From NCBI GenBank assembly GCA_000296795.1, contig BAFH01000002.1, forward strand, positions 466,686 to 530,685: a stretch of 64,000 nucleotides of DNA, read 5' to 3'. The stretch's first letter is position 1; every line of letters begins with the position of its first letter. This DNA is from Candidatus Jettenia caeni. Lineage in GTDB: Bacteria; Planctomycetota; Brocadiia; Brocadiales; Brocadiaceae. The notes beneath the pieces were generated by a model. The model saw only the letters and a program-made list of their open reading frames with translations, was not told where the DNA came from and did not search any database. Positions 1-64,000 of the stretch are shown here, piece by piece. The position numbers were made by a program, and so were the translations under genes.

Positions 1-2
1 AT

Positions 3-380
3 AAAAGCAGAATATATGGTATCTGGCCGGCAGCGCAAAGGCAAGGGGTAATTGCCGGAATTAATATGGCTGGTGATAATGAGATATACACGGGCACAGT
101 ACCATCCACAACCCTAAAAGTAGCCGGCATCAGTCTCACGTCAATGGGCGATATCCTGACAGAAGATAAAACGGTTGAACATATTAAAGCAAAAGACCCT
201 GTCAAAAATATTTACAAAAAGCTCTTTATCAAAGGCGGAAAGATTTTAGGTGCGATTTTTCTCGGCGATGTCAAAAATGCCCTTGATATAGGAAAGCTCA
301 TGGAAAAGAAGATAGATGTGAGTAATTATAAGGAAAGGATTTTAGATACAAATTTCGATATCAAAGGTTTATTACAATAG
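3..380 (+). CDS. FAD-dependent pyridine nucleotide-disulphide oxidoreductase, C-terminal part (cut by window edge)
   Basis: The frame is open from the left edge, so only the last 125 residues are visible. The stretch IYGIWPAAQRQGVIAGINMA followed by TVPSTTLKVAGISLTSMGDI is typical of the end of the FAD domain and the start of the small C-terminal domain in NADH-rubredoxin reductase and NirB/NADH-oxidase-like flavoproteins. Such enzymes pass electrons from NAD(P)H to rubredoxin, oxygen or nitrite. The neighbouring stress genes make a role in oxygen or peroxide detoxification plausible, but the partner cannot be told from the fragment. An internal ATG at 66 lies inside this conserved block and is not the true start. 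Confidence 0.8.
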   Translation, partial: KSRIYGIWPAAQRQGVIAGINMAGDNEIYTGTVPSTTLKVAGISLTSMGDILTEDKTVEHIKAKDPVKNIYKKLFIKGGKILGAIFLGDVKNALDIGKLMEKKIDVSNYKERILDTNFDIKGLLQ

Positions 381-397
381 CTTCAAAAGAAAAATTT

Positions 398-802
398 ATG
401 AAAGCCCAAAAGATGCTTTATAACCTTATTGCGCACATTTTGACAGATCTTTTGAAGCAATACAAACAAACATTCATACGTTTTACAAAAATTAAAGCAG
501 TTCTTTACTATATCAAGGCTATTAGAGTTATACGGTTAATATACATCGGTATATTTCTCTTAATTTTGAGCTTCATTATAATGATCAGTGGTTTTCTGTT
601 TTTGCATGTATCGTTTCTTTATTACTTTCCTTTGAGTAAAGAAGTAAAAGCGTTAATTCTTTTTTCACTCGGTATTTTCTATTTTCTGGTCCCCATAGGG
701 GTGTTTCTTTATTTTACTTCACAGAGAGTTTGGATGAAATTTTCAAAGGCAAATAAATTGATACAGGAGATTTTGAAAACGGCTTCTGAAGATAAAAAAT
801 AA
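398..802 (+). CDS. Small membrane protein, YqjE-like (phage holin superfamily III-like)
   Basis: A 134-residue protein with a basic amphipathic N-terminus (about 1-45), two strongly hydrophobic segments (about 47-75 and 84-108) and a charged C-terminal tail. It starts 17 bp after the flavoprotein stop and is followed by DUF1328 and DUF883 genes. In proteobacteria DUF883 (YqjD) sits next to YqjE, a two-helix membrane protein of similar size, which is the basis for the name. The sequence alone is too generic for a firm family call. A role in membrane stress is inferred from the neighbours only. Confidence 0.5.
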   Translation: MKAQKMLYNLIAHILTDLLKQYKQTFIRFTKIKAVLYYIKAIRVIRLIYIGIFLLILSFIIMISGFLFLHVSFLYYFPLSKEVKALILFSLGIFYFLVPIGVFLYFTSQRVWMKFSKANKLIQEILKTASEDKK

Positions 803-842
803 ACTGTTTATTCTCATTTGAAAATACGAAGGAGATATTACC

Positions 843-1007
843 ATGCTTTACTGGGCTGCAGTCTTTTTTGTCATATCGATCATCGCTGCACTCTTTGGAT
901 TTACCGATATAGCGGTGGCATCTGTTAGTATTGCTAAGATACTTTTCTTTATTTTTATCGTACTTTTTATCATTTCTTTAGTCCTTGGGCTAGTTAGGCG
1001 CCTGTAA
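843..1007 (+). CDS. DUF1328 (YtjA family) membrane protein
   Basis: A 54-residue protein made of two hydrophobic helices. It begins [20 protein letters not shown], then continues [16 protein letters not shown] and ends LVLGLVRRL. This is the complete and usual length and pattern of the YtjA/DUF1328 family, small inner-membrane proteins often found with general stress genes; their biochemical role is unknown. A good ribosome binding site (GAAGGAG, about 827-833) precedes the ATG. It lies between the YqjE-like and DUF883 genes in the same direction, suggesting one transcript. Confidence 0.85.
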
Positions 1008-1072
1008 CCTCCAGAAGGAAGCAGGATAGATGAAATTTTACAGACAAGGTAAATTGGAGAAGAAACCGCACT

Positions 1073-1414
1073 ATGGACAACAAAACGAAAGAAAATGCGG
1101 GAAGTATATTAAAAATTGATGAAGCACTTGAATTTCTGAATAGAGAATTAGCAGGAAAGAAAGATGAAATTAATCGATTGATCAGTGAAAAATACTCAAA
1201 CCTCAAAGAGATTATAGGTACGGGTAAGGAAATGATGGAAAAAACAAAACAAACTCTCGAAGATGCTGTGGGTAAGGGAGAAGAAAAAGTAAAAGAAATG
1301 ACAACAGAAATTGATAAAAGAGTACATACCAACCCGTGGCTGGCCATAGGTATCGCTGCTGCTAGTGGTCTCCTTTTGGGATATATTATTGAGGCAAGTA
1401 GACGTTCAAAGTAA
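1073..1414 (+). CDS. DUF883 (ElaB/YqjD family) membrane-anchored protein
   Basis: 113 residues: a charged coiled-coil-like region (about 10-85) followed by VHTNPWLAIGIAAASGLLLG, the typical single C-terminal transmembrane segment of DUF883 proteins, and a short basic end. E. coli YqjD and ElaB are tail-anchored inner-membrane proteins reported to bind ribosomes in stationary phase; whether this homologue does so is not shown. GGAGAAG at 1054-1060 serves as ribosome binding site. The next 120 bp hold a decayed partial copy of the same gene. Confidence 0.8.
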   Translation: MDNKTKENAGSILKIDEALEFLNRELAGKKDEINRLISEKYSNLKEIIGTGKEMMEKTKQTLEDAVGKGEEKVKEMTTEIDKRVHTNPWLAIGIAAASGLLLGYIIEASRRSK

Positions 1415-1418
1415 GGAG

Positions 1419-1535
1419 AAGAAAGAAGGGTTTAGCCGATTACTTACTGAAAAACATTCGAATATCAAAGAAGTTATGAGTGAAGCAGCAAAATCATATG
1501 AGAGAGTAGACAGATATGAATTTTTTAGAGTTTAA
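1419..1535 (+). pseudogene. Partial tandem copy of the DUF883 gene
   Basis: The open frame from 1431 reads FSRLLTEKHSNIKEVMSEAA and so on. It matches NRLISEKYSNLKEIIG of the DUF883 protein just upstream; about 30 of 41 bases agree between 1176-1216 and 1437-1477. There is no start codon and no transmembrane end, and the frame runs into the next gene before stopping at 1533-1535. It is best read as the remnant of a tandem duplication. Confidence 0.6.
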
Positions 1536-2493
1536 GCCGATTACAAATTCCTTGTTAGCATTTAGTCTGCTTGGCCTTGGTATTATCAATGCAGTATTTA
1601 TCTCCTTTTTGATTGGCAGGGTTACTCCTCCGAAATATCTAAGATTTTTCCGAATAGCGCATCGTATCACGGGATATATTTTTTTGGCTCTGTATCTATT
1701 TATTGGCGCCATAATGTTTAAGAAGCTTGGAGAATTTAGCATGTTGCCGCCAAAGGCAACGATTCATTCGTATATTGGGAGTATTATTTTCCCTTTAATA
1801 ATAATGAAGATATGTATAAACAGGTTTTTCAGGAAGTTTTATAACAGGTTATCGATGTATGGTGTGATTATCCTCATTGCTGTATACATGCAGATTCCCT
1901 TGTACGCAGGATTGTATATATACTCATCAATCAAGAGTAAATATATTTCCCTTATGGAAGATGGAAGGCTTGTATGGATCAATGTAGATATTGGCCGGAG
2001 GATCGTCCAGCAAAAATGCTCTACGTGCCATTCTTTAGAAAAGGTTTATGCGTCTGCCAAAACAGAGGCCGATTGGAGGGGTTATGTATCACGCATGCGT
2101 ATGAAGGATCCAACGATTGTGAATGATCGGGAAGCCCTGGAGGCAGTAGGCTATTTAGTAAAAAATCTAGGGATCGACGAGATGAAGATGGATATACAGG
2201 TAGGAATGAGGATTATCCTGGAAAAGTGCCATAAATGCCATACCCTTGAGCGAATATTTACCGTTAAAATGACCCAGGGGGAGTGGGCACAAACGATAGA
2301 AAAAATGAGATCATTTGATCCTTTTCTGTTAAATGATTCAGAAGCGCGCCACGTAAATTACTATTTAAGCAAGGTCCTTGCCAGGCAAAAGACAGGGCAA
2401 AGTAAACTGGAAACGTACACAATAAGTCAAGACGCATCTTCTGCTCTTTCTCATAAAAAGTGGGATGACAATGTTTTCATATTGTGTGAGTAA
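1516..2493 (+). CDS. Membrane-bound di-haem cytochrome c with tandem haem domains
   Basis: 325 residues. The first 145 form four to five hydrophobic segments and carry two histidines in or at the ends of helices (H49 in RIAHRITGY and H84 in ATIHSYIG), possible b-haem ligands. After the last helix come two similar domains of about 65 residues, each with one CXXCH: CSTCH at 168-172 and CHKCH at 238-242. Both share the pattern CHSLEKV/CHTLERI, then W, RM/KMR, DP and ND, so the pair arose by duplication. The architecture suggests electron transfer between the quinone pool and periplasmic (or anammoxosome) acceptors. The family is not one I can name. The ATG is preceded by GAGAG and overlaps the DUF883 remnant. 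Confidence 0.75.
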   Translation: MNFLEFKPITNSLLAFSLLGLGIINAVFISFLIGRVTPPKYLRFFRIAHRITGYIFLALYLFIGAIMFKKLGEFSMLPPKATIHSYIGSIIFPLIIMKICINRFFRKFYNRLSMYGVIILIAVYMQIPLYAGLYIYSSIKSKYISLMEDGRLVWINVDIGRRIVQQKCSTCHSLEKVYASAKTEADWRGYVSRMRMKDPTIVNDREALEAVGYLVKNLGIDEMKMDIQVGMRIILEKCHKCHTLERIFTVKMTQGEWAQTIEKMRSFDPFLLNDSEARHVNYYLSKVLARQKTGQSKLETYTISQDASSALSHKKWDDNVFILCE

Positions 2494-2664
2494 TGCAGGA
2501 TAAATTATATGGAGCAAGTCCACCGTACGAAAGGTTCTTTATTGCTAATATAAACGCATTGAGAAAAGCATCATTGCTAGAGGTAAAGTGTACATTTTAA
2601 AATTCATATTGTATTTTGTACTTTGCAATTTACATTTCCGACTCGTTTGGATTAGGGGTCTATT

Positions 2665-3429
2665 ATGTGTATAGAATTGTTTAGTTTACGTGATAAAGTT
2701 GCCCTTGTGACGGGCGCTGGTAAAGGGCTTGGTAAATCAATGGCATTGGCGCTTTCTGAATCAGGCGCACACGTTGCCGTGGTAAGCCGTACATTATCAG
2801 ATCTAGAGGCAACCACCAGGGAGGTGCAGGAAAATGGTGTAAAATCCATCCCAATCGTTGCCGATGTTACAAAGTTGGGAGATGTGGCACAAATGCTCGA
2901 GAGGGTTTTACATGAATTTAAGACTGTTGATATTCTCGTCAACAATGTTGGTACATTCATGGGCGGTCCGTTTCTCGAATTTTCTGAAGATGAATGGTAT
3001 AAGCAGATCGAAGTTAATCTCACCAGTACCTATTTGTGTTCAAAGGTTGTGGGAAAACATATGGTTGAGAGACAGAAGGGTAAGATCATCAATATGAGTT
3101 CTGCCTTGGGGGTGTTTGGTGCCAGTGGATCATCGGCGTATTGTGTCAGCAAAGGCGGTGTAATCCAATTAACGAAGGCCCTTGCTGTTGAGTGGGCAAA
3201 GTATAACATTCAGGTAAATTCCATAGCTCCATATTCCATGGAGACTGAAAAGACAAGGGTTATGCTGGAGGACGAAAAGGTTAAGAAGGCGATAGTTTCA
3301 AAGATACCTTTGAAACGCATCGGCCAGCCTGGAGATCTCTCTGGCGCTGTAGTTTTTCTGGCTTCAAGGGCATCCGATTATATTACAGGACAGGTATTAT
3401 TTGTAGACGGTGGGTTTTCGGTGCAGTAA
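2665..3429 (+). CDS. Short-chain dehydrogenase/reductase (classical SDR, FabG-like)
   Basis: 254 residues, the usual SDR length. The Rossmann motif TGAGKGLG lies near residue 17, a NNVG variant of NNAG near 92, the catalytic Ser in INMSSALG near 143 and YCVSK (Tyr and Lys) near 158. The end, ITGQVLFVDGG, is also typical. It uses NAD(P)H to oxidise or reduce an alcohol/carbonyl; the substrate cannot be told from sequence. AGGGG at 2654-2658 precedes the ATG. The di-haem peroxidase gene begins about 50 bp after its stop, so the two may be co-transcribed. Confidence 0.85.
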   Translation: MCIELFSLRDKVALVTGAGKGLGKSMALALSESGAHVAVVSRTLSDLEATTREVQENGVKSIPIVADVTKLGDVAQMLERVLHEFKTVDILVNNVGTFMGGPFLEFSEDEWYKQIEVNLTSTYLCSKVVGKHMVERQKGKIINMSSALGVFGASGSSAYCVSKGGVIQLTKALAVEWAKYNIQVNSIAPYSMETEKTRVMLEDEKVKKAIVSKIPLKRIGQPGDLSGAVVFLASRASDYITGQVLFVDGGFSVQ

Positions 3430-3479
3430 AGAACATGAACGGTATTAATAACTTATCAATGTCTTGGAGGTTTTTTGTT

Positions 3480-4670
3480 ATGAATTCTGTTGTAAGTGTA
3501 GTAAATATTGCGAGATGTGTTGCTGGAGGTATTATTTCTTTGTTCTTTATCATGCAAATGGTACAGGGTGATGATCTAGTGCGGTTCTCCTCCGCAGATT
3601 ATTTATCACCTGTAATACTTCCTGTAAATGATCAGCAGGCAAACAGCGAAGAGGATGAGGAGGATGAAACAGCTAAAAAGCACGCAGCCCATGCTAAAGA
3701 TATAGCGAAATTCCCACCCATAGGACCTCTTTCACCGGCAAAAATACCTGCTGATAATCCTCAAACGCCGGCAAAGATTGAATTAGGGAAAAAACTTTTT
3801 TTTGACCCTCGCCTTTCCGGAAATAATTGGATTAGTTGTGCCACGTGCCATAATCCTGCTCTGGGCTTTGCAGACGGATTGCCCAGATTCATAGGAGGGC
3901 CTGGCTCTAAGGAAGGCGGCCGGCACTCTCCGACAATTATTAATTGTGCTTACAATGAATTACAATTTTGGGATGGACGCGCCCCAACCCTGGAAGCACA
4001 GGCAATAGGCCCTGTACAAAACCCTGATGAAATGTTTGAAACCCTGGATAGTGCCGTAAGAAAGCTCAGCAAGCTTCCTGATTATGTCAAAGCATTTCAA
4101 GAGGTATTTGGCACCGGGGTAACTGTTGATGGCATAGCCAAGGCGCTGGCAGCATTTGAACGCACAATAATCTATGCAAATTCTCCCTTTGATAAATATA
4201 TGCAAGGCGATGCAACTGCCATGAATGAATCAGCCAAACGAGGTATGAATCTGTTTAACGGCAAAGCAGAATGTATTATATGCCATAACGGACCTAATTT
4301 TACCGACAATAAATTTCACAATATTGGTGTACCGGCAGAAGGTCCGATTAAGGAAGATTTAGGGCGGTATAACATTACAAAAAACGAATCTGATAAAGGG
4401 GCATTTAAGACGCCTACCTTGCGGAATATCACAGATACAGCTCCTTATATGCACGATGGATTTTTTCCGACATTATTCGAGGTGGTACAATTCTACAACG
4501 TAGGTGGGGGAAGGAGCGAAAACAAGAGTCACCATATTCACTCCTTACGCCTGACTCCTGAAGAGGTTAATGACCTTATTGAATTCCTGAAGGCATTAAC
4601 GGGTGAACCTGTTCAAATTACATATGAAGCGTCGCCGATTATCTATCCCAATTTACCAAAGAGCTTTTAA
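3480..4670 (+). CDS. Di-haem cytochrome c peroxidase (MauG/CcpA family)
   Basis: 396 residues from the preferred start. An upstream in-frame ATG at 3435 exists, but ATG 3480 has TTGGAGG nine bases before it and gives an N-terminal hydrophobic export segment. Two haem sites are present, CATCHNPALGFADG and CIICHNGPNFTD. The intervening GGRHSPTIINCAYN and the C-terminal TAPYMHDGFFPTL (a likely Met/His axial region) are typical of bacterial di-haem peroxidases. An acidic linker rich in E and D follows the signal. Expected role: reduction of hydrogen peroxide to water in the periplasmic space with electrons from cytochromes c. The dioxygenase-like gene follows by 5 bp. Confidence 0.88.
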   Translation: MNSVVSVVNIARCVAGGIISLFFIMQMVQGDDLVRFSSADYLSPVILPVNDQQANSEEDEEDETAKKHAAHAKDIAKFPPIGPLSPAKIPADNPQTPAKIELGKKLFFDPRLSGNNWISCATCHNPALGFADGLPRFIGGPGSKEGGRHSPTIINCAYNELQFWDGRAPTLEAQAIGPVQNPDEMFETLDSAVRKLSKLPDYVKAFQEVFGTGVTVDGIAKALAAFERTIIYANSPFDKYMQGDATAMNESAKRGMNLFNGKAECIICHNGPNFTDNKFHNIGVPAEGPIKEDLGRYNITKNESDKGAFKTPTLRNITDTAPYMHDGFFPTLFEVVQFYNVGGGRSENKSHHIHSLRLTPEEVNDLIEFLKALTGEPVQITYEASPIIYPNLPKSF

Positions 4671-4675
4671 TATAT

Positions 4676-5206
4676 ATGGATACCCTTTTAAAAAATTTTA
4701 TCGACCGTCTGGAATCTTTACCAGATAAACCATCTTCCGATACCCTGAAAACATGTTTATTGGAAATAGATAGAAGGCAATTACCGATTAAGGAATATAC
4801 CGGTTTTTCAAGCCAGGGATACAAAAGAAATGTTGTTCATGTAAGCGGCAAATGCGAGATTGCCGTTATCTGCTTTAAAAAAGAACAGTTTACTCCGATA
4901 CATGATCATGGCGGCTCTATTGGCGTCACGATTGTCCGGGAAGGCGCCATGACAGAGGAGCTTTTCATAAAGCAACCTACCGGTATGATTACTCCTACGT
5001 TTACCCGGAAGTATCGCAAAGGTGAGTTGGCTTACATAAATACTGCAACCATTCATCGTATATCGAATACCCATACCGATGATCTGGTCACTATTAATAT
5101 ATATTTTCCACCGCTAACATTAATGAATCTCTATAATTTGGGAAATACTCAGGTAGAAAAATGGTTTGCCGATTACTCCGATTTCAAGGGTCTAATTCCC
5201 CGTTGA
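4676..5206 (+). CDS. Cysteine dioxygenase-family cupin
   Basis: 176 residues with the cupin motif FTPIHDHGGSIGVTIVREG near residue 75, whose two histidines, with His in ATIHRISN near 124, form the three-His iron site of cysteine dioxygenase-type enzymes. The end, DDLVTINIYFPPL, is also typical of the family. These enzymes add oxygen to thiols such as cysteine or 3-mercaptopropionate. An oxygenase in an apparent anaerobe is notable and fits the oxygen-related neighbourhood. Start ATG lies 5 bp after the peroxidase stop with no strong ribosome binding site, suggesting translational coupling. Confidence 0.75.
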   Translation: MDTLLKNFIDRLESLPDKPSSDTLKTCLLEIDRRQLPIKEYTGFSSQGYKRNVVHVSGKCEIAVICFKKEQFTPIHDHGGSIGVTIVREGAMTEELFIKQPTGMITPTFTRKYRKGELAYINTATIHRISNTHTDDLVTINIYFPPLTLMNLYNLGNTQVEKWFADYSDFKGLIPR

Positions 5207-5223
5207 TTCATTATGGGAACAAT

Positions 5224-5291
5224 CTTTAGTCTTAAAAACCCAACACTATCCCATACTTTTATGAATTGGCTCCTTGTCCTAAAGACTAAAG
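5224..5291. repeat. 10-bp inverted repeat between cupin and gdh genes
   Basis: CTTTAGTCTT at 5224-5233 and AAGACTAAAG at 5282-5291 are perfect inverted copies separated by 48 bp. There is no T-run, so it is not an obvious terminator. An operator or long-loop hairpin in the gdh leader is possible. Confidence 0.35.
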
Positions 5292-5412
5292 GATCTCTTC
5301 TCTAAGGCCCTTTATGTTACTCCGGGCACAGGAAACTCATAGACAGGACAAACTATTTCTTTCGTCCCATGGAGTTTTGGTAATTTGTTTCTTTTGCATA
5401 AAAGAGGAATGA

Positions 5413-6657
5413 ATGGTAAATGGCCCTTGGCAAACAGCGTTAGCACAGCTCGACCATGTGTCTGAAATAATGATGCTTCCCGACAGCGTTCATCAATTAC
5501 TCAGAAATTTCGATCGTATATTAACTGTTTCTGTGCCCATACTGATGGACAATGGCTCTCTGAGGGTTTTCAATGGATTTCGTGTACAACACAATGCATC
5601 ACGCGGTCCCTATAAAGGAGGGGTAAGATATCATCCGGAGCTTACTCTTGAAGACTTACAAGCCCTGGCGATGGAGATGACATGGAAGTGTTCCCTGGTA
5701 GGAGTGCCGTTTGGGGGTGCTAAAGGCGGCATTATCTGTAATCCCAAAACACTTTCAAAGGCAGAACTGGAAAGACTTACACGGCGTTATACGTATGCTA
5801 TTATGCCTATTATCGGTATAGAAAAAGATATCCCCGCCCCTGATATAAATACCAACGAACAAATTATGGCGTGGATGATGGATACTTACAGCATAAATAA
5901 CGGTTATTGTACTCCGGGAATTGTAACGGGCAAACCACTCAATATAGGTGGTTCTTTAGGACGGAAAGATGCAGCCGGACTTGGCATTACCTTTGTTATC
6001 GAAAATGTCATAAAAAATATGAAGATGGAGTTAAAGGGACTTACCGTAGCAATCCAGGGATACGGAAACGTTGGGTCGACCGTTGGGAAGTTTCTCTATG
6101 AATCAGGCTGCAGGATTATTGCTGTAAGCAGTTCGAAGGGAAGCGTCTATAATCCAAAGGGTTTAGATCATCATGCCCTTATAAGATATTACAAAGAAAA
6201 CGGCTCTTTTGAACATTTTCCGTATGCCGAAAGCATAACAAATGAAACCTTATTGGAATTACCTTGTGACGTGCTCATACCCGCAGCGATGGGAAATCAA
6301 ATTACTAAAAAGAACGCGGGTAAAATAAAGGCCAAGATACTTGTTGAAGGAGCCAATGGACCAACAACGCCAGAGGCGGATCATATACTTGCCGAGCGTA
6401 AAATACCGGTTATCCCTGACATACTGGCTAATGCAGGCGGTGTAATTGTCTCGTATTTCGAATGGGTGCAGGATGTACAGTGTTTTTTCTGGTGTGAGAA
6501 GGAAATAAATACCAGACTGAAAAATCTTCTGAACCAGGCTTACGAAGAAGTCCTTCACGTTTCTCATGAAAGGGGATTTACCCTGCGTACCGCCGCCATG
6601 ATCCTGGCTATAAAAAAGGTTGCCGATGCAATTTCAGTAAGAGGTATATATCCGTAA
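5413..6657 (+). CDS. gdhA: Glutamate dehydrogenase (Glu/Leu/Phe/Val dehydrogenase family)
   Basis: 414 residues, the normal length of hexameric bacterial GDH. The N-terminal half has GPYKGGVRYHPEL and WKCSLVGVPFGGAKGGI, which hold the substrate and catalytic lysines. The C-terminal Rossmann domain has IQGYGNVGS near residue 217 and VEGANGPTTPEAD, ANAGGVIVSYFEW. It interconverts 2-oxoglutarate plus ammonium and glutamate, a sensible ammonium-assimilation step in an ammonium-rich lifestyle. Start: ATG 5413 with AAAGAGGA just upstream; an out-of-frame ATG lies at 5409. It stands alone with a 206-bp leader. Confidence 0.93.
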   Translation: MVNGPWQTALAQLDHVSEIMMLPDSVHQLLRNFDRILTVSVPILMDNGSLRVFNGFRVQHNASRGPYKGGVRYHPELTLEDLQALAMEMTWKCSLVGVPFGGAKGGIICNPKTLSKAELERLTRRYTYAIMPIIGIEKDIPAPDINTNEQIMAWMMDTYSINNGYCTPGIVTGKPLNIGGSLGRKDAAGLGITFVIENVIKNMKMELKGLTVAIQGYGNVGSTVGKFLYESGCRIIAVSSSKGSVYNPKGLDHHALIRYYKENGSFEHFPYAESITNETLLELPCDVLIPAAMGNQITKKNAGKIKAKILVEGANGPTTPEADHILAERKIPVIPDILANAGGVIVSYFEWVQDVQCFFWCEKEINTRLKNLLNQAYEEVLHVSHERGFTLRTAAMILAIKKVADAISVRGIYP

Positions 6658-6822
6658 ATAATGAGGCTTATTTTAATGTATAGGAAATTCAAATACACCA
6701 CTACACGTCTTTACGATTGAAAAGTCACCAAAGGCCTAATTAATATTCTTTGTGTCTCAGTATCTCTATAATTTTATTGTTAAGAAAAATCTTGTAAGAA
6801 CTATGTGAGAGAATAAGACGAT

Positions 6823-7326
6823 ATGAAATATGAAAATTTTAACGACGGAGAGGCATTAAAGCTCGCTATAAATATCGAGGAGGAAGGTCTGGAATTTTAT
6901 TCCACACTGGCAAAAAACGTCAAAGATACCAAAGTAAAGGAGATATTTTCAAAACTGGCATCTGACGAGAAGGATCATCTCGCACACTTTCAAAAGGCCT
7001 ATCATGAAATAACCTCTTCGGTAACTGCAGCAGAGGTTTGTGAAGGTTATACGGTAGACTTATATCTAAAACATCTCATCGATACAGGTATCTTTACCCA
7101 AAAAGATGAAGCAAAGAGGCTAGCGAAAGAAGTAAAGACAGATATCGATGCACTGAAAATCGGTATTCAGGCAGAGAAAGATTCTATTCTTTATTACAGC
7201 GAAGCTGCAAGAAATACCAGACATACTGCAGGCAAAGCTGCATTTGAACTTTTGGCAAATGAGGAGAAAAAACATCTCAAATTGCTTGCGGAACAAATAA
7301 AAGTATTAAAGAAAACGGTGAAATAG
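6823..7326 (+). CDS. Ferritin-like / rubrerythrin-family di-iron protein
   Basis: 167 residues, all helical. Di-iron ligands can be seen in two repeated pairs: IEEEGLEFY with SDEKDHLAHF in the N-half and AEKDSILYY with NEEKKHLKLL in the C-half (E...ExxH). There is no C-terminal rubredoxin CXXC domain, so it is a short erythrin/ferritin-like protein rather than full rubrerythrin. Such proteins reduce peroxide or handle iron. Ribosome binding site GAGAGAAT lies about 10 bp upstream. The location between gdh and redox genes fits a peroxide-defence role. Confidence 0.8.
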   Translation: MKYENFNDGEALKLAINIEEEGLEFYSTLAKNVKDTKVKEIFSKLASDEKDHLAHFQKAYHEITSSVTAAEVCEGYTVDLYLKHLIDTGIFTQKDEAKRLAKEVKTDIDALKIGIQAEKDSILYYSEAARNTRHTAGKAAFELLANEEKKHLKLLAEQIKVLKKTVK

Positions 7327-7416
7327 TCCGATTCTGAACACTATCTTTACGCTGGTTTTTTTCCACCCGGAATAGGTACTTGGGTAGGCTAAAATAACAA
7401 AAGAAAGGGGCATACT

Positions 7417-7875
7417 ATGAAAAAAATCGTGATATTAATGGCCATGATAACTATTTTTAGCTTTTTTTCCGCTACCAAATCGTTTGCTCAACAAGAAATG
7501 CAATGGAGAGGCGGCGGTGGCTGGGGAATAGGATCCCCCTATGGCAGGATGTATGATCCAAAAACCGTTGAGACTATCACAGGAGAAGTGGTGAGCGTAG
7601 ATACTATTACTCCCATGAAGGGAATGGGCTATGGTGTGCATTTGATGGTAAAAACAGACAAGGAAAAAATTTCCGTCCATTTGGGACCAGGATGGTATAT
7701 TGAAAATCAGGATACAAAGATCGAGCCAAAGGACAAGGTTGAGATTACCGGCTCAAAAATCACCCTTGAAGGGAAACCCGCAATTATTGCTGCTGAGGTT
7801 AAAAAAGGAGAAGAAGTATTAAAGCTTCGTGATGAGAAGGGATTTCCCCTATGGAGTGGTTGGAGAAGACGCTAA
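7417..7875 (+). CDS. Exported small protein, OB-fold-like (paralogue of 35926-36396)
   Basis: 152 residues with a clear signal peptide (about 1-24, cleavage near SFA-QQ). The mature part begins with a Gly-rich WRGGGGWG, then YGRMYDPKTVETITGEVVSV, VHLGPGWYIENQD, VEITGSKI and KGFPLWSGWRR. The pattern TGxVxxV...DxVEITGSxI resembles small periplasmic OB-fold domains, but I do not know a named family. A second copy with about half identical residues lies at 35926. The next gene encodes DUF4405, so the two may form a membrane-periplasm pair. Strong ribosome binding site GAAAGGGG. Confidence 0.7.
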   Translation: MKKIVILMAMITIFSFFSATKSFAQQEMQWRGGGGWGIGSPYGRMYDPKTVETITGEVVSVDTITPMKGMGYGVHLMVKTDKEKISVHLGPGWYIENQDTKIEPKDKVEITGSKITLEGKPAIIAAEVKKGEEVLKLRDEKGFPLWSGWRRR

Positions 7876-7971
7876 TACAATTGAAGCCTACCCAGTTCCA
7901 ATATACTCATAGTATCTTAATTATTTATTCGTTATACATAAGCATTTGCACAGGAATTACCGGGGTACGTG

Positions 7972-8370
7972 ATGGATAAACCAAAAGCGAATATTGTAAT
8001 TGACACCTTGATGTTTCTTTGTATGATGGCAATTGTAGGGATTGGAATGCTTATAAAGTTTATCTTACTGCCTGGCAAGAAAGCTGCGGTTGTCTATGGC
8101 AGAAAAGTAGATTTGTTGTTATTTGGATTGGACCGCCATGCATGGGGAACAATTCATCTTATTGTTGCCTTCGTCTTTTTAGGTTTACTGGCGCTTCATA
8201 TCATTTTTCATTGGAAGATGATATTTGTGTTGTACCGCAGATTATCAGGAAACAAGGTCACAAGAAGGATCATTGTTACCCTTGTTGTCATTGTTAGCGT
8301 TTCTCTTGTGGTTTTACCCTGGATTATAAAACCAGAAGTGCAAGAATCCAGTCAAAAGAGAAGGCATTAA
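7972..8370 (+). CDS. DUF4405 membrane protein
   Basis: 132 residues from ATG 7972 (a GTG at 7969 is an alternative). Three hydrophobic helices: about 9-31, 51-75 and 98-118. The conserved pattern DRHAWGTIHLIVAFVFLGLLALH with further histidine in LHIIFHWKM is typical of DUF4405, predicted b-type-haem or ferredoxin-linked membrane subunits. In other bacteria such proteins are found with cytochromes and redox enzymes; here the neighbours are an exported OB-like protein and a MauG-type protein. The exact role is unknown. Confidence 0.75.
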   Translation: MDKPKANIVIDTLMFLCMMAIVGIGMLIKFILLPGKKAAVVYGRKVDLLLFGLDRHAWGTIHLIVAFVFLGLLALHIIFHWKMIFVLYRRLSGNKVTRRIIVTLVVIVSVSLVVLPWIIKPEVQESSQKRRH

Positions 8371-8521
8371 CAAAAGAGTAAGCATTGTAATGCAGGAAAG
8401 GAGATAGATACAACCAGATACTCAAACCAAAAGAACTAAGGATATATGAAGTAGCAGGCTCGTGTAAAAATGTGACAGAAAAATCTTTTCCCAGTCCCTT
8501 CAAGGAAGAAAGGAAATAAAA

Positions 8522-9988
8522 ATGAGACAAGGAAGAGTCCTATACGGAGGCTCTTTACTAATATTATTTGTTACGATACTCATGGCTGCAGATTTACTGC
8601 GCGCTCAGGAAGAAAGACCCGTAAAAACCGGTACGAGGGAAGAAAAAGGTGTAAAGACAAGTACACAAAAAAAGAACGCGGTAAAAACCAGCTACTTGCC
8701 GGTAGCTGTAAATGAGCCGTTTGATGATATAATGACCCGAATGAAGGCTGATAAGCCTGGGGTAATGAAACGACATATGGATTTACTGAATGAGCGTTAC
8801 GATTTAAGTAATAATCCAGCCAAAGACGTAGCTATGTCTCGGGGGAAGCCTATTCAACAAGGAGTACGGGTTAAACTTCCGAAAAACATGACGTGGGAAA
8901 ATCTAGCCGCTGTGACTCCGGAGGAAATTCAGGAGAAGGACCTTTTTCCGAAAGGATTCATGCCGTTCCCTCATCCAAATCATGCAGAGGGAGGTATGGT
9001 CTTTCCCAAATTCCATATTGATGAGATCAAGAAACAAGAGGGAAGAGATCTTACCCGTTTTGACCTGGATTTCGATTTGCCGGATCATTTTTTACCGGAG
9101 TTTCCACCGCCTATCTTTTTAACCACACGATCTGATTTAGGCGATGTCTCTCAGGGTAAGGTAGTAACTATTGCTAATTATTATGATTTATTGAATGGAA
9201 TATTGAATCCAAAACAGCTTGAGGGATTACGATTACTGGTAACGCCTTTTCCACAACAGCAATTTAACCAAACGGAGGACCGACGATCAGAACAGCCAAG
9301 CCGTGGAACTACGTGCTTTGATTGCCATGTAAACGGCCATACCAACGGCACTACCCATCTTGTTGGCGATATTCGCCCACAGGAGTTTCGCCACCGCCTT
9401 GATACTCCATCCCTTCGTGGAGTGAATATTCAACGGCTTTTTGGTTCGCAACGTGCCTTAAAAAGCATTGAGGATTTCACAGAATTCGAACAGCGAGCAG
9501 CTTATTTTGATGGCGATCCGGTCATTGCTACAAAAAAAGGCGCTAACATCCTTGAACGGGGAAGTCAGGTGCATTTCATGGCGGAATTCCAGGAGCTATT
9601 GGACTTCCCGCCGGCTCCCAAGTTGAATATCTATGGCATGCTGGACCCGAAAAAGGCAACAGAAGCAGAACTTCGCGGACAAAGTTTGTTCTTCGGGAAA
9701 GCCAGTTGTTCCATTTGTCATCAACCGCCATACTACACTGACAACCTCATGCACAATCTTAAAACGGAACGTTTTTACAAACAGCGTATGGTCAATGGAC
9801 AGATGGCAAGCGCTGACGGTCCTATCAAGACCTTTCCGTTACGCGGCATTAAGGATTCACCACCCTACCTGCACGATGGAAGGCTACTAACTTTAGAAGA
9901 TACTGTCGAATTCTTTAATTTAATTCTTGAAACAAAACTTACACATAAGGAAAAGGAGGATCTCGTCGTCTTTCTAAGAACGCTATAA
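8522..9988 (+). CDS. Di-haem MauG-like cytochrome c, long form
   Basis: 488 residues with an N-terminal signal segment (about 1-28, ends LLRAQ), a basic low-complexity linker (about 30-60) and a region of about 200 residues that I do not recognise. The haem domains follow: CFDCHVNGH near residue 264 and CSICHQPPYYTDN near 397, with PPYLHDGRLLTLEDTVEFFN near the end. The C-half matches di-haem peroxidase/MauG proteins, but the order and extra N-terminal region differ from the shorter protein at 3480. It could be a peroxidase or a protein-oxidising enzyme. Fe-SOD follows by 11 bp, implying a shared transcript for superoxide and peroxide removal. Confidence 0.8.
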   Translation: MRQGRVLYGGSLLILFVTILMAADLLRAQEERPVKTGTREEKGVKTSTQKKNAVKTSYLPVAVNEPFDDIMTRMKADKPGVMKRHMDLLNERYDLSNNPAKDVAMSRGKPIQQGVRVKLPKNMTWENLAAVTPEEIQEKDLFPKGFMPFPHPNHAEGGMVFPKFHIDEIKKQEGRDLTRFDLDFDLPDHFLPEFPPPIFLTTRSDLGDVSQGKVVTIANYYDLLNGILNPKQLEGLRLLVTPFPQQQFNQTEDRRSEQPSRGTTCFDCHVNGHTNGTTHLVGDIRPQEFRHRLDTPSLRGVNIQRLFGSQRALKSIEDFTEFEQRAAYFDGDPVIATKKGANILERGSQVHFMAEFQELLDFPPAPKLNIYGMLDPKKATEAELRGQSLFFGKASCSICHQPPYYTDNLMHNLKTERFYKQRMVNGQMASADGPIKTFPLRGIKDSPPYLHDGRLLTLEDTVEFFNLILETKLTHKEKEDLVVFLRTL

Positions 9989-9999
9989 AGGAGATCATC

Positions 10000-10686
10000 A
10001 TGCTGAACAGACGTGAATTTTTAACATTAGCAGGCATAGGCAGCGCATCTGCATTATTTAATTTTAATAACCCTTTATTTGCACAAATAACAGAGGAGGA
10101 AAAAGCTATGTCATATACTGCAAAAGATTATTCAAAACTTATTGGAATGGAAGGATTTAGCGAAACTATTTTAAAAAATCATTTTACACTCTACCAGGGA
10201 TATGTAACAAACACGAATAAAGTTCTTGATACCCTTAATCAGATGTTAAAAGAAGGAAAGACAGCAACCCCTGAGTTTTCTGAGTTAAAGAGAAGGCTTG
10301 GATGGGAATTCAATGGAATGCGATTGCATGAATATTACTTTGAAAATCTCGGCGGAAAAAGCGGTATTAATAAAGAGGGAAAGCTTGCAAAAAAAATGGC
10401 AGAGGACTTCGGTGATTATGCAACATGGGAAAAAGACTTCAGAGCGGTAGGAGCAATGCGGGGTATTGGATGGGCGGTTCTCTATCAGGATAGCACGAAT
10501 GGAAGGCTTATCAACTTCTGGATAAATGAACATGATGTTTCCCATCCTGCCGGATGCAACCCTCTTTTGATCCTTGATGTATTTGAACATGCCTTTATGC
10601 TTGATTACGGTCTCAAGAGGGCCGATTATCTTGAGGCATTTTTCAAGAATATTAACTGGTCTGTAGCAGAAGCAAGATTGAAATAA
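10000..10686 (+). CDS. sodB: Superoxide dismutase (Fe/Mn type) with Tat signal
   Basis: 228 residues. The N-terminus MLNRREFLTLAGIGSASALF is a twin-arginine signal, so the folded enzyme is exported. The mature protein shows the four metal ligands of Fe/Mn-SOD: His in LKNHFTLYQGYVTN, His in MRLHEYYFENLGG, and Asp plus His in LDVFEHAFMLDYG. It converts superoxide to oxygen and peroxide; the peroxide could be removed by the di-haem protein just upstream. AAGGAGAT at 9988-9995 is a strong ribosome binding site. Metal choice (iron or manganese) is not proven by sequence. Confidence 0.92.
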   Translation: MLNRREFLTLAGIGSASALFNFNNPLFAQITEEEKAMSYTAKDYSKLIGMEGFSETILKNHFTLYQGYVTNTNKVLDTLNQMLKEGKTATPEFSELKRRLGWEFNGMRLHEYYFENLGGKSGINKEGKLAKKMAEDFGDYATWEKDFRAVGAMRGIGWAVLYQDSTNGRLINFWINEHDVSHPAGCNPLLILDVFEHAFMLDYGLKRADYLEAFFKNINWSVAEARLK

Positions 10687-10721
10687 CATTAATTATCATG
10701 AGGAAAAAATGAGGAACAATA

Positions 10722-10964
10722 ATGTACCTTATCATTTGGATTATTAGCGGTATTGTTGCAGGCTGGCTCACAGGACTCATAATACGGGGAAGAGGTTTTG
10801 GTCTCATGGGAGACTTGATTATCGGGATATTGGGAGGTATTCTTGGAGGATGGCTGTTTGCCGTGTTTGGTCTCCTCGTTATTGGCATAATTGGAAACAT
10901 CATCGCGGCTGTAATTGGAGGTATCGTGTTGGTCGCTATTATTCGTATCCTGCGGCGAGCATAG
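10722..10964 (+). CDS. GlsB/YeaQ/YmgE family stress membrane protein
   Basis: 80 residues with three Gly-rich hydrophobic segments. WIISGIVAGWLTGLIIRGRG, DLIIGILGGILGGWLF and IIGNIIAAVIGGIVLV are the hallmark of this transglycosylase-associated family. It lies 35 bp after the SOD gene with an ATGAGGAAC ribosome binding site and probably belongs to the same operon. Family members are induced by envelope or general stress; mechanism unknown. Confidence 0.9.
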   Translation: MYLIIWIISGIVAGWLTGLIIRGRGFGLMGDLIIGILGGILGGWLFAVFGLLVIGIIGNIIAAVIGGIVLVAIIRILRRA

Positions 10965-11079
10965 AAAATTAATCAAAATAGTGCGAAAATTTATACAAAT
11001 GTTCAATAGCAGCAGAAAGACTTTTCCGGCGCTTCGTTATTTCGAGAAGCAAATCTTACAGAGGAACCCCCTCCCTTTC

Positions 11080-12793
11080 GAGACTGTGTCGTAATTATCA
11101 AAATTTTTTATAAAAAAGCGGACTCTCGGAGAGATAAAGAATGCGGGATGTGATAGAATATACCCCTAAAAAGGAGGTGGAATAATGGCATATCGATATG
11201 GGAATCGTTATCAAATAGCATTATTACCCAAAAGCATCGAGGACTATGTTGGTCCCGATGACCCGGTAAGGGTATATGATGCGTTTGTTGATGCACTGGA
11301 TTTGAAAGAACTTGGTATGGAGATGAATCCTCATAAAGTTGGTAACACAGAGTATGATCCCCGGGTCATGCTCAAATTATTTGTCTACGGCTATTCGTAT
11401 GGATGGAAGAGTTCCCGGAAACTCGAGAGAGCTCTGTATCATAATGTATCGTTTATCTGGCTTCTGGGAGGACTTACTCCTGATCATAAAACCATAGCGG
11501 AGTTTCGCCGTAAGAACACAGAAGCCCTTAAAAGAATTCTCAAGCAATGTACTCGGATGTGTATGGAATTAGACTTACTCGATGGCAATGTACTCTTTGT
11601 AGATGGAACAAAGATCAGGGCAAATGCATCTCGTACGAGAAATCACACAAAGCACCACTACGAGGAACACTTGGCAGAGGTTGATAAGCGGATAGATGAA
11701 CTGCTTGAGGAATGTGAACGAATTGATGAGAAAGAGAAAGAACAGGGTTCATGGATAAAGCTGGAGAAAGAGCTGGTAGAGAACGAAGAGTATCGTACCC
11801 GGATACGGGAGATGTTGAATCGATTTAAAGAGGAAGAGGAAAAAGGGAAAAGGCCGAAAACGATAAACCAGACCGATCCGGAGAGTGCCCTGATGAGAAG
11901 CGTACAAGGTTCCCATGCGAGCTATAATGTGCAAAGCGTTGTGGATGAGAAGCATAGTCTTATTGTGCATGTTGATGCCGTCAGCGAGACGAGTGATGTA
12001 AACCAATTTGCCCATCAGATTACTCAAGCGGAAGAGGTGACCGGGAAGGGATGTAAGGTTGGATGTGCAGATGCAGGCTATGCAGATACCGAAGAGCTCG
12101 AGAAGATAGACCGGAGGGGGACAACAGTCATAGTTCCATCGCAGCGGCAAGCACTGCATAATCCAGAAGAAAAGCCCTTTGGTAAGGATAAATTTGTCTA
12201 TGACAAAGAGCACGACTGTTACTGGTGTCCGGAAGGGCAGAAGCTCGTGTATGAAGGGAAACACGAGGGAGACAAAAAGATAGCATACCGGATACCGGAT
12301 GCTGTCGTGTGTAAGAAGTGCAAGCAGTATGGTCAGTGTACAGATTTCCCGAGGGGGAGAAAGATAGTTCGGTTATCTCAGGAAGAGGTCAAGGAGAAAC
12401 TGGAGAGGCAGTATGAGCACCCAGAGTCTCAAGAGATCTACAAGAAACGGAAGGCACGGGTTGAACATCCGTTTGGTCATATCAGGAGGAATCTGGGGAT
12501 GACGAGCTTTCTGGTACGGGGACGAGAAGGAGCACGGGCGGAGATATCAGTCGCAGCAACCTGTTTTAATATCGTACGAATGATTACGTTACTGGGAGGT
12601 GTGAGAGAGCTTATAGGAGGATTCATGGCATTGCAGAGCTAAGAGATTGAGGGAAGATGCCTCATTATCTACAGGGTATGAAAAAAACGATGTCTTTTTG
12701 AGACACATATGCAGATCATGTTTCACCGAGAGTATTTTTCTCTCTGATTAAAGAACGAATCCAACCCTTTCTGGGTAATTATGACACAGTCTC
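11080..12793 (+). mobile_element. IS1182-family insertion sequence
   Basis: About 1.71 kb. The left end GAGACTGTGTCGTAATTA (11080-11097) and right end (inverse complement GAGACTGTGTCATAATTA, 12776-12793) match at 17 of 18 bases. One transposase gene lies inside in the same direction. The flanks TTC/TTC are too short to call a target duplication. The element lies between the stress operon and the M23 peptidase gene. Confidence 0.85.
11185..12642 (+). CDS. IS1182-family DDE transposase
   Basis: 485 residues, apparently intact. The N-terminal domain (YDPRVMLKLFVYGYSYGWKS, RKLERAL) is typical of IS1182/IS5-like transposases. The DDE core shows FVDGTKIRANAS, CADAGYADTEELE and RVEHPFGHIRRNLG. A Cys cluster (CYWCPEG, CKKCKQYGQCTDF) lies before the last block, as usual in this family. 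A perfect AAAAAGGAGGTGG ribosome binding site precedes the ATG, so the element may be active. Confidence 0.92.
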   Translation: MAYRYGNRYQIALLPKSIEDYVGPDDPVRVYDAFVDALDLKELGMEMNPHKVGNTEYDPRVMLKLFVYGYSYGWKSSRKLERALYHNVSFIWLLGGLTPDHKTIAEFRRKNTEALKRILKQCTRMCMELDLLDGNVLFVDGTKIRANASRTRNHTKHHYEEHLAEVDKRIDELLEECERIDEKEKEQGSWIKLEKELVENEEYRTRIREMLNRFKEEEEKGKRPKTINQTDPESALMRSVQGSHASYNVQSVVDEKHSLIVHVDAVSETSDVNQFAHQITQAEEVTGKGCKVGCADAGYADTEELEKIDRRGTTVIVPSQRQALHNPEEKPFGKDKFVYDKEHDCYWCPEGQKLVYEGKHEGDKKIAYRIPDAVVCKKCKQYGQCTDFPRGRKIVRLSQEEVKEKLERQYEHPESQEIYKKRKARVEHPFGHIRRNLGMTSFLVRGREGARAEISVAATCFNIVRMITLLGGVRELIGGFMALQS

Positions 12794-12799
12794 TTCGGC

Positions 12800-12822
12800 A
12801 GGGGCGCTGATAATGCGCCCCT
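12800..12822. repeat. GC-rich hairpin beside the IS1182 right end
   Basis: AGGGGCGC-TGATAAT-GCGCCCCT forms an 8-bp perfect stem with a 7-base loop, 6 bp outside the insertion sequence. It has no following T-run in either direction. It may be a REP-type palindrome that was present before the insertion. Confidence 0.5.
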
Positions 12823-12849
12823 ACCTTACCTTCTCTCTGCATCGAATGT

Positions 12850-13395
12850 ATGAAACAAGGATGTATCATACGAAAATCACGATTCCATGAGTCTCTCATA
12901 GAACACAACAATCTTAATAAATCCGGGTTTAAGGAGTGGATTTTTTATCCCGGCATGTTATTCAACAATCTCCACACATGGTGGACAGACAGAGGAATTC
13001 GCCATAAACCTCATGAAGGGATAGATTTGTGTTTTTACCGGGATGAGAACGGACAGGTACATAATCTTAGCAAAGAAACACATATTCCCGTAATGTATAA
13101 TGGCGAGGTTGTCCATATTGGTAATGATTTCTTAGGAAAATCTCTCTATGTAAACCATAATATCTATAACGATAATGGAAACAAACTTTATACAATCTAC
13201 GGCCATGCGAGTCCATACTATGGTATTGATGTTGGAAAAATCTTGAATGAGGGAGATGTGATTGCTACTATTGCACCTATCAGGAGGAAAACAAAAATAC
13301 TTCCTCATTTACATATTTCCACAGCGTGGTTACCAGAATCCTTTCTTTATGAAAAACTTGACTGGGAAACGGCTTTGTTGCACAAAGCCGGATAA
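12850..13395 (+). pseudogene. M23-family (LytM-type) peptidase gene, 3' end cut off by IS insertion
   Basis: 181 residues as it stands. All M23 zinc-peptidase residues are visible: HEGID (H55, D59), YGHAS (H119) and HLHIS (H153, H155). The last seven residues (ALLHKAG) come from the IS end. Joining 13371 to 14531, with one copy of the 9-bp duplication removed, restores an open frame. It runs 32 residues further (TINSCNTIILCDP...) to a stop at 14628-14630, giving 206 residues. The catalytic domain is complete, so the truncated protein might still fold. The family cuts peptidoglycan cross-links; no signal peptide is seen. Upstream is an in-frame stop at 12811, so ATG 12850 is the only start. 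Confidence 0.75.
13362..13370. repeat. 9-bp target-site duplication, left copy
   Basis: CTGGGAAAC immediately left of the IS and again immediately right at 14522-14530. A perfect 9-bp duplication is the mark of IS903-group transposition and shows that the copy landed here by simple insertion. Confidence 0.9.
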
Positions 13396-14521
13396 ATATC
13401 TGATATACTAAGAGAATAAGGGAAAGAGTACCATAAATTATTTTGTAGGATAAGTATATCAGTATGAAGCAACAGAAACGGGACGTAAAGAAACTAGCAG
13501 GAACAGATAAAAGGCCGCTCCAAGAACAGAAAAAGAAGAAATCAAAGAAGGACTACCGGGTAAGAAACTGGTCAGAGTATACAGAGGCATTAAGACAAAG
13601 AGGGTCTCTTGATGTATGGATAGATGAGGGGGTACAAGAGAAATGGAATGCAGAGCCAACGGGCCAAAGAGGGTCTCCCCCTACGTATAGTGATCTGGCC
13701 ATAACATCAACGCTTCAGTTGGGTATCGTATTTCATCAAAGACTTCGTCAAACAGAAGGATTAGTCAAATCACTGTTTCGGCTCATGAATATCCCTCTGA
13801 AGGTTCCTGATTATTCAACCCTGTCTCGAAGAGGTGAAACAGTGGGAATTTCTTTAGCGAAAGAGAAGAAAGAGAATCTGGTATTAGTCCTTGATAGCAG
13901 TGGGTTAAAGGTCTATGGGGAAGGGGAATGGAAGGTAAGACAGCATGGATATACCAAGAGAAGAACATGGAGAAAGATTCATTTGTCCATTACTCCTGAT
14001 GGAGAGATAAGAGCACAAGAGCTTACCGAGAATAGTACTGGTGATTCAGAGGTAGTAGATAAGCTTCTAAGCCAGGAAGAGTCAAGGATTGATACCTTTG
14101 CCGGTGATGGCTCCTATGATAAGAGGAAGGTCTATGAGAGTTGTAAGAGAAGAGGGATTCTCAGAATACTTATTCCTCCGAGGAAGGATGCAAAGATATG
14201 GCAGCATGGCAACTGCAGTACAGAGCCACATGTCCGAGATGAGACGATAAGGCATATCAGAAGAACTTCCCTAAGACAGTGGAAAGAGCGTGTTGGTTAC
14301 CACGTCCGCTCTCTGGTTGAGAATGCGATATTTCGATTCAAAACCATCTTTGGCGATAGGCTTTATGCCAGAAATCTTGCTCAACAAAGAACAGAAGTAG
14401 GTATCAAGGCATCTGTTTTAAACCGTATGATGAAATTAGGAATGCCGGAAAGTTATGCGATCTCATAAATTGCATACTACAGGGAAAAACTGCTTTTTTA
14501 TCGGATTTGTGCAACAAAGCC
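13371..14521 (+). mobile_element. IS5-family, IS903-group insertion sequence (copy 1)
   Basis: 1151 bp with terminal inverted repeats GGCTTTGTTGCACAAA at both ends (16 bp perfect, continuing imperfectly as gCCGGATAAA / tCCGATAAA). The ends and the 9-bp duplication CTGGGAAAC match the IS903 group. The internal transposase is intact, and its protein is identical to that of the copy at 39021-40171. It interrupts the M23 peptidase gene. Confidence 0.95.
13464..14468 (+). CDS. IS5/IS903-type DDE transposase
   Basis: 334 residues, intact. Likely DDE residues are D144 (LVLDSSGLKVYGEGEWKV), D215 (FAGDGSYDKR) and E286 (RSLVENAIFRFKTIFGDRL). The pattern VPDYSTLSRR and RRTWRKIHL is typical of the IS903 group. 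A basic N-terminus of about 30 residues is expected for end binding. The protein is identical to that of the second copy on the other strand, so the two elements moved recently. Confidence 0.95.
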   Translation: MKQQKRDVKKLAGTDKRPLQEQKKKKSKKDYRVRNWSEYTEALRQRGSLDVWIDEGVQEKWNAEPTGQRGSPPTYSDLAITSTLQLGIVFHQRLRQTEGLVKSLFRLMNIPLKVPDYSTLSRRGETVGISLAKEKKENLVLVLDSSGLKVYGEGEWKVRQHGYTKRRTWRKIHLSITPDGEIRAQELTENSTGDSEVVDKLLSQEESRIDTFAGDGSYDKRKVYESCKRRGILRILIPPRKDAKIWQHGNCSTEPHVRDETIRHIRRTSLRQWKERVGYHVRSLVENAIFRFKTIFGDRLYARNLAQQRTEVGIKASVLNRMMKLGMPESYAIS

Positions 14522-14530
14522 CTGGGAAAC
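14522..14530. repeat. 9-bp target-site duplication, right copy
   Basis: CTGGGAAAC, identical to 13362-13370. The base after it (14531) continues the original peptidase reading frame. Confidence 0.9.
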
Positions 14531-14657
14531 CATAAATAGTTGTAATACAATTATCTTGTGCGATCCACTGGAATTCATCAATTGTAACTATACAGTAGAG
14601 CAAGACAGTAGGAATGCAGAAACTTTTTAATAATTTCTTAAAACACGGAGGAAAAAC

Positions 14658-15224
14658 ATGAAAAAGTCTTTAGGCGCAAAGACCATAGTATATCCAACCC
14701 CGGTATTTATTATCGGAACTTATGATAAGGCTGGAAAACCAAATGCAATGAACGTTGCATGGGGTGGTCTTTGCTGTTCCAGTCCGCCAAGCATCGCAAT
14801 CTCCCTTCGGAAAGCAACGTATACGTATGGGAATATCACAGAACGGAAGGCCTTTACCGTAAACATCCCTTCTCAAACCCATGCAAAGGAGGCAGATTAT
14901 TTTGGGATTGCTTCTGGAGGCAAAGAGGATAAATTCGCCACGACAAAACTTACTCCTGTTAAAAGCGATCTTGCAGACGCTCCTTACATTAAAGAATTTC
15001 CTCTTGTTTTAGAATGTAAACTAACACATACCATTGAAATAGGATTGCACACTCAATTTATTGGCGAGATCCTGGATGTCAAAGCTGAAGAATCTGTACT
15101 TGGAGAAGGCGGATCGATCGATATGGAAAAATTACACCCGATGTTATATGCACCTGATATCCGCGCCTATTATGGAGTCGGTGAATACCTCGGAAAGGCT
15201 TTCTCCATAGGTAAACAGCTTTAA
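14658..15224 (+). CDS. Flavin reductase-like FMN-binding protein (flavoredoxin type)
   Basis: 188 residues matching the flavin reductase-like fold: [46 protein letters not shown] and the later [18 protein letters not shown]. Such proteins bind FMN and move electrons between NAD(P)H or ferredoxin and acceptors in anaerobes. CGGAGGAAA gives a strong ribosome binding site. The gene starts just after the point where the interrupted peptidase frame ends (14630). A repeat hairpin follows the stop. Confidence 0.85.
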
Positions 15225-15280
15225 AAATACCTGGTCTGCTAAAGACATGGCGGTAATCACCCTATGGGGAATAGGTAAAA

Positions 15281-15312
15281 TGCAGGGCAAGGCTTTGGCC
15301 TTGCTTTCCCGC
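15281..15312 (+). repeat. Dispersed hairpin repeat (GGGCAAGGCTTT-type)
   Basis: GCAGGGCAAGGCTTTGGCCTTGCTTTCCCGC contains the perfect stem GCAAGGC-TTTG-GCCTTGC (15287-15304). Related units occur at 27482, 29653, 34242, 54831 and 61802. It may act as a transcript-end hairpin for the flavin reductase gene. Confidence 0.7.
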
Positions 15313-15388
15313 TTAAATTTCTAAAATCACAGGTTGTACTCATAATCAAAAAAATATGTATCATAATGACCAGGAGAAAGGAGGTTTT

Positions 15389-15856
15389 ATGCCAGTAAAA
15401 CGCTTAAAAGAATTTTTAGATTCTCATAATGTTAAGTATATCACCATCAGCCACTCCCGCATTTTTACTGCTGAAGAGACTGCAAAATCTGCTCATATTC
15501 CCCGGAGAGAATTTGCTAAAACGGTTATAACTAAAATCGGCGGAAAAATTGCCATGTGCGTTCTTCCTGCTTCACGGAGGGTAAACCTCGATCTTTTGAA
15601 GAATGTTGTAGAATCATGCAATGTAGCGATAGCCAATGAGAAGGAGTTTAAGGATCTGTTTCCCTTATGTGAAATTGGCGCCATGCCACCTTTCGGCAAT
15701 CTTTATGGAATGGATGTTTTTGTGGATGAAACATTGTCTAAAGGTGAGGAGATAGCATTCAATGCCGGTTCTCACAGGGAACTTATTATGATGGCATATA
15801 GGGACTTCGATAGATTGGTAAAACCAAAAGTAACAAAATTTTCAATTGAGATATAA
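15389..15856 (+). CDS. YbaK/EbsC-family aminoacyl-tRNA deacylase-like protein
   Basis: 155 residues from ATG 15389, chosen because GAAAGGAGG lies right before it; an upstream ATG at 15356 lacks such a site. The YbaK fold is seen in FAKTVITKIGGKIAMCVLPA (with the conserved Lys), EIGAMPPFGNLYGMDVFVD and IAFNAGSHRELIMMAYRDF. Relatives remove mischarged amino acids (Ala or Cys on tRNA-Pro) or act as free-standing editing domains. Specificity is not shown by sequence. Confidence 0.85.
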   Translation: MPVKRLKEFLDSHNVKYITISHSRIFTAEETAKSAHIPRREFAKTVITKIGGKIAMCVLPASRRVNLDLLKNVVESCNVAIANEKEFKDLFPLCEIGAMPPFGNLYGMDVFVDETLSKGEEIAFNAGSHRELIMMAYRDFDRLVKPKVTKFSIEI

Positions 15857-15907
15857 TCTCTCTGTTTCTGTTCAATCAAATTTCAATCTATTCAGCCATG
15901 GTATGTT

Positions 15908-16393
15908 ATGTCAAACGATATTAAAAGTATTTTAGAAACAGCCCTTTCAGAAGAAAAGAAAGCCCATCAATTCTATTTAAATTTAGCGCTTCAGATGAAA
16001 GACAAGGGTGCACGCCTCAAATTCGAAATCATGTCTGCTATCGAATTGAAACACTACGAGTTCCTGCAATCCTGGTATCAGGAGAAATTTCAACACATGC
16101 CTGTATTGCCGGAAACAACGGAACTTAAGATTGTACGGCCTGAAATTCCAGCCAAAACGGCACTATTTGCTGAGGCCATTAAAATCATTATGGATACAGA
16201 ACGAAGGGCTTATGAATTTTACAGGAATGCCTGTGAGGTCTCAACACATGCGAGTGACCGGGAAGTCTTCCGTACGCTTGCTAACATGGAACTATCTCAT
16301 TACGAGCAATTCCGGACAGAGTATAACTATATGACGGAAACCACTATTCGCTTTGCCAGCGAAGATATTCCATGGATGATGGAAGTATATTAA
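15908..16393 (+). CDS. Ferritin-like / rubrerythrin-family protein
   Basis: 161 residues, helical. EEKKAHQFY with AIELKHYEFL in the first half and TERRAYEFYRNA with NMELSHYEQF in the second give the E...ExxH pattern of a di-iron four-helix bundle. It is distantly similar to the protein at 6823 and also lacks a rubredoxin domain. Likely iron or peroxide handling. The ATG lacks a strong ribosome binding site. A long gene-free stretch follows. Confidence 0.75.
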   Translation: MSNDIKSILETALSEEKKAHQFYLNLALQMKDKGARLKFEIMSAIELKHYEFLQSWYQEKFQHMPVLPETTELKIVRPEIPAKTALFAEAIKIIMDTERRAYEFYRNACEVSTHASDREVFRTLANMELSHYEQFRTEYNYMTETTIRFASEDIPWMMEVY

Positions 16394-16933
16394 TACATTC
16401 CCTTTCATTTTCCATAGTTACTCAAATGATAAATGTAGCATATCGCACCCTCGTAATGACACATATCTGTAACATGTTACACTCTTCCTCTTACTGTAAA
16501 TAAATAATGTCAGCGCCGTCCCCGGCATACATATCATAAGAGTATTGTTTTTCATTGATACCCATTCTTGTTCTCTACCTATAGAAAAAGTTGCATGAGA
16601 AGCGTAGTGTAGCCTCTTACTTTCCTTACTCTGAATCATAATTTTACATTAAGAATCCTTTTGGCAAGCATATTGCTAACATATAGACACTTGGCCTATC
16701 CGTCTTATGATATATAGGCAATGAAACTGGCTGGTTCCATCGTCTTAAATTGAATCCAAACACCTGGTACGTTTCCATCTCAAAGTACAAGCTCAATCCC
16801 ATGTCCAATTCAAAATGAATGGGAACCGTCCGAAAAATCCCAATAGCCAAATTTAATACATAACTCTCCTGAAACGCAATAAAAGGCAGAAAAAATCCAA
16901 TACGGTAAATCTGTTTAATGAGAGGTAAATTAT
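16394..16933. other. 540-bp intergenic stretch with a dispersed repeat unit
   Basis: No convincing gene. A repeat unit AAGAATCCTTTTGGCAAGCA (about 16650-16680) recurs at 17879, 35801 and 38983. Short minus-strand open frames (16418-16639, 16644-16955) have no family resemblance and their ends are repeat sequence. The last 15 bp hold the GAGAGG ribosome binding site of the next gene. Confidence 0.6.
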
Positions 16934-17584
16934 ATGAAAATATTCCTATCAGCAATCCTGTTCATCATAGCGATTACAGGCATCTCCACACAGTGTACCG
17001 CTGAGCAAACTATACTTATTGAAGATTTTGAGCATGGATTAAAACCTCAATGGAGAAGCAGGGCGATCCACGGAAAGACTCAATACCGCATTATCAAAAC
17101 AGAAAACAATCACGTATTAAAAGCTGAAAGCACAAACTCGGCATCGGCTTTAATTTATCGATATCAATATAACCTTAAGGAATATCCTGTATTAACGTGG
17201 AGATGGAAAGTAACAAACATTATTAAAAAAGGCAATGTAATGACTAAGGGGGGTGGTGATTGCGCAGCAAGGATATATGTTATATTTCCCTCCTGGTTTT
17301 TGTTATTAACAAGGAGCATTAACTACGTCTGGGCAAACAAGCTCATAAAAGGAAAATATTTTCCAAGCCCGTTTCATTCAAAATCAATTATAGTTGCAGT
17401 TGAAAGCGGAAGCGAAAATATAGGAAAATGGGTTACAGAACAAAGGAATGTTTACAAAGATTTTAAGAAGGTTTTTAGGGAAGAGCCACCGCTTGTAGGG
17501 GGAATAGCTATCATGACGGATACGGACAATACAGGAGAATCAGTTACCGCTTATTATGATGATATAAAGATCGGGAAGCCATAA
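16934..17584 (+). CDS. DUF3047 exported protein
   Basis: 216 residues with a signal peptide (about 1-23, ends TQCTAEQ). The mature part shows IEDFEHGLKPQWRSRAIHGK, LTWRWKVTNIIKKGN, GGDCAARIYVIFP and a final MTDTDNTGESVTAYYDDIKI, the DUF3047 pattern. A beta-sandwich, carbohydrate-binding-like fold is likely; the function is unknown. Ribosome binding site GAGAGG lies nine bases upstream. Confidence 0.85.
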   Translation: MKIFLSAILFIIAITGISTQCTAEQTILIEDFEHGLKPQWRSRAIHGKTQYRIIKTENNHVLKAESTNSASALIYRYQYNLKEYPVLTWRWKVTNIIKKGNVMTKGGGDCAARIYVIFPSWFLLLTRSINYVWANKLIKGKYFPSPFHSKSIIVAVESGSENIGKWVTEQRNVYKDFKKVFREEPPLVGGIAIMTDTDNTGESVTAYYDDIKIGKP

Positions 17585-17619
17585 AACAAATTACAAATAA
17601 CCATTACAAAAACGCGTAA

Positions 17620-17801
17620 ATGTAGGGCGAGGCTTTAACCTCATATGCATCAAGCTAAGAATATTGTCCATGAAAAAGGAGGTATCCCCTTGGAGAAAGA
17701 GCAATGTGTGTCCATATTCCCTTCTAATTCCCCTAACCCCCCTTTAAAAAAGAGAGAACGAGGGATTTCCCCCTTTTCTAAAGGGGGACTAAGGGGGATT
17801 A
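17620..17801. repeat. Composite intergenic repeat (TGTAGGGCGAGGC unit, CATATGCATCAAGCTA unit, GGGGGATT hairpin)
   Basis: TGTAGGGCGAGGCTTTAACC at 17621 is a degenerate unit of the family at 15281. CATATGCATCAAGCTA (17643-17658) recurs exactly at 34404-34419. From about 17727 to 17801 a long imperfect palindrome alternates AACCCCCCTTTAAAAAA, GAACGAGGGATTTCCCCC and AAGGGGGACTAAGGGGGATT. Similar hairpins are at 19412 and 34420. Confidence 0.65.
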
Positions 17802-17930
17802 CGGCTGGTTTGTTATTCTTCACCGTTTACACATTTACATTAAGCTACCTTTGGCAGCGGCTTTTAAATCTCTACACTAAGAATCCTTTGGCAAGTATAT
17901 TGCTGAATCAGACCTATGATAATGAAGGAT

Positions 17931-18295
17931 AAGAGTTAACTGAAGATGAGGCACGAAAAAAATACCACCGGATAAAAGTATATACGTATGATATAAAAGA
18001 TTTAGACAGGGCAATTATCGAAGGTGAAGAGAAGGGGATTGTTAAGATTCTTTGCACCAACAGAGGCATGGTATTAGGCGCCCATGTTCTTGCCCCATAA
18101 GGCAGGGAAATGGCGCATGAGTTTATTCTGGCAATGAAGAATAACTTAAAGGTGAGAAATATTTCCAATGCGACCCACGTCTATCCAACATTTGTTCTGG
18201 CTGTGAAAAGGACAACGGATAAATACTATGCCGAAAAGCTGTTCTCAGGATGGATTCCCAAAGTTACCAGAAAGCTAATACGCTGGTTTGGATAA
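17931..18295 (+). pseudogene. Remnant of a pyridine nucleotide-disulphide oxidoreductase (dihydrolipoamide dehydrogenase/mercuric reductase-like)
   Basis: The frame reads ELTEDEARKKYHRIKVYTYD, then GIVKILCTNRGMVLGAHVLA, a stop TAA at 18098-18100, then GREMAHEFILAMKNNLKV, ATHVYPTF and a final WIPKVTRKLIRWFG. This is the dimerisation domain of the family (LGAHVLGPxAGEM...HVYPT). The stop sits where an alanine- or glycine-rich turn is expected. The FAD and NAD domains are absent, replaced by repeat sequence just upstream. It is a dead gene fragment. Confidence 0.8.
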
Positions 18296-18467
18296 TCGGT
18301 TCTCATGGTAAACGGCAGAATCTCAAAACAGTTGCAGACCAAATAAAAATTACAACAGCCTTTCCTCTGAATTCTCTCCAGCCTCCGGAAGCTATAGAAC
18401 ATCATTATAATACCCTGATGCAACTACCAGGAATACCGTATCAAAATAATTTTTGGAGATAATAAAC

Positions 18468-19283
18468 ATGAGAAGATTAGAAGGAAAAAATGCTCTGATA
18501 ACAGGCGCAACCTCAGGTATTGGCTATGCTATTGCTGCCCGATTTTCACAAGAGGGCGCAAATGTCGCTATTAATTATCGTCAAGATGATGAAAAAGTTG
18601 AAGATGTCCTGTCTACTATCCGAAATATTTGTCTATCGGTAAAGGGCTTTGGCTGTAAGGATCTCACGGTTCAGGGCGATGTATCAAAAGAGGATGATGT
18701 GGTAAGGATGTTCCATGAAGTTATAAAAGAATGGGGGAGGTTGGATATCATGGTAAACAACGCAGGTATCCAGAAATCAAGTGTAAGCCACGAGACCACC
18801 ATGGAAAATTTTGACAAGGTTATAGCAGTTAATCTTCGCGGCGCTTATGTATGTGCCCGTGAGGCAATAAAGCATTTTTTATCCCGCGAAGGAGGCGGGG
18901 TAATCCTCAACAACTCCAGCGTTCACGAAATTATTCCTAAACCTAACTATCTCAGTTACGCCATTAGTAAAGGTGGCATGGGAAATCTAACCAGGACCCT
19001 GGCGTTGGAATATGCGGACAGAGGAATACGGGTCAATGCTGTAGGTCCTGGGGCAATCATTACTCCCATAAATAAAGCCTGGACTGATGACCCGAATCGA
19101 CGGGCGGAAGTAGAAAGACATATTCCTATGGGTCGTTCCGGAACCCCTGAAGAAATTGCTGCTGTATTTGCCTTTTTGGCTTCGGATGATGCTTCGTATA
19201 TTACCGGCCAAACCATATACGCCTGCGGCGGACTTACCCTTTATCCGGATTTCCGTAAAGACTGGTCCTCTGCTGGTGGATAA
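18468..19283 (+). CDS. Short-chain dehydrogenase/reductase (glucose 1-dehydrogenase-like)
   Basis: 271 residues from ATG 18468, with TTTGGAGAT upstream; a TTG at 18453 is a weaker alternative. Motifs: TGATSGIG near 12, NNAG near 94, NNSSVHE (catalytic Ser) and YAISKGG (Tyr/Lys) near 162. The end ITGQTIYACGGLTLYPDF resembles bacterial glucose 1-dehydrogenase-like SDRs. With zwf, pgl and gnd downstream, oxidation of glucose or another sugar to its lactone is a reasonable guess, not proven. Confidence 0.85.
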   Translation: MRRLEGKNALITGATSGIGYAIAARFSQEGANVAINYRQDDEKVEDVLSTIRNICLSVKGFGCKDLTVQGDVSKEDDVVRMFHEVIKEWGRLDIMVNNAGIQKSSVSHETTMENFDKVIAVNLRGAYVCAREAIKHFLSREGGGVILNNSSVHEIIPKPNYLSYAISKGGMGNLTRTLALEYADRGIRVNAVGPGAIITPINKAWTDDPNRRAEVERHIPMGRSGTPEEIAAVFAFLASDDASYITGQTIYACGGLTLYPDFRKDWSSAGG

Positions 19284-19411
19284 ATTTCATGTAAAGTGGC
19301 TGATGGGCAATCGGCAACGATGCCCGTAATGATGTTTGCTCAGCGTGCTATGAATTTAGTAATTGAATTTTTACCCTTTCATGAGTATCTTGGGAGTATT
19401 ATGGAAATACG

Positions 19412-19474
19412 TAATCCCCCTTCTAAACACTTGCACATTTTCCCCTTTTTTCAAAGGGAGATCAAGGGGGATTA
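19412..19474. repeat. GGGGGATT-type long hairpin repeat
   Basis: AATCCCCCTTCTAAAC near 19413 and ATCAAGGGGGATTA near 19461-19474 are the arms of a long imperfect palindrome with an inner pair CCCCTTTTTT / CAAAGGGAG. It belongs to the same family as 17727-17801 and 34420-34475. It lies between the SDR and rpiB genes. Confidence 0.65.
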
Positions 19475-19544
19475 TCATAGTAAGAAGCGACAAAAAACAT
19501 CCTAAACTATACAAGATCAGAGCTTATGAGAGAGGAGATAAGAT

Positions 19545-20027
19545 ATGCGGATTGCTATTGGAGCCGACCATGAGGGATTCATGTTGAAGGAAAACCTTAT
19601 CATGTATCTGCGTGAACTAAAATACGAAGTCGTGGACGTGGGCACACACAACACCGAATCTGTAGATTATCCTGATTTTGCCGAAGCTGTTGGGATTGCC
19701 ATAAGAGAAGGCCGCGCCGACCGTGGTATTCTCATCTGCTGTAGCGGTGTTGGGGCTTCCGTGGCAGCAACCAAGATACCTGACATTCGCGCCGGGCTCT
19801 GCCACGATACCTACTCTGCTCATCAGGGGGTAGAGCACGACGACATGAATATTCTTGTGCTCGGGGCATGCGTGGTCGGGCGTGATTTGGCCCGAGAACT
19901 TGTTCGGGCGTTTGTGGGAGCTAAATTTACCGGCGAGGAACGACACCGCCGCAGACTGGAAAAAATTCGTGTACTGGAGAAACGATATCACCAGCAAACG
20001 ATACATGGGAAGCAGAAGGAGCTATGA
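19545..20027 (+). CDS. rpiB: Ribose-5-phosphate isomerase B (first of two)
   Basis: 160 residues. [34 protein letters not shown], the active-site loop [14 protein letters not shown] and [20 protein letters not shown] are RpiB signatures. The loop differs from the usual CGTGIG form found in the copy at 62837. It interconverts ribulose- and ribose-5-phosphate, taking the product of the Gnd enzyme encoded next. The C-terminus is basic and longer than usual by about 15 residues. Strong ribosome binding site GAGAGGAGAT. Confidence 0.88.
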
Positions 20028-20081
20028 ATCCTTCAAAAATATTTTCACCTGTCTAATTTTGTTCTGAAAGGAGGATTCGCT

Positions 20082-21065
20082 ATGCAATTGGGTATGATTG
20101 GTTTGGGAAGAATGGGAGCAAACATGGTGCGGCGTTTAATAAGCGGAGGACATCGCTGTATTGTGTACAACCGGACCCCCGATAAAGTAAAAGAATTCAT
20201 CAACGAAGGGGCAACCGGAACAACATCTCTGGACGAATTTGTCAGCAAGCTCAGCAAGCCGCGGGTAGCGTGGATTATGGTTCCCTCCGGTGATCCAACC
20301 GAACAGATGGTATTAGCATTGGGAGAGCGCATGGAGCCGGGCGACATTATCGTCGATGGTGGCAACTCTTACTACAAAGATGACGTGCGCCGTGCAAAGC
20401 TCCTGAAAGGGAAAGGGATTCATTATGTCGACGTAGGCACAAGCGGCGGCATCTGGGGACGTGAGCGCGGCTATTGCCTGATGATTGGGGGAGAAACTGA
20501 TACTGTCAAACACCTCCTGCCCCTTTTCAAAACCCTTGCGCCAGGACGCGGAGAGATATCCCGTACCCCCGGACGTGAAAACACAGAAAGCACAGCCGAA
20601 CATGGCTACCTTCACTGTGGTCCAAATGGCGCTGGTCATTTTGTCAAGATGATCCACAACGGTATCGAATATGGTATGATGCAGGCTTATGCGGAGGGTT
20701 TCGATATACTAAAAAACGCAAATTCGGAAAATCTACCCGAAGATTGTCAATATAACTTCAATTTCGCTGATATTGCCGAGGTATGGAGACGAGGGAGTGT
20801 TGTCGGGTCGTGGCTTCTTGATCTGACGGCAATGGCGCTTCTGGAAAATCCAACGCTATCTGACTACTCAGGATTTGTACAAGATTCCGGCGAAGGGCGG
20901 TGGACAATTATGGCGGCCATTGAAGAAGGTGTGCCAGCCAATGTACTCTCTGCTGCACTTTATACCCGTTTTCGCTCGCGGCAGGAACATACCTTTGCCG
21001 AAAAGCTGCTATCAGCCATGCGGTTTAAGTTTGGCGGCCATGTTGAATATCCTGTGAAAGGATAG
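20082..21065 (+). CDS. gnd: 6-phosphogluconate dehydrogenase, decarboxylating (short form)
   Basis: 327 residues, the short (GndA/YqeC-like) class rather than the 470-residue form. [15 protein letters not shown] is the Rossmann start, [10 protein letters not shown] and [12 protein letters not shown] follow. The substrate signature is [20 protein letters not shown] with the catalytic Lys. It oxidises 6-phosphogluconate to ribulose-5-phosphate with NAD(P). AAAGGAGGATT is a strong ribosome binding site. It lies between rpiB and zwf, completing the pathway. Confidence 0.93.
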
Positions 21066-21108
21066 TAATAGATTATCCGTGGTAAATATCGTATAGTATA
21101 GGGAGAAT

Positions 21109-22650
21109 ATGATGGTATTCGGAGACGAAAAGAGTAAAGTTATTGAGCCGCTGGGGCGAATAAGTAACCCTTGCATCATGGTTATCTTTGGCGCTTCCGG
21201 CGATTTGGCTAAACGTAAACTCATCCCTGCGCTCTATAACCTGGCAAGAGAGCGCTTGCTCTCTAGAGAATTTGCGGTTGTCGGATTCGCCCGCCGCAAA
21301 ATGAGTCATGAAGAATTCCGTGAAAAGATTAGCCAGGATATGAAAGAGCTTGGCATGGGTGAGCTTGATCCTGATTTGTGGAATTGGCTTGTCCAGCGAC
21401 TTTATTATCTGCCAGGGGATGTCCAGGATCCAAATGCCTACCAACAGCTTCAGAATTTATTGACAGATGTGGATAAAAAGCATGGCACACAGGGAAATTA
21501 TCTGTATTACCTCGCAACAGACCCTGAATTCTTTTCTCGAATTATCCGGCAATTCGGCTCTGCCGGACTTGTACGTGAAGAGAACGGCCACTGGAGAAGG
21601 GTCATAATTGAGAAGCCCTTCGGACGCGATCTGGATTCTGCGCGTGCCCTTAACCAGGAAATCAGAGAGGTACTAAACGAGAGTCAAATCTACCGCATTG
21701 ACCATTACCTTGGTAAGGAAACTGTGCAAAATATCCTGGTATTTCGCTTCGCCAATGGCATTTTTGAGCCTATTTGGAATAGGCGTTACATCGATCATGT
21801 ACAAATAACTGTTGCCGAGAGTATTGGCGTAGGACAACGCGGCGGATACTACGATAACGCAGGGGCTTTACGCGACATGGTGCCTAATCATATATTCCAG
21901 TTGCTTACCTTGACGGCAATGGAACCGCCTATCTCCTTTGAGGCAAATGCAGTACGAGACGAGCAGGTTAAGATTTTACGCGCTATTCAATATATATCAC
22001 CGGAAGAAGTCCTCAGGTATACCGTAAGAGGGCAGTATGGCGAAGGCATTGTTGGAGAACAAAGGACGCCTGCTTATCGGTCGGAGCAGAATGTCTCTCC
22101 TAACTCTTATACTGAAACATTCGTAGCATTAAAGCTGTATATAGACAACTGGCGCTGGGCAAACGTTCCTTTTTATCTTCGGACGGGAAAACGGCTTCCC
22201 TGCCGTGTTACCGAAATTGCCATTCAATTTAAGAGCGCCCCTTTTGTGCTGTTTCGCAAGACGGCTGTTGAGCACTTGAAACCTAATTTACTGGTACTTT
22301 ATATCCAGCCTAACGAGGGTATTTCGTTAAACTTCGGAGCTAAAATACCAGGCCCAATCGTACGAATGGGCGCCGTCGATATGGAATTTCGCTATGCAGA
22401 CTATTTTGGCAGCACACCGAGCACCGGACATGAGAGGTTGCTCTATGATTGCATGCTGGGAGATGCAACCCTGTTTCAACGAGCTGATATGGTTGAAGCA
22501 GGCTGGAGCGTGGTATCCACAATCCAGGACGTATGGAAAGCGCTCCCTTATCGGAAATTTCCCAATTATGCCGCCGGAACCTGGGGGCCGCAAGAAGCCG
22601 ATGATTTAATGGCAAGAGACGGGCGGGAGTGGAGAAAGTGCACCTCATAA
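21109..22650 (+). CDS. zwf: Glucose-6-phosphate 1-dehydrogenase
   Basis: 513 residues, full length. [15 protein letters not shown] is the nucleotide-binding start, IEKPFGRDL and [14 protein letters not shown] the active-site signature with catalytic His, and TGKRLPCR a conserved later block. It oxidises glucose-6-phosphate to the lactone and makes NADPH. It is 43 bp after gnd with ribosome binding site AGGGAG. Two neighbouring ATGs (21109, 21112) are both possible starts. Confidence 0.95.
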
Positions 22651-22855
22651 ATCATTCGATAGTTTACATTAGGGTGGGTTTTAAAAAGCAAACCTAACGG
22701 CCTTTTACCCACCCCTAAAGAGCTTGTGCAAAAAACGGCAATATCCTTGAGGCTGGTTCAACCGAGAACGATTAAACCAGCGAAGTTACTCCTGAAGGCC
22801 TCATGTACTCGTGTAAGTTTATGATCCACAGTAACCTGAAGAAAGAAATTTGGTT

Positions 22856-23626
22856 ATGGCTTCCGATGACTATGAAATCCAGATTGTAGCGAATCTTGAT
22901 GAATTAAGCCGCAGGGTAGCAGAAGAATTTATTTCCCGGACAAGGGAAGCAATACAGGCGAAGGGGTTCTTCACGGGTGTGCTGTCTGGAGGTTCAACAC
23001 CCAAGGCGCTCTATACGTTACTCGCCAGCAACCGATATCTCGATCAGGTTTCCTGGTTGAAAATACATGTATTCTGGGGCGATGAGCGATGCGTGCCTCC
23101 AACCCATCCGGAAAGTAATTTTCGCATGGCAAGCGATTCACTGCTCAGCAAAGTTCCGATTCCAAAAGAGAATATTCATCGAATGCCAGCCGAACAGGAA
23201 GATCACGACCGTGCAGCACAAGAATACGAGCACATGCTAAAAACATTCTTCCGTCTAAAAACAGGAGAGTATCCACGGTTTGATCTGGTTCTCCTTGGCA
23301 TGGGTGATGACGGACATACGGCCTCTCTCTTTCCGGGAACGGCTGCACTTAAGGAAACGAAACGTCTGGTCGTTGCCAATTATATAGAGAAGCTTCACAC
23401 ATACCGCCTCACACTAACGGCCCCGGTAATTAATTATGCCAGCAATATCATGTTTCTCATTTCGGGAGAGCCAAAGGCTTCTATCCTAAAAGAAGTGGTT
23501 GAAGGCGCCTACGAGCCCAGCCGTCTCCCCACCCAACTAATCCAACCAGTGGAAGGAAGGCTTGTATTTCTTGTGGACCGAACAGCTGCCAGCAAACTGA
23601 CGAAAGAAAATCCGCGAACTCTATGA
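22856..23626 (+). CDS. pgl: 6-phosphogluconolactonase (DevB type)
   Basis: 256 residues from ATG 22856; a TTG at 22850 is also in frame. The signatures are TGVLSGGSTPKALY, VFWGDERCVPPTHPESN and LGMGDDGHTASLFPGT. It opens the lactone made by Zwf. The gene is 205 bp from zwf; the gap holds an imperfect palindrome AGGGTGGGT...ACCCACCCCT (about 22671-22718). Probably still part of the same pathway cluster. Confidence 0.93.
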   Translation: MASDDYEIQIVANLDELSRRVAEEFISRTREAIQAKGFFTGVLSGGSTPKALYTLLASNRYLDQVSWLKIHVFWGDERCVPPTHPESNFRMASDSLLSKVPIPKENIHRMPAEQEDHDRAAQEYEHMLKTFFRLKTGEYPRFDLVLLGMGDDGHTASLFPGTAALKETKRLVVANYIEKLHTYRLTLTAPVINYASNIMFLISGEPKASILKEVVEGAYEPSRLPTQLIQPVEGRLVFLVDRTAASKLTKENPRTL

Positions 23627-23720
23627 CCATAATAAACAATTATTTCGATCTCATGATGGAATTATTGAAGAATTCATGGGAAAGTAGCTATATAATATTA
23701 TAATAATTCAAGGAAAGTAT

Positions 23721-25754
23721 ATGCCCAGAGACATCCCTGTAGGAAATGGTTCAATGTTGGTTGCTTTTGACCGGGAATATCAGATCAGAGATTTCTATTA
23801 TCCTCACGTAGGACAGGAAAATCACAGTATTGGACATCCATCGAGGATGGGTGTCTGGGTCGATGGCCAATTTAGTTGGTTAAATAGCGAATGGCAAAAG
23901 ATATTAAACTATAAAGAAGACACCTTAGTGACTGATGTAAAGGCAAAAAATAACCGGCTGAAGATTGAACTCCAGATGTATGATACGGTAGATTTCCATT
24001 TGAATATTTTTGTGAAAGAAATTATCGTAAGAAATCTGGAAGGAAGAGATCGGGAAATACGGCTGTTTTTTAATCACGATTTTCATATTTATGGAAATGA
24101 AGTTGGGGATACGGCCTATTACGATCCGGATACAAGAGCAGTCATTCATTATAAGGCACAACGATATTTTTTAATTAATTGCTGCGATCCGAATAAATGC
24201 GGCATAGATCATTTTGCTACCGGGATCAAGGAAGTATTGGGCGCTGAAGGAACATGGAGGGACGCAGAAGATGGCAAATTAAGTGGCAATCCTATTGCTC
24301 AGGGTTCGGTTGATTCTACCCTTGGTATTAATCTCGAAGTAAAGGCATACGGTGAAAATGTAGCACATTATTGGATTGCAGCAGGAACAAAACACCGTGA
24401 AGTCGTGAGATTAAACAAGATAATTTGGGAAAAAACACCTGAAGAGTTAATCCGTCGCACGGAAAATTACTGGAAACTATGGGTCAATAAAGAGATGATT
24501 AACTTTTATGATCTTCCCCAAAAAATTGTTTCCTTTTTTAAAAGAAGCCTGCTGATTATCCGGACACAAATTGATGCACACGGTGCCATTATTGCTGCAA
24601 ATGATTCTGATATTATTAGCATGGGAAGAGATACCTATTCTTATATGTGGCCACGGGATGGCGCCCTGGTTGCATATGCCCTTATTAAGTGTGGGTATAT
24701 GGATGTCACGAAACAATTTTTTAAATTCTGCGCAGAGGTTCTTTCTGCCGAAGGCTACCTCCTCCATAAGTATAATCCAGATGGATCTTTTGCCAGCTCG
24801 TGGCACCCCTGGCTGAAGGATAACCAAAAGAGCCTTCCCATTCAGGAGGATGGGATCGCCCTGGTTATTTGGGCATTGTGGAATCATTATCATGAATTCA
24901 GGGATATTGAATTTGTGAAACCTCTGTACAAAAGCCTCATAATCAATACCGCAGAATTTATGGTTAGGTTTCGCGATGAAGAAACAGGCTTGCCGCTTAG
25001 TTCATATGATTTATGGGAAGAGCGTTACGGAGTGCATACCTTTACCGTATCAGCCGTAATCGCAGGCCTCCGGGCTGCAGGCAACTTTGCCTGTGCATTC
25101 GGCGAGCAAGAATATGGCAGAAAATATTATGATATCGCAAACAACATGAAAAATGCCCTGATAACGTATTTTTATCAGGAGAAAGAAGAGCGGTTTGCAA
25201 GGATGGGCACGAAGACCTTAAAAGGGTACGAACTCGACATGACGGCAGATGCAAGTCTTTTTGGACTTGTTACCCTCGATGTATTCAGCCCGGAATTATC
25301 AATAATTGCATCAACTATGAATGCCGTTAAAGAGGAGCTGCGGGTAAAAACCTCTGTGGGTGGAGTTGCCAGGTATACGAATGATTATTATCATCAGGTC
25401 AGTAATGATATCGAGCGTATACCTGGAAACCCCTGGTTTATCTGTACCTTGTGGCTGGCAGATTATGAGATTGCGAAGGCGAGGAATTTGACTGAGCTAA
25501 ACAGCGTGTTGTCTATTGTGGAGTGGGTTGTCGACAGGGCATTCGCCTCTGGTGTCCTCGCTGAACAGGTTAACCCATATACCAACGAACCATTATCCGT
25601 ATCTCCTTTAACCTGGAGCCATGCAGCATTTGTTACCGTATTGGTAAAGTATATGGAGAAACGAGAAAAGATTGCAGTATGTGCTGAATGTGGCAATTCA
25701 GTGCTTTATATGCACCGGCATGCCCAAAAACCCTGTGATTCTGAGTTACATTAA
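23721..25754 (+). CDS. Glycoside hydrolase family 15 (glucoamylase/trehalase-like)
   Basis: 677 residues: an N-terminal beta-sandwich (about 1-270; DIPVGNGSMLVAFDREYQIR) and an (alpha/alpha)6 barrel (about 280-650). The barrel has SYMWPRDGALVAYAL, LPIQEDGIALVIWALW, YDLWEERYGVHTFTVSA (candidate catalytic Glu) and SPLTWSHAAFV. No signal peptide is seen, so it acts in the cytoplasm, releasing glucose from glycogen-like glucans or cleaving trehalose. The last 25 residues carry a small CAECGNSVLYMHRH motif that might bind zinc. Context with zwf/pgl and glgC supports glycogen turnover. Confidence 0.88.
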   Translation: MPRDIPVGNGSMLVAFDREYQIRDFYYPHVGQENHSIGHPSRMGVWVDGQFSWLNSEWQKILNYKEDTLVTDVKAKNNRLKIELQMYDTVDFHLNIFVKEIIVRNLEGRDREIRLFFNHDFHIYGNEVGDTAYYDPDTRAVIHYKAQRYFLINCCDPNKCGIDHFATGIKEVLGAEGTWRDAEDGKLSGNPIAQGSVDSTLGINLEVKAYGENVAHYWIAAGTKHREVVRLNKIIWEKTPEELIRRTENYWKLWVNKEMINFYDLPQKIVSFFKRSLLIIRTQIDAHGAIIAANDSDIISMGRDTYSYMWPRDGALVAYALIKCGYMDVTKQFFKFCAEVLSAEGYLLHKYNPDGSFASSWHPWLKDNQKSLPIQEDGIALVIWALWNHYHEFRDIEFVKPLYKSLIINTAEFMVRFRDEETGLPLSSYDLWEERYGVHTFTVSAVIAGLRAAGNFACAFGEQEYGRKYYDIANNMKNALITYFYQEKEERFARMGTKTLKGYELDMTADASLFGLVTLDVFSPELSIIASTMNAVKEELRVKTSVGGVARYTNDYYHQVSNDIERIPGNPWFICTLWLADYEIAKARNLTELNSVLSIVEWVVDRAFASGVLAEQVNPYTNEPLSVSPLTWSHAAFVTVLVKYMEKREKIAVCAECGNSVLYMHRHAQKPCDSELH

Positions 25755-25847
25755 AAATCGGCTTCTATTCCATTTTCTTAATTTGCTTTTTCTCCTTCCT
25801 TACGATATATATTAAGGAATATGGATAATTTTATAAAGAGGTGTCTT

Positions 25848-26198
25848 ATGAAAACTATTCTTGTGGTAGAAGATGATAAAAACCAACTCTTACTCTATAA
25901 AAATGAGTTGTCACTAGAAGGATACAATATTATTACGGCAATGGATGGTTGTGAAGCAGTAAGCAAGGCGCGGGATTATTCTCCAGACCTGATTATCATG
26001 GATATTCAAATGCCCAAGATGGACGGTATCGAATCCATTGGTAAAATTTTAGGTGAGCGGAGGAATGTGCCTATCATTATTAATACCGCTTATAGCAATT
26101 ATAAAAACAAATTTGCGTCATGGTCAGCCGATGCTTATATTATTAAGTCATCAGATTTGAACGAATTAAAAGAAAAGATAAAGGAATTAATACGTTAG
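25848..26198 (+). CDS. Single-domain response regulator (receiver only)
   Basis: 116 residues from ATG 25848 (AAAGAGGTG upstream; ATG 25821 is a weaker alternative). Receiver residues: acidic pair in LVVEDDKNQ, phospho-acceptor Asp in LIIMDIQMPKMDG, Thr in INTAYS and Lys in IIKSS. No output domain, so it works by protein contact. No kinase is encoded nearby. It sits between the GH15 and glgC genes, 18 bp before the latter, which hints at control of glycogen metabolism; the link is inference only. Confidence 0.88.
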   Translation: MKTILVVEDDKNQLLLYKNELSLEGYNIITAMDGCEAVSKARDYSPDLIIMDIQMPKMDGIESIGKILGERRNVPIIINTAYSNYKNKFASWSADAYIIKSSDLNELKEKIKELIR

Positions 26199-26215
26199 TT
26201 TGAATAGAGGAGATT

Positions 26216-27460
26216 ATGGAATTCAATATAGATTCTAACACGCTGAAAAAAGTGCTTGTAATGATACTTGCAGGAGGACAGGGAGAACGGCTTTATCCTT
26301 TAACAAAAGACAGAGCAAAACCGGCGGTCCCTTTTGGTGGTATTTATCGTATCATTGACTTCACCTTGAGCAACTGCATCAATTCGATGCTGAGGAGGAT
26401 TTGTGTATTAACACAATACAAATCTTATTCCCTGGACAGGCATTTAAGGATTGGATGGAATATATTTAACAGCGAATTAGGCGAGTTTATCGAGAACGTA
26501 CCTCCTCAAAAAAGAATATACGATATGTGGTATCAGGGAACAGCCGATGCCGTATATCAGAACACCTATGTTCTCGAAAGAGAACGCCCTGAGAAGGTTT
26601 TGATCTTAGCTGGTGATCATATCTATAAAATGGATTATCGTGAGCTGATAGAATTCCATATAGCGAAAAAATCAGACCTTACGGTACCGTGCATTGAAGT
26701 ACCCGTAAGCGAGGCAAACAGGTTTGGGGTTATAGCAATAAACAACGAACAACAAATTATAGATTTTGATGAAAAACCAGCCAACCCGAAACCCATCCCC
26801 TCAAATCCCGGAGTGGCGCTTGTATCTATGGGAATTTACCTCTTCGATACACAGATATTGGTAAAACGCATAGTTGACGACGCCAAAAAAGAATCGAACC
26901 ATGATTTTGGGAAAAATATAATCCCCTCAATGATCAATAAAGACAGGGTGTTCGCATTTGTTTTTAATGACAAAAATAATAAAGCAGTGAAATACTGGAG
27001 AGATATAGGGACCCTTGACTCTTACTGGGAATCCAATATGGATCTTATCCAGATAGACCCTATTTTTAATCTCTATGATAAATGTTGGCCTATTCGTACC
27101 TATCACGAACAACTTCCCCCGGCAAAGACCGTGTTCTCAGAATCGTTTCCCGGAGGGAGATACGCTAAGGTTCTGGATTCTCTTGTATCCAACGGATGCA
27201 TCATCAGCGGCGCTCACGTGGAAAGATCGGTCGTTTCTCCCGATGTAAGAATTGATTCCCATTCTGAAATCCTGGATTCAGTTTTAATGGAAGGGGTAAG
27301 GATTGGTAAAAATGTTAAAATCAGGAAAGCCATAATTGATAAATTTGTAACGGTTCCTGACGGAAAACGCATCGGATATAATTTAGAAGAAGATGCCAGG
27401 CAGTTTACTATTACGGGAAAAGGTATTGTTGTAGGACATAAAGAGATGCCTTTGCTTTGA
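26216..27460 (+). CDS. glgC: Glucose-1-phosphate adenylyltransferase
   Basis: 414 residues. The nucleotidyltransferase domain shows ILAGGQGERLYPLTKDRAKP, AVPFGGIYRIIDFTLSNCIN and ILAGDHIYKMDY. A left-handed beta-helix follows (IISGAHVERSVVSPDVRI). It makes ADP-glucose, the donor for glycogen synthesis. GAGGAGAT gives a strong ribosome binding site. It is the last gene of the sugar module; a repeat cluster follows. Confidence 0.95.
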   Translation: MEFNIDSNTLKKVLVMILAGGQGERLYPLTKDRAKPAVPFGGIYRIIDFTLSNCINSMLRRICVLTQYKSYSLDRHLRIGWNIFNSELGEFIENVPPQKRIYDMWYQGTADAVYQNTYVLERERPEKVLILAGDHIYKMDYRELIEFHIAKKSDLTVPCIEVPVSEANRFGVIAINNEQQIIDFDEKPANPKPIPSNPGVALVSMGIYLFDTQILVKRIVDDAKKESNHDFGKNIIPSMINKDRVFAFVFNDKNNKAVKYWRDIGTLDSYWESNMDLIQIDPIFNLYDKCWPIRTYHEQLPPAKTVFSESFPGGRYAKVLDSLVSNGCIISGAHVERSVVSPDVRIDSHSEILDSVLMEGVRIGKNVKIRKAIIDKFVTVPDGKRIGYNLEEDARQFTITGKGIVVGHKEMPLL

Positions 27461-27481
27461 TCTTAAACGACTTATCAAAAC

Positions 27482-27623
27482 GTAGGGCAAGACTTTCGCC
27501 TTGCTTCCCCGCATGAACGTGCATACGGGAGAGAGCAACCCTAAAGGGTTGCCCCACGTAACTTTTATAACAGGAGTGGCAAGGCGCGCCTTGCCACTCC
27601 ACAGTTAGTTTGAATTTCCTCTG
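27482..27623. repeat. Composite intergenic repeat with three hairpins
   Basis: In order: GCAAGACTTTCGCCTTGC (27488-27505), GCAACCC-TAAA-GGGTTGC (27535-27552) and a perfect 28-bp palindrome with arms GGAGTGGCAAGGCG / CGCCTTGCCACTCC (27573-27600). It ends with AGTTTGAATTTCCTCTGC. An inverted, diverged copy of the whole block lies at 54740-54915, and shorter pieces are at 29601, 34242 and 34806. Position after glgC suggests use as a transcript end. Confidence 0.8.
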
Positions 27624-27694
27624 CATGAAATTAACTTTATAAAAATATATACATAATTCCCCCTTATTTCAAAACCTGACAAGGAGACTCTGCT

Positions 27695-29527
27695 ATGAAT
27701 ACTGGTTTTCCTATCAAAAGGCTCTTCGCTCTTATTTTCATATCACTCTTATATCCCCTGGTAACTTTTGGAGAAACCTCTCCCTTTAAACTGCAGGGAG
27801 ATCTTTTAAAGGATCACATTTCTGCAGATAGCCCTATACCTGTTACGATTACTTTTACAATAGCGCCCAACTATTATATCTATAAAGATCAAATCAAAGT
27901 AGAAAGCGGAGATCCCTCCCAATTTACCGTAACCTCTGCAACACTTCCTGCGGGAAAAGTTAAGTACGATCAATTCCTGGAGAAAGAAGTGGAAATCTAC
28001 GAGGACCAAGTAAAGATAAACTCATTCCTCCGATTTTCAAAGGATACTCCACCTGGTCCATACCATATAAAGCTTAAAGTACATTATCAGGGGTGTTCCG
28101 ATAAAATGTGCTTTGCTCCCAAGATAGAGGAGCTTACCATGCCAGCACAGGTGGAATCCCCTGGTTCAGGCACACCGGTATTGTCAGAGGGAAAAAAGCC
28201 AGCGCTTCCGGCCTCCCGGCCAAAGGAAAAAGCTGAGCCTGATGGCTTTCAAAAGACCCTTGAGAGCAGAGGACTTTTTGTATCCCTGATTCTTATTTTT
28301 TTAGCTGGCATAGGCTTAAGCTTTACCCCATGCGTATACCCCATGATACCAATCACCGTTGCCATAATTGGAGGGCAAGCAGCTGCCGATCAAGCATCGG
28401 GAAGAAGACCCCTGAAGGCGCTTCTTCTTTCACTCATATATGTTCTGGGAATAGCTGTTGTTTATGCATCTCTGGGTGTTGCTGCTGCTTCTACCGGAGC
28501 ATTATTTGGCACAGCCCTGCAAAGTCCCTGGATCATAGGCTTCGTGGTGGCGGTGTTTGTAGCGCTTGCCCTGAGTATGTTCGGACTCTATACCTTGCGA
28601 GTCCCATCCTTTATCTCTGATAGGCTGGGAACAAAGACAGGAAAAGGTTTTGTTGGAGTTTTCATTATGGGGTTAATTTCGGGAATTGTTGCCTCGCCAT
28701 GTATCGGCCCCGTACTCGCCAGTCTATTGGTCTATATTGCCAGTACAGGAAATAAATTCCTGGGGTTCTGGATGCTCTTTATTTTTGCCTGGGGATTGGG
28801 AGTGCCTCTCATTGTATTGGGAACCTTTTCAGGCGCTATAAAGACATTGCCAAAATCGGGTGAATGGATGGTAACCGTAGAAAGGATATTTGGATTACTT
28901 TTACTTGGAGTTGCCTTGTATTATGCAAGATTCATTATATCAGAAAACATCTTTATCATTATTCTGGGATTGTTTTTAATTATTACCAGTGTGTTTTCAG
29001 GGGGGTTTGACCGATTGACCAGCAAGAGCACTACCTCCCAGCGAGCAAGAAGGGCCTTTGGTCTTATAGCCTTTATCTTCGGGACGTATTTCCTTGTAGG
29101 GCATCTCATAATCAGGGGGTTTATTTTACCACCTTTCTCAACATCAACACCCGGCCAGGTAGAAACAACAAAGGAGAAGATCGATTGGATATTCGATGAA
29201 GAGAAGGGACTACAACAAGCCAAAGCAAGTAACAAGATGGCAATGATTGATTTTTGGGCATCGTGGTGTGCGGCCTGTATAGAGCTCGATAAGCTTACCT
29301 ATACAAATCCGGAGGTCATCAGAGAATTAAAAACATTAGTAAATATCAAGATTGATAGCACTAATACGAACGACCCAAGAGTTAAACAGCTTTGGAATAA
29401 ATATGGAATTGTAGGCCTGCCTACGGTAGTATTTGTCAATAAAGACGGAACGGTACTTAAGGACAAAACTATTACAGGCTTTGTCAATGCTCAGGAATTT
29501 CTGCAGATCTTAAAAGGTCTGAAATAA
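27695..29527 (+). CDS. dsbD: Thiol:disulphide interchange protein DsbD
   Basis: 610 residues with three parts: signal peptide and N-terminal domain (about 1-170, with Cys pair in QGCSDKMCFAP), a membrane domain of eight helices with the two redox cysteines in GIGLSFTPCVYPMIP and VASPCIGPVLASL, and a C-terminal thioredoxin-like domain with WASWCAACIELD near residue 525. It carries electrons from cytoplasmic thioredoxin across the membrane to exported thiols, including those of cytochrome c maturation. It fits the many cytochromes in the window. Ribosome binding site AAGGAG. Confidence 0.95.
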   Translation: MNTGFPIKRLFALIFISLLYPLVTFGETSPFKLQGDLLKDHISADSPIPVTITFTIAPNYYIYKDQIKVESGDPSQFTVTSATLPAGKVKYDQFLEKEVEIYEDQVKINSFLRFSKDTPPGPYHIKLKVHYQGCSDKMCFAPKIEELTMPAQVESPGSGTPVLSEGKKPALPASRPKEKAEPDGFQKTLESRGLFVSLILIFLAGIGLSFTPCVYPMIPITVAIIGGQAAADQASGRRPLKALLLSLIYVLGIAVVYASLGVAAASTGALFGTALQSPWIIGFVVAVFVALALSMFGLYTLRVPSFISDRLGTKTGKGFVGVFIMGLISGIVASPCIGPVLASLLVYIASTGNKFLGFWMLFIFAWGLGVPLIVLGTFSGAIKTLPKSGEWMVTVERIFGLLLLGVALYYARFIISENIFIIILGLFLIITSVFSGGFDRLTSKSTTSQRARRAFGLIAFIFGTYFLVGHLIIRGFILPPFSTSTPGQVETTKEKIDWIFDEEKGLQQAKASNKMAMIDFWASWCAACIELDKLTYTNPEVIRELKTLVNIKIDSTNTNDPRVKQLWNKYGIVGLPTVVFVNKDGTVLKDKTITGFVNAQEFLQILKGLK

Positions 29528-29600
29528 ATATACGGGCACTACAATTTACCCTAGTATCTATCAATCTTCTTTACCTTGCATGTATAATAATTTCAATTTT

Positions 29601-29673
29601 GCAGAGCAACCATTCAGGGTTGCCAGCCTGACACTTATTCAAACGGGGAAGCAAGGCGAAAGCCTTGCCCTAC
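29601..29673. repeat. Dispersed hairpin repeat pair
   Basis: AGCAACCATTCAGGGTTGCC (about 29604-29623) and GGAAGCAAGGCGAAAGCCTTGCCCTAC (29647-29673) are the two hairpin units of the composite repeat at 27482, here in inverted order. They lie between dsbD and the TlpA-like gene. Confidence 0.7.
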
Positions 29674-29749
29674 ATCTTAAAGTAGAAAGATTTTTTGAGG
29701 TTGAGATCTTACATTATCTTACGGATATTTTTCACACAGGGAGCACTTT

Positions 29750-30247
29750 ATGAATAAAAAAATAGCGGGATATCTCTGTTTTACTTTTTTATTTGCAACG
29801 ATCTTAATGGCTGTTTCAAAAACTTCCTATGCGGAAGATACTATGAAGGAGATAAAACTTGCGGAATTACATACTTTACTCGAGAACAATAAGGGCAAGG
29901 TGATAGTTCTTAATTTGTGGGCAACATGGTGCGCGCCCTGCAGGAAAGAGATACCGGGATTTATCAGTCTTTATAAAAAATATAAGGATAAGGGTCTGGA
30001 AATTATTGGTATTGCCTTTGATGAAAACGGGTCAAAGGTTGTCCCTCCGTTCATAAAAAAATTGAATATAAATTATCCCATTTACCTTAGCGGTGGTGAT
30101 ATCGGTCCCGCATATAATCTCGAAGCTTATCCGACTACTATTATTTACAATAAAGATGGCTGCATGATTAACCAGCATACTGGCTACGTATCAGAACAAG
30201 AACTTGAAGATGAACTGGGTACATTGCTGAAAGATCGGCAAAAATAA
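29750..30247 (+). CDS. TlpA/ResA-like exported thioredoxin
   Basis: 165 residues with a signal peptide (about 1-28, ends SYA-ED) and a thioredoxin fold: VIVLNLWATWCAPCRKEIPG gives the WCAPC active site near residue 63, with the cis-Pro in EAYPTTIIYN. Likely reduces cysteines of apocytochromes, receiving electrons from DsbD encoded upstream. Ribosome binding site AGGGAG. Confidence 0.9.
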   Translation: MNKKIAGYLCFTFLFATILMAVSKTSYAEDTMKEIKLAELHTLLENNKGKVIVLNLWATWCAPCRKEIPGFISLYKKYKDKGLEIIGIAFDENGSKVVPPFIKKLNINYPIYLSGGDIGPAYNLEAYPTTIIYNKDGCMINQHTGYVSEQELEDELGTLLKDRQK

Positions 30248-30331
30248 AACTGATACCTGGTAAAATGATTCGTAGGGAAGAACCTCGTGTTCGACCCTGT
30301 TGAACTATGCTAACAGATTGGAAGACTATGC

Positions 30332-31321
30332 ATGAAAGCTTCAAACACATTGCAAAAACCAAATAACCATACGCAGATAATGAGGCCGTGCGATATCCAC
30401 CTGAAACGCACGACCCTGAAAACACTTCAGATAAACGCTGGGAAATTATGCAATCAGGCTTGCGAGCACTGTCATGTGGATGCTGGTCCGAAGAGAACCG
30501 AGATAATGACGGCACAGACAGCGGACCGGATATTAGACCTGCTGGCAAATACTCAATCTATAGAACTTGTGGATTTCACAGGGGGCGCTCCGGAACTGAA
30601 TCCATCATTTCGCTTTATGGTTAAACGATCCCGCTCTCTGGGACGGCGTGTTATGGACCGGTGCAATCTTACCGTGCTATCCATCAGAGGACAGGAGGAT
30701 TTAGCAGAGTTCCTGCGAGATAATCAGGTTGAGGTGGTTGCATCGTTACCCTGTTATTCCCGGGAAAATGTTGATAAACAACGCGGGAGAGGCGTCTTTG
30801 ACAAGAGTATCGATGCAATACAAAAACTTAACTCCCTGGGGTATGGCCGGGAAGGAAGCGGGTTGATACTCAATCTGGTCTTTAACCCGGGCGGGGCTTT
30901 TCTTCCGCCATCACAGGAAAAACTGGAAAAGCAATACAAGACGGAATTATGGAAACAATTCGGAATTATATTCAATCATTTATATGTAATCGTAAATATG
31001 TCAATCCACCGATGGGAGGAGTATCTGGAGCGCACAGGACAGAAAGAGCGCTATAGAGAACTCCTGGCTAACGCATTTAATCCTCAAACAGTGGATACGG
31101 TGATGTGCAGAACGCTCATCTCTATTGGATGGAACGGACAGTTGTACGATTGTGATTTTAATCAGATGCTTGAAATTCCCATCGGGGGCAAACAGAGGAC
31201 GCTGTGGAATATTGAGTCCTTTGAAGAGTTTAGTGAAGGCCCGATTGCTACCTCAACCCATTGTTTTGCCTGTACTGCCGGAGCAGGGAGCAGTTGTGCC
31301 GGCTCGTTAATTCATTACTGA
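30332..31321 (+). CDS. arsS: Arsenosugar biosynthesis radical SAM protein ArsS
   Basis: 329 residues. The radical SAM cluster motif CNQACEHCH sits near residue 40, within LKTLQINAGKLCNQACEHCH. Then come VDFTGGAPELNP, GGAFLPPSQ and a C-terminal Cys region (DCDFNQML, THCFACTAGAGSSC) like the SPASM-type end of ArsS. The family joins the adenosyl group of SAM to arsenic in the path to arsenosugars. The ArsM gene begins 22 bp later. An internal ATG at 30380 is an alternative start. Confidence 0.9.
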   Translation: MKASNTLQKPNNHTQIMRPCDIHLKRTTLKTLQINAGKLCNQACEHCHVDAGPKRTEIMTAQTADRILDLLANTQSIELVDFTGGAPELNPSFRFMVKRSRSLGRRVMDRCNLTVLSIRGQEDLAEFLRDNQVEVVASLPCYSRENVDKQRGRGVFDKSIDAIQKLNSLGYGREGSGLILNLVFNPGGAFLPPSQEKLEKQYKTELWKQFGIIFNHLYVIVNMSIHRWEEYLERTGQKERYRELLANAFNPQTVDTVMCRTLISIGWNGQLYDCDFNQMLEIPIGGKQRTLWNIESFEEFSEGPIATSTHCFACTAGAGSSCAGSLIHY

Positions 31322-31343
31322 AGGAGATAAGAGGCTATTATTT

Positions 31344-32495
31344 ATGATAACAGAACAAGCGGTTCGGGAGCGGTATAGCGCTGCTGCAGCGCAGAAGGAA
31401 GCATCACTTTGCTGTCCGGTAACATACAATCCCAAATATCTGGAAGTTATTCCTAAAGAAGTACTGGATCGTGATTACGGCTGTGGTGACCCGTCTAAAT
31501 ATCTGACCGGGGGAGAAACAGTTCTTGATCTGGGATCCGGCGGCGGAAAAATCTGCTTTATTGCGAGCCAGGTTGTTGGTTCATCCGGAAGAGTAATTGG
31601 CGTTGATATGAACGACGAGATGCTTGTCCTTGCGCGCAAAGCAAACATCGAGGTCTCGAAATGTTTAGGATATGGCAACGTTGAGTTCAGGAAAGGGAAA
31701 ATACAGGATTTGCGTATCGATAGGGACTTACTTGATGCATGGTTAAAGCAAAATCCTGTAAGAAACGAAGCGGATCTTTCTGCATTTGAATCTTACGTGC
31801 AGCATATGAGCGTGGCATCTCCTATGATTCCGGATGAATCGATTGATACGGTAATCAGCAACTGTGTTCTTAACCTGGTTAATCACAAAGATAAGCCATT
31901 TCTTTTTAAGGAAATTTACAGAGTACTGAAGCGAGGCGGGCGCGCGGCAATCAGTGATATCGTATCAGATGCACCGATACCTATCGAGCTTCAGCAGGAT
32001 ACAAATTTGTGGAGTGGGTGTGTCTCAGGAGCGCTTCAGGAGTATGAATTTCTCAGGGCATTTGAGGATGCAGGGTTTTACGGAATCACCATTGATAAAC
32101 GTGACGAGAGACCATGGCGCACCGTTAAGGGAATCGAGTTTCGAAGTATTACCGTATTGGCTTACAAAGGAAAAGAAGGGCCGTGCTGGGACCATAAAGA
32201 GGCCGTCGTATACAAAGGACCATTCCGAAACGTCACCGATGACGATGGTCATGAGTACCCGCGCGGCGTTCGCATAGCTGTATGCCGTAAAACATTCCGC
32301 ATTCTTGAACAAGAGCCATATGCAAATCACTTTGAGTTCATAAGGCCGCGAGAGGAAGTCTCAGCAGAAAAGGCCCAGCCTTTCCCGTGTACCAACGAGA
32401 TAATAGCCAGGTCTCCGCATGAAACAAAGGGTGATAAATATACTACGGCGAATGAAGATACCACTTCTTGCTGTGATCCGGGAAGTTGTTGCTGA
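31344..32495 (+). CDS. arsM: Arsenite methyltransferase ArsM-like
   Basis: 383 residues, class I methyltransferase: motif I VLDLGSGGGKICFIA near residue 60, then VIGVDMNDEML. Cysteines expected to bind As(III) are present in EASLCCPVTYN and ISNCVLNLV. The C-terminal part (about 270-360) has GPFRNVTDDDGHEYPRG and ends in a CCDPGSCC tail that could also bind arsenic. It methylates arsenite with SAM. It lies between arsS and the fused glycosyltransferase gene. Confidence 0.9.
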   Translation: MITEQAVRERYSAAAAQKEASLCCPVTYNPKYLEVIPKEVLDRDYGCGDPSKYLTGGETVLDLGSGGGKICFIASQVVGSSGRVIGVDMNDEMLVLARKANIEVSKCLGYGNVEFRKGKIQDLRIDRDLLDAWLKQNPVRNEADLSAFESYVQHMSVASPMIPDESIDTVISNCVLNLVNHKDKPFLFKEIYRVLKRGGRAAISDIVSDAPIPIELQQDTNLWSGCVSGALQEYEFLRAFEDAGFYGITIDKRDERPWRTVKGIEFRSITVLAYKGKEGPCWDHKEAVVYKGPFRNVTDDDGHEYPRGVRIAVCRKTFRILEQEPYANHFEFIRPREEVSAEKAQPFPCTNEIIARSPHETKGDKYTTANEDTTSCCDPGSCC

Positions 32496-32569
32496 AGGGA
32501 TTATATTCCATTTCACAAAAGAAGATGCAGAGACTCGGATTATACATTACTCAATACTCAAGAGAGAAC

Positions 32570-34048
32570 ATGAAATATCCAGGAATTAGCGGAACGCTCA
32601 GGGGTATTTTGAGGGCGGGCTTTAAAAGTATTTTGTGCATCGGTCGGTACGCTGTTTGTTCGCCGAACCATAAGACAGCCAGTACACTTATTCTTGAATT
32701 TGCAAAATATCCAAATCCCGGCCAGGTAAAAACACGACTGGCGGTAGAATTTGGCAATGAAGAAGCATGCCGGATTTACTGCAAAATGGCACAAGGAACA
32801 CACCGGGAACTTCTCAAACTACAAGAACAAGGCCAAGCGAGTGTCATTGTATATGCAGATGGCGCTGATCGCCATGAAATTTCCAACTGGCTTCAGGGAG
32901 CGCATGATACATGGCTTCAACCCACAGGGGATCTTGGACAGCGATTGGAGTATGGCTTCCGCAAGGCATTTGAAATAGGCTTTCGAACTGTTCTTGCTGT
33001 TGGCACAGATTGTCCCGGCTTAACTGCAGAAAAAATGCAGAAAGCTATCGGACATCTGGAACAATTTGATATTGCAATTATTCCATCAACAGATGGAGGG
33101 TATGTACTTATTGGCACAAATTCTTTTCAGCAGAACCTGTTCAAAAATATTACCTGGAGCACAGATAAAGTTTTTGGGCAAACACTACAGCAGGCAAAGG
33201 CAAAAAATTTATCAGTAGCCCTCCTTGATCCGGAGACCGATGTAGATACCGCAGAAAATTTCAAAATATTTGAGGCAGCATTAAAACCCGACGTGTCTGT
33301 TATAATCCCGGTGCTCAATGATCGATGGCAGTTACAAGAAACCCTTCGTGCATTCTCCTGTGCTCCTAACTTAGGAGAACTTGAAGTAATCGTAGTTGAT
33401 GGTGGGTCTACCGACGGTTCCGATGTCGTGGCGCGCGGTTTTAACATCCGATGGCTGAGAAGTGCTCCCGGTCGTGCACAACAAATGAACGCCGGGACAC
33501 AATACGCACGAGGACATTGGCTCTGGTTTCTCCATGCAGATTGCCGGCCAAGCCCTGAAACAATAAGAAAGCTACCTGGCTTTTTGCGCTCTGCAGACCT
33601 TATGTGGGGATTCTTTAAACAACAAATATCAGACCCATCGTTCTGGTTCCGGCTTATAGAAATAGGAAACGAATTTCGCGGACGAATACTAAAACTTCCC
33701 TACGGCGATCAAGCCATCGTGGTTCGCCGCGATTTATTTTTTCAATGCGGCAGTTTCCCGCAGGTCCCTTGCCTGGAAGATGTAATCCTGTCCCGACGTT
33801 TAGCACGGATATGCCCCCCCACGGCAATAAATGAAAAGTTACACGTACATCCGCGACACTGGAAACCTCTTGGGCCGCTTTTTACTACGATAAGGAACCT
33901 GTGTACGGTATTTCGCTTTGTCGTACTAGGACAATCTCCATCAGATTTGTTAGCATACTATTTGCAATGGAAACAGCCTCGTAATACATCTTCCGCTTCA
34001 CTTCAGGATAACACACCGAAACGCTTAGCCCATGAAAATCATCAATAA
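32570..34048 (+). CDS. Fused arsenosugar glycosyltransferases (TIGR04282-like plus TIGR04283-like)
   Basis: 492 residues from ATG 32570, chosen for AAGAGAG just upstream; in-frame starts exist at 32525 and at a TTG 32486 that overlaps arsM. The N-domain has EFAKYPNPGQVKTRLA, VGTDCPGLTAEKMQKAI and STDGGYVLIG, the DUF2064/TIGR04282 pattern. After VDTAENF the second domain begins: VSVIIPVLNDR, VIVVDGGSTDGS, ARGHWLWFLHADCRP, a family 2 glycosyltransferase of TIGR04283 type. These are often separate neighbouring genes; here one chain holds both. Both families are tied to arsenosugar clusters, which fits arsS and arsM upstream. Confidence 0.85.
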   Translation: MKYPGISGTLRGILRAGFKSILCIGRYAVCSPNHKTASTLILEFAKYPNPGQVKTRLAVEFGNEEACRIYCKMAQGTHRELLKLQEQGQASVIVYADGADRHEISNWLQGAHDTWLQPTGDLGQRLEYGFRKAFEIGFRTVLAVGTDCPGLTAEKMQKAIGHLEQFDIAIIPSTDGGYVLIGTNSFQQNLFKNITWSTDKVFGQTLQQAKAKNLSVALLDPETDVDTAENFKIFEAALKPDVSVIIPVLNDRWQLQETLRAFSCAPNLGELEVIVVDGGSTDGSDVVARGFNIRWLRSAPGRAQQMNAGTQYARGHWLWFLHADCRPSPETIRKLPGFLRSADLMWGFFKQQISDPSFWFRLIEIGNEFRGRILKLPYGDQAIVVRRDLFFQCGSFPQVPCLEDVILSRRLARICPPTAINEKLHVHPRHWKPLGPLFTTIRNLCTVFRFVVLGQSPSDLLAYYLQWKQPRNTSSASLQDNTPKRLAHENHQ

Positions 34049-34241
34049 AAATAGGGAAAAATCATGAGCGGTGGCCTGAATCATATAAATTTGTTTTCTT
34101 TTGGGTCAGCATTAAGCAACGAATGGAATAACATTCATACCGTATATTTTTATAAACACATAAAACAAATCATAGATATTTGCTTTATCATTATTTAAGC
34201 AAATATATTGAAACGCTGTATGCACAATCATACATTTTAGA

Positions 34242-34358
34242 TGTAGGGCAAGACTTTAGCCTTGCTTCTCCGCCAGAACATGTACACCGGGATAGTAACC
34301 CGAAAGGGTTGCCCTACAGAATTGAAATTCCTAAACATTTAAAATAGGCCTTTCGGCG
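34242..34358. repeat. Composite intergenic repeat
   Basis: TGTAGGGCAAGACTTTAGCC..., GTAACCCGAAAGGGTTGCCC and ATAGGCCTTTCGGCGAATT follow each other. They match units at 27482 and 54740. It lies 190 bp after the glycosyltransferase gene, in a 965-bp stretch (34049-35013) without genes. Confidence 0.7.
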
Positions 34359-34403
34359 AATTAAAATATCTATTTCCCCGGCATTGATCTATCCTCTTCA
34401 CTC

Positions 34404-34475
34404 CATATGCATCAAGCTAAAATCCCCCTTGATCCCCCTTTAAAAAAGGAGGAAATCCCTCGTTCTCCTTTTTTA
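34404..34475. repeat. CATATGCATCAAGCTA unit with GGGGGATT-type hairpin
   Basis: The same pair of units as at 17643-17801: CATATGCATCAAGCTA (34404-34419), then AATCCCCCTTGATCCCCCTT, AAAAAAGGAGGAAATCCCTC and GTTCTCCTTTTTT. Confidence 0.65.
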
Positions 34476-34477
34476 AA

Positions 34478-34750
34478 CTTATCTTTACCCACAAGTCAGA
34501 GAGGTAAATTTGGGTAGTGCAATAAGACTAAACAGGGTGGTACGGACAAACCATGTCCCCGTACGTCTTGAACGAGGGTCTTTTGTCCGTGTTGTTCGAA
34601 TACACCTGTGGATATGGGATATATCACACTGACAAACAGGGTTTGTCAGCGCCACCCGGGAATAAGCTTACAGAGCATAAAAATTTCCAGAGAGGCGCCT
34701 CCCGGAGAGACGTCTCTTCATGGTATCCTAAAGATGTGGGTAATGATAAG
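34478..34750. other. Structured gene-free element bounded by a 16-bp inverted repeat
   Basis: CTTATCTTTACCCACA (34478-34493) and TGTGGGTAATGATAAG (34735-34750) are inverted copies with one mismatch. Inside are ACGGACAAA / TTTGTCCGT arms, a perfect 9-bp hairpin CTGACAAAC-AGG-GTTTGTCAG (34629-34649), GAGGCGCCTC and AGAGACGTCTCT palindromes. The short open frames here have no family resemblance. It may be a non-autonomous mobile element or a structured RNA. Confidence 0.45.
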
Positions 34751-34805
34751 CTCCATGAGGGGGATTAAAGGGGAGTCAACACGTTTGAAATTTCCATACA
34801 TTTGA

Positions 34806-34876
34806 TTAGGCCTTCGGCGACTTCTATAACAGTAGTGGCAAGGCGCGCTTTGATACTACAGAATCATTTTGAGATT
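34806..34876. repeat. Dispersed repeat (GGCCTTCGGCGACTT...TGGCAAGGCGCG units)
   Basis: TTAGGCCTTCGGCGACTTCTATAACAG and AGTGGCAAGGCGCGCTTTG, followed by GAGATTCCTATACATCAAGT, are partial copies of the unit at 27560-27623 and, inverted, 54740-54912. A further GAGAGGCCTTCGGCGACTC lies at about 35676-35694. Confidence 0.65.
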
Positions 34877-35013
34877 CCTATACATCAAGTTGTTCTAAGA
34901 GTAGTGTATTAGATAAAATTATCAAAACTATGTTAGTTTGGTGTTAATTTTGCTTACTAACAATGCACTTTACCTCCAAAAACACATAAGACAAACAGGA
35001 AGGAGTAGTAAAA

Positions 35014-35607
35014 ATGGCAAAAGATAAGAGAAACGTTTCAGGCATTATCACAGTAAGATCAAAAATGTCATTATTTACAATGACTTTAATAATTGGATTT
35101 TTGTTAATTTTTGCCGCAGTTGGATCAGCAAAGGATCACGATAATAGTAAGGAACTAAGGATATTTACCGCCCTTTTAACGGGCGGACAGGAAGTTCCTG
35201 ATCCGGATCGTCCCAATAATAACAGTAATGCATTTGGAGTAGCATTTATGACTTTGGATGAAAAAACAAACATGCTCTGCTATTCAATATCCTTTACGAA
35301 TGACAAATTAGTTGGAACTGAGACAGCGGCCCACTTCCATGCCCCTGCAAGACCAGGGGAAAATGCACCGATTGTGTTTGATATTACTCCAAAAGTAAGC
35401 CCTATTGGGAGTCCTAAAAATGGGTGTGTAGGCCCACTAAGGAAAAAGCAAAGAGATCTATTGAAAAATGGATTGTTCTATATCAATATTCACAGTGGGT
35501 CTTTTCCACTCGGAGAAATCAGGGGGCAGGTTATACCGGCAGATGATGTAAATGATAATGTACATTTTAAGGCAAAAAACGATGATAGCTCCGGTAAGAA
35601 GCATTAA
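35014..35607 (+). CDS. CHRD-domain exported protein
   Basis: 197 residues. The N-terminus has a basic stretch and a hydrophobic export or anchor segment (about 19-43). The CHRD domain follows: LTGGQEVPDPDRPNNN, CYSISFTN, AAHFHAPARPGENAPIVFDI and FYINIHSGSFPLGEIRGQVI. CHRD domains occur in extracellular proteins; the function is unknown, and conserved His residues could bind metal. Strong ribosome binding site AGGAAGGAG. It stands alone between repeat regions. Confidence 0.88.
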   Translation: MAKDKRNVSGIITVRSKMSLFTMTLIIGFLLIFAAVGSAKDHDNSKELRIFTALLTGGQEVPDPDRPNNNSNAFGVAFMTLDEKTNMLCYSISFTNDKLVGTETAAHFHAPARPGENAPIVFDITPKVSPIGSPKNGCVGPLRKKQRDLLKNGLFYINIHSGSFPLGEIRGQVIPADDVNDNVHFKAKNDDSSGKKH

Positions 35608-35700
35608 AAATTTGGGTGTGATTCTGTAACCCTCATGAAGGAGCAAAGAAGGACTCCTCACCCTACAATTCATAAGAGAGGCCTTCGGCGACTCTTTTTA

Positions 35701-35776
35701 AGCCACGAATAAACACGAATGAGCACGAATCTTTTCTTTTCCTGGTATTCGTGTTTATTCGTGAATATTCGTGGCT
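35701..35776. repeat. Long inverted repeat of ACGAATAAACACGAAT type
   Basis: The left arm 35701-35730 (AGCCACGAATAAACACGAAT and ten more bases) and right arm 35747-35776 (ending GAATATTCGTGGCT) are near-perfect inverted copies separated by 16 bp. Each arm is itself built from short CACGAAT repeats. It lies in the 318-bp gap between the CHRD gene and the next gene; a unit TTTGGCAAGCATGTTGC (about 35809) follows. Confidence 0.75.
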
Positions 35777-35925
35777 AACTTCGAAATTCCTAAACATTTT
35801 AAGAATATTTGGCAAGCATGTTGCTTAATATTGCTTACTCTATAAAGTAAAACAGAGTTTAGAAATATAAATCAATATAAGAATCTACTATAATAGGCAT
35901 TAATTTTCCTTAAAAGGAGGTTAAA

Positions 35926-36396
35926 ATGAAGAAAAAAGGAATATTAATCATTATTATTTCTCTTCTTACTCTTTTTTTATCAGCTAAGTTGTTTATTCCA
36001 CGAGAAATTAACTTAAGAGGAAGCGGTGGTTGGGGAGTAGAAAATAAATATAGCAGGATGTATAATCCAAAAACGGTTGAAATCATTAAAGGAAAAGCTG
36101 CCAGTATACATGTAATTACGCCGATACGGGGAATGTACCAGGGGATATGTGTAATGGTAAAAAATGGCAAGGAAATAATTCCTATCCATTTAGGCCCTGA
36201 ATGGTACGTTGAAAATCAGGATCTGGCGGTTGAACCAAGCGATACTATTGAGATTACAGGCTCAAGAATTAATCTTGATGGAGAGTCTGCCATTATTGCC
36301 TCTGAAATAAAGAAAGGGGATAAAAGGATGGTGCTTCGCGACGATAAAGGTTTTCCTCGTTGGAGCGCATGGAGAAGCGCCGCAATTAATAATTAA
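35926..36396 (+). CDS. Small exported protein, OB-fold-like (paralogue of 7417-7875)
   Basis: 156 residues with an N-terminal hydrophobic segment (about 4-22). It matches the protein at 7417 along the whole mature part: RGSGGWG, SRMYNPKTVEIIKG, IHLGPEWYVENQD, IEITGSRI and DDKGFPRWSAWR. Here the first segment lacks a clear cleavage site, so it may stay anchored. It has no DUF4405 partner; the next gene is a different membrane protein with an internal stop. Strong ribosome binding site AAAAGGAGG. Confidence 0.72.
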   Translation: MKKKGILIIIISLLTLFLSAKLFIPREINLRGSGGWGVENKYSRMYNPKTVEIIKGKAASIHVITPIRGMYQGICVMVKNGKEIIPIHLGPEWYVENQDLAVEPSDTIEITGSRINLDGESAIIASEIKKGDKRMVLRDDKGFPRWSAWRSAAINN

Positions 36397-36428
36397 AGAG
36401 AAATGTACCTCTTTTGAGGATTTCCTCT

Positions 36429-37130
36429 ATGGCAAAACTTACTCTGTATACTATCGGCAGCATCTCCTCTTTCCTGTATGCCGCTATTACCCTTTCTTCT
36501 TATATGTACTTATGGTTTCGGTTTGGCAGTGCCATTAAAAGCGACCAGCCCAGTCAGATATTGACCATGATAGACCAGAGGTCTGTTGAGTGGCCAATTG
36601 TATGGTGGATAATTACCATTATTCCACACGCCTTTATTCCTTTATTTCTGGCGGTCTTGAAAGGTCTTTGGAAGGATGAGCCCACACTAGCTTCACTAGG
36701 ATTCATGGCCGGTATTGTAGCTCTTATTTTGGGCATCTTGAGTCCTTTACGATGTATTGCAATTTCGGGGGTTTTAGCTAAGATTTTTGTCAGCGGAAGC
36801 GAAATGCAGAGAGCCGCCGCCGATGTGATATACAGGGTGGAGGAGGCTTATAGCAAAGGTATGTATTGTGTCTTTGGCGCTACCTGATTCATAGGCTGGG
36901 TAGGCCTGTCAGGTCTCGGAATGATACGTACAACTTCGCCTGTATTTCCAGAGTGGTTAGGATGGCTGGGTATTATTGTTGGTTCGATGTATCTTTTTGG
37001 TATACCGGGAAGACTTATTTGGGCTCCTCTTGGAACGGCCAGAGGGGTTGCCTTTTTTTTCTTTCTTGCCTTTGTCGTATTAACAGGATTACGATTACTC
37101 AAAGTATCGTCAATTGAGAGTAGCTCTTGA
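36429..37130 (+). pseudogene. DUF4386-like membrane protein interrupted by an in-frame TGA
   Basis: The frame from ATG 36429 (GAGGA upstream; a TTG lies at 36414) runs to TGA 36885-36887, then continues open in the same frame to 37130. Before the stop there are four hydrophobic segments (about residues 6-32, 60-78, 88-110 and a short one), after it three more (FIGWVGLSGLGM, WLGWLGIIVGSMYLFGIPG, GVAFFFFLAFVVLTGL). The total of 233 residues and helix number suit DUF4386-type proteins. A single base change explains the stop; a sequencing error or readthrough is also possible. Confidence 0.65.
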
Positions 37131-37238
37131 AGAAACATAATTATTCACAACACAGACAAAAAACACAGTTACTCAAATTTAGATAGCTCTCAGGTTAGGT
37201 TTGGCACCTTATTTTGAGTAATTACCAAAAACAAATTT

Positions 37239-38159
37239 ATGGAAGCCTCCGAAGAATTAGATGTAGTGACGGGCGCATTTGGCTATACCGGTAAATATAT
37301 AACCCGGAGACTCCTTTCTCTGGGGAAAAAGGTCAGAACCATTACCGGACATCCCACACGCCCAAACCCTTTCGGGAACAGGGTAAGTGCTGTACCGTTC
37401 AATTTTGACAATCAAGGCGAACTGACCAGAAATTTGCGGGGAGCTGCGACCCTGTACAATACCTACTGGCTTCGTTTCTCGCGTGGTGAAGTTACCTTCG
37501 ATACGGCCGTTGCGAATACGAAGATCCTTATGGAAGCAGCAGAAGAGGCACATATCCGCAGGGTTGTGCATATCAGCATCACAAACGCCTCTGAGGAATC
37601 CCCTTTCGCCTATTTTCGCGGAAAGGGAATTCTTGAGAAGGTTATAAGCCAATCAAAATTATCCTATGCCATTATCCGGCCAACGGTACTCTTCGGGCAC
37701 GAAGATATCCTTATCAACAATATAGCCTGGATCCTTCGGCATTTTCCCCTATTTGCTATTGCAGGATCAGGTAATTATAAGCTGCAACCCGTGTTTGTGG
37801 AAGATGTGGCAAATATCGCCGTGGAGGCCGGTCAACATGGAGAAAATATGATGATAGATGCAGTCGGTCCGGAGATTTATTCCTTCAATGAAATGGTTAA
37901 GCTCATTGCCAATAAGATTCACAGTAAGGCAATCATTGTCCACCTGAAACCGAAGACGGTACTTTTTTTCTCAAAATTAATTGGCTACATAGTTAACGAT
38001 GTGATATTAACCGAAGAGGAAATCTATGGGCTGATGTCGAATCTTCTCATCTCAAAAAATCCGCCAACAGGCCATGTGCGATTGGGTGATTGGTTAACGT
38101 ATAACGCCGATATTGTTGGCACCAAATACGCCTCTGAACTGCGCCGGCACTACCGTTAG
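37239..38159 (+). CDS. NAD(P)-binding protein, NmrA/NDUFA9-like atypical SDR
   Basis: 306 residues. It begins EELDVVTGAFGYTGKYITRRL, a Rossmann motif TGAFGYTGK with the GxxGxxG spacing of atypical SDRs. Later come VVHISITNASEESPFAYFRGKG (S...YxxxK-like), YAIIRPTVLFG and VFVEDVANIAVEAG. Family members bind NAD(P)H and act as sugar or quinone-related reductases or assembly factors; the substrate is unknown. The ribosome binding site is weak. A 418-bp gap with an attC-like site follows. Confidence 0.85.
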   Translation: MEASEELDVVTGAFGYTGKYITRRLLSLGKKVRTITGHPTRPNPFGNRVSAVPFNFDNQGELTRNLRGAATLYNTYWLRFSRGEVTFDTAVANTKILMEAAEEAHIRRVVHISITNASEESPFAYFRGKGILEKVISQSKLSYAIIRPTVLFGHEDILINNIAWILRHFPLFAIAGSGNYKLQPVFVEDVANIAVEAGQHGENMMIDAVGPEIYSFNEMVKLIANKIHSKAIIVHLKPKTVLFFSKLIGYIVNDVILTEEEIYGLMSNLLISKNPPTGHVRLGDWLTYNADIVGTKYASELRRHYR

Positions 38160-38578
38160 ATATTTTTGTCCATATGTGCAGTCCAATCTTATTATCATAG
38201 TTATTTTGGTTGAATAATCACGTGCCGGGCGAAGCAGGAATTATGCATAAACGCCACAAAACATGTCTCCTGGATTAATTTTAGCACAAAATTAGTACAA
38301 ATTATGTCAAAAAATTTACTAAAACATCAATTCTTTGATAACGGATAACCTGGAACGATTCGGCCCCATTCTTCCCCGGAAGAGCCGAAAAAACTTGAAT
38401 TCTTCTTCACTTTTGTAATAATATTCTTTAAAAAATGGAAATAAGAAAATATAAATTTGGCAAACAAGAAATATTATATATGAAACGCATAACGATCGCT
38501 TCAACGCGGACAAGCCATGTTGTAGGTTAAGCGCGTGGTTAGATAGAACAACAAACCAAACAACAGGAGATAATCACA
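38160..38578. other. 418-bp intergenic stretch at the edge of an accessory region
   Basis: No convincing gene on either strand. It holds the attC-like site described separately near its right end. AACAGGAGAT (about 38560-38569) is the ribosome binding site of the next gene. Confidence 0.5.
38487..38544 (+). other. attC-like (integron cassette) recombination site candidate
   Basis: The 58-bp stretch starts GCATAAC (R''-like; one departure from RYYYAAC) and ends GTTAGAT (perfect R' consensus GTTRRRY). The outer arms pair: TAACGATCGCTTCAAC against the inverse complement TAACCACGCGCTTAACC, with one unpaired C in the left arm like the extrahelical base of attC. A gene with a good ribosome binding site begins 35 bp later, as in a cassette. 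No integrase gene is in the window. Confidence 0.5.
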
Positions 38579-38950
38579 ATGATCCCGGAAAAACTGCTGG
38601 AAATTATGAAACAGGATGGGGTTGTTGCCATTGCGACCTTGGGAAAGGATGGGCCGCATATGGTCAACACCTGGAATAACTACATCAGAATATCATCAGA
38701 CGGGCGCTTGTTCATTCCTGCAGGTTACATGCATAAGACAGAGGCTAACATTGCCTATAACCCCAATGTGCTGATTACGTTGGGAAGCAGCAAGGTTAAG
38801 GGCTTGCATGGGGCAGGCGCCGGTTTTTTGATCAAAGGAAAGGCGACCTTTATAACAACCGGACCCGATTTTGATTTCATGAAGACAAAGTTCGGTTGGC
38901 TGCGAGCCACCCTGGCCGTTACCATCGATTCTGCTACTCAAACCTGGTGA
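38579..38950 (+). CDS. Pyridoxamine 5'-phosphate oxidase-family FMN-binding protein
   Basis: 123 residues. IPEKLLEIMKQDGVVAIATL, then DGPHMVNTWNNYI, RLFIPAGYMHKTEANI and NVLITLGSSKVKGL match short PNPOx-like split-barrel proteins from anaerobes, and FMKTKFGWLRATLAV ends near the usual length. It likely binds FMN or F420-like cofactors; the reaction is unknown. AACAGGAGAT is a strong ribosome binding site. It lies between an attC-like site and an insertion sequence, which suggests mobile origin. Confidence 0.8.
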   Translation: MIPEKLLEIMKQDGVVAIATLGKDGPHMVNTWNNYIRISSDGRLFIPAGYMHKTEANIAYNPNVLITLGSSKVKGLHGAGAGFLIKGKATFITTGPDFDFMKTKFGWLRATLAVTIDSATQTW

Positions 38951-39020
38951 AGGCGAGTGGACAATCTGTATGTTGTGGCTTCATGACTTTGGCAAGCATG
39001 CAACACTTGTAGATTATAAC

Positions 39021-40171
39021 GGCTTTGTTGCACAAATCCGATAAAAAAGCAGTTTTTCCCTGTAGTATGCAATTTATGAGATCGCATAACTTTCCGGCAT
39101 TCCTAATTTCATCATACGGTTTAAAACAGATGCCTTGATACCTACTTCTGTTCTTTGTTGAGCAAGATTTCTGGCATAAAGCCTATCGCCAAAGATGGTT
39201 TTGAATCGAAATATCGCATTCTCAACCAGAGAGCGGACGTGGTAACCAACACGCTCTTTCCACTGTCTTAGGGAAGTTCTTCTGATATGCCTTATCGTCT
39301 CATCTCGGACATGTGGCTCTGTACTGCAGTTGCCATGCTGCCATATCTTTGCATCCTTCCTCGGAGGAATAAGTATTCTGAGAATCCCTCTTCTCTTACA
39401 ACTCTCATAGACCTTCCTCTTATCATAGGAGCCATCACCGGCAAAGGTATCAATCCTTGACTCTTCCTGGCTTAGAAGCTTATCTACTACCTCTGAATCA
39501 CCAGTACTATTCTCGGTAAGCTCTTGTGCTCTTATCTCTCCATCAGGAGTAATGGACAAATGAATCTTTCTCCATGTTCTTCTCTTGGTATATCCATGCT
39601 GTCTTACCTTCCATTCCCCTTCCCCATAGACCTTTAACCCACTGCTATCAAGGACTAATACCAGATTCTCTTTCTTCTCTTTCGCTAAAGAAATTCCCAC
39701 TGTTTCACCTCTTCGAGACAGGGTTGAATAATCAGGAACCTTCAGAGGGATATTCATGAGCCGAAACAGTGATTTGACTAATCCTTCTGTTTGACGAAGT
39801 CTTTGATGAAATACGATACCCAACTGAAGCGTTGATGTTATGGCCAGATCACTATACGTAGGGGGAGACCCTCTTTGGCCCGTTGGCTCTGCATTCCATT
39901 TCTCTTGTACCCCCTCATCTATCCATACATCAAGAGACCCTCTTTGTCTTAATGCCTCTGTATACTCTGACCAGTTTCTTACCCGGTAGTCCTTCTTTGA
40001 TTTCTTCTTTTTCTGTTCTTGGAGCGGCCTTTTATCTGTTCCTGCTAGTTTCTTTACGTCCCGTTTCTGTTGCTTCATACTGATATACTTATCCTACAAA
40101 ATAATTTATGGTACTCTTTCCCTTATTCTCTTAGTATATCAGATATTTATCCGGCTTTGTGCAACAAAGCC
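39021..40171 (-). mobile_element. IS5-family, IS903-group insertion sequence (copy 2, inverted)
   Basis: 1151 bp, same length and ends as copy 1 at 13371-14521 and the same transposase, in opposite orientation. The 9 bp before it (GATTATAAC, 39012-39020) and after it (GTTGATTGC, 40172-40180) do not match, so no target duplication is visible. It cuts the 3' end of the toxin gene on its right. Confidence 0.93.
39074..40078 (-). CDS. IS5/IS903-type DDE transposase (copy 2)
   Basis: 334 residues, identical in sequence to the protein at 13464-14468, with the same candidate catalytic residues D144, D215 and E286. Identity over the full length points to recent transposition or gene conversion. Both copies keep an intact frame. 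Confidence 0.95.
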   Translation of the reverse strand: MKQQKRDVKKLAGTDKRPLQEQKKKKSKKDYRVRNWSEYTEALRQRGSLDVWIDEGVQEKWNAEPTGQRGSPPTYSDLAITSTLQLGIVFHQRLRQTEGLVKSLFRLMNIPLKVPDYSTLSRRGETVGISLAKEKKENLVLVLDSSGLKVYGEGEWKVRQHGYTKRRTWRKIHLSITPDGEIRAQELTENSTGDSEVVDKLLSQEESRIDTFAGDGSYDKRKVYESCKRRGILRILIPPRKDAKIWQHGNCSTEPHVRDETIRHIRRTSLRQWKERVGYHVRSLVENAIFRFKTIFGDRLYARNLAQQRTEVGIKASVLNRMMKLGMPESYAIS

Positions 40172-40429
40172 GTTGATTGCATAAATTGTTACTTTTTGCA
40201 GAGATGTTTCTATTTTAAATAGTAGACGTATTTTCCCAATTCTCATTCTCATAAAGCCTTTTCTTTTTCCCTTTAATCGTTTTATATCGATTTCACTTTG
40301 AGGCATTGTACCCTTATTAAGGCATGCTAAAAGTGTTCTTAAGGATTCTTTTATTCGTTCCTGGACTTTGGCATCTTGTTTATCAAGAAACTTGAACACA
40401 TCTTTTTTAAAAGCTATTGTCCAAGCCAT
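40139..40429 (-). pseudogene. RelE/ParE-family toxin with IS-replaced C-terminus
   Basis: 96 residues as it stands. The first 86 are native: MAWTIAFKKDVFKFLDKQDA, then IDIKRLKGKRKGFMRMRIGK, IRLLFKIE and VTIYAIN, the ParE/RelE fold with RmRiGkyRllf-type core. The last ten residues (GFVAQSRINI) are translated from the insertion-sequence end. The usual final strand and C-terminal residues (HRR..Y-like) are lost, so toxicity may be reduced or gone. The start ATG lies inside the antitoxin gene (overlap 40414-40429), the usual coupled arrangement. Confidence 0.8.
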
Positions 40430-40608
40430 TTCATACCATCCACGGTTTCGCCATCTTTGAAATCTTCTTCCGAAAATACGTTTTCCAATTCCTTCATTTC
40501 TTCATCAGAGACATAAAGGATAAGATTAATCGTTAAGTTTAAAAGTTCCTCGCGAACAACCCTTCTTATTATTTCTTCTAATTTTGCTTCTTCTATAACA
40601 ATACTCAT
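40414..40608 (-). CDS. Antitoxin partner of the RelE/ParE-type toxin
   Basis: 64 residues, acidic and helical: SIVIEEAKLEEIIRRVVREE at the start and EEDFKDGETVDGMKWLGQ at the end. It is too short for a clear DNA-binding domain. The identification rests mainly on its position: upstream of, and overlapping, a RelE/ParE-like gene. AAGAGGC a few bases before the ATG serves as ribosome binding site. Confidence 0.7.
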   Translation of the reverse strand: MSIVIEEAKLEEIIRRVVREELLNLTINLILYVSDEEMKELENVFSEEDFKDGETVDGMKWLGQ

Positions 40609-41298
40609 AGCTGCCTCTTTTTTGTTAAGTTGAATAGACCAAATTTGATTACCTTATAAGATTAACCACTTGGTAAAACTATACCACAGCCTCACAAATT
40701 TATCAAGAATCAGCCGGGAGATGTGTTTATAACAGGATAAAGGGAAGGTGTTCCCGATGCATCTGGTAGCGATTCCGCACTTTCCAGACCTACACATACC
40801 AAGCCTATGCTTAACCGTCCTGATATGGGAGCGGGAAGTATTGTTTCTATGCAATTATACTATCAACTCGATTAAGTTTAAAACCAAAATCAGTTCGATT
40901 TAAAGACACAAAGGGATAAAGTTAGGGTAGGGTATGGCGGTCTTCTTTTTAATTGTCCATCCCCTGGGGGTCTGGTTTGAACTTTGGGACTCCCAGACCC
41001 CTACCCATGAGGAAAAATTTATGTCGTACTTATGTCGTACCTAATCATAAAAACATATCAAAAATGATAAATACAAACAAGAACTAAATTCCCTTAAAAG
41101 CCTTGAGAATGCTGGACAAAGCAGAAGCAATAAGAATACATAAGAAATCACCAAAACACCTAAAAAAGGCCAGGAAATTACATAGGGAAATCTTGAAACT
41201 AATCCACGGTGAAAATCTTTATACATTTTCGGGGTATATTGAGGGGCTGCCCCTCTCGAATGATGGGCCGGACTGTTTATTACCTCTATCTCGCATGG
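40609..41298. other. 690-bp gene-poor stretch
   Basis: No gene I can support. A terminator-like hairpin GGGGTCTGG...CCAGACCCC (40967-40975 with 40993-41001) and a small hairpin GAGGGG-CTG-CCCCTC (41241-41255) are present. A 70-residue plus-strand frame at 41103 is lysine-rich at its start but matches nothing I know. Confidence 0.5.
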
Positions 41299-41695
41299 TT
41301 ACGCTCTGGGATTAACATCACGAACAGCAAAATGCTCAACGAGCTTGTAATCGTCCCCCAAATTTTTGAGCAACAAAGAAGGGATTACCCGTTTCAGAGC
41401 AGACCCTGCTACACGGCTCGCCATTTCATCGCTAAACCCCCAAGTGGGGTCTGGTGTCCCAACCTCTCTAGCAAAACGGAATGCATCTGCAAAGAAGCGA
41501 CGGACACTACGAATTGCACCATCTTTTACCATTCGATCTAATTGGAACGATTTCATCTCTCGCCAAGTGAACTTCGGCAGGAGCAAAAAGAAGGCCCACC
41601 ATCCGGACATTTGCAATTGCCCCTTCAGGATAACGATACCGAAATGCGTTATCAAGTTCACGGCATACCTGTTCGTAGTCCCATGCAGGAATCAT
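41299..41695 (-). pseudogene. Degenerate gene with frameshift or internal deletion (unknown family)
   Basis: A good start exists: AGGGAGAG before ATG 41693-41695, then IPAWDYEQVCRELDNAFRYR, PEGAIANVRMVGLLFAPAEV. This frame soon ends (stop at 41507). From about 41550 a different frame carries DGAIRSVRRFFADAFRFARE, VGTPDPTWGFSDEMASRVAG, SALKRVIPSLLLKN and ends at 41299. Both parts have protein-like composition and abut, so one gene with a frameshift, probably with a deleted middle, is the best reading. I do not recognise the function. Confidence 0.5.
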
Positions 41696-41854
41696 AGAAA
41701 TCTCTCCCTATTATTCCGGCGCCCAACAACGATTATATAGCCTGTATAAAACGGCAAACACAGGCTGTTCCGATAATGATACTGTTTTTGATCTCAACCG
41801 CCTGTCCAATATGACAATTATTCCTGCAGCTAAAATGACGGCTTGTATCATAAT

Positions 41855-41977
41855 TTAAACCCCGATCTCTCTTTTTATACCTTGGGCAATTTCATTCGCC
41901 ATTTTTTGAATTTCTTTTTTATACTTACCTTCAATCATAACCCTGCATAAATTCCCTGTTCCTGATTCGATAAACAT
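41855..41977 (-). CDS. Possible small ORF or gene remnant (unknown)
   Basis: 40 codons: MFIESGTGNLCRVMIEGKYK, KEIQKMANEIAQGIKREIGV. The composition is protein-like and the frame stays open upstream to about 42000 (GQAKNLQRM), so it may be the tail of a lost gene rather than a complete one. No family was recognised. Confidence 0.25.
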   Translation of the reverse strand: MFIESGTGNLCRVMIEGKYKKEIQKMANEIAQGIKREIGV

Positions 41978-42000
41978 CCGTTGTAAATTCTTGGCTTGGC

Positions 42001-43161
42001 CTAAGGTAATTTTCGCAGAGCATCAATACCCAACCAGAATGCCGCTGCGCCAGGGGGGACAATATCTCCCGGGTTTAGAGACGCACTATGAAATAATTCT
42101 GCATCGCTATCGAATTTCCCGGGTACGGATTCTTTACTACTTCCTTTGCACTCATGTATTGTTGCAAACTCTTCATTAACCCGAACATACTCGTCTTGTC
42201 CCGCATGAGCTGAAGAGTGGATTGCATACCACCGGGGGGTTTTGATACGAAGCAGCATACAAATTTCCGGACGTAAATTCATAAGGTTTACGACCACACC
42301 GGTAAGCCACAGCTCTGCTTCCCCGGCCTCTATCATCTTATCCAGATATTGAACAGGTTTGTGCTGAAAGAACCAGCGATAGGAGGCGTCTTTCGGAGCT
42401 TTTATTCCAAACAATTCTTCCAGGAACTCCCGTCTAACATTATGGAGCAGACAAAACTCTTCATTCCTGTAACCCTGTTCTGGTTGAAACATAAATGATG
42501 GTATAGCGTGCATCTGTCCAGCATTAAGCCCTTTTGTTGATTTGTAACCCAGGAGAAAGCCTTGATCCTCTTTATTAAAGAAAGATGTTAGCACAGAGAC
42601 TGCAATAGCAGCGCTTCTGCCTGTCCCGTTCATGAGAGGATCTTTAATATGTGCATGCAAATACTTCCTTAGTTCGAGCCTTTTGAAGAGCGCCTCAAAC
42701 GACATTGCTTGCCAATAAGAGGTTTCAGACAATACCTTCAAGATCTCCCACTCCAAACAGTCGCACGTATCCAGCATCAGGTCATACCGCCCTATATCAC
42801 ACCGGATTATTACCCCATGTTCTGTTTGCCGAATATTAACCATCCGGTATGTTTCATCTGGTATAATCGAATCTCCCGTGAACTCGCGAAATATTCGGTA
42901 CGCTGGATCTCTGATGATAAATCCTCCTGTTTCCAGACTCCATTTCTCTGGAGCCATAACTATCGGATCGCGATAGGTAATCCTGCGAATTGTCTTATCG
43001 AGAATGGCAACCGGATATATCTTTCCACAACGCTCAAGAATCTCGTAGTGAGAATACCGGTGAGCCAGGAAATCGTATAAACGGGGTTCTTGCAATACTT
43101 CACGAAGCTTGTCGATATGCTTCAAACAATGCTGTGATTTGATTTGATGTTTTTTCTTCAA
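42001..43161 (-). CDS. Uncharacterised protein with Nudix-like segment
   Basis: 386 residues from a TTG; no ATG is available near the start, so the true start is uncertain. The middle has HAHIKDPLMNGTGRSAAIAV and LGYKSTKGLNAGQMHAIPSF, then NEEFCLLHNVRREFLEELFG near residue 240, which resembles the REXXEE core of a Nudix box. Later come WLTGVVVNLMNLRPEICMLL and PGDIVPPGAAAFWLGIDAL. A nucleotide-pyrophosphatase-like domain within a larger protein is possible. I cannot name the family. It stands alone on the minus strand beside an accessory region. Confidence 0.6.
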   Translation of the reverse strand: MKKKHQIKSQHCLKHIDKLREVLQEPRLYDFLAHRYSHYEILERCGKIYPVAILDKTIRRITYRDPIVMAPEKWSLETGGFIIRDPAYRIFREFTGDSIIPDETYRMVNIRQTEHGVIIRCDIGRYDLMLDTCDCLEWEILKVLSETSYWQAMSFEALFKRLELRKYLHAHIKDPLMNGTGRSAAIAVSVLTSFFNKEDQGFLLGYKSTKGLNAGQMHAIPSFMFQPEQGYRNEEFCLLHNVRREFLEELFGIKAPKDASYRWFFQHKPVQYLDKMIEAGEAELWLTGVVVNLMNLRPEICMLLRIKTPRWYAIHSSAHAGQDEYVRVNEEFATIHECKGSSKESVPGKFDSDAELFHSASLNPGDIVPPGAAAFWLGIDALRKLP

Positions 43162-43355
43162 GAGGTTTAAGCTGCCTTCAGTAGCGGCTTCGCCAGTTCA
43201 AGAGTCTTCTATTGAACCAGCAAGGCACGTTGAATGGCTTTTTGCACTTTGCAAAAGTAAGAATCCACACATAGGTTATTACCCGCATGGATTCCTGCTT
43301 TCAAGGAATAAGATATGATGATAAAAATTCTTTTACATGAGGGTTTTGGCGATAT

Positions 43356-43586
43356 CTATCTTAGCCTTTTAATAAAAACATGAATCTCTTCCTCCGCCTC
43401 TTCGATGCCCAATAGCTCATTCCCTGTGGTATTACACCAGGAAACAATATCCTTCTTTATGCCTTCATCTGTGGCAATAATCTCAAGCACCTTACCTATT
43501 TCAATATCTTTGATTTTATTTGCCGTCTTAAAGATAGGCATAGGGCACATAAGCCCAAAGCAATCTAATGTTTCATCTGCTTTCAT
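43356..43586 (-). CDS. tusA: TusA-family sulfur carrier protein
   Basis: 76 residues. ETLDCFGLMCPMPIFKTANK holds the conserved CPxP motif; the Cys carries persulfide sulfur. EIIATDEGIKKDIVSWCNTT and LLGIEEAEEEIHVFIKR complete the IF3-like fold. It passes sulfur between a desulfurase and acceptors. It lies 65 bp downstream of the IscU/NifU gene, so a role with the NifS-like protein is likely. Confidence 0.9.
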   Translation of the reverse strand: MKADETLDCFGLMCPMPIFKTANKIKDIEIGKVLEIIATDEGIKKDIVSWCNTTGNELLGIEEAEEEIHVFIKRLR

Positions 43587-43651
43587 AAGATAATTTACAT
43601 TTGTTTATATTCACGTGGAGTGGAAAGGAGTTATCGATATTTATTTCTTTT

Positions 43652-44086
43652 TCAAGCCTTCTCGTGCTCGTGGTGTTCATCGTGTGGAAGCTCCTTCTTC
43701 TTCTCAAGGCCTTTACCCGTAGTCTTCTTGAGATAATCATCAATGGCTGCCTCGATGGCCTCTTCGGCAAGCACAGAGCAATGCATTTTAGCCGGGGGTA
43801 ATCCTCCTAACGCCTCTGCTACTGCCTTGTTGGTAAGTTTTAAGGCCTCATCTAAGGTCTTTCCCTTAATCATTTCTGTAGAAATGCTACTGGTAGCAAT
43901 GGCTGCACCACAGCCGAACGTCTTGAACTTTACATCGACAATTACATTATCCTTAACCTTGATAGACATCTTCATAATATCGCCACAAGCAGGATTTCCA
44001 ACCTCTCCCACGCCATCGGCATCAGAGAAATCTCCCACATTCCGGGGATTTGCAAAATGATCCATAACCTTTGGACTGTATTGCAT
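43652..44086 (-). CDS. nifU: Fe-S cluster scaffold protein (IscU/NifU N-domain type)
   Basis: 144 residues. The three cluster cysteines are present in GNPACGDIMKMSI, KTFGCGAAIATSS and AKMHCSVLAEEAI; the Asp after the first Cys is also conserved. A His/Lys-rich tail (ELPHDEHHEHEKA) is an extra that could bind metal. The protein builds [2Fe-2S] or [4Fe-4S] clusters using sulfur from a desulfurase, whose gene lies 22 bp upstream. Ribosome binding site AAGGAG. Confidence 0.92.
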   Translation of the reverse strand: MQYSPKVMDHFANPRNVGDFSDADGVGEVGNPACGDIMKMSIKVKDNVIVDVKFKTFGCGAAIATSSISTEMIKGKTLDEALKLTNKAVAEALGGLPPAKMHCSVLAEEAIEAAIDDYLKKTTGKGLEKKKELPHDEHHEHEKA

Positions 44087-44108
44087 ACAAAACTCCTTAT
44101 TAATTATT

Positions 44109-45284
44109 CTAATTTTTCATCTGTTTCTGACTATACAAAGGAGACATTTGCCTTAAACGCTCGACAATAGATGGTAGTTTTTCCAAAACACAGGCAATAT
44201 CGTCCTCGGTATTGTTGATTCCCAAACTAAAAAGCACTGTCCCCTGAGCAAGCGCAGCATCGACACCTGTAGCCATGATAACGTGCGACGCCTTAAGCGA
44301 CCGTGAGGTACATGCAGAACCACTGGAGATGGCAATCCCCTGCATATCCAGAAATAATAAAATAGATTCACCCTCAATATACTCTATGCATAAACTGAGG
44401 TTTCCGGGCATACGATTCGTTGCATGACCGTTAACGTAAACATGGCTAATATTTTTTAAAATACCCTCTCTTAATAGATCCCTCAGCTTCTGAACTTTAT
44501 TTACCCTTTCTGACATTTCTTGTTTTGCCAGTTCGGCTGCTTTACCCATAGCAACAATACCGATACTATTTTCTGTTCCTGACCTGCGCCCTCCCTCCTG
44601 TACTCCACCTTCTATGAGAGGAAGTATCCTTACTCCTTCCCTGAGGTAAAGCGCCCCAACTCCCGTTGGACCGTTAAATTGATTTGCCGACATACTGAGG
44701 GCGTCAATGTGAGCATCCTTAACATCAATGGGTATATTTCCCACTGCAGCAACGGCATCTGTATGAAAAAGAACGCCGTTCTCTTTTGTTATAGCTCCAA
44801 TCTCCTTAACTGGCTCGATAGTCCCAATCTCACCATTTGCATACATAATAGATACCAATGTTGTTGTAGGGGTAATGGCTTTTTTGATATCAGCGGGATT
44901 TACCATTCCATATTTATCAACGGGTAAGTAAGTAACTATATATCCCGATTTTTCCAGAGATTTTAAGGGATTAAGCACAGAAAAATGCTCAATTTGTGAT
45001 GTAATAACGTGGTTCCCCTTTTTTTTATGAGCAGTCAGTAGGCCTTTTAAAGCAAAGTTATTGGCCTCAGTACCGCTGGAGGTAAATATAATCTCGTTGG
45101 GTTTTGCATTGATAAGATTTGCTACTTGCCCTCTTGCCTCCTGTAGAGCCTCATTGGTAACCCTTCCGAATTGATGTAAATTGGAGGGGTTCCCAAATCC
45201 CTTGTGTAAGAATTGGGTAATAGTTTCAATTACTTTGGAATGCATCGGTGTACCCGAGGCATTATCCATATATATTTTTCCCAT
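44109..45284 (-). CDS. NifS/IscS-like cysteine desulfurase lacking the usual PLP lysine
   Basis: 391 residues, full length, with MDNASGTPMHSKV at the start, SSGTEANNFALKG, SQIEHFSVL, FHTDAVAAVG and the active-site Cys loop SSGSACTSRSLKASHV. Where IscS has GHKIYGPKG (the PLP lysine), this protein reads ANQFNGPTG (residues 200-208), so His and Lys are Asn and Gln. The Gln after the HxDA motif is Ala. The gene keeps its place next to iscU and tusA genes. Either it belongs to a group that uses a different chemistry or partner, or it cannot bind PLP in the classic way. Confidence 0.85.
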   Translation of the reverse strand: MGKIYMDNASGTPMHSKVIETITQFLHKGFGNPSNLHQFGRVTNEALQEARGQVANLINAKPNEIIFTSSGTEANNFALKGLLTAHKKKGNHVITSQIEHFSVLNPLKSLEKSGYIVTYLPVDKYGMVNPADIKKAITPTTTLVSIMYANGEIGTIEPVKEIGAITKENGVLFHTDAVAAVGNIPIDVKDAHIDALSMSANQFNGPTGVGALYLREGVRILPLIEGGVQEGGRRSGTENSIGIVAMGKAAELAKQEMSERVNKVQKLRDLLREGILKNISHVYVNGHATNRMPGNLSLCIEYIEGESILLFLDMQGIAISSGSACTSRSLKASHVIMATGVDAALAQGTVLFSLGINNTEDDIACVLEKLPSIVERLRQMSPLYSQKQMKN

Positions 45285-45309
45285 GGAAAATATTCCTTAT
45301 AAATATCTT

Positions 45310-47496
45310 TTACCGTATCTTTTCTAACTTTGCATATGCTAACATAAGATTCTTTATTCCACCAACATTAAAATTGATCTTGGCACATATCTTATCTTTA
45401 CTACCGGAAACCTCAAGTACCCTTCCAATGCCAAAAACAGGGTGTCTAACAATTTCTCCGCCTGAAAGGGGTGCCAAATTTTCTTTTAATGAATCATCAG
45501 GGACAGTTATATCGTCTATATGAAACGCTGTATCATACGACGAATTGCTTTTATTGTAAATATCATCAGCGTAATTATAATTTGTTTTATCAATATGAAT
45601 TACAATTTCTTTTGGAATCTCATCCAAAAATCTTGACGGGATACAAAAATTCATTTGTCCATATCGCATCCGCCTCTTGGTATGGGTAAGGAAGAGTTCA
45701 CTCATTGCCCGGGTAATTCCTACGTAACAGAGCCTTCGCTCTTCTTCAATCTTATCATCTGAATCCGTAGATTCCGCATGTGGCAATAACTTTTCTTCCA
45801 TACCGGTAATAAAAACAACGGGAAATTCCAATCCTTTAGCGGTATGGAATGTCATGAGGGTCACCGCCCGGGTATCTTCTTGTAGTTCATCAACATCAGA
45901 AACCAGGGCTACTTCTTCTAAAAATCCCTGTAAGGTACCTTCAGAATAGTTCATGTCATATTCGTGAGCAGCATTAACAAGTTCTTCAACGTTCGCAATA
46001 CGGTCTTTTGATTCTTTTCCTCCAGATTCTCTCAGGAACTCTATATACCTTGTCTCTTGAATGACCTGTTTGATGATATTTTCTACAGGCGACTTTGGTA
46101 GTTGTTGTAAATGTAAAATAAGTTCAGTGAATTTTTTTATGGATAAAGTGCCTTGCCCCTTAATCTCTGGTATTGCATTGACTTGCTGTAAGGCATAGAA
46201 AAGACTGGTGTTTTGTGCTGCCGCCCAGTCTTCAAGTTTTTTTATGGTAGTGTTTCCTATGCCTCGTGTGGGTGTATTAATCGTTCGTTCCAGCGCTACT
46301 CTGTCCTGAGGGTTAATACAGAGCCTGAGATAGGACAATATATCTTTAATCTCTTTTCTTTGGTAAAATTCTACGCCGCCAATGATCCTATACGGGATCC
46401 CGTGATTTTTTAAAGAGATCTCAAGAACGCGGGATTGAGCGTTGGTGCGATAGAATAATGCAATATTTGAGTATTTTACTCCTTTTGTGCTAAGCATCCT
46501 AATTGATTTTGCAATTTCTTCCGCCTCCCCGTGTTCATCCTCGCAATGGATTACCTTGATTTTCTCACCTTCTACATTTTCTGTCCAAAGTCTCTTTTGT
46601 TTTCTGTATCTGTTTTGCTGGATTACGCTGGAGGCTGCATGGAGAATACGCTTTGTAGAACGATAGTTTTTCTCTAGCAGCACAACTTTAGCGTCCGGAT
46701 AATCTTTCTCAAAATCCATAATATTTCTAATGTCCGCTCCACGCCATCCATAAATGGATTGATCGGGGTCGCCTGTTACGCAGATGTTTCTGTATTTACT
46801 GGCGAGCATTCGTGTGATGGTATACTGGGTGTAATTAGTATCTTGATATTCGTCTACGAGAACGAACTTAAATTTTTCTTGGTACATTTCTAGAATATCG
46901 GTGTGTGTCTTAAATAGCTCTATAGTTTTGATGAGTAGATCATCAAAATCAAGGGCGTTGTTAGTCTTAAGAATTGTATGGTATTTTGCATAAACTTGAG
47001 CGACAATACGATTATAATATCCTGATGCGGTGGACGTAAAGGTTTCGGGATTTATGAGTTTATTTTTAGCATGACTGATAGTGCTTGCTATCGTACGGGG
47101 TTTCCATTGAGCAGTGTCAAACTGGAGTTCTGCCATGATGGATTTAATTTGGTTCAGTTGATCAGTGGTATCGTAAATACTAAAGTCCTTTGAGTATCCC
47201 AGTCTTTCGATATTATTTCTAAGTATCCGTGAACACATTTTATGAAACGTGGATATCCACAGTCCTTTTTGTGATAGAAATTGTTTTATGCGTTCACACA
47301 TTTCATCGGCTGCTTTATTTGTGAAAGTGATGGCTAATATATTATATGGATTTATACCTTGTGATATCAGGTAACCAATGCGACGTGTAATTATACGGGT
47401 TTTGCCGCTACCGGCCCCTGCTATAACGAGAAGTGGACCTTCCATATGAGTGACAGCTTCACGCTGACTTTCAGTAATATCTTTTAATAAGGGCAT
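45310..47496 (-). CDS. pcrA: UvrD/PcrA-type superfamily 1 DNA helicase
   Basis: 728 residues. Walker A is AGAGSGKTRIITRRI near residue 30; further motifs are FVLVDEYQDTNYTQY, GDPDQSIYGWRGAD, LEKNYRSTKRIL, VTLMTFHTAKGLEFPVVFI and RRLCYVGITRAM. The C-terminal end (about 680-728, EIVRHPVFGIGRVLEVSG) is the Tudor-like domain of PcrA/UvrD. It unwinds DNA in repair and replication restart. It begins 5 bp after the methyltransferase gene ends. Confidence 0.94.
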   Translation of the reverse strand: MPLLKDITESQREAVTHMEGPLLVIAGAGSGKTRIITRRIGYLISQGINPYNILAITFTNKAADEMCERIKQFLSQKGLWISTFHKMCSRILRNNIERLGYSKDFSIYDTTDQLNQIKSIMAELQFDTAQWKPRTIASTISHAKNKLINPETFTSTASGYYNRIVAQVYAKYHTILKTNNALDFDDLLIKTIELFKTHTDILEMYQEKFKFVLVDEYQDTNYTQYTITRMLASKYRNICVTGDPDQSIYGWRGADIRNIMDFEKDYPDAKVVLLEKNYRSTKRILHAASSVIQQNRYRKQKRLWTENVEGEKIKVIHCEDEHGEAEEIAKSIRMLSTKGVKYSNIALFYRTNAQSRVLEISLKNHGIPYRIIGGVEFYQRKEIKDILSYLRLCINPQDRVALERTINTPTRGIGNTTIKKLEDWAAAQNTSLFYALQQVNAIPEIKGQGTLSIKKFTELILHLQQLPKSPVENIIKQVIQETRYIEFLRESGGKESKDRIANVEELVNAAHEYDMNYSEGTLQGFLEEVALVSDVDELQEDTRAVTLMTFHTAKGLEFPVVFITGMEEKLLPHAESTDSDDKIEEERRLCYVGITRAMSELFLTHTKRRMRYGQMNFCIPSRFLDEIPKEIVIHIDKTNYNYADDIYNKSNSSYDTAFHIDDITVPDDSLKENLAPLSGGEIVRHPVFGIGRVLEVSGSKDKICAKINFNVGGIKNLMLAYAKLEKIR

Positions 47497-47501
47497 GGGT
47501 T

Positions 47502-48158
47502 TTATTTTTTTGCAATCAAACTTGCGATGGCTTTTTTATTATCTATAATGAGTTCCCGATAGTAAATAATTTTAAGATCTGTGAAAAGATGTAAAAGTTC
47601 ATTTGATTCTAACAGATAGTCTTTATTTTTAGGCCCTTCAAAACCACATTCCTTATTCTCCATCGTATAGGTTTCATAGATAATCATTCCACCGGGTTTA
47701 AGAGCTTCTTTAATTTGAGGCATAAGATCCCTTTGTAAATAGTAAAAGCACGCTATTACATCGTAGGCGTTCTTAGGCAATTTGTAAATTTCCATATCAG
47801 CTACAAATGCGCGTATGTTTACGTTATTTTCCTTTGCTAATTTTTGCGCCTTATTAATAGCCACTTCTGATATATCACAACCATCCACATCAAATCCGTT
47901 CTTTGCAAGAAATACAGCATTGCGCCCTTCACCCATGGCGATATCCAAAACCTTTCCCTTAGGCAGAATATCAATATGCTCTTTCAGAAATTCAACAGGC
48001 TCTTTGCCGTAAATAAAAGCCTCCGTTCCGTATCTTTTATCCCAAAACAATTTATCTTGTTCGTCTGCAAATACTAAAGAAATGTACTTTGTAAAGATAC
48101 AGATAATTATAAATAAACAGATCGTGAAATAAAGAATGTATTTCTCATATATATACAT
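47502..48158 (-). CDS. Class I SAM methyltransferase with N-terminal membrane/export segment
   Basis: 218 residues. The first 31 form a hydrophobic segment (YILYFTICLFIIICIFTKYI) ending in SLVFADEQ, which looks like a signal peptide or anchor. The methyltransferase fold follows: GKVLDIAMGEGRNAVFLAKN (motif I), VDGCDISEVAINKA and YDVIACFYYLQRDLMPQIKE, similar to TehB-like proteins. An exported methyltransferase is unusual since SAM is cytoplasmic; an N-in membrane anchor would keep the domain inside. The start may be later if the hydrophobic part is not translated. Confidence 0.75.
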   Translation of the reverse strand: MYIYEKYILYFTICLFIIICIFTKYISLVFADEQDKLFWDKRYGTEAFIYGKEPVEFLKEHIDILPKGKVLDIAMGEGRNAVFLAKNGFDVDGCDISEVAINKAQKLAKENNVNIRAFVADMEIYKLPKNAYDVIACFYYLQRDLMPQIKEALKPGGMIIYETYTMENKECGFEGPKNKDYLLESNELLHLFTDLKIIYYRELIIDNKKAIASLIAKK

Positions 48159-48638
48159 ATTTTATTCTATTGTTAATATAAAGATACTATACTAAACAGA
48201 CAGTATTATGTTTATAAGTGCAAAAAGATTACTGATTTCTTACTTCTCGTAAACCGATTCAAGATTATAATGTCTCTTTATCTGCAATACAAGTTTTTTG
48301 ATTGTCTATTATCCTCTCAAGCTTCATAAACAGATGCCCATATTTATAAATTATATATTTCAAAAATATCGTAAAAGTATTATATAATGATTATAAAGTG
48401 CAGAACGAATATTAAATTATTATAATATAATAAGATATATAATGTAGTTCATTGTAGAAAATATGTAGATAATCTCATAGAAAAGTATTTGTTATTTGTA
48501 AATTCAGTCTTAATACCCAAAAAGAGTAGAATAATCTACAGACTATGAACATTAATTTTAATTAACTCCCTGTTCGCTATGAAGCACAAAATTGATATGG
48601 TTTCTATAAACGTACGGAAGTTTGATAAGGGTATTTAA
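48159..48638. other. 480-bp AT-rich intergenic stretch
   Basis: No gene on either strand. The middle part (about 48330-48500) is extremely AT-rich, with runs such as ATTATTATAATATAATAAG. It carries the leader of the methyltransferase-pcrA transcript and lies downstream of the HAD-ATPase gene. No DnaA boxes or hairpin terminator were seen. Confidence 0.5.
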
Positions 48639-50354
48639 TTACGCCGGACCCGTGTAACGCTTTTCAATCTTCTCCCTTATCAAGGAGCGGCTCTTATCAG
48701 GTGAGATGTCCTTTATTTGCTCAATACATCTTACTTCGTATGCGAGATCATCGTCTTTTATAGCTTCATGAAGCCATCGGGAATAATCTCCTCTTTGGAG
48801 ATGAAACATCCAGGTGTCATCATCAATACCATCAGCTAAGTGCATAAACAATATAAGATTATGAGCACGTAGGTTAAGCTTCTTTTCCGGGCCCCGGAAG
48901 TAAAAACTTTTGTCTGTGCCTAATTTGCCTTCAGCATATTTAAGAAGATGGCGTCTGCGTTCAGACCGTGGGGGAATACTGCGGAACCAAAATGGGCTGG
49001 CTTCCGGTTTTCTCCACCAGGCTATGGCTTCTCCCGGCTTAAGTCTGCTTACCGGGACAGAAGGCGGAGTTTGGCCGAGAATTTCACTAAAGGCGCGAAT
49101 GGCCTGTCCTGGAAATTCTCCTATAACTATTATTATACTGATTTCTGATAATATGACACGGGCAAGGTGATCAGGATGAACAGTAATGAATAACATTCCG
49201 CTCAAGTCCTTAGGAATTATAAGTGATTCGGGAGGGGTTAAGGATGATGGTAACATATGGTGTGTCTCATCTATTATTATCCAGTGAGGTCTCCCCGTCC
49301 TCGATCTCAGCTCTAAAAGAGCGGATAAAAGAACCTCAAAAAATGCTGGCCTATCCGCAAGGGTAATTCCAAGCATATTTACTACACAATTTTGCTCAGG
49401 TTTATCGAGGAGTTTTATTACCTCATCTACACTCGGCGCTTGCTTGCTATTCCCCATTACGACGGCGTTATCATATGTCAGATAATCTCCCTCAGGGTCG
49501 ATAATACAAAATTGGTATCCATGCTCAGCTACGCGTTCTAGAAAACCTGTTGCAAAGGTCGATTTTCCACTTCCAGACGTTCCGGAGAGTAAAATACTCA
49601 AACCATAAGGTTTAATTCGTACCTCTTGCCCATCCTTACGCTTACCAAGTAAAATTACGTGTCGGTCCAACTGCGGTTCAAACTCATCAAGATCGTTGAT
49701 AATAAGTTTGTTAACCAGTTCAGTAACACCTTCACCATGGTCTGAATAAGTAACAAAATCGACATGCTCTTTCAACTTGGGAAGGGCATTAGCAACTGCT
49801 ACTGAAAACTCGCATACATTAAGAAAAGAGTGATCATTCTCGGCATCGCCTATACCAACAACGTTATGGGAAGATAAGCCAAGTTCATATAATGCTACGC
49901 TTAGCCCTGTGGCTTTATTAATGCCCGAGGGAAGCATCATTACCGCGTCTCTGTTAAAAATGAGTTGAATTTCAAGTCCAAGATCGCGGATTACTTCAAG
50001 CACCGTGGTCTCATGTGGTCGTAAAGTAGAAACGATTGATTGGCCTATAAAAAGCGGATCTACACCTCTTTTACGAAGCTCCTGAATAAATTCTTCTGGT
50101 GGTGTTTCTCCTAAAAGCCTCTCCTCTCTGGTAGTCGGTCTATAGAGTAACGCCCCATTCTCGGCTACAACTCTATCAAACATACTGATCTGGGGAAAGA
50201 TGTGAATAAGTTCTTCTAATATACGGCCTGTGATCAGCACTAGTTTTCTGCCAGAATTTTTCAAACGCTCAAGTGCTGCTAAAGTCTTTTCATCAACTTG
50301 GCCTTTCGAGGCCAGCGTCTCATCATAATCACAAGCAAGAGCATAGTATCGCAT
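48639..50354 (-). CDS. HAD-IIB phosphatase fused to HerA-like P-loop ATPase
   Basis: 571 residues in three parts. Residues 1-215 are a Cof-type HAD phosphatase: CDYDETLA (D9, D11), LITGR (T42), K147 and GIGDAEND (D170, D174). Residues 225-440 form a HerA/DUF87-like ATPase: SGTSGSGKSTFA (Walker A, about 257-267) and HWIIIDETHH (Walker B, D362/E363). The last 90 residues (FYFRGPEKKLNLRAHNLILF, QRGDYSRWLHEAIKDDDLA) form a helical region seen with such ATPases. No partner gene is adjacent. A phosphatase gated by an ATPase, or a sugar-phosphate sensor, are guesses. Confidence 0.8.
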   Translation of the reverse strand: MRYYALACDYDETLASKGQVDEKTLAALERLKNSGRKLVLITGRILEELIHIFPQISMFDRVVAENGALLYRPTTREERLLGETPPEEFIQELRKRGVDPLFIGQSIVSTLRPHETTVLEVIRDLGLEIQLIFNRDAVMMLPSGINKATGLSVALYELGLSSHNVVGIGDAENDHSFLNVCEFSVAVANALPKLKEHVDFVTYSDHGEGVTELVNKLIINDLDEFEPQLDRHVILLGKRKDGQEVRIKPYGLSILLSGTSGSGKSTFATGFLERVAEHGYQFCIIDPEGDYLTYDNAVVMGNSKQAPSVDEVIKLLDKPEQNCVVNMLGITLADRPAFFEVLLSALLELRSRTGRPHWIIIDETHHMLPSSLTPPESLIIPKDLSGMLFITVHPDHLARVILSEISIIIVIGEFPGQAIRAFSEILGQTPPSVPVSRLKPGEAIAWWRKPEASPFWFRSIPPRSERRRHLLKYAEGKLGTDKSFYFRGPEKKLNLRAHNLILFMHLADGIDDDTWMFHLQRGDYSRWLHEAIKDDDLAYEVRCIEQIKDISPDKSRSLIREKIEKRYTGPA

Positions 50355-50718
50355 GTTTTACTCTACGAAGACCAAAGGAAGTGTTTCATAAACTCTGATT
50401 ATTGAACCTGAACAACACTTTATTGAGAAACTACCCCACCATACCCATAGTAACTTATCTAGCATAATATAGCCATTGACTGAATTTAACAGTTAAAGAG
50501 AAAAATATCTACGTTTATCATTATCTATAGAAATGGTCGTTTTTTCAACCACTTTCTGGCGCTATACTGCGATTAGCTTTTATCCCTGGCTGATTTGAAA
50601 GCCCTATTGTGCATGATATATCATTTGAAGATTTTAGGATGTAACGTTATAATACATAGTATAAAAGAATAGAAATTTACGGCAAAACCCATGCTCCTTT
50701 GAAGTTTATAGAAATTTT
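50355..50718. other. 364-bp divergent intergenic region
   Basis: It holds the leaders of two divergent genes (HAD-ATPase on minus, ATP-grasp protein on plus). No conserved promoter or riboswitch was recognised. Confidence 0.4.
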
Positions 50719-51450
50719 ATGAACATGGTTTTAACGAACGATATAAAAACAGCACAAGGTATCATTCAAAAAACACAGCAACAAAAACGGCCGATGATCG
50801 AGCCTGAGGCTAAGGAATTCATCAATGCTTTTGGGATAACAAGTACGAGGTATAGGGTTGTATCCTCTGTAGCGGATGCTGTACAGGCCGCAACATTTTT
50901 CGGATATCCTGTTGTCTTAAAGATTGTCTCACCTGATATTAGCCATAAGACAGATGTGGGTGGTGTAAAAATTGCTATAAGAAATGAAGAAGGTATAAGA
51001 GCCTCATATGAAGAGATCATGAGAAATGTAAAGAAAAAACAACCAAATGCAAGGATCTACGGAATTCTCATTGAGGAGATGGCTGTGCCTTCTGCAGAAG
51101 TTATTATTGGCGGGTTGAGAGATTTCCAATTTGGCCCGGTTGTTATGTTTGGACTGGGTGGTATTTTTGTGGAAATTTTTAAAGATGTGTCTTTTCGCAT
51201 TGCCCCGGTAGAAGAGCGAGAGGCTTTAGATATGATCTATGATGTAAAAGGAGCCAGGGTATTAAGGGGATTCAGAGGCACAGAACCTCTGGATATTCTC
51301 GCATTAACTCAAACGATTTTACAGATATCGAGGATTATGACATCTCTGGAAGAGGTAAGGGAAATAGATCTAAATCCTGTTCTTGTTTACCAGAAAGGTA
51401 TAAAAACAGTAGATGCAAGGATCGTTTTAGATCAGGTTTATAGTGAGTAA
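50719..51450 (+). CDS. ATP-grasp acyl-CoA synthetase (ADP-forming) beta-type subunit
   Basis: 243 residues. IEPEAKEFINAFGITSTRYR, FGYPVVLKIVSPDISHKTDV, GGVKIAIRNEEGIRASYEEI and EIDLNPVLVYQKG match the ATP-grasp beta domain of acetyl-CoA synthetase (ADP-forming) or the C-part of Pat-like acetyltransferases. No alpha subunit is adjacent, so the partner must be elsewhere. It would convert acetyl- or other acyl-CoA plus ADP and phosphate to acid plus ATP. Ribosome binding site is weak. Confidence 0.85.
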   Translation: MNMVLTNDIKTAQGIIQKTQQQKRPMIEPEAKEFINAFGITSTRYRVVSSVADAVQAATFFGYPVVLKIVSPDISHKTDVGGVKIAIRNEEGIRASYEEIMRNVKKKQPNARIYGILIEEMAVPSAEVIIGGLRDFQFGPVVMFGLGGIFVEIFKDVSFRIAPVEEREALDMIYDVKGARVLRGFRGTEPLDILALTQTILQISRIMTSLEEVREIDLNPVLVYQKGIKTVDARIVLDQVYSE

Positions 51451-51527
51451 TATACCATATGCAAATAAGTCCCTTATTTATTATTTATATGTATGAAAGA
51501 TTTCTTATACATGGAGATTATATTTAG

Positions 51528-52838
51528 GTGAAATTAAAAGAGACCGCATTTACCGTGAGGGCTGAACGTGCTATTTTGTTTCGGGCTATGTTAAATCGTA
51601 ATAGAGGTGAAGCGCCGCTGGAAGAGCTTCAACGGTTGGCAGAAACTGCAGGCGCACGCGTTGTCTACACGGCAATTCAAAACAGAATAAGTATCGATCC
51701 GGTGTATTACCTTGGAAAAGGAAAGGCACTGGAATTGGCAGATGCTGCAAAGGAATTAGATGCTGATGTGCTTATTTGTGATGATGATCTTACTCCGGCT
51801 CAAGTTAGAAACCTGGAAAAGGTAATCGGTAAAAAAGTAATAGACAGAAGCGAGTTAATCCTGGACATATTCGCTACTCGCGCAAAGACATTTCAGGCCA
51901 AACTCCAGGTAGAATTGGCCCAGTTAGAGTATACAAAACCCAGATTAAAGCGGATGTGGACACATCTCTCCAGAATCGAAGGCGGTATTGGAACGAGAGG
52001 GCCTGGTGAAAAGCAATTAGAGGTGGATAAGCGAATCATATCCAGAAAGATCCAATATCTCAAAAAGAAATTATACGAAGTGGAAAAAAGACAGGAACGA
52101 CTTGTCTCTTCACGAAAGGAATTTTTCACAATATCTATCGTAGGATATACCAATGCCGGAAAGTCTACATTAATGAATGCATTAACAGATGTTGATACGC
52201 TTGTAGAGGATAAGCTTTTTGCAACGCTCGATACAAAAACGGGTATGTGTAGGCTGGAAAATGGGAAAAAAATCTTAATTAGTGATACCGTCGGTTTTAT
52301 ACAGAAACTACCACATCATCTGATTTCATCATTTAAAGCCACACTCGAAGAAGCCCGGCATGCTGATTTACTGCTTCACGTCGTGGATATTAGTTCACCG
52401 GTAGTCCAGGAACAAATCGACGCCGTGAATGCCGTATTGAAAGAGCTAGGATGTGATAATAAACCTGTGATCATGGTGTTTAATAAAGTAGACACCATAA
52501 CAAATGAATCGATTGTGCCTCTGCTTCGGAATCGCTACGGAGATTGTGTTATGATTTCTGCAAAAACACAACGGGGAATAGAAGATCTAAAACGGAGAAT
52601 AGAAGGGGAATTGGAGCAAAATTTCGTGGAGATAGAACTCTCATGCAGTCCAGGTAATGGAAAGTTGATTGCGTATCTTCACGAGCATGCCCATATCATA
52701 AACAGTCAGTTTCATGAACAAGGTGTTACGTTTAAACTCCTTGTAGAAAATAGGCTTATTCATAAATTGCGTATGATGGATAGCGATATTCAGATACAGG
52801 GAACGTCTTTGTCAGATGGAGCAGACACGGACATCTAA
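51528..52838 (+). CDS. hflX: GTPase HflX
   Basis: 436 residues from GTG 51528; TTTAGG sits right before it and GGAG somewhat further. The N-domain has VYYLGKGKALELADAAKELD and ICDDDLTPAQVRNLEKVIG. Then comes the HflX signature GGIGTRGPGEKQLEVDKRII, and the G-domain with GYTNAGKSTLMNAL, DTVGFIQKLP and FNKVD. It binds 50S subunits and rescues stalled ribosomes, often under heat or stress. It lies 77 bp after the ATP-grasp gene. Confidence 0.94.
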   Translation: MKLKETAFTVRAERAILFRAMLNRNRGEAPLEELQRLAETAGARVVYTAIQNRISIDPVYYLGKGKALELADAAKELDADVLICDDDLTPAQVRNLEKVIGKKVIDRSELILDIFATRAKTFQAKLQVELAQLEYTKPRLKRMWTHLSRIEGGIGTRGPGEKQLEVDKRIISRKIQYLKKKLYEVEKRQERLVSSRKEFFTISIVGYTNAGKSTLMNALTDVDTLVEDKLFATLDTKTGMCRLENGKKILISDTVGFIQKLPHHLISSFKATLEEARHADLLLHVVDISSPVVQEQIDAVNAVLKELGCDNKPVIMVFNKVDTITNESIVPLLRNRYGDCVMISAKTQRGIEDLKRRIEGELEQNFVEIELSCSPGNGKLIAYLHEHAHIINSQFHEQGVTFKLLVENRLIHKLRMMDSDIQIQGTSLSDGADTDI

Positions 52839-52865
52839 ATTCTCTGTTGCTAACGGTCTTTTTGG

Positions 52866-53726
52866 CTATACCGCATTGCGAATTCCGGATGTTTTAAGAC
52901 GAAGAACGATAAAAAGTGGTAATGAAACAAGGAACAGGGAAATACTGATAATTTGAGCTATGGTAAAACTATCGAAGAGCAGCGGATTATCTCCCCGTAG
53001 TAACTCCATAGAGAATCTTATAACAGGGTATAGAACTCCGAAGAGCAGAACCACTTCTCCGTTTCTTCTCCGGTATTTGAAGAATGTGCTGAGAATAAAG
53101 AAGAGTACGACATCTGAAAGAAATGAATAGAGTTGTGTTGGGTGTATAGGAAGAGCATGCGTATCGGAGAGATGGATCAATCCAAGCTCGTATTGATGAA
53201 GAAAGGCAGGGCTGCCATCAACCATGCCCGCTTTGTCTAGTGTTTTTGGGAATGCAATTGCCCAGGGTATATGTGATGCAAGTTTCCCAAAGCAGCATCC
53301 ATTCAGGAAACATCCAATCCGACCAATGCCTAATCCTAATGCGACAGAAGGCGCAATAATATCCAGGATCTTAAGGAAGGGTAATTGATACTTCTTGATG
53401 AAGATGCATGCTGCGATAATGCCAGCAAATAGTCCTCCGTAGTAAACCAAACCACCTTCATATATTTTAAAAATACCGAAGAGATCGTTTTTATAATTAT
53501 CAAAAAATTGGATAACAAAAAAAAGCCTTGCACCGAAGATCCCTGCACAGACTATATATATTCCAAGGTCCGAAATCTTGTTGGGATCTATATTCTCCTT
53601 TTTTGCCCTCTGGCGTGCAATGAAAATGGCTACGAGAAAAGCAATCATCAGCATAAAGCCATAGGAATAAATAGGTATACTTTTCTGAAGAAAAGGTATG
53701 GGAATTTCGAATAAGGTTTTTCTCAT
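52866..53726 (-). CDS. lgt: Prolipoprotein diacylglyceryl transferase
   Basis: 286 residues with seven hydrophobic segments. The Lgt signature GLGIGRIGCFLNGCCFGKLA is near residue 135, and HPTQLYSFLSD near 195. It adds diacylglycerol to the cysteine of lipoproteins in the inner membrane; several lipoproteins in this window (54184, 61989) would be its substrates. The start is 2 bp after panD ends, so both share a transcript. Confidence 0.93.
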   Translation of the reverse strand: MRKTLFEIPIPFLQKSIPIYSYGFMLMIAFLVAIFIARQRAKKENIDPNKISDLGIYIVCAGIFGARLFFVIQFFDNYKNDLFGIFKIYEGGLVYYGGLFAGIIAACIFIKKYQLPFLKILDIIAPSVALGLGIGRIGCFLNGCCFGKLASHIPWAIAFPKTLDKAGMVDGSPAFLHQYELGLIHLSDTHALPIHPTQLYSFLSDVVLFFILSTFFKYRRRNGEVVLLFGVLYPVIRFSMELLRGDNPLLFDSFTIAQIISISLFLVSLPLFIVLRLKTSGIRNAV

Positions 53727-53728
53727 GA

Positions 53729-54085
53729 TTAGAGCATTTTTGTGAGCTTGTTATTCCCATCTACGAGAATAATTTTTGGTTTCCAGTTCCGCGCTTCTTT
53801 ATCTTCCATGAGACAATAAGAAATGATAATGACCCGGTCGCCTGGCTGCGCCCATCGCGCTGCAGCTCCATTTAAGCAAATGACGCCAGAACTATGCTCT
53901 CCTTCAATGACATAGGTCTCTACCCGTGTTCCATTATTAACATTGAGGACCTGAACACGTTCGTAGTGCAGGATATCTACTGCCTCAAGAAGGGCTTTAT
54001 CAATGGTAATGCTGCCATTGTAATTGAGATTCGTTTCCGTTACTGTTGCGGCGTGAATTTTGGATTTGCACATCTCCCGTAGCAT
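53729..54085 (-). CDS. panD: Aspartate 1-decarboxylase
   Basis: 118 residues. [20 protein letters not shown] and [17 protein letters not shown] hold the self-cleavage site Gly-Ser (near residue 25) that makes the pyruvoyl cofactor. VINVNNGTR-like [36 protein letters not shown] follow. It makes beta-alanine for pantothenate and CoA. It is coupled to lgt. Confidence 0.94.
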
Positions 54086-54183
54086 GGTTTCTCCAATAGC
54101 TTAACCGTTAAGCAAGCAAAATAATTAAAATATAAGATCAAATTTTATCTTAAAGCGCTGTAAAATCAATAGGATTCTCTTAC

Positions 54184-54546
54184 TTATTGCTCTGGCGGCG
54201 GATAAAAGCTTCTCACACATGTTTTGACAAGGTCAACAATCTCCTCATCCTTTAACTTTCCTTTATAACCGGGCATTTTTCTCTTCCCATTGGCTATCGA
54301 AATAATCAATCTTGAGTCGGAAGCGTTATCCTGCCATTTGGTATTTGTAAAATTTGGTATTTTAAAAATGAATCGGCCAATAAGACCTCCTTTTCCATCT
54401 GCTCTATGGCATTTCTGGCATTCTCTCTCATACACAGCCCAAATACCGCCTTTTTCAGACAAAGCAGGCTGTTTCGAGCATCCATAAAATAACAAGGTAC
54501 AAAAGATACTTGCAACTATAACAATAAAAGATGTATGCCTTTTCAT
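54184..54546 (-). CDS. Monohaem class I cytochrome c, lipoprotein
   Basis: 120 residues with a lipoprotein signal (FCTLLFYGCSKQ; lipobox Cys near residue 23). The haem site is ERECQKCHRADGKGG near residue 42, and the distal Met is likely in KRKMPGYKGKL. The short size and pattern suit a small electron carrier anchored to a membrane, perhaps serving the di-haem peroxidases. It is read in the same direction as panD-lgt, 98 bp upstream of panD. Confidence 0.88.
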   Translation of the reverse strand: MKRHTSFIVIVASIFCTLLFYGCSKQPALSEKGGIWAVYERECQKCHRADGKGGLIGRFIFKIPNFTNTKWQDNASDSRLIISIANGKRKMPGYKGKLKDEEIVDLVKTCVRSFYPPPEQ

Positions 54547-54739
54547 TATTTTTCCTCATGTGCAGTATTGTTAAGATGTAATTCCAACCAGTTATATTAT
54601 TCAAACATAAAAGTTTACCATAAAACCCTATATATTCAAGTCTTATCCTCTCATTTTAGAAATAATAGGTCTTCATTTTTATTGAAGAGACTTCTTTCTG
54701 CCTGAACGTAGAAACGTAGAGGAACTTCAAACAAACTAT

Positions 54740-54915
54740 GGAGTGGCAAAGTGCGCCTTACCACTACTGTTATAAAAGTTACGTAGGGCAGCCCTTTAGG
54801 GTTGCTCTCTCCCGTATGCACGTTCATGCAGGGAAGCAAGGCTAAAGCCTTGCCCCACAGTTTCATAAAAGGCAAAAGTAGCCGAAGGCCTAATTTAAAA
54901 ATGTTTAGGAATTTC
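54740..54915. repeat. Composite intergenic repeat (inverted relative to 27482)
   Basis: In order: GGAGTGGCAAAGTGCGCCTTACCACTACTG..., GTTACGTAGGGCAGCCCTTTAGGGTTGC, CCGTATGCACGTTCATGCAGG, GGAAGCAAGGCTAAAGCCTTGCC, and GTAGCCGAAGGCCTAATTTAAAAATG. It is the inverse complement of the 27482-27623 block plus the CCTTCGGC unit. It lies at the end of the IS91-type element. Confidence 0.8.
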
Positions 54916-54919
54916 AATG

Positions 54920-55219
54920 TTAATGAAAATGGTTTTTAAACATACGGTTTAGAGCGGTATTGGGGTCAAGGTTTTTGATTTTGGGTTTTAGTTCATGGAA
55001 AAGATAAACCTTTCCCTGTTTATTTGTGTAATGTACTGGAATCATAAAGCCAGTATGGCAGATATCACACTCTTCTTTGATAGGGCAAAGAGGATCACGG
55101 GCATTTTTAGTCTCCAGTAGACGTACCTCTCGTGGTAAGAGATGGAACTCATAAGAACAATACGTGCATCGAACCAGGACAGGCTGTTTCTTTTTCTTAG
55201 AGAAGAAGGGGAAAATACC
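54920..55219 (-). CDS. Small zinc-ribbon-like protein beside IS91-type transposase
   Basis: 99 residues from ATG 55219. MGIFPFFSKKKKQPVLVRCT, then CTYCSYEF and EECDICHTGFMIPV give two Cys pairs spaced like a zinc ribbon. Its start overlaps the transposase end by 23 bp, so it is probably part of the same element. A longer frame upstream (to 55321) has no good start and is not preferred. No named family was recognised. Confidence 0.55.
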   Translation of the reverse strand, partial: GIFPFFSKKKKQPVLVRCTYCSYEFHLLPREVRLLETKNARDPLCPIKEECDICHTGFMIPVHYTNKQGKVYLFHELKPKIKNLDPNTALNRMFKNHFH

Positions 55220-56414
55220 CATGAGCAATCTCCTTGTGTTGAGTGATAAGAGAGTCAGAAGCAAATACGGCGGATTGTAAAACCATACGGGTCTTACACC
55301 GGGGGCACAAGAGAGGGTCATACCGGTAAGTAGTCCGGATCATATCCCTCCAGGAGAGAGAAACCTTGCCGGTGATAACCCGGTTCATCTTCAGGAGGTT
55401 ATAGACAAGGGGTAAGAGTTTTCCCCGAAGTTTATGGGATAAGAATCCGTAGTAACGAATGTTTCGAAAGTGTTTATCGGGGATATGACAGATAAGCCGG
55501 GCAATAAATTCAAGTACCGGCAGAGTCATAATCTCTTGTGTTTTGGTGGAATGGTCAAGGTACTCGTAAGTAACTGATGTGCCATCATAGTCTTTGATGC
55601 GAGTTTCACCGATAGGGGGACGCTTGAGATATTTGCCAGGATAGTCAACATGAGCCTTCATACTGTTTGACTGCCCTTTGAGATGGATGACCCATGTTTT
55701 CTCAAAGAACTGAGAAGTCCAGGAGTTAAAGAGGGTAGATGAGGTTAAATGCTTGAGATGAGAAGGGAGCTTGAGAAGCCCTTGTTTAAATTCATTCCGT
55801 AAGAGGGTAATGATTTTGTATCGCCAGGTGTTTTTGAGGGATTCATGATAGAAGTAGGCTTTGCCGATCCATCGGGTGTGGCAAGGGGAAAGTCCTCCTG
55901 CTGTAGTAGAGAGATGGATATGGATATTCTTTTTGAGATCTCTGCCAAAGGTATGGATGGCAAGAAAGATACCGGGAAGAAAGCCCTTAGTCTGAGCCCA
56001 ATCTTTGATAAGAGTGGCAGCAATGAGGGGAATACGGTTCAAGAGAGAACGGTTCAGCCAGAAGAAGATCCAGAGTTCTTCAGGCATGGTAAAGGTAATG
56101 TGTTGCCAGGTGGTATTGGGAAGGGTATTGAGGCTGTTTTTAATCCAGATGTCATAGCCTTCTTGCCACAGGAAGGACAAAACCGGGATTTACAGCTATG
56201 AGGGACTTTCCTGCTCCTGAAAGCAGGTGGGACAGATAAACTGATGGTACCCAAGAAAAGAGGTTTTGCAGACGAGAAGTTTTAAAACGTTGAGAATAAT
56301 GCTAAGCCGAATAAGGTCACGGTGTTTGAGAAACAGTTTCCACCAGTTTCCCTTATCGAGGAAGATGTCTCTGAGTTTTATACCACGGGTACTGACATAT
56401 TCCATATGCATCAT
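55197..56414 (-). pseudogene. IS91-family (HUH/Y) transposase with disrupted zinc-binding domain
   Basis: The main frame (55197-56180) has the HUH motif in NIHIHLSTTAGGLSPCH, the Tyr region YPGKYLKRPPIGETRIKDYD, and WQHITFTMPEELWIFFWLNR, typical of IS91. The upstream part is in the same frame from 56414 (LDKGNWWKLFLKHRD...HQFICPTC) but stops at 56196. The missing zinc knuckle KVPHSCKSRFCPSCGKKA is encoded in another frame between about 56230 and 56175. Two nearby indels that cancel out explain this. The element is probably dead unless these are sequencing errors. Confidence 0.75.
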
Positions 56415-56439
56415 ATATACCTTGATAAAAAGATAAATT

Positions 56440-56478
56440 CAAAGAAAAAGTCGTTGGGTTTTGTCTTTTAAAACCCAA
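56440..56478 (-). terminator. Likely rho-independent terminator of the PqaA-like gene
   Basis: On the minus strand TTGGGTTTT-AAAAGAC-AAAACCCAA (56454-56478) forms a stable stem, followed by CGACTTTTTCTTTG. It lies 49 bp after the stop of the gene at 56527. Confidence 0.65.
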
Positions 56479-56526
56479 CCTATTTAAACAGAACTATGTA
56501 AGGATAGTTGATACTATTCATTATAT

Positions 56527-57879
56527 CTAGCGTTTGTTGATATTATCAGGAACAACCTGAACCTGTGTGGAAAGTTTATAGGTATCGCCTGCCGGAGAAA
56601 CAAACTCTGCTTCTGCAAAGAAGGCTTTGAAGCCTGTTCGGGGCGTTGCAATATCCATAGAGGCCTGACGATGGTTTTTTTCTGTCTCCAATTCACAGTT
56701 TGACCAAGTATCGTTGCGGAAATCACGGTCATCAGATAGAGCAGTCCATAACCGGAATTTTTTTACTGGCTGGTCTGCTCTCATAGTGATTCTGACCGGA
56801 CCATCAGCGCCGTCTTTTATCTGCCACTCCACTTTCGGCAGTTTCTGACCATCAGCAATCATTTGAAACCATGCTGCTAATGTCCGTAATGCGTCTTTAC
56901 CATCTCCGAGGTTATGACCAGCATTGGGAGTTTGATAAACCAATTTGGGTTCCGGCAAGTCATTCCAGTAGTGGCGGAGAGAATCAACAACCCAGTAGGG
57001 ATCGTTTGTTCCAAGGAGAAGCAACTTCGGCATAGTATAGCGCTGCCGGTAGCTGTAAGGGTCTATCCATTCCCGCAATTTAACCATAAGAGGATTATCC
57101 ATGCGCTCAACAAGATTGAGATTGGTATAGTCAGAAATTTGTTCGCTTTGTCTGCCATACATCTTTTTGGCCCACCCGGTCTGCGCTTTCATATTTAACA
57201 TATCGATGACCATGGGAGCGATAGCTACAACCCGTGAGTCAACAGCGCCAGTAAGCCATGCAGTCCAGCCACGTTTAGAGGCGCCAGAGACTGCAAATAT
57301 ATCAACCTTTTGATGATATTCTTTCCGGATAAATGCTTGAATTGCATCCATTCCGTAAACAACACTTTTAACCATCGGGAACAGTAAGGGCCATGTTTCA
57401 TCTTCTGTTTTTAAATATTGATCGAGGGTATAGGCAATTAACGCATCTTCTTTAAGATTATCGAAAAGTGGCTGGTTAGGAATTTTAGTAATAACTGCAG
57501 AAACGGCACCTGCCCTTTGAGCAATGAGATATAATAATTCGAGATCTCTGCTTCCATCGCCATCTCCCGTAACAAAGAGAAATACAATCTCAGGGTGACG
57601 CACAACATTAGGCCGAAGCACCTGTAAATGGTGGTTCCAGGACAGGCCTTGCCATGTTTGCGATATCATTTCTAAATGGCTGACCGTAGCATCACGCATT
57701 TTTTTCTGTTCGATACACTTCCACTGAAAACAGGTATCCTTCTGATGAATATATTTTTCCAGCGCCTGTGAATGTACAGGCGTAATAAAAAATATGGGGA
57801 CAAATATCAGAATGAAAAAAGCGATGTTGCTTTTAACTAACCAGGAGTAGCGAATAATTATATTTTTAAACAGATACAT
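56527..57879 (-). CDS. PhoPQ-activated pathogenicity-related protein (PqaA-like)
   Basis: 450 residues with an N-terminal export segment (about 15-38, ends PVHSQA). The alpha/beta-hydrolase-like core shows PEIVFLFVTGDGDGSRDLEL, KVDIFAVSGASKRGWTAWLT (candidate nucleophile Ser in SGAS) and LLLLGTNDPYWVVDSLRHYW, QTPNAGHNLGDG (candidate Asp and His). This is the PqaA pattern (PF10142 family). Its natural substrate is unknown. AAGGAG is a good ribosome binding site. Confidence 0.85.
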   Translation of the reverse strand: MYLFKNIIIRYSWLVKSNIAFFILIFVPIFFITPVHSQALEKYIHQKDTCFQWKCIEQKKMRDATVSHLEMISQTWQGLSWNHHLQVLRPNVVRHPEIVFLFVTGDGDGSRDLELLYLIAQRAGAVSAVITKIPNQPLFDNLKEDALIAYTLDQYLKTEDETWPLLFPMVKSVVYGMDAIQAFIRKEYHQKVDIFAVSGASKRGWTAWLTGAVDSRVVAIAPMVIDMLNMKAQTGWAKKMYGRQSEQISDYTNLNLVERMDNPLMVKLREWIDPYSYRQRYTMPKLLLLGTNDPYWVVDSLRHYWNDLPEPKLVYQTPNAGHNLGDGKDALRTLAAWFQMIADGQKLPKVEWQIKDGADGPVRITMRADQPVKKFRLWTALSDDRDFRNDTWSNCELETEKNHRQASMDIATPRTGFKAFFAEAEFVSPAGDTYKLSTQVQVVPDNINKR

Positions 57880-57964
57880 ACAAACTCCTTATAGTGCCTT
57901 TTTAAAAAGAGGGAAAAAAGCAAAAGTTTTTTTCAGGAAAGATAAACGTATCCAAACGGTAGAG

Positions 57965-58714
57965 TTATAATAATCCCGCCCGGTCTTTATCCGTCTTTTC
58001 AGAAGGCCAATAATAGGCATCCGGGGTATTTCTGGCGCCGAAGATGGCAGTGCCGATACGCACCATATTTGCGCCTTCCTCAATTGCTATCTGATAGTCA
58101 CCTGACATACCCATAGAGAGATACTTCATTTGTACCCTGCCAATGCCCTCTTTGATAATAGCATCGTGTATCTCTTTCAGCACCTTAAAACAAGCGCGGA
58201 TTTTTATTTCGTCCTTTGTGAACAGACCGATAGTCATGAGCCCATATATCTTTAACGTTTCGTATTTGGCAGTCTGTTTTACCAGAGAAATTGCTTCTTC
58301 TGGCGCTATGCCATATTTGCTTTCTTCATGAGAAGTATTAACCTGAATGAGAATATCCATAGAGCGACCCTCTTGCTGAAGCCGATGATCTAATTTCTCA
58401 ACTAAAGGCAACCGGTCTACAGAATGGATCATATCTGCAAATTTCAGGACGTCCTTGATCTTGTTCGTTTGAAGATGGCCGATAAAATGCCATTCCGCAT
58501 CCTCATTTTTTAGTGCCTCATATTTCTTCAGGGCCTCCTGGATCTTATTTTCTCCGATAATACGTCCGCCTTCCCGAATGGCCTCGCGTATCCGTTCAGA
58601 ATCTACCGTCTTGGTAGCCATAACGAGAGTAATATCTTCTGGTTTTTTCCCTGCCTTTATAGCGGCATGGGCAATGTTTTGCTTTACTCGTTCCAAATTT
58701 TCTTTAATTGACAT
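57965..58714 (-). CDS. yggS: YggS-family PLP homeostasis protein
   Basis: 249 residues from ATG 58714, preceded by GGGAG; a TTG at 58726 is a less likely start. The PLP lysine is in LVMATKTVDSERIREA near residue 36. IIGENKIQEALKKYEAL, WHFIGHLQTNKIKDVL, MDILIQVNTSHEESKYGI and LSMGMSGDYQIAIEEGANMV are further signatures. It binds PLP without known catalysis and buffers vitamin B6 pools. It is upstream of, and in the same direction as, the PqaA-like gene. Confidence 0.93.
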   Translation of the reverse strand: MSIKENLERVKQNIAHAAIKAGKKPEDITLVMATKTVDSERIREAIREGGRIIGENKIQEALKKYEALKNEDAEWHFIGHLQTNKIKDVLKFADMIHSVDRLPLVEKLDHRLQQEGRSMDILIQVNTSHEESKYGIAPEEAISLVKQTAKYETLKIYGLMTIGLFTKDEIKIRACFKVLKEIHDAIIKEGIGRVQMKYLSMGMSGDYQIAIEEGANMVRIGTAIFGARNTPDAYYWPSEKTDKDRAGLL

Positions 58715-58726
58715 GTGATCTCCCAA

Positions 58727-59111
58727 AGCTGCGATAGTAGTATCAAATTAATCCTGAATCTTTTCTCTAGACTTATACCTGTTCATCTCATTAAGATTAA
58801 ATATAGAGTGCAAGTTCAAGTATAGACATTTATAATAAATTAACGTGGCATGTCGCTCCGTAAAATACCAAAGAAATACCTAAAAACTAAGGTAACAAGA
58901 GAAATACCCTGAAGAGTACCGTTAGGATAACAAAATTGGTAGATTTAATCAAGACAGTACAGAGGCGTTCATGTAAAGATACTGTGTACTCCGTATGAAC
59001 ATTCATACGGTGGACGCTTCGCTAGTTCACCCTACTCATAAACGCCGTTTTCAATCATCGTAGATTAAGCAAAGCAAAATTGCTTTTTCTCTAAAAAGAG
59101 TTAGGAGGATT
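58727..59111. other. 385-bp divergent intergenic region with a 20-bp palindrome
   Basis: CCGTATGAACATTCATACGG (58991-59010) is a near-perfect palindrome (9-bp stems) about 100 bp before the surface-protein gene; it may be an operator or a short hairpin. No gene is seen. AGTTAGGAGG (59099-59108) is the ribosome binding site of the next gene. Confidence 0.5.
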
Positions 59112-60791
59112 ATGAGAAATATAGTATTTGGTATTGTACTGGTCACGAGGAGGATTTTTACCTGTTGCTTCTTGTGTTGCCTGGCCGGTGTATCTTTATT
59201 GTGTGCACTATTCGCAACCATTAACCCGTTAGTATATGGTTTGCCCTTATTACAATCGGTCGTTTATGATGCGCAACCTCCAGCCTATAATCAACAACCT
59301 GCTGCAAGCGCGCCAAGGGCAATTACCGGTCCAGCTTCGAGCATTACCCATAACTCAGCAACGCTCAGTGGAACGGTAAACGCTAACGGATTAGAAACAA
59401 AAGTCTGGTTTCAATACCGTGTTATCAATGGATTATCCTTAAATACGTTCTCAACACAAAATGTAATTGGGACAAGCGATACAACGGTAAACACCAGGGT
59501 AATCCGATTACTTCCGGGAACGACATACTATTACCGGCTTATAGCACAAAACGAAGCCGGTATCAGTTATGGAGATGAGCTAATGCTCACCACTATACAT
59601 ATTAAGCCATATATCACGACAGATATAACTCCGCCTGTTGGTTCTATAAGCATTAACAAGGAAGCCTACTATACCAACTCTTCTGTCATTACTTTAAACC
59701 TTTCCGCCAGCGATGATATAGGCATCATGGGTTATTATCTCTCTACAAACCCTATTGTGCCGTCTGCTTTGGCGCCCGGCTGGATATCGGTTCCTCCCTA
59801 TGCTGCATATACTGAAAAGTTTACAGAAGATGTTCCGTTTACCTTAAGCGATGGAGATGGCCATATTACGGTATATGTGTGGTATAAGGATGCCGCCGGG
59901 AATGTATCCGACAAAAGTAGCGATTCTATTATGCTGGATACAACACCACCATCAATAACGATTATCAGTCCTACCACGAATTCCACCTATAGCACGACCA
60001 GCGATACGGTAGTTATTAGCGGGAGCGCCTCAGATAGTATAAGCGGAGTAAATAGTGTAATCTGGAATATCGATAAAGAAGGCGGCGTAACAGAAAACAA
60101 AACTGTTGATTGGACTACTTCAGACATACCGCTATCAAGCGGAAATAATATGATAACCATAAAAGTTATGGACGGCGCCGGGAATATAGAGAAGCACATG
60201 ATAACCGTAACATCTTATCCCGATAATATTCCTACTGTAGTAACAGGCCCTGCAACAAACATAACAACAAATCTGGCGACGCTTCATGGAGTGGTGAATA
60301 CAAAGGGGCTGTCAACAACAGCATGGTTTCAATATGGTACGGCAAGTGGATCTTACAGCAGTAAATCATCGGTACAAAGCATTGAAGGAAGGACCGATGA
60401 TACCTTAATAAATATTCGTATAAGCGGCTTAAAGGCAGGAAAGACATATTACTACAGAATTGTCGCCCAGAATAGTGCGGGCACTGTCTATGGAAGCGAA
60501 ATGCTATGTAATACCGCATCGCCAAAAGGTAAGATTTACGGGCATGTAGTCTCCTTTGCCAGAGGCAAACCCGTTGCCTTTGCGCGGGTAAGACTGAAAG
60601 GGACTTATGCGAAGAGAAAGCCTTTCAGGACAATAGTTACCGATGAGAATGGATTTTTTAGATTCAAGGATCTTGATGCGGACAGGTACAGTATCTCTGT
60701 AACAAAGAAGGGCTTTGTGAGTACCACCCAGATGGTAGAACTTAAAGAGGGTGTGAAAAAAAAGATAGATTTCCCATTGAGAGTTCGCTAG
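59112..60791 (+). CDS. Exported surface protein with fibronectin III-like repeats and carboxypeptidase-regulatory domain
   Basis: 559 residues. A hydrophobic signal lies at about 10-40. Two similar domains flank the middle: about 75-165 (ITGPASSITHNSATLSGTVN, LLPGTTYYYRLIAQNEAG) and about 378-470 (VTGPATNITTNLATLHGVVN, LKAGKTYYYRIVAQNSAG). Between them are Ig-like segments (DTTPPSITIISPTTNSTY). The C-terminal 90 residues (GKIYGHVVSFARGKPVAFAR, DENGFFRFKDLDADRYSISV) form a carboxypeptidase-regulatory-like domain. Such architectures serve cell-surface adhesion or matrix. Its neighbours give no clue. Confidence 0.8.
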   Translation: MRNIVFGIVLVTRRIFTCCFLCCLAGVSLLCALFATINPLVYGLPLLQSVVYDAQPPAYNQQPAASAPRAITGPASSITHNSATLSGTVNANGLETKVWFQYRVINGLSLNTFSTQNVIGTSDTTVNTRVIRLLPGTTYYYRLIAQNEAGISYGDELMLTTIHIKPYITTDITPPVGSISINKEAYYTNSSVITLNLSASDDIGIMGYYLSTNPIVPSALAPGWISVPPYAAYTEKFTEDVPFTLSDGDGHITVYVWYKDAAGNVSDKSSDSIMLDTTPPSITIISPTTNSTYSTTSDTVVISGSASDSISGVNSVIWNIDKEGGVTENKTVDWTTSDIPLSSGNNMITIKVMDGAGNIEKHMITVTSYPDNIPTVVTGPATNITTNLATLHGVVNTKGLSTTAWFQYGTASGSYSSKSSVQSIEGRTDDTLINIRISGLKAGKTYYYRIVAQNSAGTVYGSEMLCNTASPKGKIYGHVVSFARGKPVAFARVRLKGTYAKRKPFRTIVTDENGFFRFKDLDADRYSISVTKKGFVSTTQMVELKEGVKKKIDFPLRVR

Positions 60792-60944
60792 GGTCGTCGT
60801 GCAGAAATTATAGAGATACAGCAGGAATTTTTATTTTAAATCCCTAGGAATTACTGTTAAAATCAAGAGGCGCGGAAAAATAAAATAAGGGGCAGTTCTT
60901 ATATCTCTTTGTATATTTACTATAAATCTGATAGGAATAAGTTT

Positions 60945-61784
60945 ATGAGATTTACAAAGATGCACGGTATTGGCAATGATTACATTTACATCAACTGTTT
61001 TGAAGAAGAAGTAAAAGAACCAGCGAAGTTAGCTCCCCGTATGAGCGATAGGCATTTTGGCATTGGATCAGATGGAATCATACTTATCCTGCCATCAACG
61101 GTGGCGGATTGTAAGATGCGCATTTTTAACGCTGATGGCAGCGAGGCGCAGATGTGTGGAAACGGTGTCCGTTGTGTTGCAAAATATATATATGATCATA
61201 ACATTACGAGAAATAATCCGCTGACGGTTGAGACCGTGGCTGGCATTAAAAGCATTGAGCTTTTTACGGATAACGGAAGGGTATCCGGTGCAAAGGTGAA
61301 TATGGGAAAACCCCGGCTTCTGCGGTCGGAAATCCCCATGCTTGGCAAGGAAATAAAGGAAACATCGGTAATTGATGAATTGTTGACCATAAGCAATGGA
61401 ATATCATGGAGGATTACCTGCGTTTCTATGGGAAATCCGCATGGTATTATTTTTGTTGATAATTTGGATCTCGTTAATATATCAAAACATGGCATAGAAA
61501 TTGAGCACCATCCTGTATTTCCGGAACGGATAAATGTCCACTTTGTACAGGTACACAACCCTAAAGAAGTTACCATGAGGACATGGGAGCGCGGTTCGGG
61601 CATAACACTGGCTTGTGGTACCGGGGCTTCGGCTGTATGCGTCGCAGGCGTTTTGAATAAAAAGACCGAACGTAAAATCCTGGCACATCTGCCAGGTGGT
61701 GATTTAAAGCTTGAATGGGCTGAAGATGGGAACGTTTACATGACAGGCCCAGCCGCAGAGGTGTTTACGGGCGAATGGCATTGA
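60945..61784 (+). CDS. dapF: Diaminopimelate epimerase
   Basis: 279 residues from ATG 60945, which has AGGA nine bases upstream and matches the family start MRFTKMHGIGNDYIYINCF; ATG 60909 is not preferred. The two catalytic cysteines are in AQMCGNGVRCVAKYIYD and TLACGTGASAVCVAG. It converts LL- to meso-diaminopimelate for lysine and peptidoglycan. It implies peptidoglycan synthesis, agreeing with the M23 peptidase remnant. Confidence 0.95.
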   Translation: MRFTKMHGIGNDYIYINCFEEEVKEPAKLAPRMSDRHFGIGSDGIILILPSTVADCKMRIFNADGSEAQMCGNGVRCVAKYIYDHNITRNNPLTVETVAGIKSIELFTDNGRVSGAKVNMGKPRLLRSEIPMLGKEIKETSVIDELLTISNGISWRITCVSMGNPHGIIFVDNLDLVNISKHGIEIEHHPVFPERINVHFVQVHNPKEVTMRTWERGSGITLACGTGASAVCVAGVLNKKTERKILAHLPGGDLKLEWAEDGNVYMTGPAAEVFTGEWH

Positions 61785-61794
61785 TATATTCAGG

Positions 61795-61948
61795 CGGGGG
61801 GGAGGCAAGGCTGAACAGGCTGTCCGAGAATGCAATTGCTACCTGCCATAACTATATGTTGCGCCTATTGCAATAGTTAATCAGTATATAGTACAGTTTT
61901 GATCCGTAAAAGCAATTCTCGGACAGCCTGTGAAGTCTTGCCCTACAT
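61795..61948. repeat. Dispersed hairpin repeat split by a MITE-like insertion
   Basis: GGGGGGAGGCAAGGCTGA (61797-61814) and, after the insertion, AAGTCTTGCCCTACATTTTG are the two halves of a GTAGGGCAAGACT...AGCCTTGCC-type unit in inverted orientation. Taking out 61815-61931 and one GA restores the hairpin GCAAGGCT-GA-AGTCTTGC. Confidence 0.75.
61815..61931. mobile_element. 117-bp MITE-like element with 17-bp perfect terminal inverted repeats
   Basis: Left end ACAGGCTGTCCGAGAAT (61815-61831) and right end ATTCTCGGACAGCCTGT (61915-61931) are perfect inverted copies. It is flanked on both sides by GA, a possible 2-bp target duplication. No coding capacity. It sits exactly in the loop of the repeat hairpin described above. 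Confidence 0.75.
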
Positions 61949-61988
61949 TTTGAAAATCACATTGGCAAGGTATTCGTATAAATTTTGC

Positions 61989-62840
61989 ATGAAAACATAT
62001 TCTATCAAGCGGGTTTTTTTTCTCTTCATGGTAACACTCATAGCTGGCTGTGCAACCTACAGGGCTCCCGCTTTACAAAAATCTGTCTGGGAGGATACAT
62101 CGTATATCTTAAGGAATATCCAGGGGGAGGTGCGCGACCTCTCATTACCAGAGATATGGGAAATTTTAATTTCCAATAACGCCAATCTTACCTCATTGCG
62201 TTCAAGCGTAGATATAACTCTTTCCACACCAGATCTCAAAAGTCCCCTTCGCTGTAATGGGTTAGTATTATACCACAAACCGAAAAGCTTACGGATAATA
62301 GGTTCTAAATTTGCCACAACGCTGTTTGATATCATCTCCGATGGCAATAAGTTTTGGTTATATATTCCTGTAGAAAATAAGGTTTATACCGGTACATGCA
62401 ATACATCTCATAAGATTGAGGCGCTTGGTATCAATATATTTCCTGGAGATATAGTAAGTCTGTTTAATTACCAGGAGCACTTATCCGGGGAAAAGCCTGC
62501 CCTGGAAACGTGGCCTTCCTACTGGCTGGTTCATCTCCTGGAGATGGATAAGGAGTATCTCCGCCTTAAAAAAAACTTATCAATAGACAGAATAAACGCT
62601 GAAGTATTTCGGTGTGAATTGTTTAACGCAGATGGTTCGATACGATTACAGGCTATATTCAGCAATTATATAACTCATAATGGATGCAGGATACCCCAGA
62701 GGATAGATGCGCGCTGGCCTGAGTATAGTAGTACTGCCCTTGGCATAGCTTTTTCTCATATTACTGTCAACACGGAATTCAATCCGAAGGTATTTACCCC
62801 CACAATACCAAAGGGAGCGCACGTAATTGATCTGGACTAA
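61989..62840 (+). CDS. DUF4292-like outer-membrane lipoprotein
   Basis: 283 residues from ATG 61989; the upstream frame (61899) runs through repeat sequence and is not preferred. The signal ends in VTLIAGCATYRAP, a lipobox with Cys near residue 19. The body has CNGLVLYHKPKSLRIIGSKF, GNKFWLYIPVENKVYTG and a C-terminal YNEFNPKVF-like stretch, resembling LolB/DUF4292 beta-barrel-like lipoproteins. A role in lipid or lipoprotein transport is possible. It overlaps the rpiB gene on the other strand by 4 bp. Confidence 0.7.
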   Translation: MKTYSIKRVFFLFMVTLIAGCATYRAPALQKSVWEDTSYILRNIQGEVRDLSLPEIWEILISNNANLTSLRSSVDITLSTPDLKSPLRCNGLVLYHKPKSLRIIGSKFATTLFDIISDGNKFWLYIPVENKVYTGTCNTSHKIEALGINIFPGDIVSLFNYQEHLSGEKPALETWPSYWLVHLLEMDKEYLRLKKNLSIDRINAEVFRCELFNADGSIRLQAIFSNYITHNGCRIPQRIDARWPEYSSTALGIAFSHITVNTEFNPKVFTPTIPKGAHVIDLD

Positions 62841-63289
62841 ATTACCTCTTCGTTTTCAGCATTCATAATCTTTTCTACACGGCGGGCATGTCTTCCTCCG
62901 TCAAAAGGGGTCTCCAGCCATAGTTTAACCTTTTGCTCCAGAAGTTCTTCATCCACAATATCAGCGCCGATACATAACACATTGGAATCGTTATGTCTTC
63001 TGCTCATTTCTACAGTATAAAGATTATGACAGAGCGCAGCCCGCACACCCTTTACCTTATTAGCGACAAGAGACATACCGATTCCGGTGCCGCAGATAAG
63101 AATTCCCCTGTTACACTTGCCGGAACCCACAGCCCGGGCTGCTTTTATTCCAAAATCCGGATAATCTACGGATTCGGCGTCCGTCGTAGTGCCAAAATCT
63201 ACAACCGTGTGCCCCATTTGAGTCAACATAGATGTCACACGTTTTTTAAAATCAAAACCTCTGTGATCTGATGCTAATGCAATCTTCAT
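62837..63289 (-). CDS. rpiB: Ribose-5-phosphate isomerase B (second copy)
   Basis: 150 residues with the standard motifs: [34 protein letters not shown], the loop ICGTGIGMSLVANKVKGVRA with the catalytic Cys, and ALCHNLYTVEMSRRHNDSNV. This is the common RpiB form, unlike the variant at 19545. It is adjacent to tsaC on the same strand, as is frequent in bacteria. Confidence 0.94.
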   Translation of the reverse strand: MKIALASDHRGFDFKKRVTSMLTQMGHTVVDFGTTTDAESVDYPDFGIKAARAVGSGKCNRGILICGTGIGMSLVANKVKGVRAALCHNLYTVEMSRRHNDSNVLCIGADIVDEELLEQKVKLWLETPFDGGRHARRVEKIMNAENEEVI

Positions 63290-63326
63290 GTATTGTGTTT
63301 ATCCATAAAAACTTTTCATAGGTATT

Positions 63327-63959
63327 TTACATAGTATGCTTTGCCAGATTGTTTTCGATACAACTTCGTATTGCAGACTCCGAGATAATGCCATGGCGAA
63401 CGATTTCTATCGTTTCGCCGTGTACCTTTACCACCGTAGAAGGGGAACGAAGCCGTGTTGAACCGCCGTCGAGGATCATGGGAATTTTCCCTCCGAGATC
63501 CATGAGCACTTGCTGCGCGTCTGTAGCGGGCGGGTAGCCGGAGATGTTTGCGCTCGTTGTAACGATGGGTACTTTTGCGGCGCGGATCAAATCGCGCGTT
63601 ATCGTATTATCGGGAAGTCGTATGCCAAGGCTTGAGCCGTTCTTGAAGGGAAAAATAAGAGTTAACGCGCCAGGCCAAAAGAGATCCATCAGTTTTTTTG
63701 CTGTTTTCGGGACATGATTGATATATTTTTTCATATCATCCCGATCTGCGATCATCAGAGTAAGTCTCTTTTCTTCCGGCCTGTTCTTTACTTCGTAGAT
63801 GTGCGCTACAGCCGCAGGATTGTCTTTATGCGTACCCAATCCATATACCGTTTCTGTAGGAAATGCAACCAGTTCACCGATCCTCAATGCCTGTGCCGCT
63901 GCTTCTATATGGCTCCAATAAAGTCCTTGTTCTTTTACATTCAGTACTATCGTCTTCAT
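63327..63959 (-). CDS. tsaC: Threonylcarbamoyl-AMP synthase (Sua5/YciO/YrdC family)
   Basis: 210 residues. IGELVAFPTETVYGLGTHKD, then IYEVKNRPEEKRLTLMIADR, LMDLFWPGALTLIF and IVTTSANISGYPPATDAQQV are the YrdC-domain signatures. It makes threonylcarbamoyl-AMP for the t6A base in tRNAs that read ANN codons. No C-terminal Sua5 domain is present. 37 bp upstream of rpiB on the same strand. Confidence 0.93.
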   Translation of the reverse strand: MKTIVLNVKEQGLYWSHIEAAAQALRIGELVAFPTETVYGLGTHKDNPAAVAHIYEVKNRPEEKRLTLMIADRDDMKKYINHVPKTAKKLMDLFWPGALTLIFPFKNGSSLGIRLPDNTITRDLIRAAKVPIVTTSANISGYPPATDAQQVLMDLGGKIPMILDGGSTRLRSPSTVVKVHGETIEIVRHGIISESAIRSCIENNLAKHTM

Positions 63960-64000
63960 AGTAATATTTTTCTTTAGTCTATAAAAATAATATTATACCA

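What the first reader, a model, noticed from the sequence alone, without database searches (positions are those of the whole stretch)
44109..45284. NifS-like protein without the PLP-binding lysine in an iscU-tusA operon
The conserved GHKxxGPKG becomes ANQFNGPTG, so both His and the Schiff-base Lys are missing, and the conserved Gln after HxDA is Ala. The active-site Cys loop, the histidine after SQIE and the overall length are kept, so the gene is under selection. It may use another lysine, act as a sulfur relay without desulfurase activity, or need a partner.
Basis: partly seen in the sequence, partly recalled or inferred. Interest (0 to 1): 0.68.

Follow-up and report, generated by a model that had tools for sequence, protein, structure and literature searches.

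The report
Lysine-less IscS in anammox bacteria
A gene that automatic annotation would call a cysteine desulfurase has, throughout one family of anammox bacteria, lost the lysine and most other residues needed to take sulfur from cysteine, yet it is kept under strong selection beside its usual partners, so it probably helps build iron-sulfur clusters without making the sulfur itself.

Summary
The ORF at 44109-45284 (-) is a full-length IscS/NifS-fold protein with Asn201-Gln202 where E. coli IscS has His205-Lys206, and Ala179 in place of Gln183. Tools show more. The substrate-carboxylate arginine (Arg354 -> Leu351), Asn155 (-> Gly151) and the ATT motif are also gone. The active-site Cys325, His100, Asp176 and the PLP-phosphate threonines are kept.

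It is not a recent mutation. All 28 Brocadiaceae orthologs analysed have A/N/Q/L at these sites, with median dN/dS 0.06. Every other desulfurase checked in the same genomes keeps the full catalytic set. The gene usually sits in iscS-iscU-tusA, downstream of pcrA. The genome also has canonical NifU-NifS and no SufB/D.

The kind is known. Archaeoglobus fulgidus IscS (Asp199, PDB 4EB5/4HVK) lacks desulfurase activity and gives a cysteine ligand to the IscU cluster. A tree places that archaeal Asn-Asp clade apart from this bacterial Asn-Gln clade, so the loss probably happened more than once.

Best reading: a desulfurase-dead IscS that docks IscU and presents Cys325 as cluster ligand or sulfur relay, with sulfur coming from sulfide or TusA. 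Chemistry is untested. New variant of a known kind.

The parts
44109..45284 (-). Lysine-less IscS/NifS-fold protein, 391 aa (P0001)
   Evidence: Pfam Aminotran_5 267 bits; fails NCBIfam NifS TIGR03402 (516 < 531) but passes the subfamily model NF002806 'IscS subfamily cysteine desulfurase' (318 > 304); AlphaFold2 pLDDT 89.5, TM 0.91-0.96 to IscS/NFS1/A. fulgidus IscS
44679..44684 (-). Asn201-Gln202 codons (AAT CAA) in place of His205-Lys206
   Evidence: 28/28 in Brocadiaceae
44748..44750 (-). Ala179 in place of Gln183 (hydrogen bond to the PLP phenolate oxygen)
   Evidence: Ala in 28/28 Brocadiaceae and 11/14 archaeal relatives, Gln in 10/10 canonical
44832..44834 (-). Gly151 in place of Asn155 (active-site pocket)
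   Evidence: Gly in 26/28 Brocadiaceae and 13/14 archaeal relatives, Asn in 10/10 canonical
44232..44234 (-). Leu351 in place of Arg354 (binds the substrate carboxylate)
   Evidence: Leu in 28/28, Arg in 10/10 canonical; role of Arg354 from PMC9978102
44310..44312 (-). Cys325 (= E. coli Cys328), the persulfide/cluster-ligand cysteine, kept
   Evidence: 28/28
44757..44759 (-). Asp176 (= Asp180, PLP N1 contact), kept
   Evidence: 28/28
44985..44987 (-). His100 (= His104, stacks on the PLP ring), kept
   Evidence: 28/28
43652..44086 (-). iscU: NifU_N/IscU-type scaffold, 144 aa, with Cys34, Asp36, Cys59, Cys103
   Evidence: TIGR03419 210 > 188; Pfam NifU_N; ligands conserved in 23/23; 22 bases from iscS
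43356..43586 (-). tusA: sulfur carrier, 76 aa, Cys14 of CPMP kept
   Evidence: Pfam TusA 80 bits; Cys14 in 21/21
45310..47496 (-). UvrD/PcrA-type helicase gene upstream, 25 bases before iscS; neighbour, not assumed part of the function
   Evidence: order also kept in the more distant Brocadiales family f4

Best explanation
The protein is an IscS-derived partner of the IscU scaffold that has lost cysteine desulfurase chemistry. Shown by sequence: it keeps the IscS fold, most of the PLP pocket (Thr72, His100, Asp176, Ser199, Thr237), the mobile loop with Cys325, and a conserved partner IscU with all cluster ligands. It has lost the residues that form the Schiff base, tune the cofactor and hold the substrate. 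Inferred: it docks IscU as a dimer and offers Cys325 to the nascent cluster, as a ligand or as a persulfide relay, while the sulfur comes from outside (sulfide, or a persulfide carried by the neighbouring TusA). PLP, if bound, is non-covalent and mainly structural. Canonical NifS, where present, and a SufS-like desulfurase take sulfur from cysteine for other needs.
For: Joint loss of K206, H205, Q183, R354 and (26/28) N155 with D180, H104, T76, T243 and C328 unchanged in 28/28 Brocadiaceae. Every clear desulfurase paralog in nine of these genomes keeps N155/Q183/H205/K206 and, where the match covers it, R354, including the SufS-like type at 31% identity. In E. coli IscS, changes at Lys206, Gln183, Asp180, His104 or Cys328 cost most of the activity, and Arg354 holds the cysteine carboxylate (PMC9978102). 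Purifying selection, dN/dS 0.062. iscU adjacency with intact Cys/Asp/Cys/Cys. Precedent: A. fulgidus IscS (K->D) has no desulfurase activity and gives a cysteine ligand to the [2Fe-2S] cluster on IscU (cited in PMC7585200); it shares Asn for His205, Ala for Gln183 and Leu for Arg354. In E. coli, H2S can feed IscU without IscS under anaerobic conditions (PMC13015791). No SufB/D in this or 18 other Brocadiaceae genomes.
Against: No biochemistry exists for the bacterial Asn-Gln group. E. coli K206A is reported to keep a very low rate, so the lysine alone is not absolute proof of inactivity (PMC9978102). iscS and iscU are unlinked in some species, for example the complete Ca. Brocadia pituitae genome. 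TusA adjacency could reflect ordinary sulfur trafficking. One MAG (Ca. B. carolinensis, L060) has a frameshift near codon 88, perhaps a homopolymer error.
Confidence: 0.62

Rival explanations
1. Persulfide relay fed by TusA: TusA-SSH (or another persulfide) loads Cys325, and the lysine-less IscS hands the sulfur on to IscU, that is, the usual IscS-to-TusA flow runs backwards. A specific form of the best explanation.
For: tusA follows iscU in most Brocadiaceae and in the two f2 loci, and lies upstream of iscS on the same strand in about 12 of 17 archaeal Asn-Asp loci; none of the fully canonical loci looked at had it. TusA Cys14 is invariant. E. coli IscS binds TusA and IscU with the same Cys328 loop (PMC2854127).
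Against: The E. coli IscS residues that contact TusA are mostly not conserved here (W45->R, R220->E, R237->G), though they vary in canonical enzymes too. The genome has a second TusA. Nothing shows the direction of flow.
Confidence: 0.25
2. Still an active PLP enzyme: another lysine (for example K331 on the Cys loop), or substrate-only aldimine chemistry, replaces Lys206.
For: PLP-pocket residues His100, Asp176, Thr72, Thr237 are invariant. E. coli K206A retains slow turnover (PMC9978102). K331 is invariant in the 28 Brocadiaceae and in six more distant Brocadiales, but Glu or Gln in the archaeal clade.
Against: Substrate-binding Arg354 and Asn155, and Gln183, are lost together with the lysine. 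K331 also occurs in 2 of 10 canonical enzymes. A. fulgidus, the same kind of protein, is reported inactive (PMC7585200).
Confidence: 0.12
3. A regulatory or mixed-dimer subunit of the canonical NifS that modulates or redirects its sulfur.
For: Canonical NifS is encoded in the same genome; IscS enzymes are dimers whose Cys loop reaches the partner bound to the other subunit (PMC2854127).
Against: Two draft genomes rated 99-100% complete (G006, G019) and one at 84% have this gene and its IscU but no NifU/NifS found. NifS is only about 46% identical.
Confidence: 0.1
4. A decaying pseudogene.
For: Catalytic residues lost; one MAG frameshifted (L060).
Against: dN/dS 0.062, 168 of 391 sites invariant across 28 species-level genomes, kept in essentially every Brocadiaceae genome searched.
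Confidence: 0.01

Closest known systems
Archaeoglobus fulgidus IscS (PDB 4EB5, 4EB7, 4HVK; D199K mutant 4R5F)
   Same: IscS fold; His-Lys replaced (Asn-Asp), Gln183->Ala, Arg354->Leu, ATT motif lost; active-site Cys kept; pairs with IscU
   Different: 44-46% identity in the aligned fold; Asp, not Gln, at the lysine position; Asn155 kept; archaeal clade separate from the bacterial one
Methanosarcina acetivorans IscS1
   Same: Reported to lack the catalytic lysine and other PLP-binding residues while keeping the Cys loop, next to iscU (PMC7585200)
   Different: Archaeal, not fetched or aligned here; beside genes of unknown function, function untested
MIS (minimal Isc-like system, MisS-MisU)
   Same: Two-gene IscS-IscU pair (definition as reported in PMC12442378 and PMC11559095)
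   Different: MisS is defined as a cysteine desulfurase; this protein lacks the residues for that
E. coli IscS / canonical NifS
   Same: Fold, Cys328 loop, H104, D180; IscU as partner
   Different: K206, H205, Q183, N155, R354 and ATT all replaced

Membership tests
Cysteine desulfurase, NifS/IscS (type I) | PLP Schiff-base lysine (Lys206) | tested here: not met
   Gln202 in 28/28 Brocadiaceae
Cysteine desulfurase, NifS/IscS (type I) | Substrate and cofactor contacts Gln183, His205, Arg354, Asn155 | tested here: not met
   Ala, Asn, Leu, Gly
Cysteine desulfurase, NifS/IscS (type I) | Active-site cysteine on the SSGSAC loop | tested here: met
   Cys325, 28/28
Cysteine desulfurase, NifS/IscS (type I) | Curated model score | tested here: inconclusive
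   Below cut-off for TIGR03402 NifS (516 < 531) and TIGR02006 IscS (403 < 643), above it for the looser subfamily NF002806 (318 > 304)
Cysteine desulfurase, NifS/IscS (type I) | Releases alanine and persulfide from L-cysteine | not testable with these tools
   needs purified protein
A. fulgidus-type lysine-less IscS | IscS fold with Cys loop, lysine replaced, encoded with IscU | tested here: met
A. fulgidus-type lysine-less IscS | Same clade as the archaeal Asn-Asp proteins | tested here: not met
   Separate clades. AU test of one lysine-less clade: p = 0.058 with the H205, K206, Q183 and R354 columns removed, p = 0.016 after removing 14 active-site columns and five long rows
A. fulgidus-type lysine-less IscS | Cysteine ligates the IscU cluster | not testable with these tools
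   needs a structure of the complex
MIS (MisS-MisU) | iscS-iscU pair lacking chaperone and ferredoxin genes in the locus | tested here: met
   neighbours are pcrA and tusA
MIS (MisS-MisU) | Clusters with MisS/MisU in a reference phylogeny | not tested
   the reference paper is not held

The most novel reading that the evidence does not exclude
Anammox bacteria run an iron-sulfur assembly line in which the 'desulfurase' is only a docking and relay subunit: sulfur arrives as sulfide or TusA-bound persulfide, and in some species, which lack SUF and apparently NIF, this is the only scaffold system left. The same conversion arose at least once more, independently, in archaea, with nearly the same set of substitutions.
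Probability: 0.3. Interest if true: 0.75.

Novelty: new variant of a known kind. Interest (0 to 1): 0.5.

Why it matters
Anammox metabolism depends on many iron-sulfur proteins, and no SufB/D was found in this family. If its conserved IscS is not a desulfurase, then where the cluster sulfur comes from is an open and directly testable question, and the name given by automatic annotation is misleading. Repeated conversion of IscS into a non-desulfurase that keeps its cysteine and its IscU partner would show that docking and cysteine presentation are separable from sulfur production. It also gives a sequence signature (K206, H205, Q183 and R354 lost, Cys328 kept) to find such proteins in other genomes.

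Tried and rejected
Recent mutation or sequencing error: rejected, fixed in the family. Pseudogene: rejected by dN/dS. Replacement lysine: eight lysines are invariant in Brocadiaceae; only K331 is set apart from the archaeal clade and most canonical sequences, and it also occurs in 2 of 10 canonical enzymes. Single origin with the A. fulgidus clade: not favoured, but this depends on few lysine-bearing sequences in the bacterial clade. Correlated loss of Lys with Arg, Gln and ATT on the tree: only 3 independent pairs, too few for significance. A degenerate ANQF.GP DNA pattern over 392 Planctomycetota genomes: hits in Brocadiaceae plus 14 scattered hits elsewhere, not far above the reversed-pattern control and not examined further. 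The ~600-base insert between iscS and iscU in Brocadia looks like a Uma2-type gene (judged from its reading frame, not scanned), not a conserved part. Searches centred on the Dehalococcoidia and Desulfohalobiaceae genomes were not possible. Garcia et al. 2022 is not in the library, and the three original A. fulgidus papers did not turn up in searches; A. fulgidus facts come from PMC7585200 and PDB titles.

Full report
What is there. The window lies in a Candidatus Jettenia-like anammox genome (97% protein identity to Ca. Jettenia ecosi at this gene; 4.09 Mb, 99.95% complete). On the minus strand the order is pcrA/uvrD (45310-47496), the IscS-like gene (44109-45284), iscU (43652-44086) and tusA (43356-43586), with gaps of 25, 22 and 65 bases and good ribosome-binding sites for iscS and iscU.

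Against E. coli IscS (from NC_000913.3) the protein has Asn201-Gln202 for His205-Lys206, Ala179 for Gln183, Gly151 for Asn155, Leu351 for Arg354, and ASGT where the conserved ATT lies. It keeps Thr72, Glu73, His100, Asp176, Ser199, Thr237 and Cys325. Published mutagenesis of E. coli IscS says Lys206, Gln183, Asp180, His104 and Cys328 are needed for activity, and that Arg354 holds the cysteine carboxylate (an R354K variant stays active) (PMC9978102). So the Schiff base, cofactor tuning and substrate binding are hit together, while cofactor stacking, the phosphate-side threonines and the sulfur-carrying cysteine are not.

It is a conserved subfamily. In 28 Brocadiaceae sequences N201, Q202, A179 and L351 are invariant, and Gly151 is found in 26. 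Median pairwise dN/dS is 0.062 over 91 pairs with dS 0.05-1.5. All 59 related genomes searched have a relative of the protein, and within Planctomycetota the ANQF.GP signature is concentrated in Brocadiaceae. More distant Brocadiales at 59-63% identity also have Asn-Gln or Ser-Gln, no Gln183 and no Arg354. Some Brocadiales genomes carry a second lysine-less paralog with other residues at the site (His-Thr, Gln-Pro, His-Ala; L105, L106, L107, L110).

Internal control. In nine Brocadiaceae genomes every other recognisable desulfurase (NifS, the formate-dehydrogenase fusion, and the SufS-like EF2568 type at about 31% identity) keeps N155, D180, Q183, H205 and K206, and C328 and R354 wherever the match covers them. 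The pattern is specific to this gene. The own genome encodes canonical NifU (TIGR02000, 392 > 273) and NifS (TIGR03402, 635 > 531) side by side, no SufB/D, and two NifU_N proteins only. None of 18 further Brocadiaceae genomes has SufB/D. Two drafts rated 99% and 100% complete (G006, G019), and one at 84% (G015), show only the IscU of this locus and no NifU or NifS. They are drafts, and nifU-nifS is one small locus, so absence is not proven.

Relatives outside. The closest archaeal relatives (about 50% identity; Hadarchaea, Bathyarchaeota, Methanoperedens, Methanothrix and others) read Ser-Ser-Asn-Asp, mostly with Ala for Gln183 and with Leu/Val/Ile for Arg354, and form one clade with A. fulgidus IscS. 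Dehalococcoidia, Desulfohalobiaceae, Troglogloeales and Krumholzibacteriota sequences are lysine-less too, with differing residues. Nitrospirae relatives at 57% identity keep His-Lys but have lost Gln183 and Arg354, perhaps an intermediate.

History. A maximum-likelihood tree of 55 proteins without the trait columns puts the archaeal Asn-Asp group (100/100) apart from a bacterial group (100/98) that holds the Brocadiales proteins together with lysine-bearing ones. The fewest changes of the lysine state is 3. Forcing all lysine-less proteins into one clade gives p-AU 0.058, and 0.016 after removing all active-site columns and five long rows. Independent loss is favoured, but sampling of lysine-bearing enzymes near the bacterial clade is thin.

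Partners. IscU beside the gene keeps Cys34, Asp36, Cys59 and Cys103 in 23 of 23 Brocadiaceae loci, and TusA keeps Cys14 in 21 of 21. tusA lies downstream in Brocadiaceae and upstream of iscS in about 12 of 17 archaeal loci; it was not seen beside the fully canonical loci examined. Linkage is not universal: in Ca. Brocadia pituitae iscS and iscU are about 217 kb apart. The E. coli TusA-contacting residues on IscS are mostly not kept, so the TusA link is suggestive only.

Structure. AlphaFold2 from a 23-sequence alignment gives pLDDT 89.5; the least certain segment is in the Cys loop (residues 326-328). Foldseek matches human NFS1, A. fulgidus IscS (4HVK, 4EB5, and the D199K mutant 4R5F) and E. 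coli IscS at TM 0.91-0.96. The fold does not tell active from inactive members.

Mechanism. The best analogue, A. fulgidus IscS, is reported to lack desulfurase activity because of the lysine substitution and to give a cysteine ligand to the [2Fe-2S] cluster on IscU (PMC7585200). In E. coli, H2S restores Fe-S assembly without IscS under anaerobic conditions, and needs IscU (PMC13015791). Together these make a desulfurase-independent docking and ligand role the most likely reading for an anaerobic anammox bacterium; a TusA-fed persulfide relay is the main variant. Shown: sequence losses, conservation, selection, synteny, fold. Inferred: absence of activity, docking to IscU, sulfur source.

Novelty. 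Lysine-less IscS is known in archaea. What this adds is a bacterial subfamily fixed across the anammox family, the coordinated loss of the substrate-binding arginine and asparagine, evidence for separate origins, its place in genomes without SUF, and the tusA linkage. No paper in the library was found that describes it in anammox bacteria.

Noticed in passing
L114:864-4283 (own genome C3:719363-722782): A 1139-aa fusion of a formate-dehydrogenase-like molybdopterin oxidoreductase with a complete canonical cysteine desulfurase at its C-terminus; open frames of 1136-1157 aa at the corresponding desulfurase match occur in other Brocadiales.
   Followed up: partly
L105, L106, L107, L110: A second lysine-less IscS paralog in other Brocadiales families (His-Thr, Gln-Pro or His-Ala at the site, LRPGTD/RRPGTD, SSPDL after the Cys), in one case (L107) next to an iscU.
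   Followed up: partly
L061, L062, L084 (Nitrospirae) and L075 (Coatesbacteria): IscS relatives with His-Lys or His-Arg but with Arg354 lost (and Gln183 lost in Nitrospirae): possible intermediates on the way to lysine loss.
   Followed up: partly
L208:2586-5451 and L209: A SufS-like desulfurase (TIGR01977) sits with a MoeB/ThiF-type E1 and an unassigned 225-aa protein; in G006 an Nfu-like 71-aa protein precedes them.
   Followed up: partly
own genome and 18 Brocadiaceae genomes: No SufB/SufD found by Pfam PF01458, although all 14 control genomes ring.
   Followed up: yes
L040, L041, L050: In several Brocadia relatives a Uma2-like gene is inserted between iscS and iscU.
   Followed up: no
L055 (Ca. 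Brocadia pituitae): Here the lysine-less iscS is separated from iscU and is followed by an MnmE/TrmE-like GTPase gene.
   Followed up: no
window 13464-14468 (+) and 39074-40078 (-): Two copies of the same 334-aa transposase-like ORF with identical translation in opposite orientation, about 25 kb apart.
   Followed up: no
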